From NCBI GenBank assembly GCA_900318775.1, contig ONLY01000001.1, forward strand, positions 62,001-126,000: a stretch of 64,000 nt of DNA, given 5' to 3'. The position numbers were made by a program, and so were the translations under genes. Every line of letters begins with the position of its first letter. Position 1 is the first letter of the stretch. Shown here piece after piece: positions 1 to 64,000 of this stretch. The notes under the pieces were generated by a model that saw only the letters and a program-made list of their open reading frames with translations, did no database searches and was not told the DNA's origin. The DNA is from an uncultured Prevotellaceae bacterium. GTDB taxonomy: Bacteria > Bacteroidota > Bacteroidia > Bacteroidales > Bacteroidaceae.

Positions 1-1
1 T

Positions 2-751
2 CAGATTCAAGGAACAACAGACCCCTCAAAAAAGATGGGCTTTGACATTGTTGCCACGGCTACAGCTAACGTGTTTAACATCTATAATACAGAGACCAAT
101 TCTTCCATTGCTTGTCAGAATCCAGGTAATCTCTACACGGAATCAGGTAATGCTGATTTCACTCTTGACGAGGCCTCTCAAGCTAGTGTTGACATCAACA
201 TCAAGGATGGCAAATGGGCTACACGCATCTTCCCATTCGCACCAGAGCTTCCAAATGGTTTGGTGGCATATACCGCAGAAGTTAACGGAGATGCGCTTGA
301 ACTGACAGAGGTAAAAAGCCCAGTTGCGAATGTGCCCTATATCTTGAAGAACAACACGGGAGATGATATTACCAGCACTTCTCTTACGGGCTACGGAACA
401 GCCGATAGGGATAGCTATGCTAAAGATGTGCTCATAGGTATCTACACCGATGCCACTATCCCTGATGGAAGCTACGTGCTGCAAACTCCAATTAGTACAA
501 GAGTACAGGCCTTCTATCCTCTTGCAACCACATTGACAGGTACGCCCTATCGTTGCTACCTCGCTTTGCCAAATTCTGCTGCCAAGCGTAATGCTATCTT
601 CTTCGACAAGGAAGAGGGCACAACAGGCATTGAAGCTCCTAACGCCACCAATGGCGAGGACGGTGTGTTCTACAATCTGGCAGGCCAGCGTGTGAACCGC
701 AGCTATAAGGGCATCATCATCCAAAATCGCAAGGCTAAACTGAATAATTAA
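2..751 (+). CDS. C-terminal part of a secreted surface protein with a type IX-like sorting tail (5' end outside window)
   Basis: The frame is open from base 2, so the gene begins before the window; the ATG at 35 is internal. About 250 residues are visible. The first ~60 (VFNIYNTETNSSIAC region) resemble the end of a beta-trefoil or ricin-like segment. Next comes a module beginning KWATRIFPFAPELPNG, a pattern I associate with Prevotella and Bacteroides surface proteins of unknown role. The last ~30 residues (FYNLAGQRV, then KGIIIQN) fit the C-terminal sorting tail (Y.LxGxxV...GxxI) of Bacteroidetes proteins exported by the type IX system. No catalytic domain is visible, so enzyme or adhesin cannot be decided. 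A small peptide gene follows 26 bases downstream on the same strand. Confidence 0.7.
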   Translation, partial: QIQGTTDPSKKMGFDIVATATANVFNIYNTETNSSIACQNPGNLYTESGNADFTLDEASQASVDINIKDGKWATRIFPFAPELPNGLVAYTAEVNGDALELTEVKSPVANVPYILKNNTGDDITSTSLTGYGTADRDSYAKDVLIGIYTDATIPDGSYVLQTPISTRVQAFYPLATTLTGTPYRCYLALPNSAAKRNAIFFDKEEGTTGIEAPNATNGEDGVFYNLAGQRVNRSYKGIIIQNRKAKLNN

Positions 752-777
752 TGTTTCACTCTAAAGACTATAAGACA

Positions 778-978
778 ATGAAAAAGACATATATCAAACC
801 TGAGACAACAACAGTTCTCATGAACGTGGAAAGGCTCATCTGCACATCTGGGCTCAAAGTAATGCGTGGAGGCTCCGAATCCGCTGCAACAGAACCAGAG
901 GACGTTGAAGATGGAATAGTGATGGGAGCTCGTCGCCGTAATACCTTCGGATCAGATTACGACAGAGATCTGTGGTAA
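778..978 (+). CDS. 66-residue conserved-type small protein (MKKTYIKPE class), function unknown
   Basis: I prefer the ATG at 778, giving MKKTYIKPETTTVLMNVE; an in-frame ATG at 751 overlaps the stop of the preceding gene and adds nine atypical residues. The protein is small and has no membrane span or recognised domain. It has a basic, Pro-containing start, a hydrophobic middle ending in a Cys (RLICTSGLKV), a Gly pair (MRGG), then an acidic stretch and a charged tail with an Arg triplet. Short proteins starting MKK-[TS]-Y-x-x-P are common hypothetical genes in Prevotella and Bacteroides, often beside surface-protein genes. A strong terminator follows directly, so it is probably the last gene of the unit with the surface protein. 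The function is not known to me. Confidence 0.6.
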   Translation: MKKTYIKPETTTVLMNVERLICTSGLKVMRGGSESAATEPEDVEDGIVMGARRRNTFGSDYDRDLW

Positions 979-998
979 CACACACATCTACTATTATG

Positions 999-1028
999 AA
1001 AAAGACGGGGCTTTGGCTCCGTCTTTTT
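999..1028 (+). terminator. Rho-independent terminator after the small peptide gene
   Basis: GACGGGGC and GCTCCGTC form an 8-bp stem (one G-U pair) around a TTTG loop. It is flanked by AAAAA and TTTTT, so it could act in both directions. It ends the plus-strand unit of the surface protein and small peptide. Confidence 0.85.
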
Positions 1029-1066
1029 GGAATAAAAGCTTTTTGTTTTACAAAAGAGCAATAAAC

Positions 1067-1102
1067 AAAGGGCTGGCTTCACTATCGAAGCCAGCCCTTT
1101 TA
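1067..1102. terminator. Perfect hairpin terminator in the left repeat copy
   Basis: AAAGGGCTGGCTTC pairs perfectly with GAAGCCAGCCCTTT over 14 bp around a 6-base loop, and is followed by TTTTA. On the minus strand it sits just after the stop of the dehydrogenase fragment, so it is probably the original terminator of that gene in the ancestor of this copy. Confidence 0.85.
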
Positions 1103-1121
1103 TATATAATATGTGTATGTC

Positions 1122-1202
1122 TTATTCCTGCACGTAGCTTGCCAACTGCTCGGGGTCGAGGGCGTTGACGTAGTTGCTGTGCTTAGCTACCTCGCTCTCA
1201 GC
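1122..1202 (-). pseudogene. Duplicated 3' fragment of the acyl-CoA dehydrogenase gene
   Basis: Read on the minus strand, this encodes 26 residues identical to the C-terminus of the intact dehydrogenase (ending QLASYVQE) and a TAA stop. The three base differences from the intact copy are all silent. The match stops at 1202, where the upstream codons no longer agree. There is no start or catalytic part, so it is a remnant. The silent-only pattern suggests the fragment diverged while part of a working gene, for instance in a related strain, and not after duplication here. Confidence 0.85.
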
Positions 1203-1262
1203 ATGGTTTGTGGACTTTCTTTTGTAAATTATCCTTTTGAGATTATCTTTTTTGGATAAAAG

Positions 1263-1294
1263 TTTGTTGGATTGTGGGAAAAGCGGTATTTTTG
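1263..1294 (+). promoter_or_regulatory. Bacteroidetes-type promoter for the ATPase gene
   Basis: TTTG at 1263-1266, then 20 bases, then TATTTTTG at 1287-1294, fits the consensus TTTG-N19-21-TAnnTTTG. The spacer contains GTGGGAA. The likely start codons lie 18 and 30 bases downstream. Confidence 0.75.
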
Positions 1295-1324
1295 TGGCGA
1301 AAATAACATTTAATGCTTGTGGTC

Positions 1325-2446
1325 ATGATAGAAAACCCTTTCATCACTTATGGATATGAGTCGCCAGAATATTTCTGTGACCGTGAGGCTGAGGCGGAAC
1401 AACTGATGTCTCTGCTTGTGAATGGCAATCATACTGCACTGATTTCTCCTCGCCGCATGGGAAAGACGGGGCTGATTCGCCATTGTTTTGCCAATCCTCG
1501 TTTGAGTGAGCATTACTACACGTTCTTGATTGACATCTATGCAACCAAGACGTTGCAGGACATGGTGTATCAGTTGGGGCACGGCATCGTGAGGCGGCTG
1601 AAACCTCGGGGACAGGCGGCTATTGACAAATTCTTGCAAGTGGTCACATCGTTGCGCACAGGCATTTCTTTTGATGGACAGGGTAATGCCAGTTGGAATC
1701 TTGGCATTGGTGACATCAAATCTCCAGTTTTCACGCTGGAAGAGATTTTCAGTTATCTTCAGTCAGCGGAGAGGCCATGTGTAGTGGCTATAGATGAGTT
1801 TCAGACCATCTCTCAATATCAGGAGAGCAATGTGGAGGCAATGCTCCGTACCTACGTTCAGCAGTGTCGTAATGCGGTCTTTGTCTTTTCGGGCTCACAA
1901 CAAAGTATGATGAGTGAGATGTTTTCCTCTCCCGCTCGTCCTTTCTACCAGAGTGTGTCACTGATGTTTTTGAAACCTGTGCCGTTGGAAGCGTATGAGG
2001 ATTTTGCTAAGAAGCACTTTCTGGACTATGGGAAAGAGATAGCAGATGGGGTGGTCGGCACGATATATGAACGTTTTGACGGTATCACATGGTACATCCA
2101 GAAGATGCTCAATCAATTGTTTGCCATTACTCCGAAAGGTTATACCGTCTCACTTGCTGACATTGATAAGGCTGAGAGTCAAATCGTCCATCAGAATGAG
2201 GAAGCCTATAAGGATATGCTTTTCCAACTCACAACTAAGCAGCGTGACCTCTTCATCGCTATCAGCAAGGAAGGGAAGGCAAGTCAGATCACTGGGTCTT
2301 CTTTCCTGAAACGTCATCACCTGCCTTCTGCCAGCAGTGTGCAGAAAGCGGCTTCAATCCTTCTGGCCAAGCAATTGCTGACTCACTATCAAGGAGTTTA
2401 TGAACTTTATGATAAGTTCATGGCGACTTGGTTGAGAAGAAGTTGA
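1325..2446 (+). CDS. AAA/STAND-like ATPase of the archaeal-type ATPase family (COG1672)
   Basis: A 373-residue protein from ATG 1325 (MIENPFITYG); ATG 1313 would add four residues, but proteins of this family usually begin close to the NPF motif. The Walker A region reads SPRRMGKTGLI (about residues 43-53) and Walker B reads CVVAIDEFQTI near 155. A sensor-like VFVFSGSQ follows near 190, and the last ~110 residues form a helical, probably winged-helix, part. This family is abundant in Bacteroidales, is often annotated only as ATP-binding protein, and has no established substrate. The gene lies alone between two direct repeats that each carry the end of the neighbouring dehydrogenase gene, which points to acquisition by recombination. 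It has its own promoter and is convergent with the etf operon. Confidence 0.85.
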   Translation: MIENPFITYGYESPEYFCDREAEAEQLMSLLVNGNHTALISPRRMGKTGLIRHCFANPRLSEHYYTFLIDIYATKTLQDMVYQLGHGIVRRLKPRGQAAIDKFLQVVTSLRTGISFDGQGNASWNLGIGDIKSPVFTLEEIFSYLQSAERPCVVAIDEFQTISQYQESNVEAMLRTYVQQCRNAVFVFSGSQQSMMSEMFSSPARPFYQSVSLMFLKPVPLEAYEDFAKKHFLDYGKEIADGVVGTIYERFDGITWYIQKMLNQLFAITPKGYTVSLADIDKAESQIVHQNEEAYKDMLFQLTTKQRDLFIAISKEGKASQITGSSFLKRHHLPSASSVQKAASILLAKQLLTHYQGVYELYDKFMATWLRRS

Positions 2447-2473
2447 TATGGACTTTGTTTTTTCTTTAGCATA

Positions 2474-2511
2474 AAAAGGGCCGACTTCCTCGTCGAAGCC
2501 AGCCCTTTTAT
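2474..2511. terminator. Weakened hairpin terminator between the ATPase and dehydrogenase genes
   Basis: AAAGGGC at the left arm and GCCCTTTT at the right arm keep the outer stem, and CTTC/GAAG the inner part. Compared with the left copy, changes in the left arm (CTGG to CCGA) leave two mismatches in the stem. It lies between two convergent genes and probably still works in both directions. Confidence 0.65.
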
Positions 2512-2609
2512 TATAATATGTGTGTATCTTATTCTTGTACGTAGCTTGCCAACTGCTCGGGGTCGAGGGCGTTGACGTAGTTGCTGTGCTTAGCCACCTC
2601 GCTCTCAGC
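2474..2609. repeat. Right copy of the ~136-bp direct repeat, including the end of the intact dehydrogenase gene
   Basis: Matches 1067-1202 in the same orientation with only a few differences. This copy is continuous with the intact acyl-CoA dehydrogenase gene (stop codon at 2529-2531), so it is the resident 3' end at this locus. Confidence 0.9.
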
Positions 2610-4238
2610 GTAGTTGATGAAGACATTGAGCGACTTGCCGAAGAGTTCGGGAGCGCGCTGAGTGTCCTGGAGAAGGAGGTGAGACATGATGACGTAAGCA
2701 GTCATCTCGTAGAGCTTGCGGGCGCAGAGGTCGAGGAAGTCCTGATTGCCTGGGGCCTTTGCGGCCTCGATGGCTGCAGTCAACTTCTCGTTCATGGCCT
2801 TGATGCGCTCTGCATAAGCTGCATACTCGGCTGCAACGGGTTCTGCCTCGAAGTCCTTGATGACACCTGCATAGAAGCCAGAAGTGATGTAGCGGATGGC
2901 TGCAACGGTCTGGAGCTGTGTGGTGCCCTCGTAGATGGACATGATGCGGGCATCGCGATAAACGCGCTGGCACTTGTACTCGAGCATGAAGCCAGAACCG
3001 CCGTGCACCTGGATGGAGTCGTAAGCAGATTCGTTGGCGAACTCGGAGTTCATACCCTTGGCGAGTGGCGTGAAGGCATCAGCGAGCTTGCTGTACTTCT
3101 TGAACTCGTCGCGCTCCTCAGGAGTGAGCTTGCGCTCCTTGCTGATGTCGTCGAGGCACTTGTAGATGTCCACGTAGCGGGCAGTCATGTAGAGGAGTGA
3201 ACGGCCTGCGTCGAGCTTAGCCTTGATGCGGGCAATCATATCGTAAACGGCTGGGAAGTGGATAATCTCCTTGCCGAACTGCTTGCGGTCGCGAGCGTAG
3301 TTGATGGCTTCTTCATAAGCGGCCTGCTCTGCACCTACTGACTGAGAGGCGATGCCGAGACGGGCACCGTTCATGAGGCCCATCACGTACTTGATAAGAC
3401 CGAGTTTCTCAGAGCCGCAGAGTTCTGCCTTGGCGTTCTTGTAAACGAGCTCACAAGTTGGGCTTCCGTGGATGCCGAGCTTGTTCTCGATGCGACGCAC
3501 ATCAACACCACCGTTGCGCTTGTCGTAGATGAACATAGAGAGGCCACGACCGTCGCGTGTGCCTTCTACAGAACGAGCCAGCACGAGGTGGATGTCTGCG
3601 TCACCGTTGGTGATGAAGCGCTTCACACCGTTGAGACGCCAGCAGTTCTCCTTCTCGTCGAAGGTAGCCTTGAGCATCACAGACTGGAGGTCGGAACCTG
3701 CATCAGGCTCTGTGAGGTCCATTGACATGGTTTCACCGGCACAAACACGTGGAATGTAGCGCTTGCGCTGATCTTCGTCACCGAACTCATAGAGGGTCTC
3801 GATACAGTCTTGGAGTGACCAGATGTTTTCGAAGCCAGCATCACCCTCGGCGATGATTTCGTTGGCAGCGGTATAAACCACATTAGGCAGGTTGAGACCG
3901 CCGTAACGACGTGGCATAGTCATGCCGCAGAGACCAGCCTTGATGGTAGCATCGAGGTTCTCGTAGGTCTTGGAGGCATAGCGCACACGGCCGTTCTCGC
4001 AGTGAGGGCCTTCAGCATCGACATCCTCAGAGTTAGGACCGATGATGTTGGCGTTGATGTCGCCTGTGATTTCGAGCAGGCTGTCATAGTTCTCCTGTGC
4101 ATCCTCGTAGTCCTTGGGTGCATAGTCATACTGACCGTAGTCAGCGTAATTTCTCTCCTTCAACTCAACGATGCGTTTCATCAAAGGGTGTTCCATGTGA
4201 AATTTAATCTCAGGAACGTCTGTATAGGAATTAGCCAT
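2529..4238 (-). CDS. Acyl-CoA dehydrogenase with C-terminal extension
   Basis: A 569-residue FAD flavoenzyme that oxidises acyl-CoA to enoyl-CoA, or works in reverse, and exchanges electrons with the ETF encoded just upstream. The middle of the protein has the FAD and substrate signature MSMDLTEPDAGSDLQ (about residues 170-184) and FITNGDADIHLVLA. The catalytic-base region reads SIYEGTTQLQT, with Glu in the IYEGTTQ motif. The final ~110 residues are the helical extension typical of the ~570-residue Bacteroidetes subgroup. The start ATG lies 2 bases after the etfA stop, which indicates translational coupling. Substrate chain length cannot be read from the sequence. The 3' end is duplicated at 1122-1202. 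Confidence 0.95.
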   Translation of the reverse strand: MANSYTDVPEIKFHMEHPLMKRIVELKERNYADYGQYDYAPKDYEDAQENYDSLLEITGDINANIIGPNSEDVDAEGPHCENGRVRYASKTYENLDATIKAGLCGMTMPRRYGGLNLPNVVYTAANEIIAEGDAGFENIWSLQDCIETLYEFGDEDQRKRYIPRVCAGETMSMDLTEPDAGSDLQSVMLKATFDEKENCWRLNGVKRFITNGDADIHLVLARSVEGTRDGRGLSMFIYDKRNGGVDVRRIENKLGIHGSPTCELVYKNAKAELCGSEKLGLIKYVMGLMNGARLGIASQSVGAEQAAYEEAINYARDRKQFGKEIIHFPAVYDMIARIKAKLDAGRSLLYMTARYVDIYKCLDDISKERKLTPEERDEFKKYSKLADAFTPLAKGMNSEFANESAYDSIQVHGGSGFMLEYKCQRVYRDARIMSIYEGTTQLQTVAAIRYITSGFYAGVIKDFEAEPVAAEYAAYAERIKAMNEKLTAAIEAAKAPGNQDFLDLCARKLYEMTAYVIMSHLLLQDTQRAPELFGKSLNVFINYAESEVAKHSNYVNALDPEQLASYVQE

Positions 4239-4240
4239 GA

Positions 4241-5281
4241 TTATTTCGAGTTCTTTTTGTAGTACTTGATGAGTTTTGGAACGACCTCTTCAATGGTGCC
4301 GTTGATGATGTAGTCGGCAATCTGGTTGATAGGAGCCTGTGGGTCGTTGTTGATGGAGATGATGATGCCAGAGTCTTTCATACCTGCCACGTGCTGGATA
4401 GCGCCAGAGATACCGCAAGCGATATACACCTTAGGACGAACGGTAGTACCAGTCTGACCAATCTGACGATCGTGGTCAATCCAGCCTGCATCGACAGCAG
4501 CACGGCTAGCACCTACCTCTGCGTGAAGCTCCTTAGCAAGCTCGAACAGGAGGTTGAAGCCTTCAGGACCGCCTACGCCATAACCGCCGGCGATGACGAT
4601 AGGAGCGCCTTTGAGGTTGTGCTTTGCCTTCTCCACGTGACGGTCGAGAACCTTCACTACATAGTCGGTAGTGGGGATGTACTTGGCCACATCATGCTTC
4701 ACCACTTCACCCTTGTAGTTCTCGTCGAGGATTTCCTTCTTCATCACACCGTCACGAACGGTTGCCATCTGTGGGCGATGCTCTGGATTGACGATGGTAG
4801 CGATGATGGAACCGCCAAAAGCTGGACGAATCTGATAGAGCTGGTCTTCGTAGTGCTTGTCAACCATGTTGCCCTCAGCGTCCTTTACCTTCATGTCAAA
4901 TGAGCCAATCTCCAACTGGGTGCAGTCGGCTGTCAAACCAGAGTGGAGCGCAGAAGACACGCGAGGACCGAGGTCACGACCAATGACGGTTGCGCCCAAA
5001 AGGCAAATCTGTGGGTTCTCCTCCTTGAAGAGATTCACTACGGCTGAAGTATGTGGAAGAGAGGTGTAGGGGAACAGCTTCTCGTCGTCGAAGATGTGTA
5101 CCTTGTCCACACCGTAAGGAATGACTTGCTTCTCAACACCATCGAGGCCTGCACCGATGAGGATGGCTTCCAACTGTACACCGAGCTGGTTGGCGAGTTT
5201 GCGACCTTTGGTGCAAAGCTCCAAACTTACGTCGGCAACCTTGTTGCCTTCAAGTTCACAATATACAAATACGTTGTTCAT
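4241..5281 (-). CDS. etfA: Electron transfer flavoprotein alpha subunit
   Basis: A 346-residue alpha subunit of the heterodimeric ETF, which holds FAD and passes electrons between acyl-CoA dehydrogenase and downstream carriers. The N-terminal half is the alpha/beta ETF domain (MNNVFVYCELEGNKVADVSL). The C-terminal half has the FAD-binding signature around VYIACGISGAIQHVAGMK (about residues 270-287) followed by INNDPQAPINQIADY. Its ATG overlaps the etfB stop as TAATG, and the dehydrogenase gene starts 2 bases after its stop, so the three genes form one tightly coupled operon. Whether this ETF bifurcates electrons is not decided by what I can see. Confidence 0.96.
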   Translation of the reverse strand: MNNVFVYCELEGNKVADVSLELCTKGRKLANQLGVQLEAILIGAGLDGVEKQVIPYGVDKVHIFDDEKLFPYTSLPHTSAVVNLFKEENPQICLLGATVIGRDLGPRVSSALHSGLTADCTQLEIGSFDMKVKDAEGNMVDKHYEDQLYQIRPAFGGSIIATIVNPEHRPQMATVRDGVMKKEILDENYKGEVVKHDVAKYIPTTDYVVKVLDRHVEKAKHNLKGAPIVIAGGYGVGGPEGFNLLFELAKELHAEVGASRAAVDAGWIDHDRQIGQTGTTVRPKVYIACGISGAIQHVAGMKDSGIIISINNDPQAPINQIADYIINGTIEEVVPKLIKYYKKNSK

Positions 5282-6090
5282 TATCCGATAGTGTTTGATT
5301 CCATGAGTTCTACAATCAGGCTCTCCACATCTGCGTCTGATGAAGTGAGGGTCTTGTTTTCTTTCGCTTTGAAGACGATGCTCTTCACGGCCTTCACGTT
5401 GGTGGGAGAACCTGCCTTACCAATCTGTGCTGGATCAGCCTCGATGTCCGCAGCACCCCAAGTGGTGAACTCGCGGTTCTTGTTGGCCCATACGCGCTTC
5501 ACGTTACGCACGCGGCAAGGAGCAGCGCTTCCGTTTACGGTAACAACGATTGGCAGAGGACCTTCAACGGTCTCAACACCACCATCAATGTGGCGGCGTG
5601 CCACAATCTTCTTGGCTGCCTTGTCGAGAGAAATAATTTCCTCGGTATAGGTAATCTGGGTGAGACCCAACTTCTCGGCCACCTGCGGACCTACCTGTGC
5701 GGTGTCGCCATCGATTGCCTGACGACCGCAAAGGATGATGTCGTAGTCGCCAACCTTCTTGATAGCCTGAGCCAAAGTGTAAGAAGTGGCAAGGGTGTCG
5801 GCACCACCAAGAGGACGGTCGGAAATGAGGATGCCGTCATCGGCACCACGGTAGATACCTTCCTTCAACACCTCTGCAGCCTTGGGAAGACCCATGGTGA
5901 GCATGGTGATGGTAGAACCAGGGTTAGCGTCCTTCAGGCGGAGTGCCTGCTCAAGGGCGTTCAAATCTTCGGGATTGAACACTGCTGGCAAAGCAGCACG
6001 GTTCACTGTTCCCTCTGGAGTCATCGCATCGGGACCGACGTTACGTGTGTCGGGAACCTGCTTTGCGAGCACAATAATTTTTAAACTCAT
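5281..6090 (-). CDS. etfB: Electron transfer flavoprotein beta subunit
   Basis: A 269-residue beta subunit of ETF, first gene of the etfB-etfA-dehydrogenase operon. I place the start at 6090 (MSLKIIVLAKQVPDT), the usual ETF-beta start; the frame is open upstream to 6183 but those residues do not resemble the family and they cross the promoter. The beta-subunit pattern is clear: KQVPDT near the N-terminus, NPEDLNALEQAL near residue 40, and the signature region YDIILCGRQAIDGDTAQVGP near residue 120. The stop overlaps the etfA start by one base. Confidence 0.95.
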   Translation of the reverse strand: MSLKIIVLAKQVPDTRNVGPDAMTPEGTVNRAALPAVFNPEDLNALEQALRLKDANPGSTITMLTMGLPKAAEVLKEGIYRGADDGILISDRPLGGADTLATSYTLAQAIKKVGDYDIILCGRQAIDGDTAQVGPQVAEKLGLTQITYTEEIISLDKAAKKIVARRHIDGGVETVEGPLPIVVTVNGSAAPCRVRNVKRVWANKNREFTTWGAADIEADPAQIGKAGSPTNVKAVKSIVFKAKENKTLTSSDADVESLIVELMESNTIG

Positions 6091-6152
6091 AGTTAATTTT
6101 ATAGATTGTTTTGGGAAATATTGACGAGGTTTTGTAACCGCATAATGCGTTG

Positions 6153-6183
6153 CAAATGTACGACATTTATTTAAGTTCGCCAA
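6153..6183 (-). promoter_or_regulatory. Promoter of the etfB-etfA-dehydrogenase operon
   Basis: On the minus strand, TTGG (6183-6180), 19 bases, then TACATTTG (6160-6153), matching the Bacteroidetes TAnnTTTG box. It is about 60 bases upstream of the chosen etfB start, which supports that start over the longer frame. Confidence 0.7.
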
Positions 6184-6225
6184 TGAAAACGGGAGTTTTT
6201 ATGCTCACAAAGCGGAAAAGAGTGC

Positions 6226-6261
6226 AAAAAAGGGCAAAGCCATGTTGCTTTGCCCTTTTTC
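6226..6261. terminator. Terminator after the GH128-like gene
   Basis: AAAAAAGGGCAAAGC pairs with GCTTTGCCCTTTTT around a short loop. It follows the minus-strand glycosidase gene (stop at 6282) and lies just upstream of the etf promoter. Confidence 0.85.
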
Positions 6262-6281
6262 TTGTGTTATAGGGTTGTTTG

Positions 6282-9200
6282 TCAACGAATCCAAACTTTC
6301 TGAGTGGTTCCATTGGTGTGTTTGAGATAGAGGCCTGGTGCCGTGATGGTAGAGGTCGGTCGCCCGTCCAAGGTGTAATAGGTGGTTTGGCCGCTGACAA
6401 GGCTTTCATTGCCTTCTTTGGGTGCGGTGATGGCATCAGGTTGCTCGGGGAGTGGCGCATAGATTAGTTGGAAGTGGTCAACACTCCACCAGCCTCCCGT
6501 AGCTGGGGCAAATTCTGCGCTGATGGCCAATTGGTCGCCGTGCTGGATGGTGATGGGCTCTAATGCCACTTTTTGCCAGCCTTTTTGGTAGTCGCTGCCG
6601 CTGATGCTAGTGCTGCCTGTTCCTGTCGCTACTTTGGAGTAGATGATGGCATTACCATTAGCTGGCGTATGTATAGCCTTGAGAGTTAGCGGCTGGTTGG
6701 AACTGCCTCTCAGTAGGGCGGTGACGGTGTATTCACCTGCTGGCAAGGTGTTGATGGTCTGTTCCAGCGAGGAAGTGTATGCACTGCCCTTCCAGATGTT
6801 GAAATACTTGTTGCTGCTGTTGCCGTCATAGCTTTCTCCTTCACCGATTTCAAGGTTCTTGAGCGTCCAGAACGTGGCATCGCCACGGGCGCAGTCTGGG
6901 TTGCTGATGAGTCCTGTTGCATCGCGCAGGTTTTCTTCAATTGTAGGGAACTGCTTGGCGATGCTTTGGTCAGCGGCATTGACGATGTCTTGATAGGTGA
7001 TGTCGGTGAGAACCGCCCTTTCTGTGCCGAGGTAGATAAGCGAGAATTCGTCGGCTCCAGCCCATCGTCCGGTCATGCGTGCGATGTTGCGGATGCCGAT
7101 GCGCATGGTATGGTTGCGCACCACAATAGTAGGGATGGTTGTCCGAGTGTTATAGTCAATCTCACTGTCGGTCGTTACGGGAGCGAAGTAACTGACACCG
7201 TCGGCGGTGGCATAGAGTCCCATAGCACCATTGATAGTAGCTCCTTCTACGCCAGTCGTTGAGTTGAAGCAAGCGGCAGACAAGGTGTAAACGCCGTTTG
7301 GAATGTCTTCAATATCTTGGTAGTAATTGAAGTCAATGTTGGCTGCTGATTCATTCCATACCTCAAGGTAGGTGTTCCCAACGTCTTTCGTGTAGCCGGC
7401 ATAAGCGGTGCGCTCGCAGGTCCAGCCTGGCACTTCGCTCTTGCTGCTGGTGGTGATGTTGGCATTCTTGATGTAGCCGGCACTCTCTTCAGAGCTTTCA
7501 GCATGGGTATCGTAGAGGGTGGTAGTAGCGACACGGAAGATGTCGTTCTCGCGGTCGATGTCATCCAGTGACATGGTGTAAGTGAAGGAGGCCTTTTCCA
7601 GTTGTGAGCGGTCTTCCACTGCATAGAGGTCCTCCCATCCGCTCGGTGTCTTGCGTTGCAGTACCAATGTCTCGGTCGCATCGCCATTGGTGTTGCCGAT
7701 GGTGAAGGTAATGGTGTTTCGGGTGGAATTTGTTTTCAGGGCAAGCGTAGGTGTTTTTACGCCAGGAGTCCACCATGTAGGCTCTTTGGTGTATTTGGCA
7801 TTGTAGGCAAAGGTGGCGCGATGGTCTCGATAGACTTGTCCTGCCGGAGTGAGTCCCTTGCTGGGGTTCGCATCGTAGAACATGTAGGTCTGCCACATAT
7901 CTGTTCCATAGATGGCGTAGCGCTCAATCCAAGGGCACTCTTCCATCTTTTGCAGCAGCACCTGCAGGTATTTGCGGTTTTGTTCGTAGTCTTTCACCTT
8001 ATTGCTGTTCCACGATGCGCTGATTTCCATCTCTGTGAGCCAGAGGGGACGGCCGGTATTGTTCCACACGCTCTTGCACTGTGTGTTGCAGAACCAGTTC
8101 GCATAGCTGGCTTCGTCGTAGTCGGCAAGGTCCCAGTAAGCGTGAGTGACGGCAAAGTCACAGCGTGAGGCCATGTTGTCCACATGCTTGAAGTAGTTGG
8201 TCAGGTATCCCAGGTCGGTTGGTTGCGGAGAACCGATGCGGCCACCGCTGGGGAGAAAGTCGTTGTTGAATGTGTATGCCGTCCATTCATCGGTGGTTCC
8301 TTTGCAGGAGCAGTTATCGTGCTGCTCCGAGTGCTCGGGCTCGTTGAGTGATACGGATGCTGTGCTTGTGTGACTGTTCACATCGTCTTTGCTGGGCCAG
8401 TAGCGATGCTGGCGGCAAGGCACATACTCAAAGTCGGCCGTTGAGGATTGGTCGGCACTCCATGTCCAGAACCAGGTGGCGCGCAGTTGGTCAGTTCCGC
8501 TCTTGCCACCCTGATTGCCCCATCCCTTCTTGGAGAGATATTGCCATTGCTTTACATTCACTGAAGAAACTCGTTTGGTCAAAGCCTTGGGCAGGGTGAT
8601 TTCCAGGTCGGCATGGTCGGCTACATATACGCGACTGTATCCGCTGCCTTCTGTGCCTGTTGCCAAGGTGGCCATGTAGCCACGTCGCAGTACAAAGCTG
8701 GTCATTGTATTGCTTTGAGTGCTCAAGTCTTTTTTGTTGCCTACATTCAGGGTGAACTCTCCGTTAGTGCCTTGGCATGTCATGATAGGGGATGGCTTTG
8801 GAATCACAACAGCACCGTTCAAGTAGATGGCCACACGGCAGTTGCTTCCGTTGGAGGCCTTTTGCCCGTTGATAGTCACGTATTTCAGGTAGGTGCTGAT
8901 GACTTTGCTGGGCACAATGTTGTCAAACACCAGCCAAGTTCGGTCGCTACCTAGATTGATTGTTGTGTTGTCGATGATGGGCGTTTCGTTTGCTGTGATG
9001 TGGATATCAATGGCGTCCGAACGGTCGATGGCGGCATTATTGAGCTGGCAGTAGTCAATCTCTTGGATGCCTTGCGCATTGGTATAAACGGAAGACTCAT
9101 AAGCTTGCCGTGCCTCGTCCCAGTTGTTGCCTGTGGCTGGAATGACAGAGAATTGTGAGTGGCTTCCTTTGGGCTTGTCGTAATAGATGCTTACATAGTC

Positions 9201-9638
9201 TTTGCTTTTGTTCGCTCCATCCACACCGACGTATTTGCCATTCTTCTTATTGGTCAAATAAGTGTAAACACCCTCGTCCACCTTCCACAGGAAGCGGTCA
9301 GCCGTTCCTGCAGCGCTTTCGAACACAACGCTATAGCTGTTTGCCCCACTGGCAGCCAAGTATTTTCCGCTGCTTTTTTGGCGCAGCAACACGTAGCCGC
9401 TTGTAGCAGATTCCTCAGCCACAAATATATAGTTGTCTGCATTCGTGTTGATTCCGAAGGCGGACAGGGCGGGTGCGGTGTCGTCGTTGTTGGAGCCTAT
9501 CAGCTTCTCGTAGATATTTAGCCAAAGGTAATATTCGCCCCCATTGGTGAGCGCTGCTTGTGCTGTAAGGATGCTTGTGGAAAGGATACAGAGAAGCACT
9601 GCCTTTTGCCAAAAGGCCGATTTGTTGTGGTTCGTCAT
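6282..9638 (-). CDS. Secreted multidomain glycoside hydrolase, GH128-like (Asl1-type catalytic core), with type IX-like tail
   Basis: An 1118-residue protein with a signal peptide (AVLLCILSTSILTAQA, residues 13-28). Residues ~35-170 look like a beta-trefoil/ricin-like lectin (SGKYLAASG, KNGKYVGVDG). The catalytic core spans ~360-620: SLNEPEHSEQ holds the probable acid/base Glu433, and GRPLWLTEME holds the probable nucleophile Glu536. VTHAYWDLADYD is the usual His/Tyr stretch. This matches the Glyco_hydro_cc (GH128) core, whose characterised members cut beta-1,3-glucan. Residues ~640-730 resemble Fn3, and two jelly-roll, CBM-like modules follow (~735-880 and ~920-1070). The end (YYTLDGRP...GLYLKH) is a sorting tail. 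Substrate is inferred from the family only. Confidence 0.8.
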   Translation of the reverse strand: MTNHNKSAFWQKAVLLCILSTSILTAQAALTNGGEYYLWLNIYEKLIGSNNDDTAPALSAFGINTNADNYIFVAEESATSGYVLLRQKSSGKYLAASGANSYSVVFESAAGTADRFLWKVDEGVYTYLTNKKNGKYVGVDGANKSKDYVSIYYDKPKGSHSQFSVIPATGNNWDEARQAYESSVYTNAQGIQEIDYCQLNNAAIDRSDAIDIHITANETPIIDNTTINLGSDRTWLVFDNIVPSKVISTYLKYVTINGQKASNGSNCRVAIYLNGAVVIPKPSPIMTCQGTNGEFTLNVGNKKDLSTQSNTMTSFVLRRGYMATLATGTEGSGYSRVYVADHADLEITLPKALTKRVSSVNVKQWQYLSKKGWGNQGGKSGTDQLRATWFWTWSADQSSTADFEYVPCRQHRYWPSKDDVNSHTSTASVSLNEPEHSEQHDNCSCKGTTDEWTAYTFNNDFLPSGGRIGSPQPTDLGYLTNYFKHVDNMASRCDFAVTHAYWDLADYDEASYANWFCNTQCKSVWNNTGRPLWLTEMEISASWNSNKVKDYEQNRKYLQVLLQKMEECPWIERYAIYGTDMWQTYMFYDANPSKGLTPAGQVYRDHRATFAYNAKYTKEPTWWTPGVKTPTLALKTNSTRNTITFTIGNTNGDATETLVLQRKTPSGWEDLYAVEDRSQLEKASFTYTMSLDDIDRENDIFRVATTTLYDTHAESSEESAGYIKNANITTSSKSEVPGWTCERTAYAGYTKDVGNTYLEVWNESAANIDFNYYQDIEDIPNGVYTLSAACFNSTTGVEGATINGAMGLYATADGVSYFAPVTTDSEIDYNTRTTIPTIVVRNHTMRIGIRNIARMTGRWAGADEFSLIYLGTERAVLTDITYQDIVNAADQSIAKQFPTIEENLRDATGLISNPDCARGDATFWTLKNLEIGEGESYDGNSSNKYFNIWKGSAYTSSLEQTINTLPAGEYTVTALLRGSSNQPLTLKAIHTPANGNAIIYSKVATGTGSTSISGSDYQKGWQKVALEPITIQHGDQLAISAEFAPATGGWWSVDHFQLIYAPLPEQPDAITAPKEGNESLVSGQTTYYTLDGRPTSTITAPGLYLKHTNGTTQKVWIR

Positions 9639-9736
9639 ATAAGTAGATAATCGTTAGTAAAACATAAATTTGAGCACAAAGAAACGAAAAAAAAGTGAAA
9701 CTAACGAGTTTCCCTTCCTTTTTCTTTCATTTTGGG

Positions 9737-11758
9737 CTATAGGGGGTCTACGTCGTAGTAGATATTGAGGTTTTTGGCAATAGGCATAGCCTGCATTTGC
9801 TGCTGGATGGCCATCAAAGAGGCGCGCACCTTGTCGATGGATGCGTTAAGCTCTATTTTGAGCATGATTTTGCGGATGTATAGGGACTGGATGCGGGCTA
9901 CAGGTGGACGGTCGGGGCCCAGCACGCGTTCACCAAAGACTTTGCGCAGACGCTCTGCCATGTCGTCTGAGAGATGGTCAAGCAAGTGGTCGTCTCGGTG
10001 CCGCATGTAGACGTAAATCAGTCGGAAGAAAGGCGGGTAGTGGAACATCTGGCGTTCTGTCATCTGTGTGTAGAACATCTGCCAGTAGTCGTTTTGGGTG
10101 ATTTGCCGGATGATGTCGCTGTCAGCAGAGCGTGTCTGCAGGATGACAAGGCCCGGCGTCTTGTTGCGTCCGGCACGTCCGGCTACCTGGCTGAAGGTCT
10201 GGAAACTGCGCTCGTAACTGCGGAAATCGGGCAGGTTGAGCATGGTGTCGGCATCAAGGATGCCCACGACAGACACGTTGTCAAAGTCAAGTCCTTTCGT
10301 GACCATTTGGGTGCCGATGAGAATGTCTGCTTGGTGCTTGGCGAAACCGTCAATAATGCGCTCGTGCTGTAAGCGTGTCTTGGCTGTGTCAAGGTCCATG
10401 CGCAGGGTGGTGGCTTCAGGGAAGAGTTGAGTGATTTGTTCCTCAATCTTCTCGGTGCCTGTGCCAATGTCTATAAACTTCTCGCCTTCGCAAGCGGGAC
10501 ACCGTTCGGGGATGCGCATGGTGTAGCCACAATAGTGACAGGTCATAGTGGCGCTCTTCTTGTGCATGGTGAGGGTCACGTCGCAGTGGGGGCACCGTGG
10601 CACCCATCCGCATTGCTTGCACTCGATGAGAGAAGAGAATCCTCGCCGGTTTTGGAAGAGGATGACCTGTTCATGACGGTCAAGAGCAGTGCGCATCGCT
10701 TCGATGAGGCGGGGAGAGAACGCTCCCCTCATCTGCCTTTTTCGTTTTGCTTCTTTGGCGTCAACTACCTCAACAATGGGCAGTTGCATGTCGCGGAAAC
10801 GTTGGGTGAGTTGCACATATCCGTACCGCCCTTTGCGTGCCCAATGGTAAATTTCGAAAGAGGGTGTGGCGGTGCCGAGCAGTGTCTTGGCGCCAAACTG
10901 TTGTGCCAGCATGATGGCCGCATTGCGCGCATGATAGCGTGGGGCTGGCTCTTGCTGCTTATAGCTCTGCTCATGCTCCTCGTCCACAATGATGAGGCCG
11001 AGTTGTTGGAAAGGGAGGAAGATGCTGGAGCGTACGCCTAAAATCAGTGGATAGGGGTTGTCGGATGCCTGCCGCTTGTAAATGGCAAGCCGCTGAGCAT
11101 CCGTAAATTTAGAATGATAGACACCCATCTGTTCGCCAAAGAAACGGCGCAGACGGTCGGTGATTTGTGTGGTTAACGCAATCTCCGGAAGGAGGTAGAG
11201 CACTTGCTTCCCTTGCCGGAGGCATTGGTCAATGAGGTGGATGTATATCTCAGTCTTGCCCGATGAAGTGACGCCGTGCAAGAGGGTGACGTTCTTCGTC
11301 TGGAAGGATTCCACCACTTCATCCATCGCAGTTTGCTGTGCCGGCGAAAGTGGTTGGGGCGCAATGGTTTCAAACTCCTGTTGCTTGGTCGCCTTTTGCG
11401 CACGAGGCTTTTCTGCAGCTTTGAGGGCTTTCTCGTCCGTGGGCTTCATGGCGCCGGGAAGTCCAGCTTTCATCACGTCGCCGAGAGGACACATGTAGTA
11501 GCTAGCAATCCATTGCCAGAAGGTGAATTGCTGCTCGTTCACAACGGGATGCCCGTCGAGTGTGCTGATGATGGCCTTCGCCTCCACGCCCTGTGGCGCT
11601 TGATTGTGGACGGAGCGGACGATGCCTGTATAGATTTTGTTCTTGCCGAAGGGTACAACAACTCGACAGCCTCGCATCACTCGCGTTTCCATGCTGGAAG
11701 GAACGAGGTATGTGAAGCTGTCGAATGGTATGGGTAGGATGATGTCGGCAAACATCAA
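9737..11758 (-). CDS. priA: Primosomal replication-restart helicase PriA (short form)
   Basis: A 673-residue superfamily-2 helicase that reloads the replisome at stalled forks. The N-terminal 3'-OH-binding domain is recognisable (FADIILPIPFDSFTYLVP). Walker A is GVTSSGKT (162-169) and the DEAH box is VDEEHEQSYKQ (~258-268). The zinc-binding cysteines lie in CKQCGWVPRCPHC and CHYCGYTMRIPERCPAC (~380-425). Helicase motifs V and VI follow (GTQMVTKGLDFDNV; QVAGRAGRN). Only ~40 residues rich in Lys, Ala and Gln separate the N-terminal domain from the helicase, so the winged-helix domain seems to be missing. The start lies 7 bases after the stop of the barrel gene, so the two may be cotranscribed. 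ATG 11755 is an alternative start. Confidence 0.95.
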   Translation of the reverse strand: MMFADIILPIPFDSFTYLVPSSMETRVMRGCRVVVPFGKNKIYTGIVRSVHNQAPQGVEAKAIISTLDGHPVVNEQQFTFWQWIASYYMCPLGDVMKAGLPGAMKPTDEKALKAAEKPRAQKATKQQEFETIAPQPLSPAQQTAMDEVVESFQTKNVTLLHGVTSSGKTEIYIHLIDQCLRQGKQVLYLLPEIALTTQITDRLRRFFGEQMGVYHSKFTDAQRLAIYKRQASDNPYPLILGVRSSIFLPFQQLGLIIVDEEHEQSYKQQEPAPRYHARNAAIMLAQQFGAKTLLGTATPSFEIYHWARKGRYGYVQLTQRFRDMQLPIVEVVDAKEAKRKRQMRGAFSPRLIEAMRTALDRHEQVILFQNRRGFSSLIECKQCGWVPRCPHCDVTLTMHKKSATMTCHYCGYTMRIPERCPACEGEKFIDIGTGTEKIEEQITQLFPEATTLRMDLDTAKTRLQHERIIDGFAKHQADILIGTQMVTKGLDFDNVSVVGILDADTMLNLPDFRSYERSFQTFSQVAGRAGRNKTPGLVILQTRSADSDIIRQITQNDYWQMFYTQMTERQMFHYPPFFRLIYVYMRHRDDHLLDHLSDDMAERLRKVFGERVLGPDRPPVARIQSLYIRKIMLKIELNASIDKVRASLMAIQQQMQAMPIAKNLNIYYDVDPL

Positions 11759-11765
11759 TGGTGGC

Positions 11766-12404
11766 TTAGAACAGATAAGTCAATGAAATCTGATGTGTGT
11801 TGTTCTTGAGCTTGCCCTTCACAGCGCTTGTAACTGCGCTTTTTGGAGTCGTTTCAGCCGTGTTGCCAAAGCCGATGTTGTAGTTGTAGCCTACGCGTAC
11901 ATGACTCAGAACGGTGGCTCCCAGACCTACGTTCCAGCTGAACAAAGATTTCTTGAGTTCCCAATCCTGATTAAAGTTGTCTTTTGTCCAATGACGGTCA
12001 CCGATATTCCAGGAGAACTGTGGACCAGTAGCAAAATAGATGCTGGCCAAGCTGCTGAGACCGAAGGTGTACTTAGCGTTGATGGGCAATGAAATGTAAT
12101 GGAAGGTCTTGTGGGTGTTGATGTTTTCCCCTTCGGGAGTTTCACCATTTACGCCTACGCAGCGGTTGTCATACAGCAGTGATGCATCGACTCCCAGTCC
12201 TACGAGTGGAATAGTAACGTCTGCTGTTAAACCAGCGAAGAAACCGTTTCTGTTCTTCTCGTCAAAGTTGCCTTTGAGACCGTCAAAATTGACCTGGTTT
12301 ACGTTGAGACCGGCCTTGACACCAAATTTCACCTGTGCCTGAGAGGGCATAGCGAATGCAAGCGCTGCCACGATGACAGCCATACTCAGTAAATTCTTTT
12401 TCAT
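11766..12404 (-). CDS. Small outer-membrane beta-barrel protein (porin-family, PorT-like)
   Basis: A 212-residue protein from ATG 12404. MKKNLLSMAVIVAALAFAMP followed by SQAQ is a clear signal peptide; the longer open frame upstream to 12539 precedes it and is not credible. The mature part begins VKFGVKAGLNVNQVNF and alternates short hydrophobic strands with turns, ending HQISLTYLF with a terminal Phe, as expected for an eight-stranded barrel of the Bacteroidetes OMP_b-brl family. Ligand or role cannot be inferred. It precedes priA by 7 bases. Upstream lie a plausible promoter (12453-12484) and, beyond it, the 23-bp-period TGTTACA array, so this gene is a candidate target of whatever binds there. 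Confidence 0.85.
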   Translation of the reverse strand: MKKNLLSMAVIVAALAFAMPSQAQVKFGVKAGLNVNQVNFDGLKGNFDEKNRNGFFAGLTADVTIPLVGLGVDASLLYDNRCVGVNGETPEGENINTHKTFHYISLPINAKYTFGLSSLASIYFATGPQFSWNIGDRHWTKDNFNQDWELKKSLFSWNVGLGATVLSHVRVGYNYNIGFGNTAETTPKSAVTSAVKGKLKNNTHQISLTYLF

Positions 12405-12452
12405 ACGTACTGTTATTGTACCTTTTAGGTGGTTAATGAATGGATTTGTGAG

Positions 12453-12484
12453 CAAAGTAAAAACTTTTTTCCCGAATACGGAAA
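12453..12484 (-). promoter_or_regulatory. Probable promoter of the outer-membrane barrel gene
   Basis: Minus strand: TTTC (12484-12481), about 20 bases, then TTACTTTG (12460-12453), a one-base departure from TAnnTTTG. It lies ~50 bases upstream of the start codon. The match is moderate. Confidence 0.5.
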
Positions 12485-12544
12485 TATTTGCATGAAAAAT
12501 GTTCGTCAGGGTGTGAAATGGTGCCGATGAAGTCTGCATTGTTT

Positions 12545-12644
12545 TGTAACATTGCCTTGTGTAACATTTGTAACATGCCCTGTGTTACAAGTGTTACACG
12601 CTGTGTGTTACAAATGTTACATAGGGTGTGTTACAAGTGTTACA
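12545..12644. repeat. 23-bp-period array of paired TGTTACA heptamers
   Basis: Nine TGTTACA or TGTAACA heptamers lie in 100 bp. A single TGTAACA starts at 12545. Four pairs follow, with members 9 bp apart, starting at 12560/12569 (TGTAACA orientation), 12583/12592, 12606/12615 and 12629/12638 (TGTTACA orientation). Pair-to-pair distance is exactly 23 bp each time, giving 16-bp units separated by 7-bp spacers of differing sequence. The first pair is inverted relative to the others. There is no open reading frame here. It lies between the barrel-gene promoter and the dcw cluster and looks like a multimeric protein-binding site. Confidence 0.85.
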
Positions 12645-12828
12645 TTTTCGGTGCCTGAAGGGGCGCAAAAAGGGAGTGAAAAAGAAGGAAACGGGAGGTC
12701 TCTGTTGGCGTTGAAGACGTAAGGGCATCTGCTAGGATGGGTGTAGGGTAAAATCGGCTTTGCAACTGCGGCCATCCCCCACCTTTTTGTGTGATGATTG
12801 ATGCATTGATAATCAATAAGATAAATAG
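12645..12828. other. Noncoding part of the dcw upstream region
   Basis: No credible gene. GGATGG near 12736 and CCATCC near 12770 can pair and are followed by CCACCTTTTT, so a plus-strand transcript could end or fold here, but no promoter is evident. A 13-bp palindrome ATTGATAATCAAT lies at 12805-12817. Confidence 0.4.
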
Positions 12829-12850
12829 TTATCAACACGACTGTTGATAA
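12829..12850. promoter_or_regulatory. Inverted pair of DnaA-box-like 9-mers upstream of mraZ
   Basis: TTATCAACA (12829-12837), a CGAC spacer, then its exact reverse complement TGTTGATAA (12842-12850). Each 9-mer is one base from the classical DnaA box TTATCCACA. The core TTGATAA also occurs at 12806-12812 and 12914-12920. It may be a DnaA or other regulator site acting on the dcw promoter 50 bp downstream. Confidence 0.5.
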
Positions 12851-12877
12851 GTTTTTTGAAAAAAAAGTGTAAAAGTG

Positions 12878-12892
12878 TGGGGAAATGTGGGG
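12878..12892 (+). promoter_or_regulatory. Probable MraZ operator (two TGGGG boxes with a 5-bp spacer)
   Basis: TGGGG at 12878-12882 and 12888-12892 are separated by 5 bp, matching the TGGGN-N5-TGGGN direct repeats bound by MraZ in E. coli. The boxes lie directly upstream of the -7 element at 12902, where bound protein could block the polymerase. This suggests MraZ autoregulation of the whole division cluster. Confidence 0.65.
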
Positions 12893-12901
12893 GAGAATGC
12901 C

Positions 12902-12909
12902 TATATTTG
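12902..12909 (+). promoter_or_regulatory. -7 box of the dcw cluster promoter
   Basis: TATATTTG fits TAnnTTTG exactly. The expected -33 position carries only a weak TGTG inside the MraZ boxes, consistent with a regulated promoter. It lies 90 bases upstream of the mraZ start. Confidence 0.65.
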
Positions 12910-12999
12910 CACATTGATAATAAAAAGGCGCCTTAAAGCATTTGAAAATCAGTGGAGAAGATGTGGTGAAAAGCACAAGGAGCCTCATGAAGAAAACTT

Positions 13000-13446
13000 A
13001 TGATACGATTCATTGGCGATTATCCAGCAAAGACCGATGCTAAGGGCAGGGTTTTTCTCCCAGCGGCATTCCGGAAGATACTCGAGGCGGAAGGCGAGCA
13101 GGGGCTCGTTTTACGCAATGATGTGTTCCAGAAATGTCTGGTGCTTTATCCAGAGTCGGTGTGGAACGCGCAACTTGACGGCCTTCGTGCCCAAGTGAAC
13201 CAGTGGAACAGCAAGCAGCAAATGATGCTCCGTATGTTTGAAGCTGATGCGGAACCGATAGAACTGGATGCTCAGGGCCGTCTGTTGCTGTCGAAGCGTA
13301 AGTTGCAGTATGCGGGCATAGATGGCGAGGTGCGCTTTTTGGCAATGGTGGATCGTATTGAGATTTGGAGCAAGCAGGCATTGGAAGAACTGATGGCTCA
13401 GAGCGGTGGACTCGGCGAGTTGATGGAAGAGCAGTTCGGACAATGA
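13000..13446 (+). CDS. mraZ: Transcriptional regulator MraZ
   Basis: A 148-residue protein with two AbrB-like halves. The N-terminal half has IGDYPAKTDAKGRVFLPAAFR (DxKGRxxxPxxFR motif) and the second half has ELDAQGRLLLSKRKLQYAGI (DxxGRxxL), the two signature motifs of MraZ. In E. coli MraZ represses its own promoter by binding spaced TGGGN repeats, and two such boxes lie upstream here. It is the first gene of the dcw cluster, with rsmH starting 39 bases later. Length is normal for the family. Confidence 0.96.
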   Translation: MIRFIGDYPAKTDAKGRVFLPAAFRKILEAEGEQGLVLRNDVFQKCLVLYPESVWNAQLDGLRAQVNQWNSKQQMMLRMFEADAEPIELDAQGRLLLSKRKLQYAGIDGEVRFLAMVDRIEIWSKQALEELMAQSGGLGELMEEQFGQ

Positions 13447-13485
13447 ACGTCCTGCGGGATGAACCTCGAAAAAAAGAAGAATACA

Positions 13486-14406
13486 ATGACTGAACAAGAG
13501 ACTGTATATCACGTGCCGGTGCTGTTGAAGGAGAGTGTTGATGGGCTAAACATAGGGACAGGGGGTTGCTATGTGGATGTGACATTCGGTGGCGGCGGAC
13601 ATAGTCGTGAAATACTATCACGTTTGGACCATCAAAGCCATCTGTACAGTTTCGACCAAGATGCCGACGCGGAGAAGAATGCCGAGGGGTTTGAAAAAGG
13701 AAAGTTCACGTTTGTGAGGGGCAATTTCCGTTTCCTGAAGAACTTCTTGAAGTATTATGGTGTTGAGCAGATAGATGGTTTGCTGGCAGACTTGGGCGTG
13801 AGCTCGCATCATTTTGATGACAGCGAACGCGGTTTTTCTTTCCGCTTTGAAGGGAAGCTTGATATGCGGATGAACCAGCGGGCTGGCCGCACAGCCGCAG
13901 ATGTGGTGAACACCTATGATGAGAAGCAGTTGGCGGATGTGTTCTATCTGTATGGCGAACTGAAGCAGAGCCGCAAATTGGCTGCAGCCATCGTGAAGGC
14001 AAGACAAGGAAAGCGGGTGGAGACGATTGGCGATTTCTTGGAGATAGTCAAACCCTTCTTTCGCAGCGAGCGAGAGAAAAAGGAACTGGCCAAAGTGTTT
14101 CAAGCGTTGCGCATAGAGGTGAACCACGAGATGGATGCCTTGCGCGATATGCTGAAAGGAGCGACTGAGATGCTGAAGCCGGGAGGACGTCTGGTAGTGA
14201 TTACTTATCACTCGCTGGAGGACCGCATGGTGAAAAACTTGATGAAGACAGGCAATGTGGAAGGAAAGGAAGACAAGGATTTCTTTGGCAAGGTGAATAC
14301 ACCATTCCGGCTGGTGAACCGTCAGGTGATTGTGCCGAGTGATGAAGAGCTGGCTGGTAATCCACGAAGCCGTAGCGCAAAGTTGAGAATTGCAGAAAAA
14401 TTGTGA
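13486..14406 (+). CDS. rsmH: 16S rRNA (cytosine-1402-N4)-methyltransferase
   Basis: Methylates C1402 N4 in the 16S rRNA decoding centre using S-adenosylmethionine. I place the start at 13486 (MTEQETVYHVPVLL); an in-frame ATG at 13459 would add nine Lys-rich residues. Motifs are clear: HVPVLLKESVDGL at the start, the SAM loop VDVTFGGGGHSREIL, the LADLGVSSHHFDDSERGFSF block, MRMNQ, and the C-terminal KPGGRLVVITYHSLEDRMVK. About 306 residues, normal length. It is the second gene of the cluster, followed by a 127-base gap before ftsL. Confidence 0.95.
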   Translation: MTEQETVYHVPVLLKESVDGLNIGTGGCYVDVTFGGGGHSREILSRLDHQSHLYSFDQDADAEKNAEGFEKGKFTFVRGNFRFLKNFLKYYGVEQIDGLLADLGVSSHHFDDSERGFSFRFEGKLDMRMNQRAGRTAADVVNTYDEKQLADVFYLYGELKQSRKLAAAIVKARQGKRVETIGDFLEIVKPFFRSEREKKELAKVFQALRIEVNHEMDALRDMLKGATEMLKPGGRLVVITYHSLEDRMVKNLMKTGNVEGKEDKDFFGKVNTPFRLVNRQVIVPSDEELAGNPRSRSAKLRIAEKL

Positions 14407-14533
14407 TCACAACACGGGGATAGCCCCCCTAATGATATATATATACAATCCACGCCTTAAAGCAGGCGATAAAGTGAGATACACATTATTATATTTAAGA
14501 AACACCAAAAACGGTGCGTAAGAAAACAACCTT

Positions 14534-15136
14534 ATGTCGAAAAAAGAAGAAGAGAAAGACATTATGATGGAAGAGTCGGAGATGATTCCTCCAGAATCAG
14601 TTGGGGCTGAACCGTACGTGAGTGCCGAAGAGCAAGAAGCAATAGAGGCCATCCGGAAGTTTACCAGCGAAGACGACGATGATGAGTTTGGCGAAATATC
14701 AGTCAAGTCGATTCTTGGTGGTGATTTCTTGATGAGCCCTTTCATTATCCGGCAAATCGTGTTTGTGGTGTTTTGTGTGGTGCTGATGATTCTTTATACG
14801 GGCAACCGTTATGATAGTCAGCAGGACGCTATCTTGATAGATAGCTTGCGGGGCCGTTTGCAAGAGGTAAAGTATAACGTGTTGACCCAATCTAGTGAAC
14901 TGATGAACTTATCGCGCCAGTCGAATGTGGAAAAGATGCTGGTGGGCACTCCCGACAGTTTGCTGCACAATTCTATCACTCCGCCTTTCCTGATAAAGGC
15001 AAGCGATAATCGCCGCTCTTTCTCGGAGGATGAGGTGGAAGAGGTTCTGGTTGATTCGACTGAGAAGCAGCCTGAGCCGCAGCCGGAAGAAGAGGAAGAA
15101 GTAAACACGGAGGCAATAAATACTGAGCAAGAATGA
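14534..15136 (+). CDS. ftsL: FtsL-like division protein
   Basis: A 200-residue bitopic membrane protein in the ftsL position between rsmH and ftsI. An acidic cytoplasmic segment of ~70 residues is followed by one membrane span (IVFVVFCVVLMILYTG, about 77-92). A heptad-rich periplasmic coiled coil comes next (DSLRGRLQEVKYNVLTQSSE, about 103-122), and the tail is rich in Glu and Pro. FtsL pairs with FtsB through this coiled coil and helps activate FtsWI. The family varies greatly in sequence, so the call rests on topology and position. The stop overlaps the ftsI start as ATGA. Confidence 0.85.
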   Translation: MSKKEEEKDIMMEESEMIPPESVGAEPYVSAEEQEAIEAIRKFTSEDDDDEFGEISVKSILGGDFLMSPFIIRQIVFVVFCVVLMILYTGNRYDSQQDAILIDSLRGRLQEVKYNVLTQSSELMNLSRQSNVEKMLVGTPDSLLHNSITPPFLIKASDNRRSFSEDEVEEVLVDSTEKQPEPQPEEEEEVNTEAINTEQE

Positions 15137-17340
15137 AGTTTGACAAGAAATATATTAACACACGCATCACAGTTATCGTGGTCGTTGCGGCGTTGGCGAT
15201 GATAGCAATCATCGCCCGTGCTGTTTACACGGCTACGGTACAGAACGAGAAGTGGAAGAAGGTGGGTGCGGTGAGTGTGAGCGATACATTACCCATGCCT
15301 GCAGCGCGTGGCAACATCTTGAGTGCCGATGGTCAGCTGATGGCCAGCAGTTTGCCAGACTATAAGGTGTACATCGATTTCTTGTCGGGTGTTGACCGGG
15401 TGAGCGACTCTATTGCATCCAATGGCTCGAAGGTGAGAAGGTATGACCCCAAGCAGGTGCATGAGAAGGATTCCATGTGGGCTACAAACATGGATTCAAT
15501 CTGCCGAGGATTGGCCGAGATATGTCCAACCTACACTTACGAAGAGCATTACGAGCATATGATGAAGGGGCTGAGGGAGCACAAGCGTTATTGGGATGTA
15601 TCGCCTCGTGTGGTGCTGAACTTCATTCAGTATAATGAGTTGATGAAGCTGCCTGTCTTCAATCTCAAGAATCGATACGCAAGTGGTCTGACCATTGACC
15701 CTCGTAACAACCGCAACAAGCCTTTTGGCTCGCTGGCGCGGCGTACGTTGGGCGAGATGTTTGGCGCAAAAGATTCAGCGCGTTCGGGCCTGGAACTTGC
15801 CTACGATTCGTTGTTGCGTGGAGAACCTGGCAGAAAGCATAACAAAAAGGTGCTGTCTAAGTACCTCTCTATCGTTGATAAAGAGCCAGTGGATGGTTAT
15901 GATCTGGTGAGCACCATTGATGTGGGCATGCAGGATATCTGTGAGAGCGCACTCCGTGAGAAATTGCACGAGCTTGATGCTTCAATGGGAGTAGTGGTAC
16001 TGATGGAAGTGAAGACCGGAGATGTGAAGGCTATTGTGAACTTGATGCGCTATGATGACGGTGAATATTATGAGGCAAGAAACTATGCTTTGGCTGCCTT
16101 GATGGAGCCTGGCTCTACTTTCAAGACCGCATCAATCATGGTGGCATTGGATGATGGCTACATCACGACGAAGGATATCGTAGATACGGGTAGTGGCATC
16201 TGTAATATGTATGGCGCCAAGATGAAAGACCACAACTGGTACAGAGGTGGCTATGGCGTGATAGATGTTCCACATGTGTTGATGTTCTCCAGCAACATTG
16301 GCGTGAGCAAACTTGTGGATGGTCATTATCATAATCAGCCGGAGAAATTTGTGGAAGGCTTGCGAAGAATAGGAATCGGCACTCCGCTTGGACTTCCGTT
16401 CGATGGCGCGGCTAATCCTGTTATCCGTATGCCTCACAAGGACCATAAAGGAGGTTACAGAATGTCTGACAACTGGTCGGCAACGGCCTTGGCTTGGATG
16501 TCGATTGGTTATGAAACACAGATTCCTCCTATCAGTACGGTCAGTTTCTATAACGCGATTGCCAACAACGGAAAGATGGTCCGTCCACGATTTGTGAAGG
16601 GAATTTCCAAAGATGGCGAGATGGTGCAGGAGTTCCCTGTGGAGATCATCAAGCAGCGTATTTGTAAACAAAGTACACTTGAGGATATACAGCACATCCT
16701 TTATAGAGTGGTGAACGATCCAGAAGGACTTGGTAAGAAAGCGGGTAATCCTTACTTCCATGTCAGCGGAAAGACAGGTACGGCTCAGGTTGCAAATGGC
16801 GCAGGCTATAAAGGCGGCTTGAACGAGCACTTGGTAAGCTTCTGTGGATATTATCCGTCGGAAGACCCGAAATACTCTTGTATTGTGGCTATTCGACATG
16901 CATATGCAGTGGCGAGTGGTGGCGGACAGGCTGGTGTGGTTTTCTCTAAGATTGCCCAGCGTATTTACTCCAAGAATGTAACCACCGACATTAACTTGGC
17001 GAAGGACTCTCTGGCGGTGCATGTGCCACGTGTGAAAGATGGCAATGTGTTGGCAGCGCAATATGTGTTGAAAGAGTTGGGCCTGAAGACAGATGGTGGC
17101 AAGGGCTACGAATGGGGAACTGCATCAGTCGAAAAGGGCATGGTAGCATTCCAGCCAGTGGATGTGAGTGCAGATGTGGTGCCGAATGTGACAGGCATGG
17201 GCGCAAGAGATGCAGTGTATGCCTTGAGCGCTCGTGGCATGACAGTGCGGATGAAAGGGCGTGGAAAAGTGGTGAGCCAAAGCGTGCCGAGCGGCAGCAA
17301 GGTAGTGAAAGGCCGAACTGTCATCTTGGAACTGAAATAA
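15133..17340 (+). CDS. ftsI: Septal peptidoglycan transpeptidase (class B PBP) with C-terminal PASTA domain
   Basis: A 735-residue class B penicillin-binding protein that crosslinks septal peptidoglycan. One membrane span lies at ~12-32. The dimerisation domain starts with PAARGNILSADGQLMA, and the transpeptidase motifs are STFK (328-331, Ser328 nucleophile), SSN (386-388) and KTGT (547-550). The last ~57 residues form one PASTA domain (VVPNVTGMGARDAVYAL...VVKGRTVILELK). PASTA is usual in Gram-positive PBPs and also found in this Bacteroidetes PBP. The ATG overlaps the ftsL stop by 4 bases, and murE follows after 27 bases. Confidence 0.96.
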   Translation: MKFDKKYINTRITVIVVVAALAMIAIIARAVYTATVQNEKWKKVGAVSVSDTLPMPAARGNILSADGQLMASSLPDYKVYIDFLSGVDRVSDSIASNGSKVRRYDPKQVHEKDSMWATNMDSICRGLAEICPTYTYEEHYEHMMKGLREHKRYWDVSPRVVLNFIQYNELMKLPVFNLKNRYASGLTIDPRNNRNKPFGSLARRTLGEMFGAKDSARSGLELAYDSLLRGEPGRKHNKKVLSKYLSIVDKEPVDGYDLVSTIDVGMQDICESALREKLHELDASMGVVVLMEVKTGDVKAIVNLMRYDDGEYYEARNYALAALMEPGSTFKTASIMVALDDGYITTKDIVDTGSGICNMYGAKMKDHNWYRGGYGVIDVPHVLMFSSNIGVSKLVDGHYHNQPEKFVEGLRRIGIGTPLGLPFDGAANPVIRMPHKDHKGGYRMSDNWSATALAWMSIGYETQIPPISTVSFYNAIANNGKMVRPRFVKGISKDGEMVQEFPVEIIKQRICKQSTLEDIQHILYRVVNDPEGLGKKAGNPYFHVSGKTGTAQVANGAGYKGGLNEHLVSFCGYYPSEDPKYSCIVAIRHAYAVASGGGQAGVVFSKIAQRIYSKNVTTDINLAKDSLAVHVPRVKDGNVLAAQYVLKELGLKTDGGKGYEWGTASVEKGMVAFQPVDVSADVVPNVTGMGARDAVYALSARGMTVRMKGRGKVVSQSVPSGSKVVKGRTVILELK

Positions 17341-17367
17341 AGTGAAGTTTGACTTCTAATCAATGAT

Positions 17368-18819
17368 ATGGTTATGAAACTGAAAGAACTTGTTGGTAAG
17401 CTCAACGTCCTGGAAGTGAAGGGCGACATGGGCCGTGACATTTGTGGTGTACAGATAGACTCTCGCCAAGTGACGGAAGGAAATCTCTTCATGGCTGTGC
17501 GTGGAACTGTGGCCGATGGACACAATTACATAGGAAAGGCAGTGGAAAAAGGTGCGGTAGCTGTATTGTGTGAGGAGATGCCTGCAGAGCAGAGCGCGGC
17601 AGTGACCTATGTCCGCGTGGAGAATGTGGAGCAGGTGGTAGGACAAGTGGCAACTACTTTCTATGGTGACCCAACGAGCAAGTTGAAGTTGGTGGGTGTG
17701 ACGGGCACGAATGGAAAGACGACCATTGCTACGGTGCTGTACGAGATGTTCCGCTACATGGGACACAAGGCCGGTTTGCTTTCTACGGTGTGCAACTATG
17801 TAGATGGCGAGGCTATCCCAACGGAACATACTACGCCAGATCCCATCACACTCAATGCATTATTAGCTAAGATGGTGGAGGCTGGTTGCGAATACGCCTT
17901 CATGGAAGTGAGCAGCCACAGTATTGTCCAAAATCGCATAGGCGGTTTGACTTTTGTGGGGGGGCTTTTCACAAACATTACACGAGACCATCTGGATTAT
18001 CACAAAACGTTCGAGAATTATATAAAGGCAAAGAAACTCTTCTTTGACAATCTGCCCGCAAATGCATTCGCCATCACGAATGCAGACGATCGGAACGGTA
18101 TGGTGATGGTGCAGAACACCAAAGCCCAGGTGAAAACCTATTCGGTGCAGAGTCCAGCAGACTTCAAAGCCAAGATTGTTGAGTGCCACTTCGAGGGCAT
18201 GTATCTCAACATTAATGGGAAAGAAGTAGGAGTGCAATTCATTGGCAAGTTTAATGTGAGCAATCTTTTGGCTGTATATGGTGCAGCTGTGATGCTGGGT
18301 AAGGATGAGCAGGAGGTGTTGGTGGCATTGAGCGCAATGAAGCCTGTGAATGGGCGTTTTGAAGCCTTGCGATCGCCTTCTGGATACACTGCAATTGTTG
18401 ACTATGCCCACACGCCTGATGCTTTAGAGAATGTGCTTAATGCGATTCATGGTGTGTTGGACGGAAAGGGTGAAGTGATTACTGTTTGTGGTGCTGGAGG
18501 TAACCGTGACAAGGGTAAGCGTCCGCTCATGGCCCGTGAAGCTGTGAAGCAGAGCAATCGGGTCATCATCACAAGTGATAACCCACGTTTTGAAGAGCCT
18601 CAGGACATTATTGACGATATGCTGGCGGGTTTGGATGAAGAACAGATGAAAAAGGTGATTGCCATTGTGGATCGTCGTCAGGCTATTAAGACCGCTTGTA
18701 TGATGGCAAAGAGTGGTGATGTGATTCTTATTGCCGGTAAAGGTCATGAGGACTATCAAGACGTGAAGGGTGTGAAGCACCACTTCGATGACAAGGAAGA
18801 GGTGAGAGCTTGTTTTTGA
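17368..18819 (+). CDS. murE: UDP-N-acetylmuramoyl-tripeptide synthetase MurE (diaminopimelate type)
   Basis: Adds the third residue to UDP-MurNAc-L-Ala-D-Glu in the cytoplasm. Mur-ligase features in the 483-residue product: the ATP loop [10 protein letters not shown] (110-119), the EVSSHSI block (~180), the [13 protein letters not shown] segment (~202-214) and the C-terminal [14 protein letters not shown]. The substrate-discriminating motif is DNPR (404-407), the form found in meso-diaminopimelate-adding enzymes, so the cell wall is predicted to be of the DAP type. ATG 17374 ([10 protein letters not shown]) is an equally good start. No murF gene follows in this cluster. Confidence 0.96.
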
Positions 18820-18883
18820 TGAATGAAGATACGCCAAGCATCTCACTTCTCTATTAGACATTGTATTATTTATATTATTCCAG

Positions 18884-20143
18884 ATGTTATACAGCTTATT
18901 TGAATATCTAAAACAGTTTGACATTCCAGGGACGGGCATGTTTGGTTACGTGTCCTTCCGCGCTTTGGCATCATTGATTTTTTCGTTGGTGATTTCGATG
19001 GTGGCGGGTGAGTACTTCATCAAGTATATGCGTAAACGTAAGCATATTGAAGAAGCACGTGACGCAGCTATTGACCCATATGGCGTGCAGAAAAAGGGCG
19101 TTCCGTCAATGGGGGGTGTCGTGATTCTTGCTGCAGTACTCATTCCTGCTTTGCTGTTTGGGAAACTTAGCAATGTCTATATGGTGTTGCTCATCGCTAC
19201 CATTGCGTTCTTTGGTGTGATAGGTTTTGTGGACGATAAAATCAAGCTTGGAGGCAACAAGGATGGTATGGCTCCGCGCTGGAAGATGCTGGCGCAGCTG
19301 TTGTTTGGCGTGGCGGTAGGCTTGACGCTATGGTTGAGCCCTGATGCTGTGGTACGTGAAAATGTGGAACTGGAAATCGGAGATAAGGTTGAAGTCTATC
19401 ATAAGAGTGAAGCGCGTAAGAGCACGGTGACGACGGTACCTTTTGTGAAGAGCAATAACATTGACTATTATGAGGTGTTCGGCTTTGTTCAGGATGGTAA
19501 GACGAAGCGTGCATGTGGGTGGATTCTCTTTGTTTTAGTGACAACATTTGTCATTGCTGCAGTAAGTAATGGCGCCAACCTGAATGATGGCATGGACGGA
19601 ATGTGCGCTGGTAACTCTGCTATTATAGGCGCTACGTTGGGAATCCTTGCATATGTGAGCGGCCACATTCGTTTTGCCGACTATCTGAACGTGATGTATA
19701 TTCCAGGCTCTGAAGAGATTGTGGTATTCTTGTCTGCCTTTGTGGGCGCATTGGTCGGCTTCCTTTGGTATAATGCATATCCGGCCAAAGTGTTCATGGG
19801 TGATACGGGAAGCCTTGCTATTGGAGGTGTAATAGCTGTTACGGCTGTCATTATTCATAAGGAGCTGATGCTGCCCATCCTGTGTGGTATCTTCTTGATG
19901 GAGAGCGTGTCCGTAATGCTTCAATTGGCTTATGCTAGACAGGGCAACAAGCGTGGGCAGAAATGGCGTGTGTTCAAGCGCGCTCCTTTCCATGATCACT
20001 ATCGCCACAAAATGGAGAATGGTGTGAAGTATATCATCAAACGGCCACATGGCTTGTTGTTTGAGTCGATGATTACCACGCGTTTCTGGATTGTTACCAT
20101 TCTGTTGGCAGCAATCACGATTATTACATTAAAGATAAGATAA
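18884..20143 (+). CDS. mraY: Phospho-MurNAc-pentapeptide translocase MraY
   Basis: An integral membrane enzyme that transfers phospho-MurNAc-pentapeptide to undecaprenyl phosphate, forming lipid I. About ten membrane spans are visible. Motifs include GVPSMGGVVIL near residue 70, FFGVIGFVDDKIK near 108-120 (Asp pair) and NGANLNDGMDGMCAGN near 228. At 419 residues it is ~60 longer than E. coli MraY. The extra length is a hydrophilic insert at about 155-205 (ELEIGDKVEVYHKSEARKS...), which would sit in a loop. Such an insert seems usual in Bacteroidetes. It is 64 bases after murE. Confidence 0.96.
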   Translation: MLYSLFEYLKQFDIPGTGMFGYVSFRALASLIFSLVISMVAGEYFIKYMRKRKHIEEARDAAIDPYGVQKKGVPSMGGVVILAAVLIPALLFGKLSNVYMVLLIATIAFFGVIGFVDDKIKLGGNKDGMAPRWKMLAQLLFGVAVGLTLWLSPDAVVRENVELEIGDKVEVYHKSEARKSTVTTVPFVKSNNIDYYEVFGFVQDGKTKRACGWILFVLVTTFVIAAVSNGANLNDGMDGMCAGNSAIIGATLGILAYVSGHIRFADYLNVMYIPGSEEIVVFLSAFVGALVGFLWYNAYPAKVFMGDTGSLAIGGVIAVTAVIIHKELMLPILCGIFLMESVSVMLQLAYARQGNKRGQKWRVFKRAPFHDHYRHKMENGVKYIIKRPHGLLFESMITTRFWIVTILLAAITIITLKIR

Positions 20144-20184
20144 ATATATAGGTGGAAGGTTCCAAAATATCAAAAAGAAGTAAG

Positions 20185-21516
20185 ATGAAAAGAATTGTTA
20201 TATTGGGTGCTGCCGAAAGTGGTGCAGGAGCAGCTGTGTTAGCTAAAGTCAAGGGCTTCGACGTGTTTGTTAGTGACATGTCAACCATTAAAGATAAGTA
20301 TAAAGAGTTACTTGATAGTCATGGGATTGCCTGGGAAGAAGGACATCATACAGAAGAACTCATTCTCAATGCCGATGAGATTGTGAAGAGTCCAGGAATT
20401 CCTGATAATGCTCCAATGATTCAGAAGGTAAAGGCAAAGAATATTCCTATTATTTCAGAAATTGAGTTTGCTGGCCGATATACAAATGCAAAGATGATTT
20501 GTATAACAGGAAGTAACGGTAAGACAACTACAACCTCGCTTATCTACCACATCCTGAAACATGCAGGCTATGATGTGGGTTTGGCAGGCAATATAGGCAG
20601 AAGTCTTGCCTTGCAAGTGGCGGAGGAACCGCATGACTATTATGTGATTGAGTTGAGCAGCTTCCAGCTTGATAACATGTATGACTTTAAGGCGGATATC
20701 GCTGTCTTGATGAATATTACACCAGATCATCTTGATCGCTACGACTTCAAGATGCAGAATTACGTTGATTCTAAGATGCGCATCATTCAGAATCAGACAC
20801 CTCAAGACGCTTTCGTCTTCTGGAACGATGATCCGATTGTGGCGGAAGAACTGAAGAAATACAATATCAAGGCGAAGCTTTGTCCGTTTAGTGAGTTCAA
20901 GAGTGATAGTGTGATTGGCTATGTGGATGAGGACTCATACGTGATAGAAGGACCAACTCCTTTCAATATGGAGCAAGAGGAATTAGCGCTGCATGGGAAG
21001 CATAACCTCTACAACTCTCTTGCTGCTGGTATCACCGCAGATTTGGCAGGCGTGAGCAATGAGCAGATTCGTGAGGGATTGAAGACTTTTGAGGGCGTGG
21101 AGCATCGCCTGGAAAAGGCTGGTAGAGTGCGTGGAGTGGAATTTATCAACGATTCCAAGGCCACTAATGTTAATGCCTGTTGGTATGCTCTGGATAGTAT
21201 GCGCACCCCAGTTGTCCTCATTCTTGGAGGTAAGGACAAGGGAAATGATTATTCGGAGATATTTGACTTGGTTAAGGAAAAGTGTATTGGCCTTGTCTTT
21301 TTGGGAGTGGATAATTCGAAGCTGCATGCGGCATTTGACGGATTTGGTATTCCAATTGCCGACGTGAGGAGCATGAAGGATTGCGTGGATGAGTGCTATA
21401 AGATGGCTAAGCCTGGTAGCACTGTGTTGCTGAGCCCTTGTTGCGCAAGTTTTGACCTCTTTAAAAATATGGAAGACCGAGGCGAGCAATTCAAGGAGTG
21501 CGTGAGGAACTTGTAA
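20185..21516 (+). CDS. murD: UDP-N-acetylmuramoylalanine--D-glutamate ligase
   Basis: Adds D-glutamate to UDP-MurNAc-L-Ala. The start is placed at 20185 (MKRIVILGAAESGAG) behind an AAAGAAG purine stretch; a GTG at 20152 would add eleven residues of poor character. The 443-residue product has the N-terminal Rossmann-like loop ILGAAESGAG, the ATP loop ITGSNGKTTTTSLIYH (~105-120), VIELSSFQL (~156), MNITPDHLDRYD (~180) and the C-terminal INDSKATNVNACWYAL with LGGKDKG. It lies between mraY and ftsW in the normal order. Confidence 0.96.
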   Translation: MKRIVILGAAESGAGAAVLAKVKGFDVFVSDMSTIKDKYKELLDSHGIAWEEGHHTEELILNADEIVKSPGIPDNAPMIQKVKAKNIPIISEIEFAGRYTNAKMICITGSNGKTTTTSLIYHILKHAGYDVGLAGNIGRSLALQVAEEPHDYYVIELSSFQLDNMYDFKADIAVLMNITPDHLDRYDFKMQNYVDSKMRIIQNQTPQDAFVFWNDDPIVAEELKKYNIKAKLCPFSEFKSDSVIGYVDEDSYVIEGPTPFNMEQEELALHGKHNLYNSLAAGITADLAGVSNEQIREGLKTFEGVEHRLEKAGRVRGVEFINDSKATNVNACWYALDSMRTPVVLILGGKDKGNDYSEIFDLVKEKCIGLVFLGVDNSKLHAAFDGFGIPIADVRSMKDCVDECYKMAKPGSTVLLSPCCASFDLFKNMEDRGEQFKECVRNL

Positions 21517-21570
21517 TCGGTCCGCATGGATTGTGTCGGGTTTTTGAAGTTTGATTTTAATAGCAGAAAT

Positions 21571-22905
21571 ATGGGGACGTTAGTGAATGACTTTTTGGGC
21601 GGCAAGCTCTTTAAGGGTGATAAAGGCGTATGGATGATATACTTTTTCCTTTGTATGATTTCATTGGTGGAAGTATACAGTGCGTCTAGCCGACTGACGT
21701 TCGAAGGTGGCCATCATTGGGGACCAATGGCTAGTCAGGCTGGTTTCCTGTTCGTGGGGCTACTCATCATCTTGGTGGTGCACCGTATCCCTTGTAAATG
21801 GTTTATGCTGTTTCCGTTTGTCCTTTTGCCCGTGTCATTGCTGCTGCTCCTTTATACGGCGGTGTTGGGCGGCGGAAGTGATATTAATGAAACTCACCGA
21901 TGGGTGCGATTCGGCTCTATTAGTTTTCAGCCTTCAGAGATAGCCAAAGCGGCTCTGTTGATGACTGCGGCAGTGGTATTGGCCAAGACGCAGACGGAAA
22001 AGGAGGAGTTTGTTAGAGGCAAAAAGCGGAAGGTGGTGGGAGCCATCAAAGGAAAGCGCTATTTGGCTTTTGCAATTGTAGGTGGAGCGGCCTTGTCGAT
22101 TTGTGGGCTGATCTTTTTGGACAATGTCTCGACGGCTTTGATGCTTTTCTTGGTTGTGGTTATAATGATGTTTCTGGGTCAAGTACCTAAAGATTTGATG
22201 TTTAAGGGACTGCTGTCAATCTTTGGATTGGTGACGTTTGTTGTGATGCTCTCAATGGTGATGCCTGATGAGACATTACAAGAGATTCCTGGCTTTAAGC
22301 GTGTGGTGACGGTGAAGCACCGTGTCCAACGAATGTTGGGCTCAGAGGATGAGGATGAACAGCGGAAGGCTCAAAAGACGGATATCCAGAACTTGCTGAA
22401 TGATAAGAACTCTCAGACAACGTATGCGTTTATCGCTGTGGCGAACTCGAATGTGATTGGCTTGGGACCGGGAAACTCCATTCAGCGAGACTTCTTGCAG
22501 CATGCGGAATCAGACTTTATTTATGCTATAATTGTCGAAGAATTAGGAATTCCAGGTGCATTGTTCGTCGCGTTTCTATATTTGGCGTTGTTGATTCGTG
22601 TAGGGCGTATTGCACAAAAATGTCCAAGTTTCTTTCCTGCATATTTAGTATTAGGTTTTGGCATTATGATGGTGTTGCAAGCATTTGTAAACATGAGCGT
22701 AGCTGTTGGCTTGGTACCGGTAACGGGTCAAACATTGCCGCTCATTAGTAAGGGAGGAACATCCATTTTGATTACAAGTTTCTATATCGGAGTCATCTTG
22801 AGCGTGAGCCGATATGCTGAAAAAAAGGAGAAGAAGGCTCCTCTTGTGGAGGCAGTCCCTAATGGAGAGACTAGCGAATATTACACAGACGGTGGTATGT
22901 CTTGA
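21571..22905 (+). CDS. ftsW: Septal peptidoglycan glycosyltransferase FtsW (SEDS family)
   Basis: A polytopic SEDS protein that polymerises septal glycan from lipid II together with the ftsI product. The start is placed at 21571 (MGTLVNDFLGGKLF); the frame is open to 21526. About ten hydrophobic segments are visible in 444 residues. SEDS signatures: VHRWVRFG-like THRWVRFGSISFQPSEIAK (~95-113), DFIYAIIVEELGIPGAL (~305-321) and LPLISKGGTSIL (~385-396). A cytoplasmic insert around 220-270 carries many charged residues. Position between murD and murG favours FtsW over RodA. Confidence 0.94.
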   Translation: MGTLVNDFLGGKLFKGDKGVWMIYFFLCMISLVEVYSASSRLTFEGGHHWGPMASQAGFLFVGLLIILVVHRIPCKWFMLFPFVLLPVSLLLLLYTAVLGGGSDINETHRWVRFGSISFQPSEIAKAALLMTAAVVLAKTQTEKEEFVRGKKRKVVGAIKGKRYLAFAIVGGAALSICGLIFLDNVSTALMLFLVVVIMMFLGQVPKDLMFKGLLSIFGLVTFVVMLSMVMPDETLQEIPGFKRVVTVKHRVQRMLGSEDEDEQRKAQKTDIQNLLNDKNSQTTYAFIAVANSNVIGLGPGNSIQRDFLQHAESDFIYAIIVEELGIPGALFVAFLYLALLIRVGRIAQKCPSFFPAYLVLGFGIMMVLQAFVNMSVAVGLVPVTGQTLPLISKGGTSILITSFYIGVILSVSRYAEKKEKKAPLVEAVPNGETSEYYTDGGMS

Positions 22906-22991
22906 CGTCAAAACAGGGTTGGAAGGACTTTTATAGCAGTGTGAATAGCTGATTTTGATGTATTTATGATGATTTTTCCAGATATTATTGC

Positions 22992-22999
22992 TATTTTTG
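22992..22999 (+). promoter_or_regulatory. Possible internal promoter before murG
   Basis: TATTTTTG matches the -7 consensus in the 132-base gap between ftsW and murG, the widest gap in this half of the cluster. No convincing -33 box is visible. A small hairpin (ACACA...TGTGT, 23014-23028) lies just before the murG start. Confidence 0.4.
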
Positions 23000-23037
23000 C
23001 TCATTAAAACATTACACACATAAGTGTGTTGCGGAAA

Positions 23038-24180
23038 ATGGAACAGAACAAGCCTTTTAGAGTAATTGTCAGTGGTGGTGGAACAGGTGGACATATTTTC
23101 CCTGCCGTATCTATAGCCAATGCTATAAAGAAGCAGCATCCTGAAGCCGAGATTTTGTTCGTGGGTGCAGAAGGCCGTATGGAAATGCAGCGTGTGCCAG
23201 CTGCCGGCTACAAAATTGTGGGACTTCCCGTTCGGGGGCTGGTGCGTCCATTGTGGAGTTACAAGAATATAGGTGTGATGCTTGACTTTTTCAAGAGCGA
23301 GCGGATGGTGAAGAAGATAATCCGTGATTTCAAGCCTCATGTGGCAGTCGGTGTAGGTGGCTATGCATCAGCTCCGACACTGAATGCTGCTTATGCGTTG
23401 GGTATTCCTTGTCTGATTCAAGAACAAAATTCCTATGCTGGTGTAACAAATCGCTCATTGGCCAAGAAGGCCAAGAAAGTGTGCGTGGCCTATAGCGGCA
23501 TGTCCCGCTTTTTCCCTGCCGATAAGATTGTCATTACAGGCAATCCTGTTCGACAGAATCTTCTTGATACGAAGATATCGAAGGCTGAAGCGAGAAAGAG
23601 TTTCGGTCTTGACCCCGACAAGAAAACCGTGTTGATTGTTGGTGGAAGCTTGGGCGCTCGTACCATGAATGAGAGCGTGTTGTCTCATTTGGATGGTATT
23701 CGTGAAAGCGGTGTACAATTCATTTGGCAGACAGGCAAATACTATAGCCAGCATATATCCGAAGAGCTGAGCAAGGTGGAAACCATTGAGAACTTGAAAG
23801 TGATGGATTTTATCAGTAGCATGGATAATGCGTATGCGGCTGCAGACATTGTTGTGAGTCGTGCTGGCGCAAGCTCCATTTCGGAATTGTGTCTGTTGAG
23901 GAAACCTTGTATTCTAGTGCCATCGCCTAATGTGGCAGAGGACCATCAGACAAAGAATGCTCAAGCTCTTTCGGATAGAGACGCAGCTATCTTTGTTGCA
24001 GACAAGGATGCTAAACGTAACTTGATTACATTGGCAATAGAGACAGTGAAAGACGATGCACGTTTGGCTTCGCTGAGTGCCAATGTGAAGATGCTGGCCT
24101 TCTTTGATTCCGCAGATGTGATAGCGGAAGAAGTGTATAAATTAGCAGTTGAATACAAAAATCAAAATAAGCAGAACTGA
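23038..24180 (+). CDS. murG: UDP-GlcNAc:undecaprenyl-PP-MurNAc-pentapeptide GlcNAc transferase
   Basis: Converts lipid I to lipid II at the inner face of the membrane (GT28). The ATG at 23038 (MEQNKPFRVIVSGGGTGG) is chosen over the GTG at 23026. Motifs: SGGGTGGHIFPAVSIANAI near the N-terminus, GVGGYASAPTLNAAYALG (~103-120), QEQNSYAGVTNR (~127-138) and the donor-site block SRAGASSISELCLLRKPCILVPSP (~275-298). At 380 residues the length is normal. The stop TGA overlaps the murC start as TGATG. Confidence 0.96.
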   Translation: MEQNKPFRVIVSGGGTGGHIFPAVSIANAIKKQHPEAEILFVGAEGRMEMQRVPAAGYKIVGLPVRGLVRPLWSYKNIGVMLDFFKSERMVKKIIRDFKPHVAVGVGGYASAPTLNAAYALGIPCLIQEQNSYAGVTNRSLAKKAKKVCVAYSGMSRFFPADKIVITGNPVRQNLLDTKISKAEARKSFGLDPDKKTVLIVGGSLGARTMNESVLSHLDGIRESGVQFIWQTGKYYSQHISEELSKVETIENLKVMDFISSMDNAYAAADIVVSRAGASSISELCLLRKPCILVPSPNVAEDHQTKNAQALSDRDAAIFVADKDAKRNLITLAIETVKDDARLASLSANVKMLAFFDSADVIAEEVYKLAVEYKNQNKQN

Positions 24181-25556
24181 TGCAGATGAAAGAGATTGAG
24201 TCCGTGTATTTTGTGGGGGCAGGCGGAATTGGTATGAGTGCCCTTGTACGCTATTTCCTGACGAAGGGATATAATGTGGGTGGTTATGATAAGACGCCTA
24301 GCGAATTGACGGAGAAGCTAATAGAAGAAGGCGCGAAGATTCACTACAAGGAGGATGTGGAGGCGATAGATGCCTGCTTTAAACAAAAGGAGAGCACGTT
24401 GGTGGTTTATACACCAGCGATTCCACCGGAACATGCGGAAATGGTCTATTTCCGAGAGAATGGTTTCGAGATACAAAAACGTGCGCAGGTGTTAGGATTT
24501 TTGACACAGTCACATAAAGGACTCTGTGTGGCCGGAACTCATGGAAAGACCACCACATCAACAATGGCAGCCCATTTGTTGCATCAGAGTAATGTGGATT
24601 GTAACGCTTTCCTTGGTGGCATTTCAAAGAATTATGGAACGAACTATATTCTTAGTGATAGTGACTATGTGGTAATTGAAGCAGATGAGTTTGACCGTTC
24701 TTTCCATTGGTTGCGTCCATACATGACTGTCATCACAGCGACGGATCCTGACCATTTGGATATATATGGAACCAAAGAAGCATATTTGGAAAGCTTCCGT
24801 AAATACACGACGCTTATCCAGCCAGGAGGTGCGCTGATTATCCATAAGGGATTAGCAATGAAGGCGGATGTGCAGGAAGGTGTGAAGGTGTATGAATACT
24901 CGCGTGAAGAGGGTGATTTCCATGCTGAGAATATTCGTATTGGCGGTGGGGAAATCGTCTTCGACTTTGTGCACCCTAATGGCGTAGTGAAGGATGTTCA
25001 GTTGGGGGTTCCTGTGAGCATCAACATAGACAATGGTATTGCCGCAATGGCATTGGCTATCTTGAATGGTGTCAGCGACGAAGAACTGCGTGCGGGGATG
25101 AAGAGTTTCCGTGGAGTTGACCGTCGTTTTGACTTCAAGGTGAAAACAGATAAGGTTGTGTTCCTTAGTGACTATGCACATCATCCGAATGAGATAGAGC
25201 AGAGTGTGAAGTCTGTGAGAGAACTGTATCAAAACAAAAAGATTGCAGCAATCTTCCAACCCCATCTTTATACACGCACTCGCGATTTCTACAAAGAGTT
25301 TGCTTCCGCGCTTTCGTTGCTCGACACGGTATATTTATGCGATATCTATCCAGCGCGCGAATTACCTATTGAAGGGGTGACGAGCAAACTGATATTTGAT
25401 AATTTGCGTCCAGGCATTGAGAAGCACATGATTCATAAGGAGGACATTCTTCAAGTGGTAAAGGAAAAGAACTTTGACGTGCTGATGTCGTTGGGGGCAG
25501 GTGATATAGAAAACTATGTTCCTCAGATAACCGATATTCTTGCAAAGATGAGCTAA
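24180..25556 (+). CDS. murC: UDP-N-acetylmuramate--L-alanine ligase
   Basis: Adds L-alanine to UDP-MurNAc, the first step of stem-peptide synthesis. The 458-residue product starts MQMKEIESVYFVGAGGIGMS (the glycine-rich UDP-binding loop); ATG 24186 is an alternative. The ATP loop is CVAGTHGKTTTSTMAAHL (~117-134). Other blocks are VVIEADEFDRSFHWLRP (~163-179), TATDPDHLDIY, and the C-terminal DYAHHPNEI and FQPHLYTRTRDF. It overlaps murG by one base, and ftsQ starts 36 bases downstream. Confidence 0.96.
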   Translation: MQMKEIESVYFVGAGGIGMSALVRYFLTKGYNVGGYDKTPSELTEKLIEEGAKIHYKEDVEAIDACFKQKESTLVVYTPAIPPEHAEMVYFRENGFEIQKRAQVLGFLTQSHKGLCVAGTHGKTTTSTMAAHLLHQSNVDCNAFLGGISKNYGTNYILSDSDYVVIEADEFDRSFHWLRPYMTVITATDPDHLDIYGTKEAYLESFRKYTTLIQPGGALIIHKGLAMKADVQEGVKVYEYSREEGDFHAENIRIGGGEIVFDFVHPNGVVKDVQLGVPVSINIDNGIAAMALAILNGVSDEELRAGMKSFRGVDRRFDFKVKTDKVVFLSDYAHHPNEIEQSVKSVRELYQNKKIAAIFQPHLYTRTRDFYKEFASALSLLDTVYLCDIYPARELPIEGVTSKLIFDNLRPGIEKHMIHKEDILQVVKEKNFDVLMSLGAGDIENYVPQITDILAKMS

Positions 25557-25592
25557 TGCCTCAAAGGAGTCGAACGTGAACAAGGAGAAAAT

Positions 25593-26351
25593 ATGAAGAG
25601 AAGCAAGGTCATAAAGGTGATATTGATGATGCTGCTGGCTATTGGGCTGGTAGTGTATGTGGTGTGCGCCTCTTTATTCCTTTCACGACCCGATGAAGGA
25701 GAAAAATGCCAGGCGGTGGAACTCATTGTGGAGCAAGGAGCAGATTCTCCCTTTATGGACAAGGAAGAAGTGGAGACGATATTGAAGAATGCGCGCATTT
25801 ATCCGACAGGCATGTTGATGAAGGACGTGAATACAAAGAAGATAGAGGAAACTTTGCGCAAGAACGAATTCATTGCAGAAGCAGAGTGCTACAAATCAGC
25901 GAATGGCAAGTTGTGCATAAATGTGAAGCAGCGCATCCCTGTCATATATGTCTCTCCTGATGAAAAAGACGGCTATTTCGTGGATGCGAAGGGAAAGATT
26001 ATTCCCAACCGCAATTGTACAATGGATCTCGTCGTAGCTTCAGGCAATATTGATAATAAATATGCGAGCACAAAGTTGGCCGAGTTCGGATGCTATTTGC
26101 AGAAGAATGAGTTTTGGAACCGTCAGATAGAGCAAATTTATGTGACGAAAAACAAGAAGGGGGAACGTGTAGTGGAGTTAATCCCTCGGGTGGGAGAGCA
26201 GATAGTGTATCTTGGTCCGTTGGATGATTTTGAGAGTAAGCTTCGTCGATTGCGCTTATTTTATACTAAGGCGATTGATGCCGTAGGGTGGGAGAAATAC
26301 GCAAGGGTTAATCTTGAGTATGATAATCAAATAATATGTACTAAGCGTTAA
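25593..26351 (+). CDS. ftsQ: Cell division protein FtsQ
   Basis: A 252-residue bitopic division protein. A short basic cytoplasmic N-terminus is followed by a membrane span (VILMMLLAIGLVVYVVCASLF, about 9-29). The periplasmic part begins with a POTRA-like region (VEQGADSPFMDKEEVETIL...), then IKEETLRK-like KKIEETLRKNEFIAEAECYK and the FtsQ/DivIB beta domain with QRIPVIYV and DAKGKIIPN. FtsQ links the early ring to FtsBL and FtsWI. Sequence conservation is low in this family, but length, topology and position between murC and ftsA agree. Confidence 0.93.
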   Translation: MKRSKVIKVILMMLLAIGLVVYVVCASLFLSRPDEGEKCQAVELIVEQGADSPFMDKEEVETILKNARIYPTGMLMKDVNTKKIEETLRKNEFIAEAECYKSANGKLCINVKQRIPVIYVSPDEKDGYFVDAKGKIIPNRNCTMDLVVASGNIDNKYASTKLAEFGCYLQKNEFWNRQIEQIYVTKNKKGERVVELIPRVGEQIVYLGPLDDFESKLRRLRLFYTKAIDAVGWEKYARVNLEYDNQIICTKR

Positions 26352-26404
26352 GGCGCTTAAAGATTGTGGAGGAGAAGTTAAACAATTAAGAATATACAGC
26401 ATAT

Positions 26405-28036
26405 ATGAATGTATCGGATAAAGATTTCATTGTGGCGATAGAGCTGGGTTCCTCGAAGATTTCAGGTATCGCCGGTAAGAAGAAAGATGGCACGATGCAG
26501 ATTTTGGCCTATGCGGAGGAGAAAACTGCTGGGTGTGTGAAGCGTGGTGTTGTCTACAACATTGAGAAGACCTTTCAGAGCGTCAATAGCGTCATTGCCA
26601 AGCTTGAGTCGGTGCTGAAGACGAAAATCACTCGTGCTTATGTGGGTGTAGGCGGTCAATCGGTACGCTCATATAAGAGTTTTGTTCGTCGCAACATGCT
26701 CACGCAGAGCTATATTACTAATGATGCGATTGACGCCATCCGTCAGGAAAGCTATGAAATCCCGTTCAACGACTATACAGTTTTGGAGAATTATCCTCAA
26801 GAGTTTGTAGTTGATTCGAATGTGATTGCAGATCCTGTTGGCGTAATGGGGACAAATATCGAAGGGGAGTTTCTGGATGTTATCGCGAAGTCCAATCTCC
26901 GTGCGAATGTTGAGACCGTGTTTGACAATGTTGGCATTGCCATTGCGGAAGAGCTGGTATCACCGCTTCAGTTGGCAAACTGCGTGTTGACAGATGCAGA
27001 GAAGCGTTCAGGATGTGCTCTTGTGGATTTAGGCGCAGATACAACAACTCTTGTTGTGTACAAGAACAACATCGTTCGTTATTTGGTGACAATTCCTCTA
27101 GGTAGCAATAACATCAATAAGGATTTGTCAACACTGCCTATCGATGAGACCGAGACAGAGGATGTGAAGTTGAAGTATGGTGATGCTTGTCAAGACTTGG
27201 ATGCAGTGGATGACAGTGAGCCTCAGACCTACACGACTTCAGATGGGCGTCAGATTGAAGTGACAACGATCAAGAACGTGATAGAGGCTCGTATGGGTGA
27301 GATTATTGCCAATGTCAGCAGGCAGATAGTGAACTCTGACTATAGCGATAAGCTACTTGCGGGCTTGATAATTACCGGTGGTGGCAGCAATATGAAGAAT
27401 GTTGTGAAAGCTTTTGGTAAGAGCACGAAAATAGACAAGATACGTATTGCCAACAAGGTGAACTCCCAAGTGGTTAAGACCTCAAATGCAGGCAATATGA
27501 ACCTTGATAGCGCTCGTTCAACCACGATTCTTTCCTTGTTGCTGGCTGGCACCATTCCATGTGGTGGAGAGACCTTTAACCGCGAGCCTGATATGTTTGA
27601 CCAGCAGCAGAAAGAAGAAGAGCGTCTGGCACGTCAGCGGGAGGCTGAGGCAGCAGCTGCTGCAGAGGAGCAGGCCGCTGTTGCTTTCGATAAAGTCAAG
27701 GGGGATATTCGTGCTGCCTATGAAAAGGTACAGACGCAGATCAAGGAACTCGAAGAATATGGTCGTGACAAGAAAGTGCGTCGTAGAGCTCAGGCGCTTG
27801 CATTGTCTATTCTGGACGAGACGGTCGGCGCAAAGTATGAGCAGGCTGTGAAGGCTTTGGAGGGTAAAGACAAGTTTAAACAGAGCCTTAAGGAAGGTGC
27901 TGATTTGGCTGAGATTCTTCAGAAGTCAGTGAAAGAGTTGGGCCAGAAAGTAAATAAGGCCAATAAGGAAAACAGTGCATGGGGTCGTTTGGCTGGCTTC
28001 ATCACAGAGATTGTAAATGACGAAGATAATAACTAA
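26405..28036 (+). CDS. ftsA: Cell division protein FtsA with long C-terminal coiled-coil extension
   Basis: An actin-like ATPase that anchors FtsZ to the membrane. N-terminal motif FIVAIELGSSKISGIAG (phosphate 1), the 1C domain around residues 85-165, phosphate 2 CALVDLGADTTTLVVY (~198-213) and the adenosine motif LIITGGGSNMKNV (~322-334). The core ends near 395. An extension of ~130 residues follows, rich in Glu, Ala, Gln and Lys (QQKEEERLARQREAEAAAAA), predicted to be coiled coil. The last ~20 residues (AWGRLAGFITEIVND) look like the amphipathic membrane-targeting helix. At 543 residues it is over 100 longer than E. coli FtsA. Confidence 0.95.
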   Translation: MNVSDKDFIVAIELGSSKISGIAGKKKDGTMQILAYAEEKTAGCVKRGVVYNIEKTFQSVNSVIAKLESVLKTKITRAYVGVGGQSVRSYKSFVRRNMLTQSYITNDAIDAIRQESYEIPFNDYTVLENYPQEFVVDSNVIADPVGVMGTNIEGEFLDVIAKSNLRANVETVFDNVGIAIAEELVSPLQLANCVLTDAEKRSGCALVDLGADTTTLVVYKNNIVRYLVTIPLGSNNINKDLSTLPIDETETEDVKLKYGDACQDLDAVDDSEPQTYTTSDGRQIEVTTIKNVIEARMGEIIANVSRQIVNSDYSDKLLAGLIITGGGSNMKNVVKAFGKSTKIDKIRIANKVNSQVVKTSNAGNMNLDSARSTTILSLLLAGTIPCGGETFNREPDMFDQQQKEEERLARQREAEAAAAAEEQAAVAFDKVKGDIRAAYEKVQTQIKELEEYGRDKKVRRRAQALALSILDETVGAKYEQAVKALEGKDKFKQSLKEGADLAEILQKSVKELGQKVNKANKENSAWGRLAGFITEIVNDEDNN

Positions 28037-28053
28037 GTAACATCCGATAGAAT

Positions 28054-29361
28054 ATGGCAGAAATCGAAGATCTTGGTGTTTTCAACTTTGAAAAAGGCAC
28101 CACAAGCATCATCAAGGTGATTGGTGTTGGCGGTGGCGGCAGCAATGCCGTGAACCACATGTATAACGAAGGTATTCACGATGTTACATTCGTTGTTTGC
28201 AATACTGACAATAAAGCGTTGCAGGACTCTCCTGTCCCGGAGAAGATTCAGCTAGGTAGCGAAGGTCTTGGGGCGGGTAACCGTCCCGACCGTGCTCGTA
28301 AGGCAACCGAAGAGTCTATCGAGGAAATCAAGGCAATGCTTTCAGATGGAACCAAGATGGCTTTCATTACTGCAGGCATGGGAGGTGGCACTGGTACGGG
28401 TGCGGCTCCATTGATTGCCAAGACTGCAAAGGACATGGGCATTCTTACGGTTGGTATTGTGACGATTCCATTCCGTTGGGAAGGAAATAAGAAGATAGAC
28501 CAGGCGTTGGATGGTGTAGAAGAGATGAGCAAGAATGTGGATGCCTTGTTGGTTATCAACAACGAGCGTCTGCGCGAGATATATCAGGATTTCACCGTCA
28601 TTAAGGCCTTCGCTAAAGCTGATGATACTTTGTGTAATGCCGCTCGTTCTATTGCTGAAATCATCACCATGCACGGTATCATTAACCTTGACTTCAACGA
28701 TGTCAGCACCGTGCTCAAAGATGGCGGCGTGGCCATCATGAGTACAGGATATGGTTCAGGAGAGAACCGTGTGACCAAAGGTATTGAGGATGCGCTGAAT
28801 TCTCCATTGCTCAATAACAACGATATCTATCGTGCCAACAAGATTCTGTTGCGCATCTCTGTGCCTGACGAGTCAGGGGAGGGCAATAGCGCACTTATGA
28901 TGGATGAGATGAATGAGGTGCATGAATTTATGGCTAAGATCATGCGTAGCGATGTGGAGACCAAGTGGGGCCTCTCTATTGATCCATCGCTTAGCGACCA
29001 AGTGAAGATTACAATTCTTGCTACAGGATTTGGTGTTGAAGACATCGATTCAGACGAGCTGGGCAACCGTTTGATGGCCCGTGATAAGGAACAGCAGCAG
29101 CGTGATGCAGAGAAGGCCGAGGAGGAAGCTGTCAAAGCGCTCCGCCGTGCTGCCATCTATGGCGCCGACAAGAACAATGGTTCCATTCGCCGTCCAGTTT
29201 ATAGCTATATCTTCAAGGAAGAAGACTTGGACAATGAAGATGTTATCAGCATGGTGGAGACTTCTCCTACATATAAGCGTTCGAAAGAGGCGCTCCGTCA
29301 GCTCAACGAAATAGGTCCCAGCCGCAATTCTCCAGAACCGGGTACGACAATTGTTTTCTGA
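28054..29361 (+). CDS. ftsZ: Cell division GTPase FtsZ
   Basis: A tubulin-like GTPase that forms the division ring. Motifs in the 435-residue product: IGVGGGGSNAVNHMY (~24-38), the GTP signature GMGGGTGTGAAP (~108-119), and the T7 loop region NLDFNDVSTVL (~213-223) that completes the active site of the neighbouring subunit. The globular part ends near 325. A linker rich in Glu, Gln and Arg follows, then a conserved-looking tail (RRPVYSYIFKEEDLDNED, then SPTYKRSKEALRQL), probably where FtsA binds. It is the last gene of the cluster, 17 bases after ftsA and followed by a strong terminator. Confidence 0.97.
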   Translation: MAEIEDLGVFNFEKGTTSIIKVIGVGGGGSNAVNHMYNEGIHDVTFVVCNTDNKALQDSPVPEKIQLGSEGLGAGNRPDRARKATEESIEEIKAMLSDGTKMAFITAGMGGGTGTGAAPLIAKTAKDMGILTVGIVTIPFRWEGNKKIDQALDGVEEMSKNVDALLVINNERLREIYQDFTVIKAFAKADDTLCNAARSIAEIITMHGIINLDFNDVSTVLKDGGVAIMSTGYGSGENRVTKGIEDALNSPLLNNNDIYRANKILLRISVPDESGEGNSALMMDEMNEVHEFMAKIMRSDVETKWGLSIDPSLSDQVKITILATGFGVEDIDSDELGNRLMARDKEQQQRDAEKAEEEAVKALRRAAIYGADKNNGSIRRPVYSYIFKEEDLDNEDVISMVETSPTYKRSKEALRQLNEIGPSRNSPEPGTTIVF

Positions 29362-29402
29362 TAGCTTATAAAAAGGCCCAGAAACGGGCTGTATTCAATG
29401 AT

Positions 29403-29434
29403 AAAGGGCTGCACGATGTGGTGCAGCCCTTTTT
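29403..29434. terminator. Terminator at the end of the dcw cluster
   Basis: AAAGGGCTGCAC pairs with GTGCAGCCCTTT over 12 bp around GATGTG, followed by TT. It separates ftsZ from the convergent gyrB gene and could serve both. Confidence 0.88.
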
Positions 29435-29566
29435 GTGTTTTCGTCTCTAATAGAGGGAAAAAGAAATGTGCCGGCTCGGTTAGAATCACTTCTGGTCGGT
29501 CGGCACGAGAATATATGTAAGAATTGAATGAAATGTTCTCTTTGTGGCGCGTATGTCTTGTTGCGC

Positions 29567-31543
29567 TTACGCGTCGATATTTGCGTAGGTGGCGTTCTTC
29601 TCGATGAACTCGCGGCGTGGACCTACGTCTTCTCCCATCAGCATGGAGAATGTGTAGTCTGCCTCAGCTGCATCGTCAATGGTCACCTGTTTCAGGAGGC
29701 GCGTTTCAGGGTTCATGGTGGTCTCCCAAAGTTGTTCAGGGTTCATCTCACCAAGACCTTTGTATCGCTGCACCTTAATCTTGTCTTCGGAGCCCTCGCC
29801 GTAAGTGTCGATAAAGCGCTGCAGGGCTGCCTCGTCATAGCAGTATTCGCTCACCTTACCTTTTGTGCACTTGTAGAGTGGAGGAGTGGCGATGTATAGA
29901 CGTCCGTCGCGAATCAGCTGTGGCAGGAAGCGGAAGAACAATGTCATCAGAAGGGTGTCGATGTGAGAACCATCGACATCGGCATCGGTCATGATGATGG
30001 TCTTGTAGTAGCGCAGCTTCTCGTAGTTGGCCTCTTTCTGGTCCTCAGGGTTCAGTCCGAATTTCACACCGAGTGCCTGGAAGATGTTGTTCACTTCTTC
30101 GTGGTCGAAAGCTTGGTGCCATTTTACGCGCTCCACGTTGAATATCTTACCGCGGATAGGGAGAATGGCTTGGAAGTGGCGGTCGCGGCCTTGCTTAGCT
30201 GAACCGCCTGCGGAATCACCCTCGACAATAAACATTTCGCAGTTGGCTGCATCCTTGTCTGAGCAGTCGGCCAATTTGCCTGGCAGGCCGCCGCCTGTCA
30301 TTGGGTTCTTGCGCTGTACCTTTTCGCGTGCTGCACGTGCTGCCACGCGGGCTTCTGCGGCCAATACAACCTTGTCTATGACCATTTTGGCCTCTTTGGG
30401 GTGCTCCTCCAGGTAGTATGCCAAAGCTTCGCCTACGGCCTGCTGTACGGCACCAGCAACTTCGCTGTTGCCTAGCTTTGTCTTTGTCTGGCCTTCGAAT
30501 TGTGGCTCGGCCACCTTCACGCTGATGACGGCTGTGAGACCTTCACGGAAGTCTTCACCGCTGATTTCAATCTTCTGCTTCTCCAGCTTCTCCGTGATTT
30601 TGTTGTCGTCAGCGTATTTCTTCAGCACGCGGGTCAATGCTGTGCGGAAGCCTTGCAGGTGTGTGCCACCCTCGATGGTATTGATGTTGTTGACGTATGA
30701 GTGGATGTTCTCGCTGTATGAGGTGTTGTACATAATAGCCACCTCAATGGGCGTGTTCTGCTTCTCTGTGTTCAGATAGATTACATCGTCGAACAGGCAG
30801 GTGCGAGTGGAGTCGATGTAGCGGACAAAGTCTTTCAAGCCGCCTTCGCTGTAGAATACCTCTTGGCGTACGCCTTCGATGCCCATCTCGGCGTTCTTGT
30901 CTAGGCGCATGTCGGTCAGCGTTATTTTGATGCCTGCATTCAGGTATGCCAGCTCGCGCATGCGGTTTGCCAGGATGTCATATTTGTAGGTGGTGGTGAT
31001 GAAGATACTTCCGTCTGGCCAGAACTGCTGACGAGTGCCTCGCAGTTCCGTCTCGCCCACTACCTTCACGTCGTAGAGTGGCTTTCCTTTCTCGTATTCC
31101 TGCTGGTAGATCTTGCCATCGCGGAACACTTGTGAGGTCATGTGTGTGGACAATGCGTTCACACAGCTCACACCCACACCGTGCAGGCCGCCAGATACCT
31201 TGTAGGAGCCTTTGTCAAACTTGCCGCCGGCGTGCAGTACGGTCATCACCACTTCGAGGGCGCTGCGATGCTCTTTCTCGTGCATGTCAACAGGGATACC
31301 GCGTCCGTTGTCTTGTACGGTGATGGAGTTGTCTTCGTTGATGGTCACTTCGATGTGCGTGCAGTAGCCTGCCAGCGCTTCATCGATGGAGTTGTCGACG
31401 GTCTCATACACGAGATGGTGCAAGCCCTTCTCGCTGATGTCGCCGATGTACATGGCGGGGCGTTTTCTTACAGCCTCCAAGCCTTCCAAGACTTGGATGT
31501 TGCTGGCGGAGTATTCCGCCCCGTTCATTTGAGTTTCATCCAT
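29567..31543 (-). CDS. gyrB: DNA gyrase subunit B
   Basis: The ATPase subunit of gyrase, which introduces negative supercoils with GyrA. Features of the 658-residue product: the N-terminal GHKL fold (RKRPAMYIGDI; VDNSIDEALAG; DNGRGIPVD; GGKFDKGSYKVSGGLHGVG), and the TOPRIM domain with EGDSAGGSAKQGRDR (~440) and the metal-binding DADVDGSHI. The C-terminal tail has QRYKGLGEMNPEQLWETTM (~594-612), the GyrB form of this motif. Length suits GyrB without a large insertion. It is not next to dnaA or recF here. Confidence 0.97.
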   Translation of the reverse strand: MDETQMNGAEYSASNIQVLEGLEAVRKRPAMYIGDISEKGLHHLVYETVDNSIDEALAGYCTHIEVTINEDNSITVQDNGRGIPVDMHEKEHRSALEVVMTVLHAGGKFDKGSYKVSGGLHGVGVSCVNALSTHMTSQVFRDGKIYQQEYEKGKPLYDVKVVGETELRGTRQQFWPDGSIFITTTYKYDILANRMRELAYLNAGIKITLTDMRLDKNAEMGIEGVRQEVFYSEGGLKDFVRYIDSTRTCLFDDVIYLNTEKQNTPIEVAIMYNTSYSENIHSYVNNINTIEGGTHLQGFRTALTRVLKKYADDNKITEKLEKQKIEISGEDFREGLTAVISVKVAEPQFEGQTKTKLGNSEVAGAVQQAVGEALAYYLEEHPKEAKMVIDKVVLAAEARVAARAAREKVQRKNPMTGGGLPGKLADCSDKDAANCEMFIVEGDSAGGSAKQGRDRHFQAILPIRGKIFNVERVKWHQAFDHEEVNNIFQALGVKFGLNPEDQKEANYEKLRYYKTIIMTDADVDGSHIDTLLMTLFFRFLPQLIRDGRLYIATPPLYKCTKGKVSEYCYDEAALQRFIDTYGEGSEDKIKVQRYKGLGEMNPEQLWETTMNPETRLLKQVTIDDAAEADYTFSMLMGEDVGPRREFIEKNATYANIDA

Positions 31544-31580
31544 TGTTGTTCTTCGCTTTATATTCTCATTATAAACGTTA

Positions 31581-31611
31581 CAAAGTTACGAAATAATCCT
31601 GATATGCCGAA
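31581..31611 (-). promoter_or_regulatory. Promoter of gyrB
   Basis: Minus strand: TTCG (31611-31608), 19 bases, TAACTTTG (31588-31581). The -7 box matches the consensus fully and lies ~38 bases before the start codon. A small hairpin, TTTCCCC...GGGGAAA (31629-31645), lies just upstream. Confidence 0.65.
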
Positions 31612-31677
31612 AGAAAACATGAAGAAAATTTCCCCGTAGGGGAAAAAAGGGTGTGGCGGTCTGCTGGGGCAGCATAC

Positions 31678-31714
31678 AAAAAGGTCGGGATGCTCTTTCG
31701 AGTCCCGACCTTTT
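31678..31714. terminator. Terminator after rpsT
   Basis: AAAAAGGTCGGGA pairs with TCCCGACCTTTT. It lies 48 bases beyond the rpsT stop on the minus strand and separates rpsT from gyrB. Confidence 0.85.
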
Positions 31715-31761
31715 GCCTCTAATGAATATTTTAGTTGCGTCTAAAAGATTCCTTCTTTGGG

Positions 31762-32016
31762 TTATCCCAGCTTGGCAATCAGCTTGGCTGTGTTTGACTT
31801 GAGGTTTGCAGCCTTCTTCCAGTGAATGATGTTCTGCTTTGCCAATTTGTCCAGCATCTTCTGGAGCTTTGGGAACATTTCCTGTGCTGTTGCCTTGTCC
31901 TTCTCGTTGCGGATGTCGCGGAGGAAGTTGCGCATTGTCTTTGCGTAGTAGCGGTTGTGGAGTCTGCGCTTCTCGTTCTGGCGGATGCGCTTCAGACATG
32001 ACTTGTGGTGTGCCAT
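31762..32016 (-). CDS. rpsT: 30S ribosomal protein S20
   Basis: An 84-residue basic protein of the small subunit body that binds 16S rRNA helices 9 and 44. [21 protein letters not shown] is the typical S20 start (ANxKSAxKRxRxxxKRRxxN), and [18 protein letters not shown] is the usual end. It stands alone, with a terminator downstream and tRNA-Glu upstream on the same strand. Its leader contains long homopolymer runs. Confidence 0.97.
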
Positions 32017-32100
32017 TTGTTCTGTTTTTTTTTAAGTTGTTAATGTTTTTTTTTGTTTGCCCTTGTGGGGGGGGGGAGTCCGATGTGGTATGGCGCTGTG
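32017..32100 (-). promoter_or_regulatory. rpsT leader with homopolymer tracts (G10, two T9 on plus strand)
   Basis: On the plus strand T9 lies at 32025-32033 and 32046-32054, and G10 at 32067-32076. In the rpsT transcript these read as two A9 runs near the start codon and a C10 run further upstream. The A-rich run close to the ATG may replace a Shine-Dalgarno site, since AT-rich leaders favour translation in Bacteroidetes. Confidence 0.5.
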
Positions 32101-32139
32101 ACCTCGCACCCATCTCCATGTTGCTTTTGTCTCTAAAAC

Positions 32140-32161
32140 AAAAAATGCCCAGCGTATGGGC
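32140..32161 (-). terminator. Terminator after tRNA-Glu
   Basis: Minus strand: GCCCA (32161-32157), TACGC loop, TGGGC (32151-32147), then ATTTTTTG. It directly follows the encoded CCA end of the tRNA. Confidence 0.7.
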
Positions 32162-32236
32162 TGGTAGCCCGTAGGAGAGTCGAACTCCTCTTTAGAGAAT
32201 GAAAATCTCTCGTCCTAGCCGATAGACGAACGGGCC
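32162..32236 (-). tRNA. tRNA-Glu (UUC)
   Basis: Read from 32236 on the minus strand, the acceptor GGCCCGU pairs with ACGGGCU. The anticodon stem AGAGA/UCUCU encloses the loop UUUUCAU with anticodon UUC. The T-arm is GGAG-UUCGACU-CUCC. The terminal CCA is encoded (32164-32162). Confidence 0.95.
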
Positions 32237-32391
32237 AACCTAAAGGCAACCTTTTCAAATTGCGAGTGCAAAGGTACGAACTTTTCTCATACCTGCAAAA
32301 CTTTTCGGTGCTTTTTTCGCTTTCACTTGCAAAAAAACTCTGTGCTTCTGTCTCCTAACTCCCGACTTTTCCTTATTTTTGCGCTCAGATT

Positions 32392-33153
32392 ATGCAGGAA
32401 ACGCTTCGAGGCATCGTGCTCCGGACGGTGAAGTATGGTGACACGTCGCTGATTGTGGACCTCTTCACTGATAGTCATGGGCGGCAATCGTTCATGACCA
32501 CTACCGCGCGCACCAAGCGCTCTGTTCGCAGCGTGTCGTTTTGGCAGCCACTCGCGATGGTGGAGTTCAGTGCCGAACTGCGTCCGAATGCGGGCAAGTT
32601 GCCACGTCCCGCTGACGTGCGTACCTATTATAATTATAGCGACCTGCCTTTTTCACCGGTCAAGTCCACGCTTGCCCTCTTCCTGGCCGAGTTTCTCAGC
32701 GCTGCCTTGCGAGAAGAAAAGGAAAACCTCCCGCTTTATTATTATATTGAGTCCTCTCTCCAATGGCTTGATTTGGCCGACTCGTCTGCGTCGTATGCCA
32801 ATTTCCATCTGGCTTTCCTTATGCACCTCAGCCGTTTCCTTGGCATCTATCCCAATCTCGATATGGATGGGGTGTCTCCGCATTCTGCGCCATTCGGTTC
32901 TTCTCTCTATTTCGACCTGATGGCAGGCACATACTGCGACCGGCAGCCCTCTCATTCTCACTATCTGAAGAATGCCGAGGCGCAGGCTCTTCCTCGCCTT
33001 TTCCGTATGGACTATTCCACCATGCACGTTTTCCGCTTCTCGCAGTCAGAGCGTCGGCGCATTCTTCATGTCCTCAACGAGTACTATCGCCTCCACATTC
33101 CCGATTTCCCCGAGCTGAGGTCATTGGAGGTTCTTCGCGAGCTATACTCCTGA
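32392..33153 (+). CDS. recO: DNA repair protein RecO
   Basis: A 253-residue recombination mediator that helps load RecA on SSB-coated single strands with RecR. The N-terminal OB fold is typical: ETLRGIVLRTVKYGDTSLIVDLFTDSHGRQSFM (residues 3-35). Then comes a helical domain with LFLAEFLSAALREEKENLPLYYYIE (~95-120) and HLAFLMHLSRFLGIYPNL (~138-155). No four-cysteine zinc site is present, as in other Bacteroidetes and in E. coli. A TATTTTTG box at 32374-32381 lies right before the start. It is a single gene between tRNA-Glu and the palindromes at 33.2 kb. Confidence 0.92.
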   Translation: MQETLRGIVLRTVKYGDTSLIVDLFTDSHGRQSFMTTTARTKRSVRSVSFWQPLAMVEFSAELRPNAGKLPRPADVRTYYNYSDLPFSPVKSTLALFLAEFLSAALREEKENLPLYYYIESSLQWLDLADSSASYANFHLAFLMHLSRFLGIYPNLDMDGVSPHSAPFGSSLYFDLMAGTYCDRQPSHSHYLKNAEAQALPRLFRMDYSTMHVFRFSQSERRRILHVLNEYYRLHIPDFPELRSLEVLRELYS

Positions 33154-33216
33154 TGCGTCCTGTAGCTGTGTCTTGTCTTGCCGTGTGTCGCTCTTCTGCT
33201 GCAGGCGGTGGGGAAG

Positions 33217-33258
33217 TTGTTCATAAGTTGTGAACAATTATTCATAACTTATGAATAA
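33217..33258. repeat. Two adjacent 21-bp palindromes
   Basis: Unit 1 (33217-33237) runs from TTGTTCA through TAAGTTG to TGAACAA, with one mismatched pair. Unit 2 (33238-33258) is a perfect odd palindrome with arms TTATTCATAA and TTATGAATAA around a central C. They abut with a 21-bp period, two helical turns. They lie 64 bases after recO and 100 bases before the promoter of the next gene. The U-poor surroundings do not suggest a terminator, so a dimeric or tetrameric regulator site is the simplest reading. Confidence 0.75.
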
Positions 33259-33358
33259 CGAACTTGGACTCTTTGTTCAGTATCTTTTCTGCGGGAAAGC
33301 GTGGTGGCTTAAAAGACCTTAAAAGCACGTTGGTTTGTGCTAAAGAAGAATAAAAAAG

Positions 33359-33390
33359 TTGTGGGGAAGGGGTGAAAGAATGTATCTTTG
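33359..33390 (+). promoter_or_regulatory. Promoter of the 33.4-kb lipoprotein gene
   Basis: TTGT (33359-33362), 20 bases, TATCTTTG (33383-33390). The spacer holds GTGGGGAAGGGG. The start codon at 33412 lies 21 bases downstream. Confidence 0.7.
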
Positions 33391-33411
33391 TGGCGTCTTA
33401 TCATTGGAAGA

Positions 33412-34677
33412 ATGAAGTTCCTCCGTTCGTATATAATGCTTTGGTTCGCAAGTTGTTTGCCAGCTTGTGTAATGAATGCGTCTTCCCCACCTCCATCAAA
33501 GCCCGTGCACATCGAGGTGCGGCATGAGTGGGGGTATGACCGCTTGATGTATTTCTGGCTGACCGATCTTTATCTGAAAGAGGAACGCAAGGTGAAGTCG
33601 GAGTTTTTGCGCGATGGTGCTGCAACGCTTGATTTCACTCTTTATCATCCACTTTATGACGAGATTGTTGTTGGCGGTAATCGGCGCATCCCTTTCTATG
33701 TGGAGCCAGGCGATACGCTTGTCATTCAAGTGGGGAAGAACGGCCGGGTGGAGCGATACGAGCGGCCAGGCGGGCAGTCCGTGAAGTATGAGAACCTGTT
33801 GCGCCACGATGTTTCCAATCAGATGTTCTACACTCAGAATGATTTCGCGGCAGATAAGCAGCATCAGCGTTTCCCGGAGTTCGTGGCTCGTGTGCAGCAG
33901 AAGATGCAGGTGGCTCTCGATAGTGTGAGCCGTGTGGGTGACCGCTATGGATTCTCGGATGAGGAACGGAACCTTGCGCGTCGCAACGTGCAGCTGCAGT
34001 TTGGACTGTGGATATTTGAATATGCCCCGATGAGGGCTTCTGAGCTGCTGGCTTATGCCTGTCATCACGAAACGGGGTGGCAGACCACTCCTGAACAGGA
34101 GCAGGAAACGGCTGCTATCCTTGACTTGGCCAATTATGGTTTTGTGGAGGACATGCAGCCTGATGACAGCACCTATTTGGTGTCTCGCTTCTTTCCTGCC
34201 TTCATTCAGAGCTATGAGCACACGCAGGTGCTGAACTACGACCAGTACCTCTATGCTGCAGATACTCCAGAAGGCATTGCCCGTATGGATTCGGCTTATG
34301 CAGCCAAAGACCTGGGCATTACTCGGCAAGACCACTCGTCTCTTTTCATGAATATGGCCTTGGCGCGGCGGCATGCGGAGAAACCCTCTTCTTCAGTGGA
34401 TGATGGCAGTATCCATCTGCCCGAGGTGCAGGTCATTGGCAGCACGAATCTTGACCAGTTCTACCGGATGTTTGGAAGGAGTGAGTACAATCCCCAGCAG
34501 GTGGTGGAGAAGGCTTGGGCGCCCGATGTGAACATGAAAGGTGTGCTCTCTTCTCTCATTAACCATAAGAAAATCCGTAGCTACAAGCGGGCGAAGAAAC
34601 TCATTCAGCAATATGGCGCCGACGATGCAGAACGCGAGGCTTTGATGAAAGCTTGGAAGGATATGCAGAAAGAATAG
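33412..34677 (+). CDS. Conserved-type lipoprotein of unknown function
   Basis: 421 residues from ATG 33412. The longer open frame starts inside the promoter and is rejected. MKFLRSYIMLWFASCLPAC is a lipoprotein signal with LPAC as the lipobox. Residues ~25-110 look like a beta-sandwich (RHEWGYDRLMYFWLTD; IPFYVEPGDTLVIQVG) resembling the N-terminal domain of thioredoxin-like Bacteroidetes lipoproteins (DUF4369 type). No thioredoxin CxxC domain follows; instead there are ~300 mostly helical residues without a recognised motif. The C-terminus is basic. No function is assigned. tex follows after 134 bases with its own promoter. Confidence 0.75.
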   Translation: MKFLRSYIMLWFASCLPACVMNASSPPPSKPVHIEVRHEWGYDRLMYFWLTDLYLKEERKVKSEFLRDGAATLDFTLYHPLYDEIVVGGNRRIPFYVEPGDTLVIQVGKNGRVERYERPGGQSVKYENLLRHDVSNQMFYTQNDFAADKQHQRFPEFVARVQQKMQVALDSVSRVGDRYGFSDEERNLARRNVQLQFGLWIFEYAPMRASELLAYACHHETGWQTTPEQEQETAAILDLANYGFVEDMQPDDSTYLVSRFFPAFIQSYEHTQVLNYDQYLYAADTPEGIARMDSAYAAKDLGITRQDHSSLFMNMALARRHAEKPSSSVDDGSIHLPEVQVIGSTNLDQFYRMFGRSEYNPQQVVEKAWAPDVNMKGVLSSLINHKKIRSYKRAKKLIQQYGADDAEREALMKAWKDMQKE

Positions 34678-34719
34678 TTGGCAGAAAGGACAACGGCAAG
34701 TGTTGTATCGCCGAAATCC

Positions 34720-34750
34720 TTGTGTATGTGGAAGGATTGGCGTAACTTTG
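34720..34750 (+). promoter_or_regulatory. Promoter of tex
   Basis: TTGT (34720-34723), 19 bases, TAACTTTG (34743-34750), about 60 bases before the tex start codon. Confidence 0.7.
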
Positions 34751-34811
34751 TTGCGTCAACAGCCATCGGTGTGCTGTGTGGCAGTAGTTTCAATAATCAG
34801 AACGTACAGAA

Positions 34812-36980
34812 ATGAATGCGATATTTGCAAAATTAATTGCCAAGCAGATTGGCATCAGCGAGAAACAAGTGGCAGGAACGGTGAAGCTGTTGGAAGAGGG
34901 ATGCACCATCCCGTTCATCAGCCGCTATAGGAAGGAAATCACGGGAGCCCTCGACGAAGTGCAGGTTGCAGGCATTAGCGACCAGTTGGAGAAGCTGCGG
35001 GAGTTGGAGAAAAGGAAAGAGACTATCTTGAGCACTATTGAAGAACAGGGCAAGTTGACCCCAGAACTGAAAGGGCGCATAGAGGCTTCATGGGACTCGA
35101 CAGAACTGGAAGACATCTATTTGCCTTATAAGCCCAAGCGGAAAACAAGGGCAGAGGTGGCTAGACAAAAGGGATTGGAACCATTGGCAACCTACCTGAT
35201 GCTGCAACAGCCGCAAGCAGATGTGAAGCGCAAGGCGCAGGCATTTGTGAGTGCCGAGAAGGGCGTGGCAACTATAGAGGAGGCGATTCAAGGTGCACAG
35301 GACATTATTGCAGAGCAAGTGAGCGAGAATGAGGAGGCGAGAAATGCAGTACGTTTCAACTTCAAGAAGGAGGCTGTGATTGTATCGAAGAAAAAGCCTG
35401 CACCGGCCAAGGATAAGGAGGCCGAAGGTTGGGAGGAGAAGGCTCAGAAGTATCGTGACTATTTCGATTTCTCGGAGAAGTTGTCGCGCTGTGCCTCCCA
35501 TCGTCTGCTGGCCATGCGTCGTGGCGAGGCGGAAGGTGTGCTGCGTGTGAGCATCAGTGGCGACGATGAACGCTGCCTGGACCGCTTGGACCGCTTGTTC
35601 CTGAAGAACTCTGGAGAATGCGCGGAACTGGTGTGGGAGGCGGTAGAAGACGGTTTCAAGCGATTGCTGAAGCCGAGTATCGAAACGGAATTTGCAAGCT
35701 GGTCGAAGGAACGGGCAGATGAGGAGGCTATCCGCATTTTTGTGAAGAATCTGGAACAGTTGCTCATGTCGCCTCCTTTAGGACAGAAGCGCGTGCTGGC
35801 ACTTGACCCAGGTTTCCGAACTGGTTGCAAGCTGGTGTGTCTGGATGCAGAGGGCAACTTGCTGCACAATGAGGCGATATACCCGCATCCACCCAAGAAT
35901 GAACGACAGGCTGCCGCAAAGAAGCTGTGGACGCTTACGGAACAATATAAGATTCAAGCTATCTCAATTGGCAACGGGACTGCAAGCCGCGAAACGGAAG
36001 AGTTCGTAAGAGGGCTGGGCTTGCCCAAGGAAATCCAGATTTATGTGGTGAGTGAAGATGGCGCGAGCATTTATTCTGCGTCGAAGGTCGCAAGAGAAGA
36101 GTTTCCTGATTATGATGTGACGGTACGTGGCGCGGTGAGCATTGGTCGCCGACTGATGGACCCTTTGGCTGAGTTGGTGAAGATTGACCCGAACTCCATT
36201 GGTGTGGGACAGTATCAGAAGGATGTGGATCAGAAGGAGCTGAAGCACTCGCTTGACCAGACGGTGGAAAGGTGTGTGAACAAAGTTGGCGTGAATGTGA
36301 ATACGGCAAGCAAGCACCTGCTGACGTACATCTCGGGTCTCGGTCCCGCCATCGCGCAGAACATTGTGACGTATCGTGCGGAACACGGGGCGTTCGCATC
36401 GCGCAAAGACCTGCTGAAAGTGCCGAAGTTGGGCCCCAAAGCGTATGAACAGGCTGCTGGCTTCCTGCGCGTGAGTGGCGGAAAGCAGCCATTGGACAAC
36501 AGCGCAGTGCATCCAGAGAGCTACTCCATCGTGGAGAAGATGGCGAAGGACTTGCATTGTACTGTGCCAGAACTGATGAATAGCAAGGAACTGCGTGCAA
36601 GAATCGACATTAACCGCTATGTGACGGATAAGGTTGGACTGCCTACCTTGCAGGATATCATGCAGGAACTGGAAAAGCCTGGCAGAGACCCTCGTGAGCA
36701 ACTCACCGTGTTTGAATTCTCGAAGGACGTGAAGGAGCTGGAGGACGTGCAAGTGGGCATGGTCTTGCCTGGCATCATCACGAACATTACACAATTTGGC
36801 TGCTTTGTGGATGTAGGTGTCCACACCAAGGGGCTGGTGCATATCAGCGAACTGGCTGACCATTTTGTGAAAGACCCATCGGAAGAGGTGCAGCTGCATC
36901 AGCACGTGATGGTACGTGTCATCGGTGTGGACTTGCAGCGTGGGCGAATGCAGCTGAGCATGAAGGGCATGAAGGATTGA
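34812..36980 (+). CDS. tex: Tex-family nucleic-acid-binding transcription accessory protein
   Basis: A 722-residue multidomain protein related to eukaryotic Spt6. The N-terminal helical region (KQVAGTVKLLEEGCTIPFISRYRKE) is followed by the YqgF/RNase H-like domain (RVLALDPGFRTGCKLVCLD, ~330-350; ISIGNGTASRETEEF). The helix-hairpin-helix pair follows (VNTASKHLLTYISGLGPAIAQNIV, ~500-525; FASRKDLLKVPKLGPKAYEQAAGFLRV). The S1 RNA-binding domain closes the protein (VGMVLPGIITNITQFGCFVDVG...MQLSMKG, ~650-720). It binds RNA and DNA, but its precise role is unsettled. Own promoter upstream, terminator shared with the convergent uxuB. Confidence 0.96.
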   Translation: MNAIFAKLIAKQIGISEKQVAGTVKLLEEGCTIPFISRYRKEITGALDEVQVAGISDQLEKLRELEKRKETILSTIEEQGKLTPELKGRIEASWDSTELEDIYLPYKPKRKTRAEVARQKGLEPLATYLMLQQPQADVKRKAQAFVSAEKGVATIEEAIQGAQDIIAEQVSENEEARNAVRFNFKKEAVIVSKKKPAPAKDKEAEGWEEKAQKYRDYFDFSEKLSRCASHRLLAMRRGEAEGVLRVSISGDDERCLDRLDRLFLKNSGECAELVWEAVEDGFKRLLKPSIETEFASWSKERADEEAIRIFVKNLEQLLMSPPLGQKRVLALDPGFRTGCKLVCLDAEGNLLHNEAIYPHPPKNERQAAAKKLWTLTEQYKIQAISIGNGTASRETEEFVRGLGLPKEIQIYVVSEDGASIYSASKVAREEFPDYDVTVRGAVSIGRRLMDPLAELVKIDPNSIGVGQYQKDVDQKELKHSLDQTVERCVNKVGVNVNTASKHLLTYISGLGPAIAQNIVTYRAEHGAFASRKDLLKVPKLGPKAYEQAAGFLRVSGGKQPLDNSAVHPESYSIVEKMAKDLHCTVPELMNSKELRARIDINRYVTDKVGLPTLQDIMQELEKPGRDPREQLTVFEFSKDVKELEDVQVGMVLPGIITNITQFGCFVDVGVHTKGLVHISELADHFVKDPSEEVQLHQHVMVRVIGVDLQRGRMQLSMKGMKD

Positions 36981-37004
36981 ACAGGTGGACTCTTGGAAAA
37001 AGAG

Positions 37005-37040
37005 AGAGCCTCTGAAGTCTGCAACGACTTCGGAGGCTCT
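37005..37040. terminator. Bidirectional terminator between tex and uxuB
   Basis: AGAGCCTC-T-GAAGT pairs with ACTTC-G-GAGGCTCT (one T-G pair), between two convergent genes. An A-rich run lies to the left (for uxuB) and TCTATATATA to the right (for tex). Confidence 0.8.
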
Positions 37041-37070
37041 TCTATATATATGTGATTCCAAATAGTGGGG

Positions 37071-38657
37071 TTATCTTGCTGTCACGTACTTGTGCAAGGT
37101 CTTTCTTACAGCACCGTTGCCAGCATAGAGTTCCTTCACCATTCCTTCGATTTGCTCACCAAGACCGGCATCGTAGAGGTTGACGCCAAAGACATCAGCG
37201 CGGCTGTAGAGTGCCTTCAGACAGCTGTAGTCTTGGTCGGGTTTGCCTACTTCGAGAGGTGCCACGATAGCTTGCAGCTCGGCTAACAGTGGGTCAGATG
37301 AAGGCTCGAAAGCCGTTCCGTCATCTTTGATTCCCTTGAGATAGCGTGCATAGCCTGCCAGCGTGAGTGGAATGAGCACAAGGTTCGACTTGTCAAGCCC
37401 GCGTGCCAAATACTTCTTGATGGTCTCACCGAATCGGATAGGGAGCTTCTGACTGGTGTCGGTAGCAATACGCTGTGGGGCATCGGGCATGAATGGATTA
37501 GGAAGTCTGCGGTTGATGACGGCTCCGATGAACTCGTAGGGATTGAGCACGCCAGGGTCGGTCACAACGGGCATTGCTTCCATGTAGCCAATCTTTTGGA
37601 TGAAGGCGCGGAGGTCTTCGTCTGCCATCTCTGCTGAAATAAGCGTATAGCCCAGCATGCAGCCATAGATGGACATGGCGGTGTGGAGCGGGTTCAGGCA
37701 GGTAGTCACCTTCATGGTCTCTACCTTGTCGACCGTCTCGCGAGTAGTGTAGAGGGCACCGCCCAAATTGAGTGGCGGGCGTCCATTGGTATAGTTGTCC
37801 TCGATGACAAGGTACTGCACTTCTTCAGCGTTCACGAAAGGAGCCGTAAAGGTGTGCTTCTCTGTCTCGATGTAGTTGTTGTCTTCGAATCCATCTGCTG
37901 CCAGCATCTCCTTCACCTTCTCATGTGGACGTGGAGTAATCTTGTCTATCATTGACCATGGGAACGTGATTTTTGTCTCGTCCTTCAAGTACTCAAGGAA
38001 AGCATCGGGTGCAAGTCCGTCTGCAACCCAGCGCTCTGCGTAGGCGAACACGCCTGCCTTCACCTTGTCGCCGTTGTGAGAGCAGTTGTCCATACTTTGA
38101 ACGGTGAGTGGTAGTTGCCCGGCGTTGTAGCGCTCCAGCAGCAGTGCGCACACCTTACCCATGGCAAGGACTGGCTTTAGGCCGCGTGCCAAGTCCGCGT
38201 CGTTGAATGTGTAGCCCTTCTCTGTGATGGTGAAGGAAATCATCTGCAACGATGGGCTCTTGAAGATTTCAACAAGTCGTTGCCAGTCGTTGAACTGATA
38301 GTCTGCCTTAAGGGCTTCAGTCACAGATGCGATGACCTTCTTCTCGATGGTGCCAGAAGATTGGAGGGAAACCAGAAGGGAAAGGTTGTTGTAAGGCGTG
38401 TAAGCCTTATCTACCACCTCAAAGTCGAAGGTTTCTGCCACAATCACACCGCGGTCATACTTGCCCGTGTTGAGTGCGTCGTTGAGGATGGCTGCAGGAA
38501 AGGCACGGAAGATGTTGCCGCCACCGAAGTGTACCCATGTTGGCTCTTTGGCGGTCTTCTCTCGTACAGCCTTGATGTCGAACTTGGGAAGCTCATAGCC
38601 TTTAGCTTCCCATTCAGCAGCGTTGAAGTTGCTGGAAAAGATATCGTTGAGTTTCAT
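37071..38657 (-). CDS. uxuB: Fructuronate reductase (mannonate oxidoreductase), mannitol dehydrogenase family
   Basis: Reduces D-fructuronate to D-mannonate with NADH, the second step of the Ashwell glucuronate route. The 528-residue product belongs to the polyol-specific long-chain dehydrogenases: WVHFGGGNIFRAFPAAILN (~41-59) is the Rossmann entry. The C-terminal domain holds SMDNCSHNGDKVKAGV (~188-203), VTDPGVLNPYEFIGAVINRRLPNP and KLPIRFGETIKKYLARG. UxaB, UxuB and mannitol dehydrogenase share this fold. Coupling to uxuA (start one base after its stop) decides for fructuronate. It is the second and last gene of the operon. Confidence 0.9.
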   Translation of the reverse strand: MKLNDIFSSNFNAAEWEAKGYELPKFDIKAVREKTAKEPTWVHFGGGNIFRAFPAAILNDALNTGKYDRGVIVAETFDFEVVDKAYTPYNNLSLLVSLQSSGTIEKKVIASVTEALKADYQFNDWQRLVEIFKSPSLQMISFTITEKGYTFNDADLARGLKPVLAMGKVCALLLERYNAGQLPLTVQSMDNCSHNGDKVKAGVFAYAERWVADGLAPDAFLEYLKDETKITFPWSMIDKITPRPHEKVKEMLAADGFEDNNYIETEKHTFTAPFVNAEEVQYLVIEDNYTNGRPPLNLGGALYTTRETVDKVETMKVTTCLNPLHTAMSIYGCMLGYTLISAEMADEDLRAFIQKIGYMEAMPVVTDPGVLNPYEFIGAVINRRLPNPFMPDAPQRIATDTSQKLPIRFGETIKKYLARGLDKSNLVLIPLTLAGYARYLKGIKDDGTAFEPSSDPLLAELQAIVAPLEVGKPDQDYSCLKALYSRADVFGVNLYDAGLGEQIEGMVKELYAGNGAVRKTLHKYVTAR

Positions 38658-38658
38658 C

Positions 38659-39912
38659 TTAATCGAAGAATCCAGGTTGTTTATACTCTATTCCTAACTC
38701 TCGGTCCACCGTGGCGAGGATGCCCTGCACCTGCCCCATGGCGAACATGCGTCCTAGGAGGGTGTAGCCTGCATTGTGACCGTGGTTGCTCTCGTCCATG
38801 ATGCCGCCTGGCTCATCCGTAAAGGTCATGCCATGATCGACACGCATGGGCAGTTGTGGGTTCTCCTTCTCGAAAATACGGCACAGCTCGATAAGGTCTG
38901 CACGCCCACCTAAGTGCGAAGCTTCGGTGAAGTCTCCATTGGGGAAGATGTGGCAGGATCGCAAGTGTACAAAGTGGGTGCGTGAGGCAAATTTCTTAGC
39001 CATTTCCACCACGTTGTTGTAGGCGCCTGCGGAAAGGGAACCGGCACAGAACGTGAGTCCGTTGTGTTTGTTGGGCACAGCGTTGAGGAACCACTCGATA
39101 TCCTCTTCTGTGCGCACGATGCGTGGCAAACCGAGAATCTCGATAGGAGGATCATCAGGGTGTACGCACATGTTCATGCCGTACTCTTCACACGTTGGCA
39201 TGATGGCCTCGAGGAAATATTTCATGTTGGCACGCAGTTGTGCCTTGTCAATGCCTTTGTAGAGGTTGAGGAAGTCGCGGAACTTCTGAATCGGAGCAGC
39301 ATCGTTCTCGCTGAAGTTGCCCGAGACAAAACCTTGGGTCTTGATGATGATGTTCTCCACCAGTTTGTGGTCTTTTTCTGGTGTCATTGTCTTGGCAAGC
39401 TCGTCACACTCTGCAAGCACGTTGCGTCCTGCCCCTACGCCTGCAGGAAACTCGAACTTGGCCCATTCTTCACGTGCACCTTCACGTTTCAGAATGTAGA
39501 TGTCAAAGTATGCAAATTCAGCATAGTTGAAATAGAGGTTTGTAGAACCGTTAGGGTTCTCATGTAGCAAGTCTGTGCGTGCCCAGTCAAGTACGGGCAT
39601 GAAGTTGTAGCAAATACAATGAATGCCCTCGGCTGCAAGGTTGCGCAGGCTTTCCTTATAGACCTCAATCTGATGGTCTCGGTCGGGGCCGCCGTACTTG
39701 ATGGTCTCCACTACAGGCAAACTCTCCACTACGCTCCAGCGCATTCCATAACTCTCAATGTACGTCTTCAGGTCGTGAATCTTCTCGCGGGTCCACACCT
39801 CGCCAAGAGGTACGTCGTGCAGGGCTGTTACAATGCCCTCCACACCAATCTGTCTCAGCATGGCAAGCGTAATCTTGTCTTTCTTGCCAAACCAGCGCCA
39901 TGTTCTTTCCAT
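38659..39912 (-). CDS. uxuA: Mannonate dehydratase
   Basis: Dehydrates D-mannonate to 2-keto-3-deoxy-D-gluconate. The start is set at 39912 (MERTWRWFGKKDKITLAMLRQ), the usual UxuA beginning; the open frame to 39945 overlaps the promoter. The TIM-barrel motifs include GVEGIVTALHDVPLGEVW (~21-38), CYNFMPVLDWARTDL (~98-112), NMCVHPDDPPIEILGLPRIV (~240-259), TFCAGSLSAG and RVDHGMTF near the end, with the metal-binding His and Cys residues of the family. It is first in the uxuA-uxuB operon and divergent from the GH115 alpha-glucuronidase, whose product feeds this route. Confidence 0.95.
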   Translation of the reverse strand: MERTWRWFGKKDKITLAMLRQIGVEGIVTALHDVPLGEVWTREKIHDLKTYIESYGMRWSVVESLPVVETIKYGGPDRDHQIEVYKESLRNLAAEGIHCICYNFMPVLDWARTDLLHENPNGSTNLYFNYAEFAYFDIYILKREGAREEWAKFEFPAGVGAGRNVLAECDELAKTMTPEKDHKLVENIIIKTQGFVSGNFSENDAAPIQKFRDFLNLYKGIDKAQLRANMKYFLEAIMPTCEEYGMNMCVHPDDPPIEILGLPRIVRTEEDIEWFLNAVPNKHNGLTFCAGSLSAGAYNNVVEMAKKFASRTHFVHLRSCHIFPNGDFTEASHLGGRADLIELCRIFEKENPQLPMRVDHGMTFTDEPGGIMDESNHGHNAGYTLLGRMFAMGQVQGILATVDRELGIEYKQPGFFD

Positions 39913-39942
39913 ATAAGTATAATTGTATTTAGGTTCTTGGTG

Positions 39943-39950
39943 CAAAGATA
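39943..39950 (-). promoter_or_regulatory. -7 box of the uxuA-uxuB promoter
   Basis: TATCTTTG on the minus strand, 31 bases before the uxuA start. No clear -33 box is seen. It shares a 135-base intergenic region with the divergent GH115 promoter, so one regulator could control both. Confidence 0.55.
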
Positions 39951-40016
39951 AGCGAAAAAGGATGAAGAAAGTTGTTTTTCTGTAACAAAAACATTCGAAA
40001 GTGTATCAAGAAGTCG

Positions 40017-40024
40017 TATCTTTG
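40017..40024 (+). promoter_or_regulatory. -7 box of the GH115 gene promoter
   Basis: TATCTTTG, with a weak TTCG 19 bases upstream (39994-39997). A TGTAACA heptamer at 39981-39987 lies just upstream of this promoter. Confidence 0.55.
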
Positions 40025-40047
40025 CCCATAAAATAGAACATAATTCC

Positions 40048-42240
40048 ATGAAAAGAGGCTTTATCTGCTGGTTACTGTTTGCTGTAGTACTTGGTGCTGA
40101 GGCACAAGACTTTTTGCTCGAAAGGGGCAAAGAGGTGCGTGTGTATGTGGAAGAAACAAGCGAACCTGTGTCGAGCACAGCGCTGGAAATGTTGCGTGGA
40201 GATGTGAAAACGGTGCTGGATGCACAGATGGTGGTAGTGAAGAACCCGAAACGCTCGGAGATAGTTGCGACTCTTGACAGGACGCTTCCGCGTGAAGGTT
40301 TTCGTGTGGATGTGGATAAGGGACGTCTATGGGTGACAGGAGCCGATGCCCATGGTTTAGCGTATGGCTTGCTGGAGGTGTCCAGACTCTTGGGGGTGTC
40401 TCCGTGGGAGTGGTGGGCTGATTGTGTGCCCTGTTCTCAAGAGCGGTTTGTACTGAAAGAAGGATATACGATGGCTCAAAGTCCAGCTGTGGCATATCGC
40501 GGTATTTTCATTAATGATGAGGACTGGGGTATTTTGCCGTGGAGCGGGGGCGTGATAGGCCCTGAAACAAACGAACGGATATTTCAGTTGCTGTTGAGGC
40601 TGAGGGCCAACTACTATTGGCCCTCAATGCACGAAGTGAGCAGACCTTTCTTCACGATTGAAGGGAATCGGGAAATGGCGCATCGGTATGGTATCTATGT
40701 AGGTGGAAGCCATTGCGAACCGATGGGGACATCGCCTGCTACAGAATGGAAGATGAGGGGTGTTGGTGACTATAATTATGTCACCAACCGAGAGCATGTG
40801 CTGAACTTTTGGCGGGAACGTGTGGATGAGGTGAAGGGGCAGGATATGGTCTATACCATTGGCATGCGTGGCGTTCATGATGGGGCGATGCAGGGTGTGA
40901 AGACGAAAGAGGAGAAGCTGAAGTATCTGCAGCAGGTAATCGATGACCAACGTGAGCTATTGGCTACGGCAATGGAGACAGATGCAGCCAATATTCCCCA
41001 GGTGTTTGTGCCCTATAAAGAGGTGCTGGACATTTATCATTCGGGTCTGAATGTTCCCGATGATGTGACTTTGATGTGGACTGACGATAATTATGGCTAT
41101 ATTCGGCATTTCCCTGACGAACAAGAGCGGTCGCGCCAAGGTGGAAATGGACTCTATTACCATGTCTCCTATTGGGGGAGACCGCATGACTATCTGTGGC
41201 TAGGAACGTTTTCTCCTTTTCTCATGCGCCAGCAGCTTGCCGAGGCGTACGAGCGTGGCATCCGGCAGATGTGGGTCTTGAACGTGGGTGACATCAAGCC
41301 GGCAGAATATCAGATGGAAGCGTTCCTCAGTATGGCATGGGGTGAAACCCTCTTCCGTGATGAGGAAGAAGCCTCTGCGGCGGAGCTTGAACAGATGGCC
41401 ATGCATCATTTTTATGCTCGTGAATTTGGTGAGGCGCTGGCCGATACGCTCACTTCCATCATGGTTGACCACTATCGTTTAGCCTTCGACTGCAAGCCAG
41501 AACACATGGGAGGGACTCGGGTGGAAGAGGCTGACAAGCAGTATTGGAGCACATTCCGCCCTATCTTAGGTTGGTCGCAAGCAGATGTCCTGCACCGTAC
41601 GAAGGCATATCAGCGATTGTCCAATGCTGTCGAGGCTTTAGAAAGGCGGGTGCCAGCCCATCGCCAGCAGGCTTATTTCCAGTTGGTGAAGTACCCTGTG
41701 CAGGCTACCGCGCAGATGAACTTCAAGTTCCTCTGCCCCGAAAAGAGCTGCGAGGCGTATGACAGCATCGTGTCGCTGACACATATATATAATAGTAATC
41801 CGCGGTGGCGGGGCATCATGGACATGGCACCCCGGAAACTGCCTGTGTTTGGTAAGGTGGCAGTTCCTCTTTCCTATCCCGAAGCGCAGCCAGCCATTGA
41901 CTTGTATGATGCTGACACATGGCAATTGGTACGATTGGGCGAAGAGCGGGCATTTGTGTTTGAGACATCAGAAGATTCTGTTTGTTTCGACATCCGTTTG
42001 CTACCCACACACCCTGTCGGTGGCAGCCGTCTTTCGTTTTCCGTATCAGTGGATGGCTGCGCACAGCAACAATTCGACTATCAGACCTACGACCGTAGCG
42101 AAGAGTGGAAGCAAAATGTGTTGCGCAACTATGCACAGCGGCATGCTCGTTTCGCGCTAGGAACAGGCATGCAGCACACGTTGACCTTCAAGGCGCTGAC
42201 CGAAGGCGTCTATTTGCGGAGCATTCGGAGACTCCAATAA
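40048..42240 (+). CDS. GH115 xylan alpha-1,2-glucuronidase, secreted
   Basis: A 730-residue protein with signal peptide (MKRGFICWLLFAVVLGAEA). GH115 enzymes release (4-O-methyl)-D-glucuronic acid from xylan side chains. Family blocks: RGIFINDEDWGILPWSG (~151-167), LLRLRANYYWPSMHE (~183-197), YGIYVGGSHCEPMGTSP (~215-231), YTIGMRGVHDGAM (~270-282), TLMWTDDNYGYIRHFP (~344-359) and YYHVSYWGRPHDYLWLGT (~374-391). At 730 residues it is shorter than most GH115 proteins (over 800), with a reduced C-terminal part. It is divergent from uxuA-uxuB, which would catabolise the released uronate, so the three genes form a coherent glucuronate module. No SusC/SusD pair is nearby. Confidence 0.9.
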   Translation: MKRGFICWLLFAVVLGAEAQDFLLERGKEVRVYVEETSEPVSSTALEMLRGDVKTVLDAQMVVVKNPKRSEIVATLDRTLPREGFRVDVDKGRLWVTGADAHGLAYGLLEVSRLLGVSPWEWWADCVPCSQERFVLKEGYTMAQSPAVAYRGIFINDEDWGILPWSGGVIGPETNERIFQLLLRLRANYYWPSMHEVSRPFFTIEGNREMAHRYGIYVGGSHCEPMGTSPATEWKMRGVGDYNYVTNREHVLNFWRERVDEVKGQDMVYTIGMRGVHDGAMQGVKTKEEKLKYLQQVIDDQRELLATAMETDAANIPQVFVPYKEVLDIYHSGLNVPDDVTLMWTDDNYGYIRHFPDEQERSRQGGNGLYYHVSYWGRPHDYLWLGTFSPFLMRQQLAEAYERGIRQMWVLNVGDIKPAEYQMEAFLSMAWGETLFRDEEEASAAELEQMAMHHFYAREFGEALADTLTSIMVDHYRLAFDCKPEHMGGTRVEEADKQYWSTFRPILGWSQADVLHRTKAYQRLSNAVEALERRVPAHRQQAYFQLVKYPVQATAQMNFKFLCPEKSCEAYDSIVSLTHIYNSNPRWRGIMDMAPRKLPVFGKVAVPLSYPEAQPAIDLYDADTWQLVRLGEERAFVFETSEDSVCFDIRLLPTHPVGGSRLSFSVSVDGCAQQQFDYQTYDRSEEWKQNVLRNYAQRHARFALGTGMQHTLTFKALTEGVYLRSIRRLQ

Positions 42241-42280
42241 GGCTATACGTAACATAAGTGAAAAGGAGTGTTACATGATT

Positions 42281-42313
42281 TTTGGATGGAGTGGGGGAAA
42301 AAGTGTATCTTTG
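42281..42313 (+). promoter_or_regulatory. Promoter of the GH97 gene
   Basis: TTTG (42281-42284), 21 bases, TATCTTTG (42306-42313). GTGGGGGAAA lies in the spacer, and TGTTACA (42269-42275) sits just upstream of the -33 box. Confidence 0.75.
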
Positions 42314-42351
42314 CACACGCAATTGTTCTAACATAAAACTATTTCCAAAAT

Positions 42352-44295
42352 ATGAATATGAAGAAAACAATCTTAGCAGTGCTTGCGTTGGCAAGCGTAT
42401 GGTCGTCTGCTTGGGCGACAGAGAAGTCTTTTACAAGTCCTGATGGGAAACTGACCGTGGTGGTGGATGATCAGAATGGAATTGCCACCTATCGTGTCAA
42501 TCTAGGCGCCACCGTATTTATTGAGAATTCACCGTTGGGCTTGGAAACGAACATGGGCAATTACACGACGGATTTGACCTTGGCTGGTTGCGAAGTGAAG
42601 ACCGTGAAGGAATCCTATGACTTGCGCAACATCAAACAGAGCCACGTTGATTACGAAGCTACCGAGGCTGTGTGCAGTTTCGAGAAGAAGGGCAAGAAGG
42701 TGATGGATGTCATCTTCCGCGTCAGCAACCGTGATGTGGCTTTCCGCTATCGTATCTTGCCCCAGCGTGATACAAAGGTGTGTGTAGTGAACAGTGAAGC
42801 TAGTGGTTTCAAGCTGCCTGAAGGCACAACCACTTTCTTGTGTCCTCAGTCTCGCCCAATGGGTGGTTTTGCACGCACATCGCCCAGCTACGAGACTAGC
42901 TACACGCTCGATGACCAAATGGGCAAAAACGGATGGGGCGAAGGCTATTCATTCCCTTGCCTTTTCCACTTGGGCGACAAAGGATGGGCGCTCATCAGCG
43001 AGACTGGCGTCGATGGTAGTTATGTGGCCAGCCGACTGCTCAATGTGACAAATGGCCTCTACAAGATAGGCTTCCCTCAGCAGGGTGAGTGCAACGGCTG
43101 GGGCAGCACCTCTGCTTCTGTGGCACTGCCCTGTGAGACTCCTTGGCGCACCATTACCGTGGGCACGACTTTGGCTAACATCGTCGAGACCACCGTTCCT
43201 TTCGACTTGACCGAGCAGAAGTACAAGGCTTCGCAGGAATATATCTACGGCAAGGGCTCTTGGAGCTGGATTATCGGCATGGACCCAAGCTGCAACTACG
43301 ACGAGCAGAAGCGTTACATTGACTTCTCTGCTGCCATGGGTTATCAGACCGTGCTTATTGATGCCCTTTGGGACAAGCAGATTGGCTATGACAAAATCGC
43401 TGAACTGGCTGCTTACGGCAAAACAAAAGGCGTAGGCCTCTTCCTTTGGTATAACTCCAACGGCACATGGAACGACGCTCCTCAGTCACCTCTTGGCAAG
43501 ATGGACAAGAGCCGTGAGCGCCGTGCAGAGATGGCATGGATGAAGAAAGTGGGCATCCGCGGCATCAAGGTGGACTTCTTCGGTGGCGACAAGCAGAACA
43601 TGATGCAACTCTACGAAGACATCCTTTCTGATGCCAACGACTTCGGCATCCTTGTGATTTTCCACGGTTGCACGCTTCCACGCGGATGGGAGAAGATGTA
43701 CCCCAACTATGCTGCCAGCGAGGCTGTGCTCGCTTCGGAGAACCTCCACTTCGGACAGGGCTCTTGCGACGCTGAGGCTATGAACGCTACGCTGCATACC
43801 TTCATCCGCAACACCGTCGGTTCTATGGACTTCGGTGGTTCTACCCTCAACAAGTACTATGACGCCAGCAACAAGCGCGGCACACATCGTGTCACTTCCG
43901 ACGTTTATGCTCTCGCTACTGCTGTGCTCTTCCAGAGCGCTGTTCAGCACTTCGCTCTTGCGCCCAACAACCTCACCGATGCACCTGCATGGGCCATTGA
44001 CTTCATGAAGAACGTGCCCACTACTTGGGATGAGGTGAAGTTCATCGACGGCTATCCTGGCAAGTACGCCATCATCGCCCGTCGTGCTGGCGACCACTGG
44101 TTCATCGTGGGTGTCAATGCCGACAAGCAGCCTTTGAAGACGAAGATCGACCTCAGCCTCTTCGGCAAAGGCACAGAACTCCTTGTCTATAGCGATGATG
44201 CCCAACTCAACGGCAGCGTTGCCACCGTCAAGGGCAAGAAGCAAATAACTGTCACTATTCCAACCAATGGCGGACTGGTGATTGTGAATAAGTAA
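42352..44295 (+). CDS. GH97 glycoside hydrolase (SusB family), probably the retaining alpha-galactosidase type
   Basis: A 647-residue secreted or periplasmic enzyme. ATG 42352 (MNMKKTILAV) or 42358 begins a signal peptide ending near SSAWA. The N-terminal beta-super-sandwich covers ~25-285 and the TIM barrel ~300-560. GIRGIKVDFFGGDKQ (~401-415) places Asp408 where retaining GH97 members have their nucleophile. Inverting SusB-type members use Glu residues elsewhere as general base, so an alpha-galactosidase-like retaining enzyme is more likely than alpha-glucosidase. This is inferred from one motif. The C-terminal beta domain ends GGLVIVNK. Own promoter upstream, terminator downstream. Confidence 0.88.
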   Translation: MNMKKTILAVLALASVWSSAWATEKSFTSPDGKLTVVVDDQNGIATYRVNLGATVFIENSPLGLETNMGNYTTDLTLAGCEVKTVKESYDLRNIKQSHVDYEATEAVCSFEKKGKKVMDVIFRVSNRDVAFRYRILPQRDTKVCVVNSEASGFKLPEGTTTFLCPQSRPMGGFARTSPSYETSYTLDDQMGKNGWGEGYSFPCLFHLGDKGWALISETGVDGSYVASRLLNVTNGLYKIGFPQQGECNGWGSTSASVALPCETPWRTITVGTTLANIVETTVPFDLTEQKYKASQEYIYGKGSWSWIIGMDPSCNYDEQKRYIDFSAAMGYQTVLIDALWDKQIGYDKIAELAAYGKTKGVGLFLWYNSNGTWNDAPQSPLGKMDKSRERRAEMAWMKKVGIRGIKVDFFGGDKQNMMQLYEDILSDANDFGILVIFHGCTLPRGWEKMYPNYAASEAVLASENLHFGQGSCDAEAMNATLHTFIRNTVGSMDFGGSTLNKYYDASNKRGTHRVTSDVYALATAVLFQSAVQHFALAPNNLTDAPAWAIDFMKNVPTTWDEVKFIDGYPGKYAIIARRAGDHWFIVGVNADKQPLKTKIDLSLFGKGTELLVYSDDAQLNGSVATVKGKKQITVTIPTNGGLVIVNK

Positions 44296-44313
44296 ATTAT
44301 TCTCTTTCAACAC

Positions 44314-44352
44314 AAGAGTGGGCATGTCTGATCAGGCATGTCCACTCTTTTT
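44314..44352. terminator. Terminator after the GH97 gene
   Basis: AAGAGTGGGCATG pairs with CATGTCCACTCTT (one G-T pair) followed by TTTTTT. The remaining 150 bases to the next gene hold nothing I can recognise. Confidence 0.85.
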
Positions 44353-44503
44353 TACTTCAGTTGCAGTTCTGTTGCTAGAGTCTCTGCCAAATGCTCATCG
44401 CTCATGTTATATCTATCAGTTCTCATTGTTTGTTGGTTCAGATAAGAGATATATGAGGGATGAATGTATAGTCTTGTTGGTTACGCTTTTGGGTAAATAG
44501 ATG

Positions 44504-45355
44504 CTATGGTAATGTTACTTTAAGCACTAATTCCCATTGGTATGAAATCCTCATGGAATAATCGTAGTAGTAGTCATAGTAAATGGTGATGGAGTTGTAC
44601 CCCTTTTGTGCATCGTATCGGAGCCCCTTTCCTCCATTGGACTCGGGGTGGGAGTCATAGATGCCTCCATACACATAGTATTTGCCTGTTTTCGGATAAT
44701 ATTCATAATCAACTTTGGTTGTTTTGCCGTTGACATATTGGGCGTAACTGTCATAGGCAACTCCTGGCCCAATAGCCTTGACGGTAGCTGTAACCTTTCC
44801 TGTAACAATGCTTGGTGTATTTGTATCATCATTTGAACCTCCATGTGATTCGCCATAGTAAGGAGAGCCATCTGCATAAATGGCATCATATCCTACTGGA
44901 GGATTATTTTCAAGTGTTACATAATGGTGTGTCCATGAACTGCCCGTACCCCAATAGTTTCCAAAACTGAGTTCGTAGCTATTTAATTGATATAAATACA
45001 TGACTCCGTTGTCATCGCTCCATTGATCATTGCTATACCTATAAGTGTTCGGTCTTTCAGGATTTGGATAATAGTGATTCTCCACTTTACTCCAAAGTTC
45101 GTATGATTCGTCATTACTATCCCAATCTTTATGATAGAGGTATCTTGTGAATGTATTATCCCTTTTGAAATACCAATAAGTAATCATATCCGAATGAACT
45201 TCCTTCACAGTCTTACCTTCAAGTGGAATATAATTTAAGGTATTGCCGCTGCCATTGTCGTCGTCATCGTCCTTGCTGCACGAGGTGTTCATTGCCAAGC
45301 CCATCAGCATGACGAAGATCATGGGAATGAGTTTGAATACATGTTTTCCTTTCAT
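44504..45355 (-). CDS. Orphan lipoprotein, function unknown
   Basis: A 283-residue protein with a lipoprotein signal (MKGKHVFKLIPMIFVMLMGL, lipobox MNTSC) followed by an Asp run (SKDDDDDNGSGN). The body is rich in Tyr, Asn, Ser and Trp with short alternating strands (MITYWYFKRDNTFTRYLY; VKVDYEYYPKTGKYYVYGG-like), suggesting a beta-rich exported domain. No recognised family. The gene looks more AT-rich than its neighbours, which may mark recent arrival. It is transcribed alone from a near-perfect promoter at 45410-45440. Confidence 0.75.
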   Translation of the reverse strand: MKGKHVFKLIPMIFVMLMGLAMNTSCSKDDDDDNGSGNTLNYIPLEGKTVKEVHSDMITYWYFKRDNTFTRYLYHKDWDSNDESYELWSKVENHYYPNPERPNTYRYSNDQWSDDNGVMYLYQLNSYELSFGNYWGTGSSWTHHYVTLENNPPVGYDAIYADGSPYYGESHGGSNDDTNTPSIVTGKVTATVKAIGPGVAYDSYAQYVNGKTTKVDYEYYPKTGKYYVYGGIYDSHPESNGGKGLRYDAQKGYNSITIYYDYYYDYSMRISYQWELVLKVTLP

Positions 45356-45409
45356 GATGTTGTTGAGATTTAGGGTGATAGAATGTTGTATTTGCTATGT
45401 GTAGGGCAC

Positions 45410-45440
45410 AAAGGTATGGTATTCTAATATATGTTCCAAA
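45410..45440 (-). promoter_or_regulatory. Consensus promoter of the orphan lipoprotein gene
   Basis: Minus strand: TTTG (45440-45437), 19 bases, TACCTTTG (45417-45410), a full match to the Bacteroidetes consensus. The start codon is 54 bases downstream. Confidence 0.8.
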
Positions 45441-45618
45441 TCATCCTTCTTCTGTTAACATTATTTAACACTTCGAGGGTTCGAATATGGTGGATAATGA
45501 GTGTTACAGAGGTGCATTTGCAAAAGAAGGATAGCGCTCTTCTGTAAATGGCTCGTTCCTAAGGACTTGCTTGTGTATTGCAGCGGTTGGCTAAACAGCG
45601 CCTCTTGCACCGCTCAGG
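45441..45618. other. Intergenic stretch between the lipoprotein promoter and the palindrome array
   Basis: No gene. An inverted repeat TGTTAA (45453-45458) and TTAACA (45465-45470) and one TGTTACA heptamer (45502-45508) are present. Nothing else is recognised. Confidence 0.4.
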
Positions 45619-45683
45619 CGGTGTGAGTCACACCGTGGGTGCCGGTCTGAGTCACACCGGCATGGTCGGTCTGAGTCACACCG
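45619..45683. repeat. Three 17-bp palindromes at exact 24-bp spacing
   Basis: CGGTGTGAGTCACACCG at 45619-45635 is a perfect odd palindrome. CGGTCTGAGTCACACCG at 45643-45659 and again at 45667-45683 differ from it at one position. The 7-bp spacers are unrelated to each other. Unit identity against spacer divergence argues for selection on the units. The array ends 88 bp before the rplS promoter, so it is a DNA-level site and not part of the rplS transcript. Confidence 0.9.
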
Positions 45684-45770
45684 ATTTTGTGGTTGCGGGT
45701 GCGACGTTTGAGGAGATGCTCTTGAAGGTGCGCTGAAAAGGGCCTGAAATGCAAAAAAGTGTAAAATCAC

Positions 45771-45801
45771 TTGTCGGTATTTGGATTTCTTCGTACCTTT
45801 G
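45771..45801 (+). promoter_or_regulatory. Promoter of rplS
   Basis: TTGT (45771-45774), 19 bases, TACCTTTG (45794-45801). The leader to the rplS start is about 125 bases, long enough for ribosomal-protein feedback control, though I see no known structure. Confidence 0.7.
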
Positions 45802-45929
45802 CAGCTGTTTTTGGCGAAGCCGCTGTCCGATAGGGAGAGAGCCCAAGGATTTGAGGCACATGGCTTCAACGTTCTGAAAAGGAGAATGCTTCGCTGTAAC
45901 TCTTTAATTATTAAAATCACTCAAAACAA

Positions 45930-46307
45930 ATGGCAGTAGATTTGATTAAAGTGGCTGAAGAGGCAATGCAGACCTCTGAGCCAAAGCAGTTCCCTGAGTT
46001 CAAGGCAGGTGACACTGTAACAGTAGCTTACAAGATTATCGAGGGTACTAAGGAGCGTATCCAGCTCTACCGCGGTGTAGTCATCAAGATTGCTGGTCAC
46101 CAGGAAAAGAAGCGCTTCACAGTGCGCAAGATGTCTGGTACAGTAGGTGTAGAGCGTATCTTCCCACTCAACTCACCTAACATCGATTCTATCGAGGTGA
46201 ACAAGATTGGTAAGGTTCGTCGCGCTAAGCTCTACTATCTGCGCAAGCTCACTGGTAAGAAGGCTCGTATCAAGGAAAAGCTTTCTGGCAAGAAGAACGA
46301 GGCTTAA
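45930..46307 (+). CDS. rplS: 50S ribosomal protein L19
   Basis: A 125-residue large-subunit protein at the 30S-50S interface. Typical L19 blocks are present: [19 protein letters not shown] (~21-39), [16 protein letters not shown] (~41-56), [21 protein letters not shown] (~63-83) and [21 protein letters not shown] (~96-116). It is a single gene here, not with rpsP, rimM and trmD as in E. coli, with its own promoter and strong terminator. Confidence 0.97.
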
Positions 46308-46344
46308 ACTTGAGTGGCTCCGCATGGAGCTGTTTGAGGACAAC

Positions 46345-46390
46345 AAAAAGAGAAAGAGGAAACTGGGAACGGTTTCCTCTTTCTCTTTTT
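46345..46390 (+). terminator. Strong terminator after rplS
   Basis: A stem of about 19 bp, AAAAAGAGAAAGAGGAAAC against GTTTCCTCTTTCTCTTTTT, around TGGGAACG. Confidence 0.92.
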
Positions 46391-46452
46391 GTTCTAAATG
46401 TAAGATAAATCTTTTATTTTTGTCCGGATAGGCGCAAATCGTTGACAAGAAA

Positions 46453-46483
46453 TTCGTTGTTCATAATATTTTCTGTACCTTTG
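46453..46483 (+). promoter_or_regulatory. Promoter of the MaoC-like gene
   Basis: Weak TTCG (46453-46456), 19 bases, TACCTTTG (46476-46483), 36 bases before the start codon. Confidence 0.6.
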
Positions 46484-46518
46484 CAGTTCAATCAAACAAA
46501 CCTACCTAAAAGACTGAT

Positions 46519-46983
46519 ATGGGAAAGCTAGTAGTCAATTCATACGACGAGTTTGCTTCGCATTTGGGCGAAGTGATTGGTACAAGCGAGTGGCTTGAAG
46601 TATCGCAGGAGCGCATCAATCTCTTTGCCGATGCCACCCTCGACCACCAGTGGATTCATGTGGATCCGGAACGCGCCAAAGTGGAGAGCCCTTATAAATC
46701 GACCATTGCTCATGGGTATCTCACGCTCTCTCTGCTTCCTCACCTTTGGCAGGAACTGATTCAGGTGAACAATGTGAAAATGCTGGTCAACTACGGCATG
46801 GACCAGATGAAGTTCGGTCAGCCCGTGTTGGCTGGTCAACGTGTGCGTCTGACGGCAAGTCTGCATGATATCAGCAATATTCGTGGCATCTGCAAGGCGC
46901 AAATCAAGTTCAAACTGGAGATTGAGAACCAGAAGAAGCAGGCGCTTGAGGGTATCGCTACCTTCTTGTACTACTTTAATTAG
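46519..46983 (+). CDS. MaoC-like hot-dog dehydratase
   Basis: A 154-residue single hot-dog protein. The R-hydratase-like motif is present: LFADATLDHQWIHVDPERA (~32-50) with Asp and His in catalytic positions, then PYKSTIAHGYLTLSLLP (~57-73). The family hydrates trans-2-enoyl-CoA to 3-hydroxyacyl-CoA; the exact substrate is unknown. The enoyl-CoA products of the acyl-CoA dehydrogenase at 2.5-4.2 kb are possible substrates, but the genes are far apart. Single gene with its own promoter and a strong downstream terminator. Confidence 0.9.
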   Translation: MGKLVVNSYDEFASHLGEVIGTSEWLEVSQERINLFADATLDHQWIHVDPERAKVESPYKSTIAHGYLTLSLLPHLWQELIQVNNVKMLVNYGMDQMKFGQPVLAGQRVRLTASLHDISNIRGICKAQIKFKLEIENQKKQALEGIATFLYYFN

Positions 46984-47029
46984 TATTTAGCGGAGGGAAG
47001 GGCTGTTGGTCTTCTCTCTCCAATGACAT

Positions 47030-47077
47030 AAAGCAATGAGGAGGGACGTTCAGACGAACGTCCCTCCTCATTGCTTT
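47030..47077. terminator. Perfect 22-bp bidirectional terminator
   Basis: The left arm starts AAAGCAATGAGGAGGG and the right arm ends CCCTCCTCATTGCTTT, with a 22-bp perfect stem and an AGAC loop. It lies between the convergent MaoC-like and symporter genes. Confidence 0.92.
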
Positions 47078-47091
47078 ATGGTGTCACGGAT

Positions 47092-48063
47092 TTACCAGAA
47101 GATGATGTACAGGATGAGTGTGATGAGGCAAATGCCAATAGTGCCAATCGTGTAGCCTCTGGTCGTCTTGAATATGCTCAGTTTGATGGTGAGTGCCTTG
47201 TGGTCTTGCATCTTGCTGAACACGTTGGAATAGAGCAGCATGGCGCATGAGCCGATGAACGCTCCAAAGAAATAGAATGCCTGAAACCCGATATCGTCCA
47301 GATAGGCAATGGCATTGTTGCAGGGCGTTGCGTCGGGAGGGAGCAGGAGAGAGCCGATGCTGACGAAGGTGGCTATCCCAATGAGGAAAGCGGCGATGCC
47401 GCCTAATATGTAGCTCCACTTCTTCATGGAGTTGAGAACCATGTCCGGTATCTTCTGGCTGGGCTCAACATGTTCGTTGGTGAATGACAGCATGATGAAG
47501 ATGGCCGACAGGATGATGAACACATAACCTGTGCGGAGAATGAGTGGCGTGTCGGGGAAGCCCAGCTTGAGCAGCAGGCCAAGCGGCACAGTCAGGATGG
47601 CGCTCCAGATGGCAGCTAATGTTGAAGCCCGTTTCCAGAGGAGGCCGAAGCCGCAAACGATAACGATGCCAGGGAAAATGAGGCCTGAGTATTCTTGGAT
47701 GTACAGGAAGGCTTGGTCGCGCCCTGACAGCATGGGGTTGACCGCAATGGCTGCAACGAGGAGCGCAAAGATGGAGAAGGTGCGACCGATGCTCACCAGC
47801 TTCTCGCCGCTGGCTTTGGAATTGATGTTCTTCCGGTAAATGTCCATTGTGAAAATAGTGGCACCTACAGCCCACCATGTCAGCGTGTTGCCGGCAAGGA
47901 AGTAGTTGGCAGCTGTTTTGTCCTTGCTCTTGTTCTCTCGACTGTAGTTTAGGAAGAAACCGAGACTGATGAGCATGGCGATGTAGATAAGTAGTATCAG
48001 ATAGTCTATTGCTTCTAGTCCGCTTTGGCTCAGCGATTCTGTAATGCTCAATTGTTTGTCCAT
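47092..48063 (-). pseudogene. Sodium:solute symporter (SSS family) with large in-frame internal deletion
   Basis: 323 residues instead of the usual ~530-560. The N-terminus is normal: a membrane span at ~19-38 and NYFLAGNTLTWWAVGA (~53-68), the start of span 2. It then jumps directly to TIFTMDIYRKNINSK, which in the family lies near span 9. The junction is near 47860. The rest continues normally with about six spans (IFALLVAAIAVNP; GIVIVCGFGLLW). About 260 residues holding the sodium and substrate sites are missing, so transport is unlikely. The frame is intact, so the deletion may be recent, or the short protein may be kept. A close relative of the SGLT-like group. It lies on the strand opposite the MaoC-like gene. 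Confidence 0.75.
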
Positions 48064-48204
48064 ATCAGTATCTGGCAGATTGTATTAAGAGGTTTATAGG
48101 CTTGTTTAAAGGCTCTGGGTACAAATGTAGGGATAATGCTTTACGTATGCTTCTTTTTTTGCCAGATATTTTATATATGGTGTGTCGTTTTTCCTGCAAA
48201 AGAA

Positions 48205-48237
48205 AACTCCTGATAGACAATTTGCTTATCAGGAGTT
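48205..48237 (-). terminator. Terminator after tRNA-Phe
   Basis: AACTCCTGATA (48205-48215) and TATCAGGAGTT (48227-48237) form an 11-bp perfect stem; on the minus strand it is followed by TTCTTTT. It starts 6 bases past the tRNA 3' end. Confidence 0.85.
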
Positions 48238-48242
48238 GCTTG

Positions 48243-48315
48243 TGGTACCACCAGGATTCGAACCGGGGACACACGGATTTTCAGTCCGATGCTCTACCAA
48301 CTGAGCTATGGCACC
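48243..48315 (-). tRNA. tRNA-Phe (GAA)
   Basis: Read from 48315 on the minus strand, acceptor GGUGCCA pairs with UGGUACC, discriminator A. The anticodon stem CGGA/UCCG encloses the loop with anticodon GAA. The T-arm is CCGG-UUCGAAU-CCUG-like. CCA is not encoded, unlike the tRNA-Glu in this window. Confidence 0.95.
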
Positions 48316-48456
48316 AACGTGGTTGCTTTGTGACTCAGACTTACGTCCTTGTCGTTTGCGAGTGCAAAGGTAGGGCTTATTTCTTTACTGGCAAAACTTT
48401 TTCCATGTTTTTTTGCTCTTCAACATAAAAAAGGCAGGAAAAGGGCGTTTTGTTCC

Positions 48457-49173
48457 TTATTTTCCGATGATTTGTAGGAACTCCTTCGGCTTATCGTTGA
48501 TGATAAGCGTTTCGGGGAAGGCTGTCTCTTTGAGCAGTGGCAAGGCAAAGCGATAGTCGCAGATGGCTGAAGTGTGGTGAGCATCACTTCCGAGAATGAT
48601 GGGTGCTTCGTGCTGCTTGCAGAGTTGGAGCATCTTGACAAATAGGGGGTGGGCCAGTTCCTTGTGGCGCACAGGATTGAGCGAGCTGCTGTTGAGCTCA
48701 AGAAGCGTGTCCGTGCGCTTAGCTGCCAGCACTACCGCTTCGAGGTCGAAGTCGGAGGCTGTTCCGTCGCAAGGATGAGAGATGATGTGGATGCGTGGAT
48801 TCTCAATGGCGCCAATCAGGGCAGAGGTGTTTTGCTCGCGGTTGCCATCGGTGTAGCAGAGCAGGTGCAGGCCCGCGATGACGTGGTCCATGCAGTCAAG
48901 CGTGTTCGGGTTTGTGATGTCCACGTTGCCCTCATAGTCAATAATGTTCAGTTCCGCTCCCAGCAGCAAGCGCATGTTGCCATATTGGCGTGGCACCACA
49001 TGGAGGTTGCGGAAATAGATATCGGTGCAGGTGCCAGGGATGGCAGGCCCGTGCTCGGTTACGCCAAACAGTGTCAGTTCGTGTTTTTGTGCCTCAGCTA
49101 TCATTTCGTTGAGGGTGCAGAACGCGTGGCCTGACACGATGGTGTGGGTATGAACGTCAAGTAATGTTTGCAT
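48457..49173 (-). CDS. PHP-domain metal-dependent phosphoesterase (YcdX-like)
   Basis: A 238-residue PHP-fold hydrolase. The metal ligands are evident: LLDVHTHTIVSGHAF (~4-18), GVTEHGPAIPGT (~37-48), GAELNIID (~73), HIISHPCDG (~132-140) and the C-terminal LGSDAHHTS (~193-201). E. coli YcdX binds a trinuclear zinc site and the family acts on phosphate esters; the natural substrate is unknown. It lies 31 bases downstream of the PaaI-like gene on the same strand, so the two probably form an operon. Confidence 0.9.
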   Translation of the reverse strand: MQTLLDVHTHTIVSGHAFCTLNEMIAEAQKHELTLFGVTEHGPAIPGTCTDIYFRNLHVVPRQYGNMRLLLGAELNIIDYEGNVDITNPNTLDCMDHVIAGLHLLCYTDGNREQNTSALIGAIENPRIHIISHPCDGTASDFDLEAVVLAAKRTDTLLELNSSSLNPVRHKELAHPLFVKMLQLCKQHEAPIILGSDAHHTSAICDYRFALPLLKETAFPETLIINDKPKEFLQIIGK

Positions 49174-49204
49174 AGAGAATCCTGCCTCTTGGAGGCTTAG
49201 TGGG

Positions 49205-49618
49205 TTACATCAGTGCCTCGAAGGGGTAGTCTTGCTTCAGGCGGTAGGCAAGTCCTGTCATCACGGCCAGCAGTTCTCCCTTCTGGTTGGTTACCCGTAT
49301 GTCGCAATAGGGCAGCTTGTGGTGGTCGTGCAGCTCAGTGCATTCTGCAATGATGCGGTCGCCCAGTTGTCCTGACTTCAAGAAGGTGATGGTATTGTTG
49401 ATGCCCAGCGTGAGCGTGCCGTGGCAGTTGGCTACTCCAGCAAAGGCCAGGTCGGACAAGGTGTACATGACTCCCCCTTGGCACACGCCTGCCGCATTCA
49501 AGTGCTGCTCCTCTACGGTCAGCTCAGCTTTCGCATAGCCTTCCCGCACTTCGGTGAGTTGTGCCCCGATGCTGTGGGCAAAGTGGTCGTTTGCGTTGAG
49601 GGTTTCAAGTAGTGTCAT
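49205..49618 (-). CDS. PaaI-like hot-dog thioesterase
   Basis: A 137-residue acyl-CoA thioesterase of the 4HBT/PaaI group. HLNAAGVCQGGVMYTLSDLA (~39-58) holds the Gly-rich loop and the catalytic Asp-region helix; LGINNTITFLKSGQLGDRIIAE follows. PaaI homologues hydrolyse arylacetyl-CoA and release trapped CoA. In this window, with two phenylacetate-CoA ligases and an IorAB pair, arylacetyl-CoA is a plausible substrate, but this is inference. First gene of a probable operon with the PHP hydrolase. Confidence 0.88.
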   Translation of the reverse strand: MTLLETLNANDHFAHSIGAQLTEVREGYAKAELTVEEQHLNAAGVCQGGVMYTLSDLAFAGVANCHGTLTLGINNTITFLKSGQLGDRIIAECTELHDHHKLPYCDIRVTNQKGELLAVMTGLAYRLKQDYPFEALM

Positions 49619-49705
49619 GGTGTCTATTCTTCTTTTCTGGCTGCAAATGTAGGAATTTTATTCCTTTTTTGGGGCGATTCCTATTTCTATTTTGAATAGT
49701 TTGCC

Positions 49706-49713
49706 TATCTTTG
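49706..49713 (+). promoter_or_regulatory. -7 box of the BNR/LamG protein promoter
   Basis: TATCTTTG with a weak TTTC 18 bases upstream (49684-49687), ~26 bases before the start codon. Confidence 0.55.
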
Positions 49714-49738
49714 CACGACAACTAACTAATTAATACCT

Positions 49739-52700
49739 ATGGTAATGGCAAAACTATTATTTCCAGCATTTTTGCTGGTAGCTTCATTGTTGCCCGTTAT
49801 GGCACAGGACGCAGAGGCCTACAGTGGCACGGTGATGGCGGAAGAGGGCGCCTGGTGCTGGTTTGCTGCCCCTCGTGCTTTACACTATGAAAACGAGGCG
49901 GGGACTATCAACGCGTCTTATATTGGCTACATTGATGTGCATGGCAATGTGAAGGCTACGCAGTATGACTGGCTCACAAAGCGGAAGACGGATGTGCTGG
50001 TTCGTTCCTATTTTCAACCAGACGATCATAACAACCCTACTTTTGTGGTGCTGCCAGATGAACGGGTAATGATTTTCTATACGCGCCATACGGATGAGCC
50101 GAAGATTTGGTACCGCATCTCGCAGAAACCTGGCGACATCACCGCTTTGGGGGATGAGAAGTATTTGACTACAGCAAACAACACAACCTACCCGTCTCCT
50201 TTCATTTTGAGTGATGACCCGAATCACATCTATCTATGTTGGCGTGGCATCAACTGGCATCCGACCATAGCAAGGATTACCATGCCTGATGGTAATGACA
50301 ACTGCCAGTTTGACTTTGGCCCTAAGCAAATAGTACAGAGTACAGGCGCACGTCCGTATGCAAAGTACCAGAGCAACGGAAAGGATAGAATTTACGTGAG
50401 CTACACGACGGGACATCCTGATAACGAGATGCCCGACTGGCTCTATTTTAATGTGATTGACATCAATCATGGCGATGGTCCTGTTTTGCGGGACATGAAC
50501 GGCAAACTGTTGAGTGTCATCAGCAACGGGGTCTTCAATGTGAATAAGACGGATTCTTACGCAAGCAGTTATCCTGCTACCATCGTTGACAGAACAGCGA
50601 ATGTTCGTAACTGGGTGTGGCAAATAGCGTTTGATAAGGATGAGAACCCTGTCATTGCATATCCTCACATTGATAATGCCAAAACCTCTCATGTCTATTG
50701 GTATGCACGATGGACTGGTTCGGCATGGCAGAATACAAGGGTGCAGAATGGTGGTCATGCTTTTCATCAGAACTGGAATTCGACCGAGCGGTGCTATAGC
50801 GGTGGCATGGCCATAGACCCAGACAATGTCAATGACCTATATCTCTCTATTCCTACCCGAGATGGGGGGTACAATAAAGATGGAGTGTATGAGATTTGGA
50901 AGTACACGATTGGAGAAGACGGACAAGTGGCAGGTTCGGAGCAAGTCACGAAGAATAGTGAGAAGAACAACATGCGCCCTTTCATCCTTCCTGGTTCTAA
51001 AAATTCTAAGATGCGTCTTGTTTGGATGAATGGCGATTACTATTATTGGATGGTGAAGCAGGGCTATCCGAAAGGGTATCCGACAAGCATCAGGTGTGAC
51101 TATGCGTGGGAGGAACAATTGACTCCTCAAATGGAAAATGCGCCACAGAAAGACCGCTTCTGTCTTTGTAAGGATAACACGTTAAGTTTTGTGTTCCATA
51201 CGAGTGGAGCATGGAAAAACTATACAGGAACACTTCTTTCAAATGGAAGCGATTGTTCATATGCTATTGGCGAGGACTATTATCCGGTCTTCACCATCGG
51301 CGGTAAGAGCTATAAGAGCCAGAACCGTTTGCTTACTTCGGATAATTGGGCTACTCAAAGTAATGGAACTAATGGCGATAATCATCCAACGGAACTTCCC
51401 ATGTGGGTTCTCACGATGACTTATGATGGTAAAGTGATGACCACCTACCGCAATGGGCTTGTTGACCAAGTAATCGAGGTTGAAGGGTTGAACGATATTG
51501 TTTTTAATGGCAATGGAGAGAATTACGGTCAAGGGCTATGGGTGACAGAGGAGTTCTATGCCTGTGCATCACCTCTTACAGTGCAGGAGCGTGTCAAGAA
51601 TTTGCAGGCAGAATATAAGAAACAGGAATATCAACAGGCTCTTCAACATATCCAGTTGCCCCAAGAAACTCGTGCAGACCTTGTGCTGCCTAAGACGATG
51701 CTGAATAATCAAGTAAATGTAGTATGGAAATCGTCTGACGAAGATATCATCACTTCAGATGGCGTGCTCATGCCTTTGAAGAAAGATGCCGACGTGGAGC
51801 TTACCGCTAGTATTGGCGAGAAAAGTCGTACCTTTAAGGTAAAGGCTCTGGCTCGTGATATAGAGAAGAACCTTCTCTACTCGAAAGAAGAACTTGACCA
51901 GACGGGCAATACTGCTGGTGGATGGAACTCAAATCGGTACGAGGTCGCTCCCGAGGGGCTGTTGAAAGACCTGCGTTCGTTTACATTCCTTGTTACTATC
52001 AATGCTAAGAGTCTCGCTAAAGCGCCACGTATCTATGACTTTGGGTCGGGTAGTGGTAATAGCCTTTTCTTGCGCGCAGCCCCCTTGTCGGCAGGTGTGA
52101 AGTACAACGGCGGTACGACGACGATGGTGAATAGTAGTACCCCACTGACCACGGGGAAGGAATATAAGTTGGCGGTCAGTTACGATGCAGCAACCAAGTT
52201 GACGACCATTTATGTAGATGGAGAGGTGAGTACGAGTGGAATGGCGAATCTAGTGGAAGCGTATCAGTTGGAACAGCTTTCAGGAGATGCCCGTAACTAC
52301 ATTGGCCGTACACAGTGGTGGGATAGCGACTATGCTGCCGACAATGTGGATTTTGTGGGGAAGATTGACCAGTTCAGAATGTACAACGTGTGTCTTACCC
52401 GTAAAGAAATATGTGAGTTGCAAGGTATCCCTTTTGAGGTTGCGGAGTTGCCGGGAGACTTGCAGAACGGTGACTTCGAGGGAACATACACTGTATTGCC
52501 TGGTAGTGGCGTAAGCAGTAGTCGGGCTATCTATGTGCCAGAAGGGTGGACGGTTGATTATTCTGTACGAAACGAGAATGACTTCAATGCTTTCAAGGGA
52601 GGTGATTTATTGTATGACCAATTTTTTGCCGCTAAGTCCCAGAATGCAGGAGGTGGTAAGCAGACTCTTTGGATACGTCAACGTTGGGGACAATCGAGCA

Positions 52701-53116
52701 TAGGTTTCTACCAAGATGTAAAGTTGGCTGCAGGACGTTACACTTTGTCGGCTGATATTTATGCATCCGACATAAGTGACGGGACTTATGTGTATGTGAA
52801 TAAGGTGCAGAAAGTGGTGTCAACCGCTCATGCATGGGAGACCGTTTCCATTGACTTTAATGCTGATGCAGAGGAGTCTTTTCGCGTGGGGTGCCAGACG
52901 TTGCATCTTGACTCTGAGGGTGAACGCATTTGTGCTTTCGATAATTTCAGGTTAGCGTTGATGGAAGAGGAACCTGATGCCATCCGTCAACCATCTGCAA
53001 AAAACGCATCTCGTGCATATTACTCGTTGTCTGGGGCGCGCCGTTCCTTTCCCCTGCCGGGTGTCAATATCGTCAAGGAGTCTGATGGAAAGCATCAAAA
53101 GGTGCTGGTGTGGTAG
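49739..53116 (+). CDS. Secreted BNR_4-type beta-propeller protein with LamG, Ig-like and CBM-like modules
   Basis: 1125 residues. Start at ATG 49739 or 49745; the signal peptide ends near LPVMAQ. Residues ~35-460 match the BNR-repeat family (PF15892): EGAWCWFAAPRALHYENEAG, PDDHNNPTFVVLPDERVMIFYTRH (~94-117) and RPYAKYQSNGKDRIYVSYT. This fold includes ulvan and related polysaccharide lyases (PL24, PL25) and many uncharacterised members. A first LamG-like lectin follows (~465-625), then an Ig-like module with VVWKSSDEDIITSDGVL (~660-720), a second LamG (~745-905; GKEYKLAVSYDAATKLTTIY) and a CBM-like jelly roll (~915-1080). The tail (YYSLSGARRSFPLPGVNIVK) fits type IX sorting. Polysaccharide degradation is likely; the substrate is not readable. 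Confidence 0.78.
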   Translation: MVMAKLLFPAFLLVASLLPVMAQDAEAYSGTVMAEEGAWCWFAAPRALHYENEAGTINASYIGYIDVHGNVKATQYDWLTKRKTDVLVRSYFQPDDHNNPTFVVLPDERVMIFYTRHTDEPKIWYRISQKPGDITALGDEKYLTTANNTTYPSPFILSDDPNHIYLCWRGINWHPTIARITMPDGNDNCQFDFGPKQIVQSTGARPYAKYQSNGKDRIYVSYTTGHPDNEMPDWLYFNVIDINHGDGPVLRDMNGKLLSVISNGVFNVNKTDSYASSYPATIVDRTANVRNWVWQIAFDKDENPVIAYPHIDNAKTSHVYWYARWTGSAWQNTRVQNGGHAFHQNWNSTERCYSGGMAIDPDNVNDLYLSIPTRDGGYNKDGVYEIWKYTIGEDGQVAGSEQVTKNSEKNNMRPFILPGSKNSKMRLVWMNGDYYYWMVKQGYPKGYPTSIRCDYAWEEQLTPQMENAPQKDRFCLCKDNTLSFVFHTSGAWKNYTGTLLSNGSDCSYAIGEDYYPVFTIGGKSYKSQNRLLTSDNWATQSNGTNGDNHPTELPMWVLTMTYDGKVMTTYRNGLVDQVIEVEGLNDIVFNGNGENYGQGLWVTEEFYACASPLTVQERVKNLQAEYKKQEYQQALQHIQLPQETRADLVLPKTMLNNQVNVVWKSSDEDIITSDGVLMPLKKDADVELTASIGEKSRTFKVKALARDIEKNLLYSKEELDQTGNTAGGWNSNRYEVAPEGLLKDLRSFTFLVTINAKSLAKAPRIYDFGSGSGNSLFLRAAPLSAGVKYNGGTTTMVNSSTPLTTGKEYKLAVSYDAATKLTTIYVDGEVSTSGMANLVEAYQLEQLSGDARNYIGRTQWWDSDYAADNVDFVGKIDQFRMYNVCLTRKEICELQGIPFEVAELPGDLQNGDFEGTYTVLPGSGVSSSRAIYVPEGWTVDYSVRNENDFNAFKGGDLLYDQFFAAKSQNAGGGKQTLWIRQRWGQSSIGFYQDVKLAAGRYTLSADIYASDISDGTYVYVNKVQKVVSTAHAWETVSIDFNADAEESFRVGCQTLHLDSEGERICAFDNFRLALMEEEPDAIRQPSAKNASRAYYSLSGARRSFPLPGVNIVKESDGKHQKVLVW

Positions 53117-53203
53117 ATCGTCGTGAATAATTCTATCTATCTTTGTGCGCATCTGCTTTGATGATTTTATACGCAAGGGCAATAGTGAATGGGAATAGCG
53201 AAT

Positions 53204-53241
53204 AAAAAGGCTGAAATGCGCACATGCATTTCAGCCTTTTT
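53204..53241. terminator. Bidirectional terminator between the BNR protein and ACT genes
   Basis: AAAAAGGCTGAAATGC pairs with GCATTTCAGCCTTTTT over 16 bp, between convergent genes. Confidence 0.92.
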
Positions 53242-53275
53242 GTTGTCGTTGTGTTCTCGTATGGTGGAGGCGGTA

Positions 53276-53695
53276 TCATTTAAACTCAGCTTCTGTCAGG
53301 AAGGTTAGCTTGTTGAGAATGATGGTCTCCTTTGCTTTTTCACTTTGGTCTGCACGGAAGACGAGAACTCCTTTCCCTTTCCATAAGAAGGAGTAGAGGT
53401 AGAGGATGCTCACACCTGCATCAGATATCTCCTTGATTGCTTTAGCGGCACGGCCTGGCTGATCGTCGATGCTGAGAGCGAACACGTCAGAGAGTTGTAC
53501 GTTAATGCCTGATTCTTTTAGGATAAGATATGCCTGTCCTGGATTGTCGGTGAGTACACGATAGATACCGTAATCCTTTGTGTCGGCTACAGTCGAGGCT
53601 ATAATTTGTATGCCTGCCTTGCTCAAAAGGTCAAGCACCTTGATGAGGGTGCCGCCTTTGTTCTCAATAAAGATGGAAAGTTGTTTGATTGTCAT
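53276..53695 (-). CDS. Tandem ACT-domain protein, probably an aromatic amino acid sensor
   Basis: A 139-residue protein made of two ACT folds: MTIKQLSIFIENKGGTLIKVLDLLSKAGI (1-29) and FALSIDDQPGRAAKAIKEISDAGVSILYLY (~72-101). ACT domains bind small ligands, usually amino acids, between paired domains. It starts 2 bases after the paaK stop, so it is cotranslated with the ligase and probably tunes it or the aminotransferase to aromatic amino acid supply. Paired PaaK-ACT genes are common in anaerobes with this pathway. Confidence 0.88.
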   Translation of the reverse strand: MTIKQLSIFIENKGGTLIKVLDLLSKAGIQIIASTVADTKDYGIYRVLTDNPGQAYLILKESGINVQLSDVFALSIDDQPGRAAKAIKEISDAGVSILYLYSFLWKGKGVLVFRADQSEKAKETIILNKLTFLTEAEFK

Positions 53696-53697
53696 GG

Positions 53698-55014
53698 CTA
53701 TTGATATACTTTACGTTTGTCTACAACTCTTACGGCTTTGCCCTCGCTGACAGGTAAGCTGCCCTTAGGCACGAGCTTCACATGAGGAGTGAGCAGAATC
53801 TCGTCTTTCAGACGGCGTTTGATTTCTTTCTGCAAAGCAATAAGTCGTGGGTAATCGTCGGTGAAGAGTTCTTCGAGTTCCACCTCGACGGTCATGTTGT
53901 CGTTGTCCTCATCTGTGGTCAAGGTGATAAGGTAATTGTTGGCAAGCTCCTTGAACTGCATGAGAATCTTCTCAATCTGGATGGGGAAGATGTTTACCCC
54001 TCGGAGCACTATCATGTCGTCACTGCGTCCGCGCATGCGGTCGAGGCGGACGTGGTTGCGTCCACATGGGCAGGTGTGGCCCAATACACGGGTCAAGTCG
54101 CGAGTACGATAGCGAAGCAACGGCATGGCCTCGCGACAGAGGGTGGTGAGCACCAGCTCTCCAATCTCGCCTTCTGGCACCGGCTTCAGGGTCTCGGGAT
54201 TAACAATCTCAACGATGTAGTAGTCCTCCCAGAAATGGAGGCCGTTCTGCTCCTGGCACTCAAAGCCGACGCCAGGGCCGCACATTTCGCTCATGCCAAA
54301 TGAGTTGTAGGCTTTCACGCCCATCATCTGCTCAATGCGCTTGCGTTGCTCTTCAGAGTGGGGCTCTGCGCCAATGGCCAGGACCTTCAGCTTTGTGTCT
54401 TTGCGAGGGTCTACGCCTTCCTGCTGCATCACCTCATAAAGACGGGTCACATACGAGGGGACAGCATGGATGGCCGTGGTGCCGAAGTCTTTGATGAACT
54501 TGATTTGACGGAGCGAGTTGCCTGCTGCTGCTGGTACTGTGAGCATGCCCAGTCTTTCGGCACCGTATTGGAAACCAAGACCGCCGGTGAACATACCGTA
54601 GCCGGATGAGTTCTGGAACACGTCATCGGGACGGAGGCCAACCATCCAAAGGTTGCGGGCCACTTGGTTCGCCCATTCGTCTAGGTCCTTCTGTGTGTGA
54701 AGGATAACAGTCGGATTGCCTGTGGTGCCAGATGATGAGTGAAGACGTACGCACTGACGGAGTGGCACACTGGCAATGCCGAACGGGTAGGTATCTCTCA
54801 GGTCTTGCTTAGTGGTGAAGGGAATCTTGCGGATATCATCCAACGTCTGGATGTCCTCTGGTTTTAAGCCGTTCTCTTCAAACCGTTTCTTATAGAACGG
54901 TGAATTCATGCAGTGTTTCACCGTTGCTTGCAACCGTTCCAGTTGCAGCTTTTTCAATTCTTCATGTGACAGTGTTTCGTACTGCGGATGAAGGTAAGGT
55001 GATTTATCGTCCAT
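53698..55014 (-). CDS. paaK: Phenylacetate-CoA ligase (first copy)
   Basis: A 438-residue AMP-forming aryl-CoA ligase. Motifs: HSSSGTTGNPTVILHTQKDLD (~91-111, ATP loop), GYGMFTGGLGFQYGAERLG (~138-156), YNSFGMSEMCGPGVGFEC (~235-252), YRTRDLTRVLGHTCPCGRNHVRLDRMRGRSDDMI (~300-333) and the C-terminal Lys region KLVPKGSLPVSEGKAVRVVDKR. It activates phenylacetate, indoleacetate or similar acids to CoA esters. It lies between the aminotransferase (59 bases upstream) and the ACT gene, the second gene of a three-gene unit. A second paaK lies at 59.3 kb. Confidence 0.93.
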   Translation of the reverse strand: MDDKSPYLHPQYETLSHEELKKLQLERLQATVKHCMNSPFYKKRFEENGLKPEDIQTLDDIRKIPFTTKQDLRDTYPFGIASVPLRQCVRLHSSSGTTGNPTVILHTQKDLDEWANQVARNLWMVGLRPDDVFQNSSGYGMFTGGLGFQYGAERLGMLTVPAAAGNSLRQIKFIKDFGTTAIHAVPSYVTRLYEVMQQEGVDPRKDTKLKVLAIGAEPHSEEQRKRIEQMMGVKAYNSFGMSEMCGPGVGFECQEQNGLHFWEDYYIVEIVNPETLKPVPEGEIGELVLTTLCREAMPLLRYRTRDLTRVLGHTCPCGRNHVRLDRMRGRSDDMIVLRGVNIFPIQIEKILMQFKELANNYLITLTTDEDNDNMTVEVELEELFTDDYPRLIALQKEIKRRLKDEILLTPHVKLVPKGSLPVSEGKAVRVVDKRKVYQ

Positions 55015-55073
55015 GAGGTTTTGGTTTTTGATGGGACTTGCAGGTCACATGGTGCCAGCATGCCCGACAGGTC

Positions 55074-56381
55074 TTATTGATGGTTTTTGTTGAATGTTTC
55101 GATTCTTTCCTTGAACAATGGCTCTTGCTCTTTAGAGAAGAAGGACGTGCAGATGCGTACGCCTTGTTCGTTTGAGCCCATGGTGTCGAGTGGGAATACG
55201 GCAATGCCGTAGTACATAAGCTCGCGAGTCAGTTGCAGGTCGTTCATGCCAGGGTATTGCACGGTGAAGTAGAATCCGTCGGCAAGGGGTGCACCGAGGT
55301 CATTGTCATAGACAAGGTAAAAGCCATTGGCCAGCAGCACGTCCTTCATGAACTTAGCTCGGCGTCCATACTCACGCACATCGGCCAGAAAGTTGTATGA
55401 GCCGTCGCATGCTGCTTCCATCAGAGCGGCCATGGCGTGCTGTACACTGTGTGTCGTGCCGCTGCTGAGGGTGTACATCAGACGGTTGCAGAAGAAGTTT
55501 CCAAATTCGCCTACACCAAAGTTCTGCTCCAGTGATGGATAGACACGGTGGTAGAGCGCATTGCTGATGCAAGCCACGCCGATGCGTTGACCTGCATAGG
55601 AGAATGCTTTTGAGCCAGACACTGCTAAGATGTACTTGTCTGTGTATCGTGCAACGGTGGCTTGATAGGGCGCCTCAAATGGATGCGAGAGGTCGCGGCG
55701 GAAGTCCATGGCAAAGTAAGCAAGGTCTTCCAAAATGATGCAGTCGTGTTTGTCGGCTAATCCGGCAATGCCTTTCAACTCTTCCTCGTTGAAGCAGACC
55801 CATGATGGGTTGTTGGGGTTGGAATAAACGATGCCGCAGATGTTGCCAGCCGACAATATTTCCTCAAGTTTCTTGATGAGAGCCTCGCCGCGGAAGTCAT
55901 GGATGTCCAAACCGATGTGCTTCAAACCAATCACGTCGCATTGTGTGGTTTGTACAGGGAAACCAGGATGAATGAACAGCACCGTATCCTTCTTAGGCAT
56001 TGCGTGGTGCCAAGCGGTGAAGACGGCAAAAGTGCCTTGCATGCTGCCGGTTGTGGGAATACAGCAAAGAGAGTCGATGTCAATGCCGATGAAGGCTTTC
56101 ACAAATCGTGACGCCGCATTCTTAATGCGTGGGATTCCTCCGTTTGGGGGATAAATGGTGGCACAGCCATTGGCTAACGCTTCTTGTTCTGCCTTTAAGG
56201 CAATGTCTGATGGTTTCAGACCTGGCACACCCATTTCCAAATGGATGAAGGGCTGTCCGGTCTTTTCTTCCAACACGCGCGAAAGTGACTGGATATCGCG
56301 GATGGTCGCTTCAGCGAAGTCGCCCAAGCCCATTCCATCGATGGCTTCCGTCACCAAGTTATAATCTAATGGAGTTGTCAT
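55074..56381 (-). CDS. Class I/II pyridoxal-phosphate aminotransferase, probably aromatic
   Basis: A 435-residue fold-type I aminotransferase. YPPNGGIPRIKNAASRF (~77-93) is the substrate/cofactor entry, YSNPNNPSWVC (~186-196) holds the cofactor-ring Asn, EDLAYFAMDFR (~217-227) the Asp/Tyr pair, and SGSKAFSYAGQRIG (~255-268) the Schiff-base Lys. Context points to aromatic amino acids: it is first in an operon with PaaK and an ACT protein, and IorAB is close by. It would interconvert phenylalanine, tyrosine or tryptophan with the arylpyruvate used or made by IorAB. The substrate is inferred, not seen. Confidence 0.9.
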   Translation of the reverse strand: MTTPLDYNLVTEAIDGMGLGDFAEATIRDIQSLSRVLEEKTGQPFIHLEMGVPGLKPSDIALKAEQEALANGCATIYPPNGGIPRIKNAASRFVKAFIGIDIDSLCCIPTTGSMQGTFAVFTAWHHAMPKKDTVLFIHPGFPVQTTQCDVIGLKHIGLDIHDFRGEALIKKLEEILSAGNICGIVYSNPNNPSWVCFNEEELKGIAGLADKHDCIILEDLAYFAMDFRRDLSHPFEAPYQATVARYTDKYILAVSGSKAFSYAGQRIGVACISNALYHRVYPSLEQNFGVGEFGNFFCNRLMYTLSSGTTHSVQHAMAALMEAACDGSYNFLADVREYGRRAKFMKDVLLANGFYLVYDNDLGAPLADGFYFTVQYPGMNDLQLTRELMYYGIAVFPLDTMGSNEQGVRICTSFFSKEQEPLFKERIETFNKNHQ

Positions 56382-56414
56382 TTTTGCTTAATGATATACA
56401 GATTCTTTCGATTG

Positions 56415-56422
56415 CAAAGTTA
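56415..56422 (-). promoter_or_regulatory. -7 box of the aminotransferase-paaK-ACT promoter
   Basis: TAACTTTG on the minus strand, 34 bases before the aminotransferase start. No good -33 box is seen. The divergent vanX-like promoter lies 60 bases away. Confidence 0.55.
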
Positions 56423-56482
56423 CAAAAAATGCACGATAAGCGTGTCTTATTGTCGCTCTTTTTCTTAAAAGGCAAAAAATCT

Positions 56483-56514
56483 TTTGTGTATGTGTGTGAA
56501 TTGATGTACTTTTG
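56483..56514 (+). promoter_or_regulatory. Consensus promoter of the D-Ala peptidase operon
   Basis: TTTG (56483-56486), 20 bases, TACTTTTG (56507-56514), a full consensus match, 53 bases before the start codon. Confidence 0.78.
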
Positions 56515-56566
56515 CAAGAGACGTATGAAACAGAATTGAATTTGTTTTCTAATAATGTATTAGCCT

Positions 56567-57334
56567 ATGAAATCTATGAAACATTTGATGTGTCTCTGTG
56601 TTAGTGTCGTGTGTGCTCTGTTGGCGGCTTGTTCGTCGGACGACACGAGTGTGCAGAACGATTCCTCTAAGTTTGTCATGCTGACAGAGGCCGTGCCTGA
56701 TGCCATTTTGGAAATTCGTTACTATGGGACGTATAACTTCGTTGGGGCACGTATTGACGGTTACGAACAACCTACTGCGTTGCTGACAAAGGAGGCTGCT
56801 GCCGCGCTAAAGGCTGTGAGCGATGATGTGGTGAAGCAAGGGTATCGGTTGAAGATTTATGATGCTTATCGCCCTCAAGTGGCTGTTGACCATTTTGTGC
56901 GGTGGGCGGCTGATATTCCGGATACAAAGATGAAAGAATACTTCTACCCAGACTTGGACAAGTCTGTATTGTTTGAACAGGAGTATATCATGGAGAAAAG
57001 TGGTCATACTCGTGGCAGTACTGTTGACTTGACCCTCTTTGACATGACAACAGAGAAAGAGTTGGATATGGGCGGCACGTTTGATTGGTTTGGCCCTGAG
57101 AGCCATCCTGATTTCTGTGGCAATCCAGAGACAGGTGAATATACTGGGGATAATAGCAAATCACCACAGGGGCGTTCCATCACACCTGAGCAGTTTGAGA
57201 ACCGTATGATTTTGCGCCGTGCCATGTTGCGTCATGGCTTTAAGCCGCTCGATACGGAGTGGTGGCATTTTACGCTGAAGAACGAACCATATCCCGACAC
57301 GTACTTCAATATTCCGGTTAAACAAATCAAATAA
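56567..57334 (+). CDS. VanX-type D-alanyl-D-alanine dipeptidase, lipoprotein
   Basis: A 255-residue zinc dipeptidase of family M15D. The N-terminus is a lipoprotein signal (MKSMKHLMCLCVSVVCALLA, lipobox LLAAC), so it acts in the periplasm or at the outer membrane, unlike the cytoplasmic VanX of resistance clusters. Motifs: RYYGTYNFVGARIDGY (~51-66), KIYDAYRPQVAVDHF (~96-110, substrate Arg), SGHTRGSTVDLTLFD (~145-159, zinc His and Asp) and DTEWWHFTL (~229-237, catalytic Glu and zinc His). No vanH, vanA or vanRS is nearby, so cell-wall D-Ala-D-Ala turnover is more likely than resistance. First of three genes on the plus strand; the next starts 9 bases later. Confidence 0.92.
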   Translation: MKSMKHLMCLCVSVVCALLAACSSDDTSVQNDSSKFVMLTEAVPDAILEIRYYGTYNFVGARIDGYEQPTALLTKEAAAALKAVSDDVVKQGYRLKIYDAYRPQVAVDHFVRWAADIPDTKMKEYFYPDLDKSVLFEQEYIMEKSGHTRGSTVDLTLFDMTTEKELDMGGTFDWFGPESHPDFCGNPETGEYTGDNSKSPQGRSITPEQFENRMILRRAMLRHGFKPLDTEWWHFTLKNEPYPDTYFNIPVKQIK

Positions 57335-57343
57335 GTGTATGGT

Positions 57344-58105
57344 ATGAATTGTAAACGAAGGGCTGTCGTTTTATCTTTCGGCGTGGTTTGTACGGCACTC
57401 TTGCTGTGTGGCGTTCTTCCGTGCTTGGCTGCATCTGTGCATCCAAATGGTGATGATTTGACTCATTGGCGTGCGGGGGCCATTGTGACAGCGGCGGAGG
57501 TGGAAGCTTTCGGAGGACTGGACGCCTGCTTTGTAAACGAACCGATTCCTGATGCGGTGTGGGAACGCATGCAAGGAAAAACCTATAAAGAGAATCCTTA
57601 TATTGGTCGTGACAATCTTCGTTATATACGTGTCTTGCATTGGGATTACGACGGCAAGATTCATTTGGGGGAGATGGTGTGTAACCAGATAATCGCATCC
57701 CGTTTGGTGCATATTCTGCGCACGCTTTATGAAAACCACTATCCTATCCAGAGAATGCTGTTGCCGGATGTATATAATGCAGATGACGAAACGCAGATGC
57801 GTGCTAATAACTCGTCCTGCTTCTGCTATCGTGCTGTAGCGGGGAGTGGAGGAACGCTCTCTAAGCATGCCCGTGGTTTAGCTGTGGATATTAATACGCT
57901 TTACAACCCTTATTATAAGGACAGGAAGGATGGCACTCGCTTCGTGCAGCCGTCAACGGGCAGGCCTTATTGTGACCGGACGAAACAGTTCCGCTACAAG
58001 ATTACAGGCGATGATTTGTGTGTTCGCCTTTTCAAAGAACAAGGCTTTGCGTGGGGAGGCGATTGGCGCACATGCAAAGACTACCAACACTTTGAGCTTA
58101 AATAA
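57344..58105 (+). CDS. M15-family D-alanyl-D-alanine carboxypeptidase-like protein, secreted
   Basis: 253 residues from ATG 57344 (MNCKRRAVVLSFGVVCTALL, signal peptide); ATG 57335 would add three residues. The zinc peptidase motifs are SKHARGLAVDINTLYNP (~174-190, His and Asp ligands) and CKDYQHFELK at the C-terminus (Glu/His equivalent). This matches the VanY-like M15_4 group, which trims D-Ala from peptidoglycan stem peptides. Paired with the VanX-like dipeptidase 9 bases upstream it could form a periplasmic D-Ala release route. The third gene of the operon starts 16 bases downstream. Confidence 0.88.
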   Translation: MNCKRRAVVLSFGVVCTALLLCGVLPCLAASVHPNGDDLTHWRAGAIVTAAEVEAFGGLDACFVNEPIPDAVWERMQGKTYKENPYIGRDNLRYIRVLHWDYDGKIHLGEMVCNQIIASRLVHILRTLYENHYPIQRMLLPDVYNADDETQMRANNSSCFCYRAVAGSGGTLSKHARGLAVDINTLYNPYYKDRKDGTRFVQPSTGRPYCDRTKQFRYKITGDDLCVRLFKEQGFAWGGDWRTCKDYQHFELK

Positions 58106-58121
58106 TAATAGTGATATCGAG

Positions 58122-59195
58122 ATGATGAAACAAAGATTGCTTTTTGTTTTGCTGACCGTATGTGTGGCGTCATTCGCATGGGCCAACGATGGTGTGTATT
58201 ATGTTCAAGGGAACCAGCTGGTCCCCCTTCATGAGACGGACATCTCAATAGAGAAAGAAGTGCTGACCATCGGTTTGTGTGATGATGGATATGCCCAGGT
58301 AGATGTGCTGTATGAACTCTTCAATCATGGGACTGATAAGGTCGTAGATATGGGTTTTGAAGCATCGAACCCATATAATACGGGCGATAGCATCAATCCG
58401 TTGGGCGGACATCCCTACATCTGTCAGTTTAGTGTGGAGATGAATGGAGAGTACCTTAACTACACGAACGCTGTTGTGGAGCCAGGGCAGTTTGATAAGC
58501 CTTTCCGAATGCCAGAAGATGAGGATGAAAGAGAGTTTGCCCGCTATTCTTATGTTTACTGCTTCAAGGCTTCTTTTCATGCAGGACTTAACCGTGTTCA
58601 CCACACTTATCGCTACCGCATGTCATATGGTGTAGGACGTACGTTTGAAGTGCCTTATTGGTTAACACCTGCAGCGCGTTGGAAGGGTGGACATATCGGT
58701 GATTTCACTTTGCGTATTTCTGCAACTAACACGGCCAAGCATTTCCTGCTGGCTGACTCTTTGTTCTCGGGCTCTGATTTCCGCATCATTGAAGGTGCTG
58801 GGAAGATACGGCACACACAGATTGGGTGGGGAAATGAAGATTTTGTAGAGATTGCCTTGCGTAACGGCACTGTGGAGTGGCATACAACGGACTTTCTGCC
58901 CAGCGCGGACTTCTATATCCAATCTGCTGATACATATACGAGCTTTAGCGGGTTGGCTCCAGGAACTTATTATGATCGTAGTGATACATACGTTCTTTGG
59001 TCGGAGGAGGGAAAGAAGATACCGGAGTCCTTGGCGCGTAACCTTCCTTATGCTAATAGAGGTTATGTGTTCAAGAAAGCGTCTTTGAGAAAACTTTTCA
59101 GTCAGTTCTGGTGGTATATGCCCGATCCTTCCTATCAGCCTTCTACAGCGGACTTTACTCCTCGTGAATGGCGTTTGATGCGAGAGCGCCGATAA
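58122..59195 (+). CDS. Secreted YARHG-domain protein
   Basis: 357 residues from ATG 58122 (MMKQRLLFVLLTVCVASFAW, signal peptide). The open frame reaching back to 57930 overlaps the peptidase gene and is rejected. Residues ~25-270 look like an exported beta-rich domain (VLTIGLCDDGYAQVDVLYEL; YRYRMSYGVGRTFEVPYWL) that I do not recognise. Residues ~305-350 (LARNLPYANRGYVFKKASLRKLF and WWYMPDPSYQPSTADFTPRE) match the YARHG domain, an extracellular module often linked to peptidases or cell-wall proteins and of unknown role. The operon with two D-Ala peptidases suggests a link to peptidoglycan. Confidence 0.8.
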   Translation: MMKQRLLFVLLTVCVASFAWANDGVYYVQGNQLVPLHETDISIEKEVLTIGLCDDGYAQVDVLYELFNHGTDKVVDMGFEASNPYNTGDSINPLGGHPYICQFSVEMNGEYLNYTNAVVEPGQFDKPFRMPEDEDEREFARYSYVYCFKASFHAGLNRVHHTYRYRMSYGVGRTFEVPYWLTPAARWKGGHIGDFTLRISATNTAKHFLLADSLFSGSDFRIIEGAGKIRHTQIGWGNEDFVEIALRNGTVEWHTTDFLPSADFYIQSADTYTSFSGLAPGTYYDRSDTYVLWSEEGKKIPESLARNLPYANRGYVFKKASLRKLFSQFWWYMPDPSYQPSTADFTPREWRLMRERR

Positions 59196-59254
59196 GAAAA
59201 ACGATAAACGGAGAGGGTGTGTCAAAAGGAGAGGCCTCAATGCCCCCAAAAACG

Positions 59255-59319
59255 AAGTGCCCCACATCGATGAACCGATGTGGGGCACTTTGACTGACCG
59301 ATGTGAGGGCACATCGGTT
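59255..59319. terminator. Two overlapping hairpins between the YARHG and second paaK genes
   Basis: AAGTGCCCCACATCG (59255-59269) pairs with CGATGTGGGGCACTT (59276-59290). ACCGATGTG (59297-59305) pairs with CACATCGGT (59310-59318). AACCGATGTG at 59274-59283 can alternatively pair with CACATCGGTT at 59310-59319. The first hairpin probably terminates the convergent genes. Confidence 0.75.
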
Positions 59320-59338
59320 CTTTAGTTCAGTTCGTGCT

Positions 59339-60655
59339 TTATTTCCAGTCAGACAAGAGTGTTCTCTTGTCGAGCACATGCTTTGCTTTGCCAATCGAAC
59401 GCTCGATGTTGCCAGGCTCCTTGATGTGGATGTTTGGCTTGATGCCCACCATGCTGACGATGCGGTCGTAAAGTGGCTTGATGTATGGCATCTGCTTGGC
59501 GGGGTTGGGTGAGAAGTATTCGGCACGCAACTCTACATCGAGGTCAAAGGTATCTTCATTGTTCTTGCGGTCCACCGTGATGAAGTACTGTGGTGTATAT
59601 ACAGGGAACTCTGTCAAGATGGTCTCGATTTGTGAAGGGAATACATTCACACCGCGGATGATGAGCATGTCATCGCTGCGGCCCAGAATCTTTCCAAGGC
59701 GAACCGTAGTACGTCCACATTCGCAAGGCTCGTAGATGAGGTGGGTGAGATCGCGTGTACGGTAGCGGAGAATTGGCATGGCCTCTTTGCAAAGAGACGT
59801 GAACACTAACTCGCCCTCTTCGCCTGGTGCAACAGGCTCCAGCGTTTCGGGGTTGATGATTTCAGGATAGAACATGTCTTCGGCCACGTGTGTACCATTC
59901 TGATACTGGCACTCACCACCCACACCGGGACCGCACATCTCTGTCAGTCCATAGATGTCAATGGCCTTGATATGCAACTTCTTCTCCAGTTCGCGACGGA
60001 TGCCCCATGTCCAAGGTTCTGCTCCGAAGAAGCCAACTCTTAGCTTTAAGTCCTCTATGTTGATGTCGGGGTTCTGCTCTATCACCTCAGCCAGATGCAA
60101 GGCATATGAAGGAGTACAGCACAAAGCGGTAGTGCCAAAGTCTTTCATCAACATGATCTGCTTAGCAGAGTTGCCTGCAGAGATAGGCAGCTGGATAGCT
60201 CCACGTGTAGCTGCTCCGTCGTGAGCGCCCAGTCCTCCAGTGAACAATCCATATCCGTAAGCCACCTGTACAACGTCGCCGGGACCTACATCGCCAACAG
60301 CCAAAACACGTGCAACACACTCAGCCCACATCTTCAGGTCGTTCTCTGTATAGGTGCCTACAACGGGTTTTCCTGTTGTGCCCGATGAGGCATGAATGCG
60401 ACGAATCTCACTCTGAGGTACAGCCTGCAGACCGAAAGGATATTCGTCGCGCAGGTCGTGCTTAGTGGTGAATGGCAACTTATATATATCGTCAATGCTA
60501 CGGATGTCTTCGGGCTTAACACCCATGCGGTCCATCTTCTTTTTGTAAAATGGAACATTCTCGTAGCATCTTTTGACGGTTTGAATAAGGCGCTCAGATT
60601 GTAGCTTGCGCATAGACTCTCGGTCCATGCACTCCATTTGGGGGTTGTGAATCAT
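59339..60655 (-). CDS. paaK: Phenylacetate-CoA ligase (second copy)
   Basis: A 438-residue AMP-forming aryl-CoA ligase, the same length as the copy at 53.7 kb but clearly different in sequence. Motifs: HASSGTTGKPVVGTYTENDLK (~91-111), GYGLFTGGLGAHDGA, IYGLTEMCGPGVGGECQYQN (~234-253) and YRTRDLTHLIYEPCECGRTTVRLGKILGRSDDM (~300-332). The C-terminal catalytic Lys region is EPGNIERSIGKAKHVLDKR. It is cotranscribed with iorA-iorB (18 bases after the iorB stop). It therefore probably handles the acyl-CoA made or used by that oxidoreductase, running in either direction. Confidence 0.93.
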   Translation of the reverse strand: MIHNPQMECMDRESMRKLQSERLIQTVKRCYENVPFYKKKMDRMGVKPEDIRSIDDIYKLPFTTKHDLRDEYPFGLQAVPQSEIRRIHASSGTTGKPVVGTYTENDLKMWAECVARVLAVGDVGPGDVVQVAYGYGLFTGGLGAHDGAATRGAIQLPISAGNSAKQIMLMKDFGTTALCCTPSYALHLAEVIEQNPDINIEDLKLRVGFFGAEPWTWGIRRELEKKLHIKAIDIYGLTEMCGPGVGGECQYQNGTHVAEDMFYPEIINPETLEPVAPGEEGELVFTSLCKEAMPILRYRTRDLTHLIYEPCECGRTTVRLGKILGRSDDMLIIRGVNVFPSQIETILTEFPVYTPQYFITVDRKNNEDTFDLDVELRAEYFSPNPAKQMPYIKPLYDRIVSMVGIKPNIHIKEPGNIERSIGKAKHVLDKRTLLSDWK

Positions 60656-60673
60656 AAAGGTTTGTGTTTGGGG

Positions 60674-61255
60674 TTATTGTTGTTTGGAAGCTGCAACGCC
60701 TGCATCGAAAGCCTTGAGATTGGCTTCTACAACAGCTTCGCCTTTGCGGGCGAAGATGATGGCGATGGCCTTGCGGAGTTGTTCAACCGTGAGAATCTCT
60801 ATGAAAGGAGCCGCCATGCCGAGAAGCACCATGTTGGCGCCACGGGCATTGCCTGCGTCCTTGGCCACAGACTCAATATCGAGCTTTACCACGGAGGGCA
60901 TGCTGTCGAGCTCAGCCATGAGGGCTGCCTCTTCAGGGTAGTTAGGTATGTTGATGAAAGGCTTTGAACTGGTTACAATGGTGCCAGTCTTAGAGAGATA
61001 GGGCAGGTAACGCAGAGCCTCCATTGGTTCCATAGAGATGACTACATCTGTGCCGCCTTGTGGGATGAGGTCGCTGTAGATATTCTCCGTTGAGAGACGG
61101 AGGTTTGACTGTACGTCACCGCCTCGCTGGCTCATTCCGTGCACTTCGGCTTGCTTCAGGTTCAAGCCTGCTTCTGTGGCAGCTTCGCCAATCACAGTTG
61201 CGATGGAGAGGATTCCTTGTCCACCTACACCGCAGAGTATGATGTCTTTCTTCAT
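60674..61255 (-). CDS. iorB: Indolepyruvate:ferredoxin oxidoreductase, beta subunit
   Basis: A 193-residue gamma-type domain of the 2-oxoacid:ferredoxin oxidoreductases. The start is placed at 61255 (MKKDIILCGVGGQGILSIAT); the frame is open to 61315 but inside iorA. Signatures: GVGGQG (9-14), QAEVHGMSQRGGDVQSNLRL (~35-54) and NMVLLGMAAPF (~141-151). Together with IorA it interconverts arylpyruvate plus CoA with arylacetyl-CoA, CO2 and reduced ferredoxin. The ATG overlaps the iorA stop as ATGA. Confidence 0.94.
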   Translation of the reverse strand: MKKDIILCGVGGQGILSIATVIGEAATEAGLNLKQAEVHGMSQRGGDVQSNLRLSTENIYSDLIPQGGTDVVISMEPMEALRYLPYLSKTGTIVTSSKPFINIPNYPEEAALMAELDSMPSVVKLDIESVAKDAGNARGANMVLLGMAAPFIEILTVEQLRKAIAIIFARKGEAVVEANLKAFDAGVAASKQQ

Positions 61256-62847
61256 TTGTTTGCCTCCTTTGCTTTTTGACGTTCCCTTGCGTGACGAGCA
61301 GCAGTCTGGATGCACTCACGACGTGGAATAATCACTGAAACTCCGTTGTATTCGATTTCTTCCTTCAAGATGCGGGTAATCTCAGGCATGTTCTTAGGAA
61401 GAGGAACAACCACACGCACATGCTCTGGCTCTACGCCAAGACCAAGGCAGATTGCCTCGAACTTGTTGGTGCCAGCAGAGTCCTGTCCACCCGTCATGCC
61501 GGTGGTGAGGTTATCGCTGATAACGACCGTGATGTTCGACTTGTCGTTCACAGCGTCTAACAGACCTGTCATGCCGCTGTGGGTGAAGGTTGAGTCACCG
61601 ATGATGGCAACTGCGGGGAAGAGTCCTGCGTCAGCAGCTCCCTTTGCCATCGTGATGCTGGCGCCCATATCAACACAGCTTGAAAGTGCTTTGAAAGGTG
61701 GCAATGCACCAAGCGTATAGCAGCCGATGTCACCGAATACACGGTAGTCGGGATAGGTGGCCAATACTTCATTCAGTGCAGTGTACACATCGCGGTGTCC
61801 GCAGCCCTGACAGAGCTGAGGAGGACGGCCTGCAAGGTTCTTCGCATTGTCGAAAGCAGGACCAGCAGGTTTGCCCAGTGCCTTTGCCACACAGTCGGGA
61901 GTCAACTCGCCTGTGCGTGGTAGGTCTCCAGTGAGACGTCCTTTGATGGGATAGTCTGCTCCCACCATGCCAGCGATGGCCTCTTCTACAACGGGCTGTC
62001 CGTCCTCCACAACGAGGATAGACTCATGCTCTGCGGCAAAAGCCTTAATGGCTTTGGGCGAGAGAGGATATTGAGAAATTTTCAGGATGTCAGCATTGTC
62101 GCCAACATTCTCCTTCACATAGTTGTAACCAATACCGCAGGCGATGATGCCGACTTTCTGGCCAGCAGTTTCCTTCTTGTTGTATGCAGAAGTTTCGCTG
62201 GCTTTCTCGAACTCGGCTTGCTTGCCCAACAAATCGACGTACTTCTTACGTGCGATGCCTGGCAGCAACACCCACTGGTCTGTGCTTGGATTGAGGGCGT
62301 TCTCATTGTTCAGTTCGCCTACTTCAACGGCGGCGCGGCTATGAGCCAGACGAGTTACAATGCGCAGCAATACGGGCACCTTCATGCTCTCAGAGAGTTC
62401 GAAGGCGCTGCTGACCATATCGTAGGCTTCCTGCTGATTTGATGGCTCAAATACGGGAATCAATGCAAACTTGCCATAGAAGCGAGAGTCTTGCTCATTC
62501 TGTGAAGAGTGCATGGATGGGTCGTCAGCAGCCAAGACAATAAGACCACCGTTCACACCAGTGATGGCGCTGTTGACGAAGGCATCAGCACATACGTTCA
62601 TGCCCACATGCTTCATGCATACCAAGGCGCGCTTGCCTGCATAAGACATACCAAGAGCGGCCTCCATCGCAGTCTTCTCGTTCGTGCACCAACGGCTGTG
62701 GATGCCGCGTTCGCGTGCCACCTTGTTGGTCTGGATGAACTCTGTAATTTCGGTTGACGGAGTTCCAGGGTAGGCGTACACGCCGGAAAGACCCGCGTTG
62801 ATGGCCCCCAAAGCAATAGCTTCGTCACCAAGAAGTAGTTGTTTCAT
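61252..62847 (-). CDS. iorA: Indolepyruvate:ferredoxin oxidoreductase, alpha subunit (no C-terminal ferredoxin domain seen)
   Basis: A 531-residue thiamine-diphosphate subunit. The N-terminal pyrimidine-binding domain has GVYAYPGTPSTEITEFIQ (~22-39) and WCTNEKTAMEAALGMSYAG (~53-71, conserved Glu). The diphosphate-binding domain has PPQLCQGCGHRDVYTALNE (~346-364), GDIGCYTLGALPPFKALS (~376-393) and IGDSTFTHSGMTGLLDAV. The protein ends soon after SVIIPRRECIQTAARHAR. The C-terminal part with two CxxCxxC iron-sulfur clusters that archaeal IorA carries is not visible, so an external ferredoxin must interact directly. First gene of iorA-iorB-paaK. Confidence 0.94.
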   Translation of the reverse strand: MKQLLLGDEAIALGAINAGLSGVYAYPGTPSTEITEFIQTNKVARERGIHSRWCTNEKTAMEAALGMSYAGKRALVCMKHVGMNVCADAFVNSAITGVNGGLIVLAADDPSMHSSQNEQDSRFYGKFALIPVFEPSNQQEAYDMVSSAFELSESMKVPVLLRIVTRLAHSRAAVEVGELNNENALNPSTDQWVLLPGIARKKYVDLLGKQAEFEKASETSAYNKKETAGQKVGIIACGIGYNYVKENVGDNADILKISQYPLSPKAIKAFAAEHESILVVEDGQPVVEEAIAGMVGADYPIKGRLTGDLPRTGELTPDCVAKALGKPAGPAFDNAKNLAGRPPQLCQGCGHRDVYTALNEVLATYPDYRVFGDIGCYTLGALPPFKALSSCVDMGASITMAKGAADAGLFPAVAIIGDSTFTHSGMTGLLDAVNDKSNITVVISDNLTTGMTGGQDSAGTNKFEAICLGLGVEPEHVRVVVPLPKNMPEITRILKEEIEYNGVSVIIPRRECIQTAARHARERQKAKEANK

Positions 62848-62877
62848 ATCCTTGTTTGGTTATAGTATAGAACAATG

Positions 62878-62895
62878 CCCAGTGTTGACACTGGG
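62878..62895 (-). promoter_or_regulatory. Hairpin in the iorA leader
   Basis: CCCAGTG-TTGA-CACTGGG, a 7-bp perfect stem with a tetraloop just downstream of the predicted transcription start and 30 bases before the start codon. No U-tract follows, so it is not a terminator; it may stabilise the mRNA or be an operator. Confidence 0.5.
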
Positions 62896-62908
62896 GCCAA
62901 AAAACATG

Positions 62909-62939
62909 CAAAGATAGGAAGAAAGGTGCAGAAGAGCAA
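62909..62939 (-). promoter_or_regulatory. Promoter of iorA-iorB-paaK
   Basis: Minus strand: TTGC (62939-62936), 19 bases, TATCTTTG (62916-62909), ~62 bases before the iorA start. Confidence 0.7.
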
Positions 62940-62985
62940 GAAAATAGTTTGCTTTTCTTGCTTTTGTCAAGCGGCGGAGCAGATT

Positions 62986-63999
62986 TTAGAACAATTTGTT
63001 GATGTCGATGGACAACCCGAGCATCAGATTCGTGCCATCTGTTAATGGACTATTGAAATAATAGTATTTAGGTTTGTAGTTAAACAGGTTGTCAAGGGCA
63101 GCCGTCAGCTTGACTGCCTTGCCAAAGCGCTGGACTGCAGAGAGCTTCCAGAGTGTGTAGGCTGGGTAGTGGATGGTATTGGTGCCCTTGGCGATGTCGT
63201 AGTAATCGACAAACTCCACGTTCTTTACCCCAGAGAGGAAGCGCCCATTCAGGGAGACGAGCAGCCCGTAGTTTCGGGTGAACTGCTTGTCCCAGTCTAT
63301 GCGTGCTGTGATGGCATGCTTTCTGGCGGGGATATACTGATTGTTGATGGTGTTGCCCGCTTTGTCCTTGGGCATCCGCTCATTTGTGTAGGCATAGGAT
63401 AGTTTGGCGCTCAGACCATTGTCCCAGCGTGCTTGTGTTGTGGCTTCTCCGCCAAAGACGGAATAATTGTCGAGGTTGTCGTAGTCGAGATATAATTGTT
63501 TTTGCTGTATGTCTTCGGGCATGTAATGCGGAACGCCAGTAGCGAGTTTGTTCCGTACATTGTTGTAGTAGGCTGATACGGTGAAGTTGTAGTTTCCTGT
63601 AGTGTAGTCGGCCGAGGCGTTGAAATTATGGCTGAGTTCCGCTTTCAGGTCCTTGTTGCCTCTGATAATCCAGATGCCCACCATGTCGAAGTTGTAGTAC
63701 TTCTCTTTCAGAGCTGGTGCACGGAAGCCCATGCCATAGCCGAGACGCAGGTTCAGGTTGTCAATGGGCTGATAGCGTGCTGTCAGTTTAGGAGTGAAAT
63801 GAGAGTCCTTTTTGTCTGAGAAATAATCGTAGCGCACAGCGCCCACCACTTCCCATTGTGGGTTGATAAGCCAGTCGGACTGGATGTAAGCATCAAAGGT
63901 GTTTTGCTTCACTTCTTCCTGCCCCAAGTTCTTGTTCATTAGGTAGTCGTGCATGAAGTCTGCGCCAACGGTGAGGATGCTACCTGTTTTCCAGTCGTG
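62986..63999 (-). CDS. TonB-dependent receptor, C-terminal part (5' end outside window)
   Basis: The frame is open to the right edge, so the ATG at 63954 is internal. About 338 residues of an outer-membrane barrel are visible with long amphipathic strands, for example VVGAVRYDYFSDKKDSHFTPKL (~50-70). The TonB-receptor region LRLGYGMGFRAPALKEKYYNF follows, and the C-terminal signature is AALDNLFNYKPKYYYFNSPL with the final ILGLSIDINKLF-like end (terminal Phe). The strand pattern fits siderophore, cobalamin or heme-type receptors better than SusC, but the ligand is not decided. A 138-base gap separates it from iorA, upstream promoters being outside the window. Confidence 0.88.
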   Translation of the reverse strand, partial: HDWKTGSILTVGADFMHDYLMNKNLGQEEVKQNTFDAYIQSDWLINPQWEVVGAVRYDYFSDKKDSHFTPKLTARYQPIDNLNLRLGYGMGFRAPALKEKYYNFDMVGIWIIRGNKDLKAELSHNFNASADYTTGNYNFTVSAYYNNVRNKLATGVPHYMPEDIQQKQLYLDYDNLDNYSVFGGEATTQARWDNGLSAKLSYAYTNERMPKDKAGNTINNQYIPARKHAITARIDWDKQFTRNYGLLVSLNGRFLSGVKNVEFVDYYDIAKGTNTIHYPAYTLWKLSAVQRFGKAVKLTAALDNLFNYKPKYYYFNSPLTDGTNLMLGLSIDINKLF

Positions 64000-64000
64000 G

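Follow-up and report, generated by a model that had tools for sequence, protein, structure and literature searches.

A 64,000-nucleotide stretch of the genome of an uncultured Prevotellaceae bacterium (the window; contig ONLY01000001.1, positions 62,001 to 126,000) contains three 17-bp near-palindromes with an exact 24-bp period, located upstream of rplS. The question raised by this locus is whether the array is an operator of the neighboring gene or belongs to a larger system, and, if the latter, which protein might recognize it. An initial sequence-only reading described the three units, considered the intervening 7-bp spacers to be unrelated, placed the array 88 bp upstream of the rplS promoter, and proposed a multimeric protein-binding site of unknown identity. 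The analyses below indicate that the array is one of about 38 near-identical, strongly conserved copies scattered between genes of this rumen bacterium (genome G000), and that such arrays occur, among the species examined, only with one particular HU-like protein whose own gene has such a site beside its promoter.

Results

Anatomy of the array

The array was found as it had been described (Table 1). The first unit is palindromic apart from its center base, and each of the other two has one mismatched pair. A search of the window allowing up to 3 mismatches gave 6 hits (three places on two strands), against a mean of 0.32 and a maximum of 2 in shuffled sequence. One correction is needed: the spacers are not unrelated but are drawn from a restricted vocabulary of asymmetric words that recur in all copies, namely GCACCCT, CCACCCT, GCATGGT, CATAGGT, and their complements.

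Table 1. Coordinates of the array, its surroundings, and other loci mentioned in the text. Handles beginning with G, C, and L denote genomes of the genus, their contigs, and extracted loci, respectively.
Feature	Location	Strand	Description
Unit 1	window 45619..45635		CGGTGTGAGTCACACCG; symmetric 17-bp palindrome with center G; conserved in the orthologous array of G034
Spacer 1	window 45636..45642		TGGGTGC; reverse-type spacer word
Unit 2	window 45643..45659	+	CGGTCTGAGTCACACCG; asymmetric, left half GGTCTGA, right half of the GGTGTGA type
Spacer 2	window 45660..45666		GCATGGT; GTATGGT in G034
Unit 3	window 45667..45683	+	CGGTCTGAGTCACACCG
Left flank	window 45599..45618		CGCCTCTTGCACCGCTCAGG; weak inverted-repeat consensus of the family, C(-18)TTCCTGCACCTCAAAA
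Right flank	window 45684..45703		ATTTTGTGGTTGCGGGTGCG; mirror of the left consensus
rplS	window 45930..46307	+	125 aa; start codon 246 bp from the array
Lipoprotein-like gene	window 44504-45355	-	between the upstream gene and the array in G000
Upstream gene	window 42352-44295		followed directly by the array in G010
HU-HIG A gene	G000:C18:19047-19445		133-aa protein; array upstream
HU-HIG B gene	G000:C21:911-1297		second HU-HIG protein; different triplet upstream
Four-unit array	G000:C29:141709		only array with four units
Array near dnaA	G000:C24:34824-34880 (L281:9824-9880)		three 15-bp palindromes, exact 21-bp period
Palindrome pair	G000:C1:319-356 (L163)		AAAGTGTACCACTTA / AAAGTGTACCACTTT, 23-bp period
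Repeats at the ychF array	G010:C55 (L302)		further ~20-bp repeats, GGCAGTGGAAGTGTCGAAA and its mirror
Segment between arrays	G010:C55:60387-69603		about 9 kb; compared with G000 L022

Across the 2.62-Mb draft genome of G000, the unit pattern with up to 2 mismatches gave 116 matches per strand, against 9 and 7 for the reversed control pattern, and these are grouped in 38 places, all between predicted genes. Thirty-five are clean triplets with a 24-bp period, one has four units, one has two, and one is a single unit. Half-sites read GGTGTGA or GGTCTGA, and the center is G or C. When elements are oriented to fit best, both spacers tend to read the same way (NCAYNNY), so the elements are polar. 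The two half-sites facing a spacer are usually one of each kind; a triplet therefore usually has two GGTCTGA halves, and the four-unit array has three.

A consensus over 76 flanks is weak and mirrored, and only a few of its positions are conserved between species, although the inverted-repeat ends are near-perfect in genomes G030, G027, and G012. To test whether the ends form a selected hairpin or RNA stem, the two ends of each element were compared; they matched each other no better within than between elements (permutation 1932/2000), and Rfam matches above the gathering score were tRNAs only. These results speak against a structured RNA element. Two other short arrays were encountered in G000: a different tandem palindrome array (TTCATAAGTTTGGAA, TTCATAAGTTACGAA, TTCCAAACTTATGAA) about 3 kb from dnaA, and a pair on contig C1 that is perhaps another array family.

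Conservation at orthologous places

In the closest relative, G034, whose flanking DNA is mostly 85-99% identical, all 34 triplets pair with G000 arrays by both position and sequence. Across 32 pairs, substitutions were found at 1/1344 arm positions, 3/192 half-type positions, 10/96 center bases, and 37/448 spacer positions, and at 12-20% of flank positions, so the palindromes are under extreme purifying selection that is confined to the arms. Nine of the center changes are G/C exchanges and one is T/G; G/C exchanges seem frequent here compared with the spacers (2 of 37 changes), which may point to inversion of single palindromes. One outcome named beforehand as fatal to the proposal of a binding site, a unit found once per genome and lost in close relatives, was thus not observed.

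At larger distance, in G010, about a dozen of 28 arrays lie in the same gap at roughly 70-86% DNA identity, including the one upstream of rplS. In G010, this array directly follows the gene that, in G000, is separated from it by a lipoprotein-like gene (Table 1). Arrays upstream of rplS also occur in G027, G030, and G031, with the word GGTGAGASTCTCACC. At ychF-purL, the array is present in G000, G034, G008, G044, G010, G012, and G015, with different words and 23- or 24-bp periods; in G010, further repeats extend on both sides beyond the ychF array. Two G010 arrays flank about 9 kb whose outer flanks match the two sides of a single G000 array (locus L022), as if a segment had been inserted or deleted between arrays.

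Genomic context

Association with rplS in particular is not supported, on grounds of copy number and context. Convergent gaps hold 14/38 arrays, against 16/142 of background gaps of at least 150 bp, and the median distance is about 89 bp to gene 3' ends and about 256 bp to starts; the copies prefer convergent gaps, tend to sit near gene 3' ends, and keep away from start codons. Neighbors are unrelated housekeeping genes, including luxS, pyrG, purL, ychF, a mutY-like gene, cobS, and FKBP. A conventional regulon, in which the arrays serve as operators by which HU-HIG or another factor controls adjacent genes including rplS, is therefore considered unlikely. In its favor, triplet operators of 17 bp with 23-24 bp spacing resemble phage operator clusters, some arrays lie in divergent gaps, and the HU-HIG gene described below has an array beside its promoter; however, that gene is the exception, with a gap of 29 bp to its ATG, whereas the next-closest array to any start codon is 72 bp away. 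A phage origin was also examined, and neither the array nor the HU-HIG protein had a match in viral contigs. Contig counts first suggested strong clustering, but in this draft assembly a simulation showed only a weak excess of array-free sequence over chance (p 0.016), and the contig chi-square gave p 0.47; no macrodomain is claimed.

A REP/MITE-like mobile or selfish origin was considered next, in which ~100-bp inverted-repeat elements were spread by a transposase and HU-HIG is a repressor or accessory of that mobility. The elements have inverted-repeat ends, are dispersed mainly away from promoters, and have species-specific variants, and several families coexist with a cognate gene flanked by its own repeats, as do REP and RAYT (PMC2817692); such a model would also account for how the sites spread, which is otherwise unexplained. 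However, a profile search for the Y1 transposase (PF01797) returned 0 matches in G000, G034, G007, G012, G035, G043, and G044, so that no RAYT was found in G000 or in most high-copy genomes, and its distribution did not match that of the arrays. A search for insertion boundaries found no target duplications or clean empty sites, only trivial cases and a deletion in G041 that also removes part of a promoter. The ends are hardly conserved and do not covary, whereas the internal palindromes are near-invariant at orthologous places, the reverse of what is expected of transposition ends. This is the main rival explanation, but it appears improbable.

Co-occurrence with an HU-HIG protein

In 399 genomes of the family, only this genus matched a loose two-unit pattern; named matches are rumen and related MAGs. 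Within the genus, 18 of 45 genomes have GGTNTGAGTCANACC and 10 have GGTGAGASTCTCACC, together 21. To identify a partner, genes next to arrays in several species were clustered. One stood out because the array stays on its 5' side although the neighbors differ; it encodes a 133-aa HU-HIG protein (HU-HIG A). The protein matches PF18291 within the HU/IHF superfamily at 46.2 bits (cut-off 26.2, E 5.9e-12), and the profile also finds solved HU structures (best E 8.7e-5); an AlphaFold2 model built from 4 sequences had a mean pLDDT of 42.7, too poor for a fold search; the HU fold is inferred from profile matches. Orthologues (69-100% identity, E <= 5e-59) were found in exactly the 21 array-bearing genomes, and the best hit in any of the 24 array-free genomes had E 6e-12. 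This match was obtained with only two motif words, and a tree of ychF plus rplS shows about three changes of state among 28 genomes, so the 45/45 agreement does not represent 45 independent events.

An array in the species' own word and period lies upstream of the HU-HIG A gene in 20 of 21 genomes, in many between the -7 box (TAnnTTTG) and the ATG, and in G012 and G016 further up. The genes downstream differ, so HU-HIG is the constant member. G002 has only one unit at this position, and G041 has lost the array together with part of the promoter.

G000 has exactly two proteins of this type. The second, HU-HIG B, has upstream three 17-bp palindromes of another word, CGATGTCGACGACATCG, at a 23-bp period, and that word is itself dispersed, with 81 matches per strand against 20 in the control and at least 14 clusters spaced 23 or 46 bp. 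Type-B genes of other species have yet other words (CGATGTCCCCGACATCG, CGTACCCCTCGGGTACG, CGGACTGCTCCAGTCCG, CGCGTTCGACGAACGCG), whereas distant HU-HIG genes in other genera had no triplet upstream. In the genomes with two type-A copies (G043 and G015), a different array lies in front of each copy. Residue 85, in the HU arm region, is N in 15/15 proteins classed as TGASTCA-type and S in 8/8 classed as AGASTCT-type. The match is not perfect, because one of the 15, the G015 copy L337, has mixed AGA-type units in front of it.

Discussion

The sequence-only reading of a multimeric protein-binding site is supported by these data, although binding itself remains inferred, and its unknown identity can now be narrowed to a candidate. 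The explanation favored here, with moderate confidence, is that the triplet is one of about 38 dispersed binding sites of a sequence-specific, HU-family architectural protein, HU-HIG A, encoded in the same genome. Strong selection on the arms only, the fixed spacing of 23-24 bp, the avoidance of promoters, and exact co-occurrence plus co-divergence with a predicted HU-fold protein point to this reading. In this view, a dimer of the predicted HU-fold protein would sit on each 17-bp palindrome, with one arm per half-site and the center base pair on the dyad, and three dimers at 23-24 bp spacing would bend and wrap the ~65-bp array and its A-rich flanks into one compact nucleoprotein bead. Such beads at fixed places between genes would organize the chromosome locally, or over distance by array-array contact, and the protein would limit its own synthesis through the array beside its promoter. 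A second, orthogonal pair of HU-HIG and array (CGATGTCGWCGACATCG, 23-bp period) would work the same way in this genome. Copy number, geometry, selection, position, co-occurrence with the HU-HIG gene, the array upstream of that gene in 20 of 21 species, and the second set of arrays are established from sequence; that HU-HIG is the binder, the stoichiometry of one dimer per unit, autorepression, and the chromosome-structuring role are inferences. HU proteins are usually not palindrome readers, which weighs against the model.

An array upstream of a gene suggests control of that gene, not that its product is the binder, and an unidentified second protein with the same presence pattern could bind the arrays, leaving HU-HIG only as a regulated target. 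This alternative is thought unlikely, because two paralogous HU-HIG types have different arrays in one genome and residue 85 tracks the motif word; a separate binder would need matching paralogues and changes of its own.

Collectively, these results provide a candidate DNA target for HU-HIG proteins and suggest that an HU-fold protein, from a family known for little sequence preference, can be tied to exact palindromic words at fixed places in the chromosome. Several co-diverging protein/site pairs in one genus make a natural specificity experiment (N85 against S85; 24 against 23 bp; TGASTCA, AGASTCT, and CGATGTCG words) and offer an entry to chromosome organization in Bacteroidetes. More tentatively, HU-HIG proteins, a large expanded family in Bacteroidetes, may include site-specific architectural proteins that each read their own long palindromic word, so that a genome could carry several orthogonal sets of protein and dispersed triplet array in which protein and DNA co-diverge; this would be a new class of bacterial chromosome-organizing code, but it remains a possibility rather than the likelier outcome. 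Burroughs et al. 2017 (Cell Cycle) reportedly defined the family and predicted roles in chromosome partition and recognition of invading DNA. In the library searched, the term HU-HIG appeared only in an unrelated study, and no pairing of HU-HIG with a DNA word was found.

Relation to known systems

The closest parallel in organization is MatP-matS of enterobacteria (PMC3330122), in which a dedicated protein has about two dozen dispersed palindromic sites that organize part of the chromosome. However, matS is a single 13-bp site confined to the 800-kb Ter region, whereas the present sites are triplets of 17-bp units with an HU-fold candidate protein and several orthogonal sets, and no Ter confinement was shown. 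BrickBuilt, a minisatellite MITE of P. gingivalis (PMC4596501), is also a dispersed Bacteroidales element, with 23-nt repeats inside inverted-repeat ends, but its repeat and TIR words are different (GAGACCTTTGCA), its repeat number is large and variable, and no cognate HU gene has been described for it. REP/BIME repeats with RAYT (PMC2817692) share with the arrays many intergenic palindromes away from promoters, regular spacing, species-specific words, and a cognate gene beside its own repeats; they differ in that the arrays lack a Y1 transposase, have a fixed 23/24-bp period and nearly always three units, and retain their palindrome bases at orthologous places under strong selection. The HU/IHF (DNABII) nucleoid proteins resemble the candidate in their HU fold by profile (PF18291, PF00216) and in inverted repeats at their own or nearby promoters, as in the autoregulation of E. 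coli hupA through an inverted repeat and the P. gingivalis HU protein PG0121 on a 77-bp inverted repeat (PMC3969353). Classical HU has little sequence specificity, whereas the sites described here present a near-invariant 17-bp palindromic word repeated at dozens of places.
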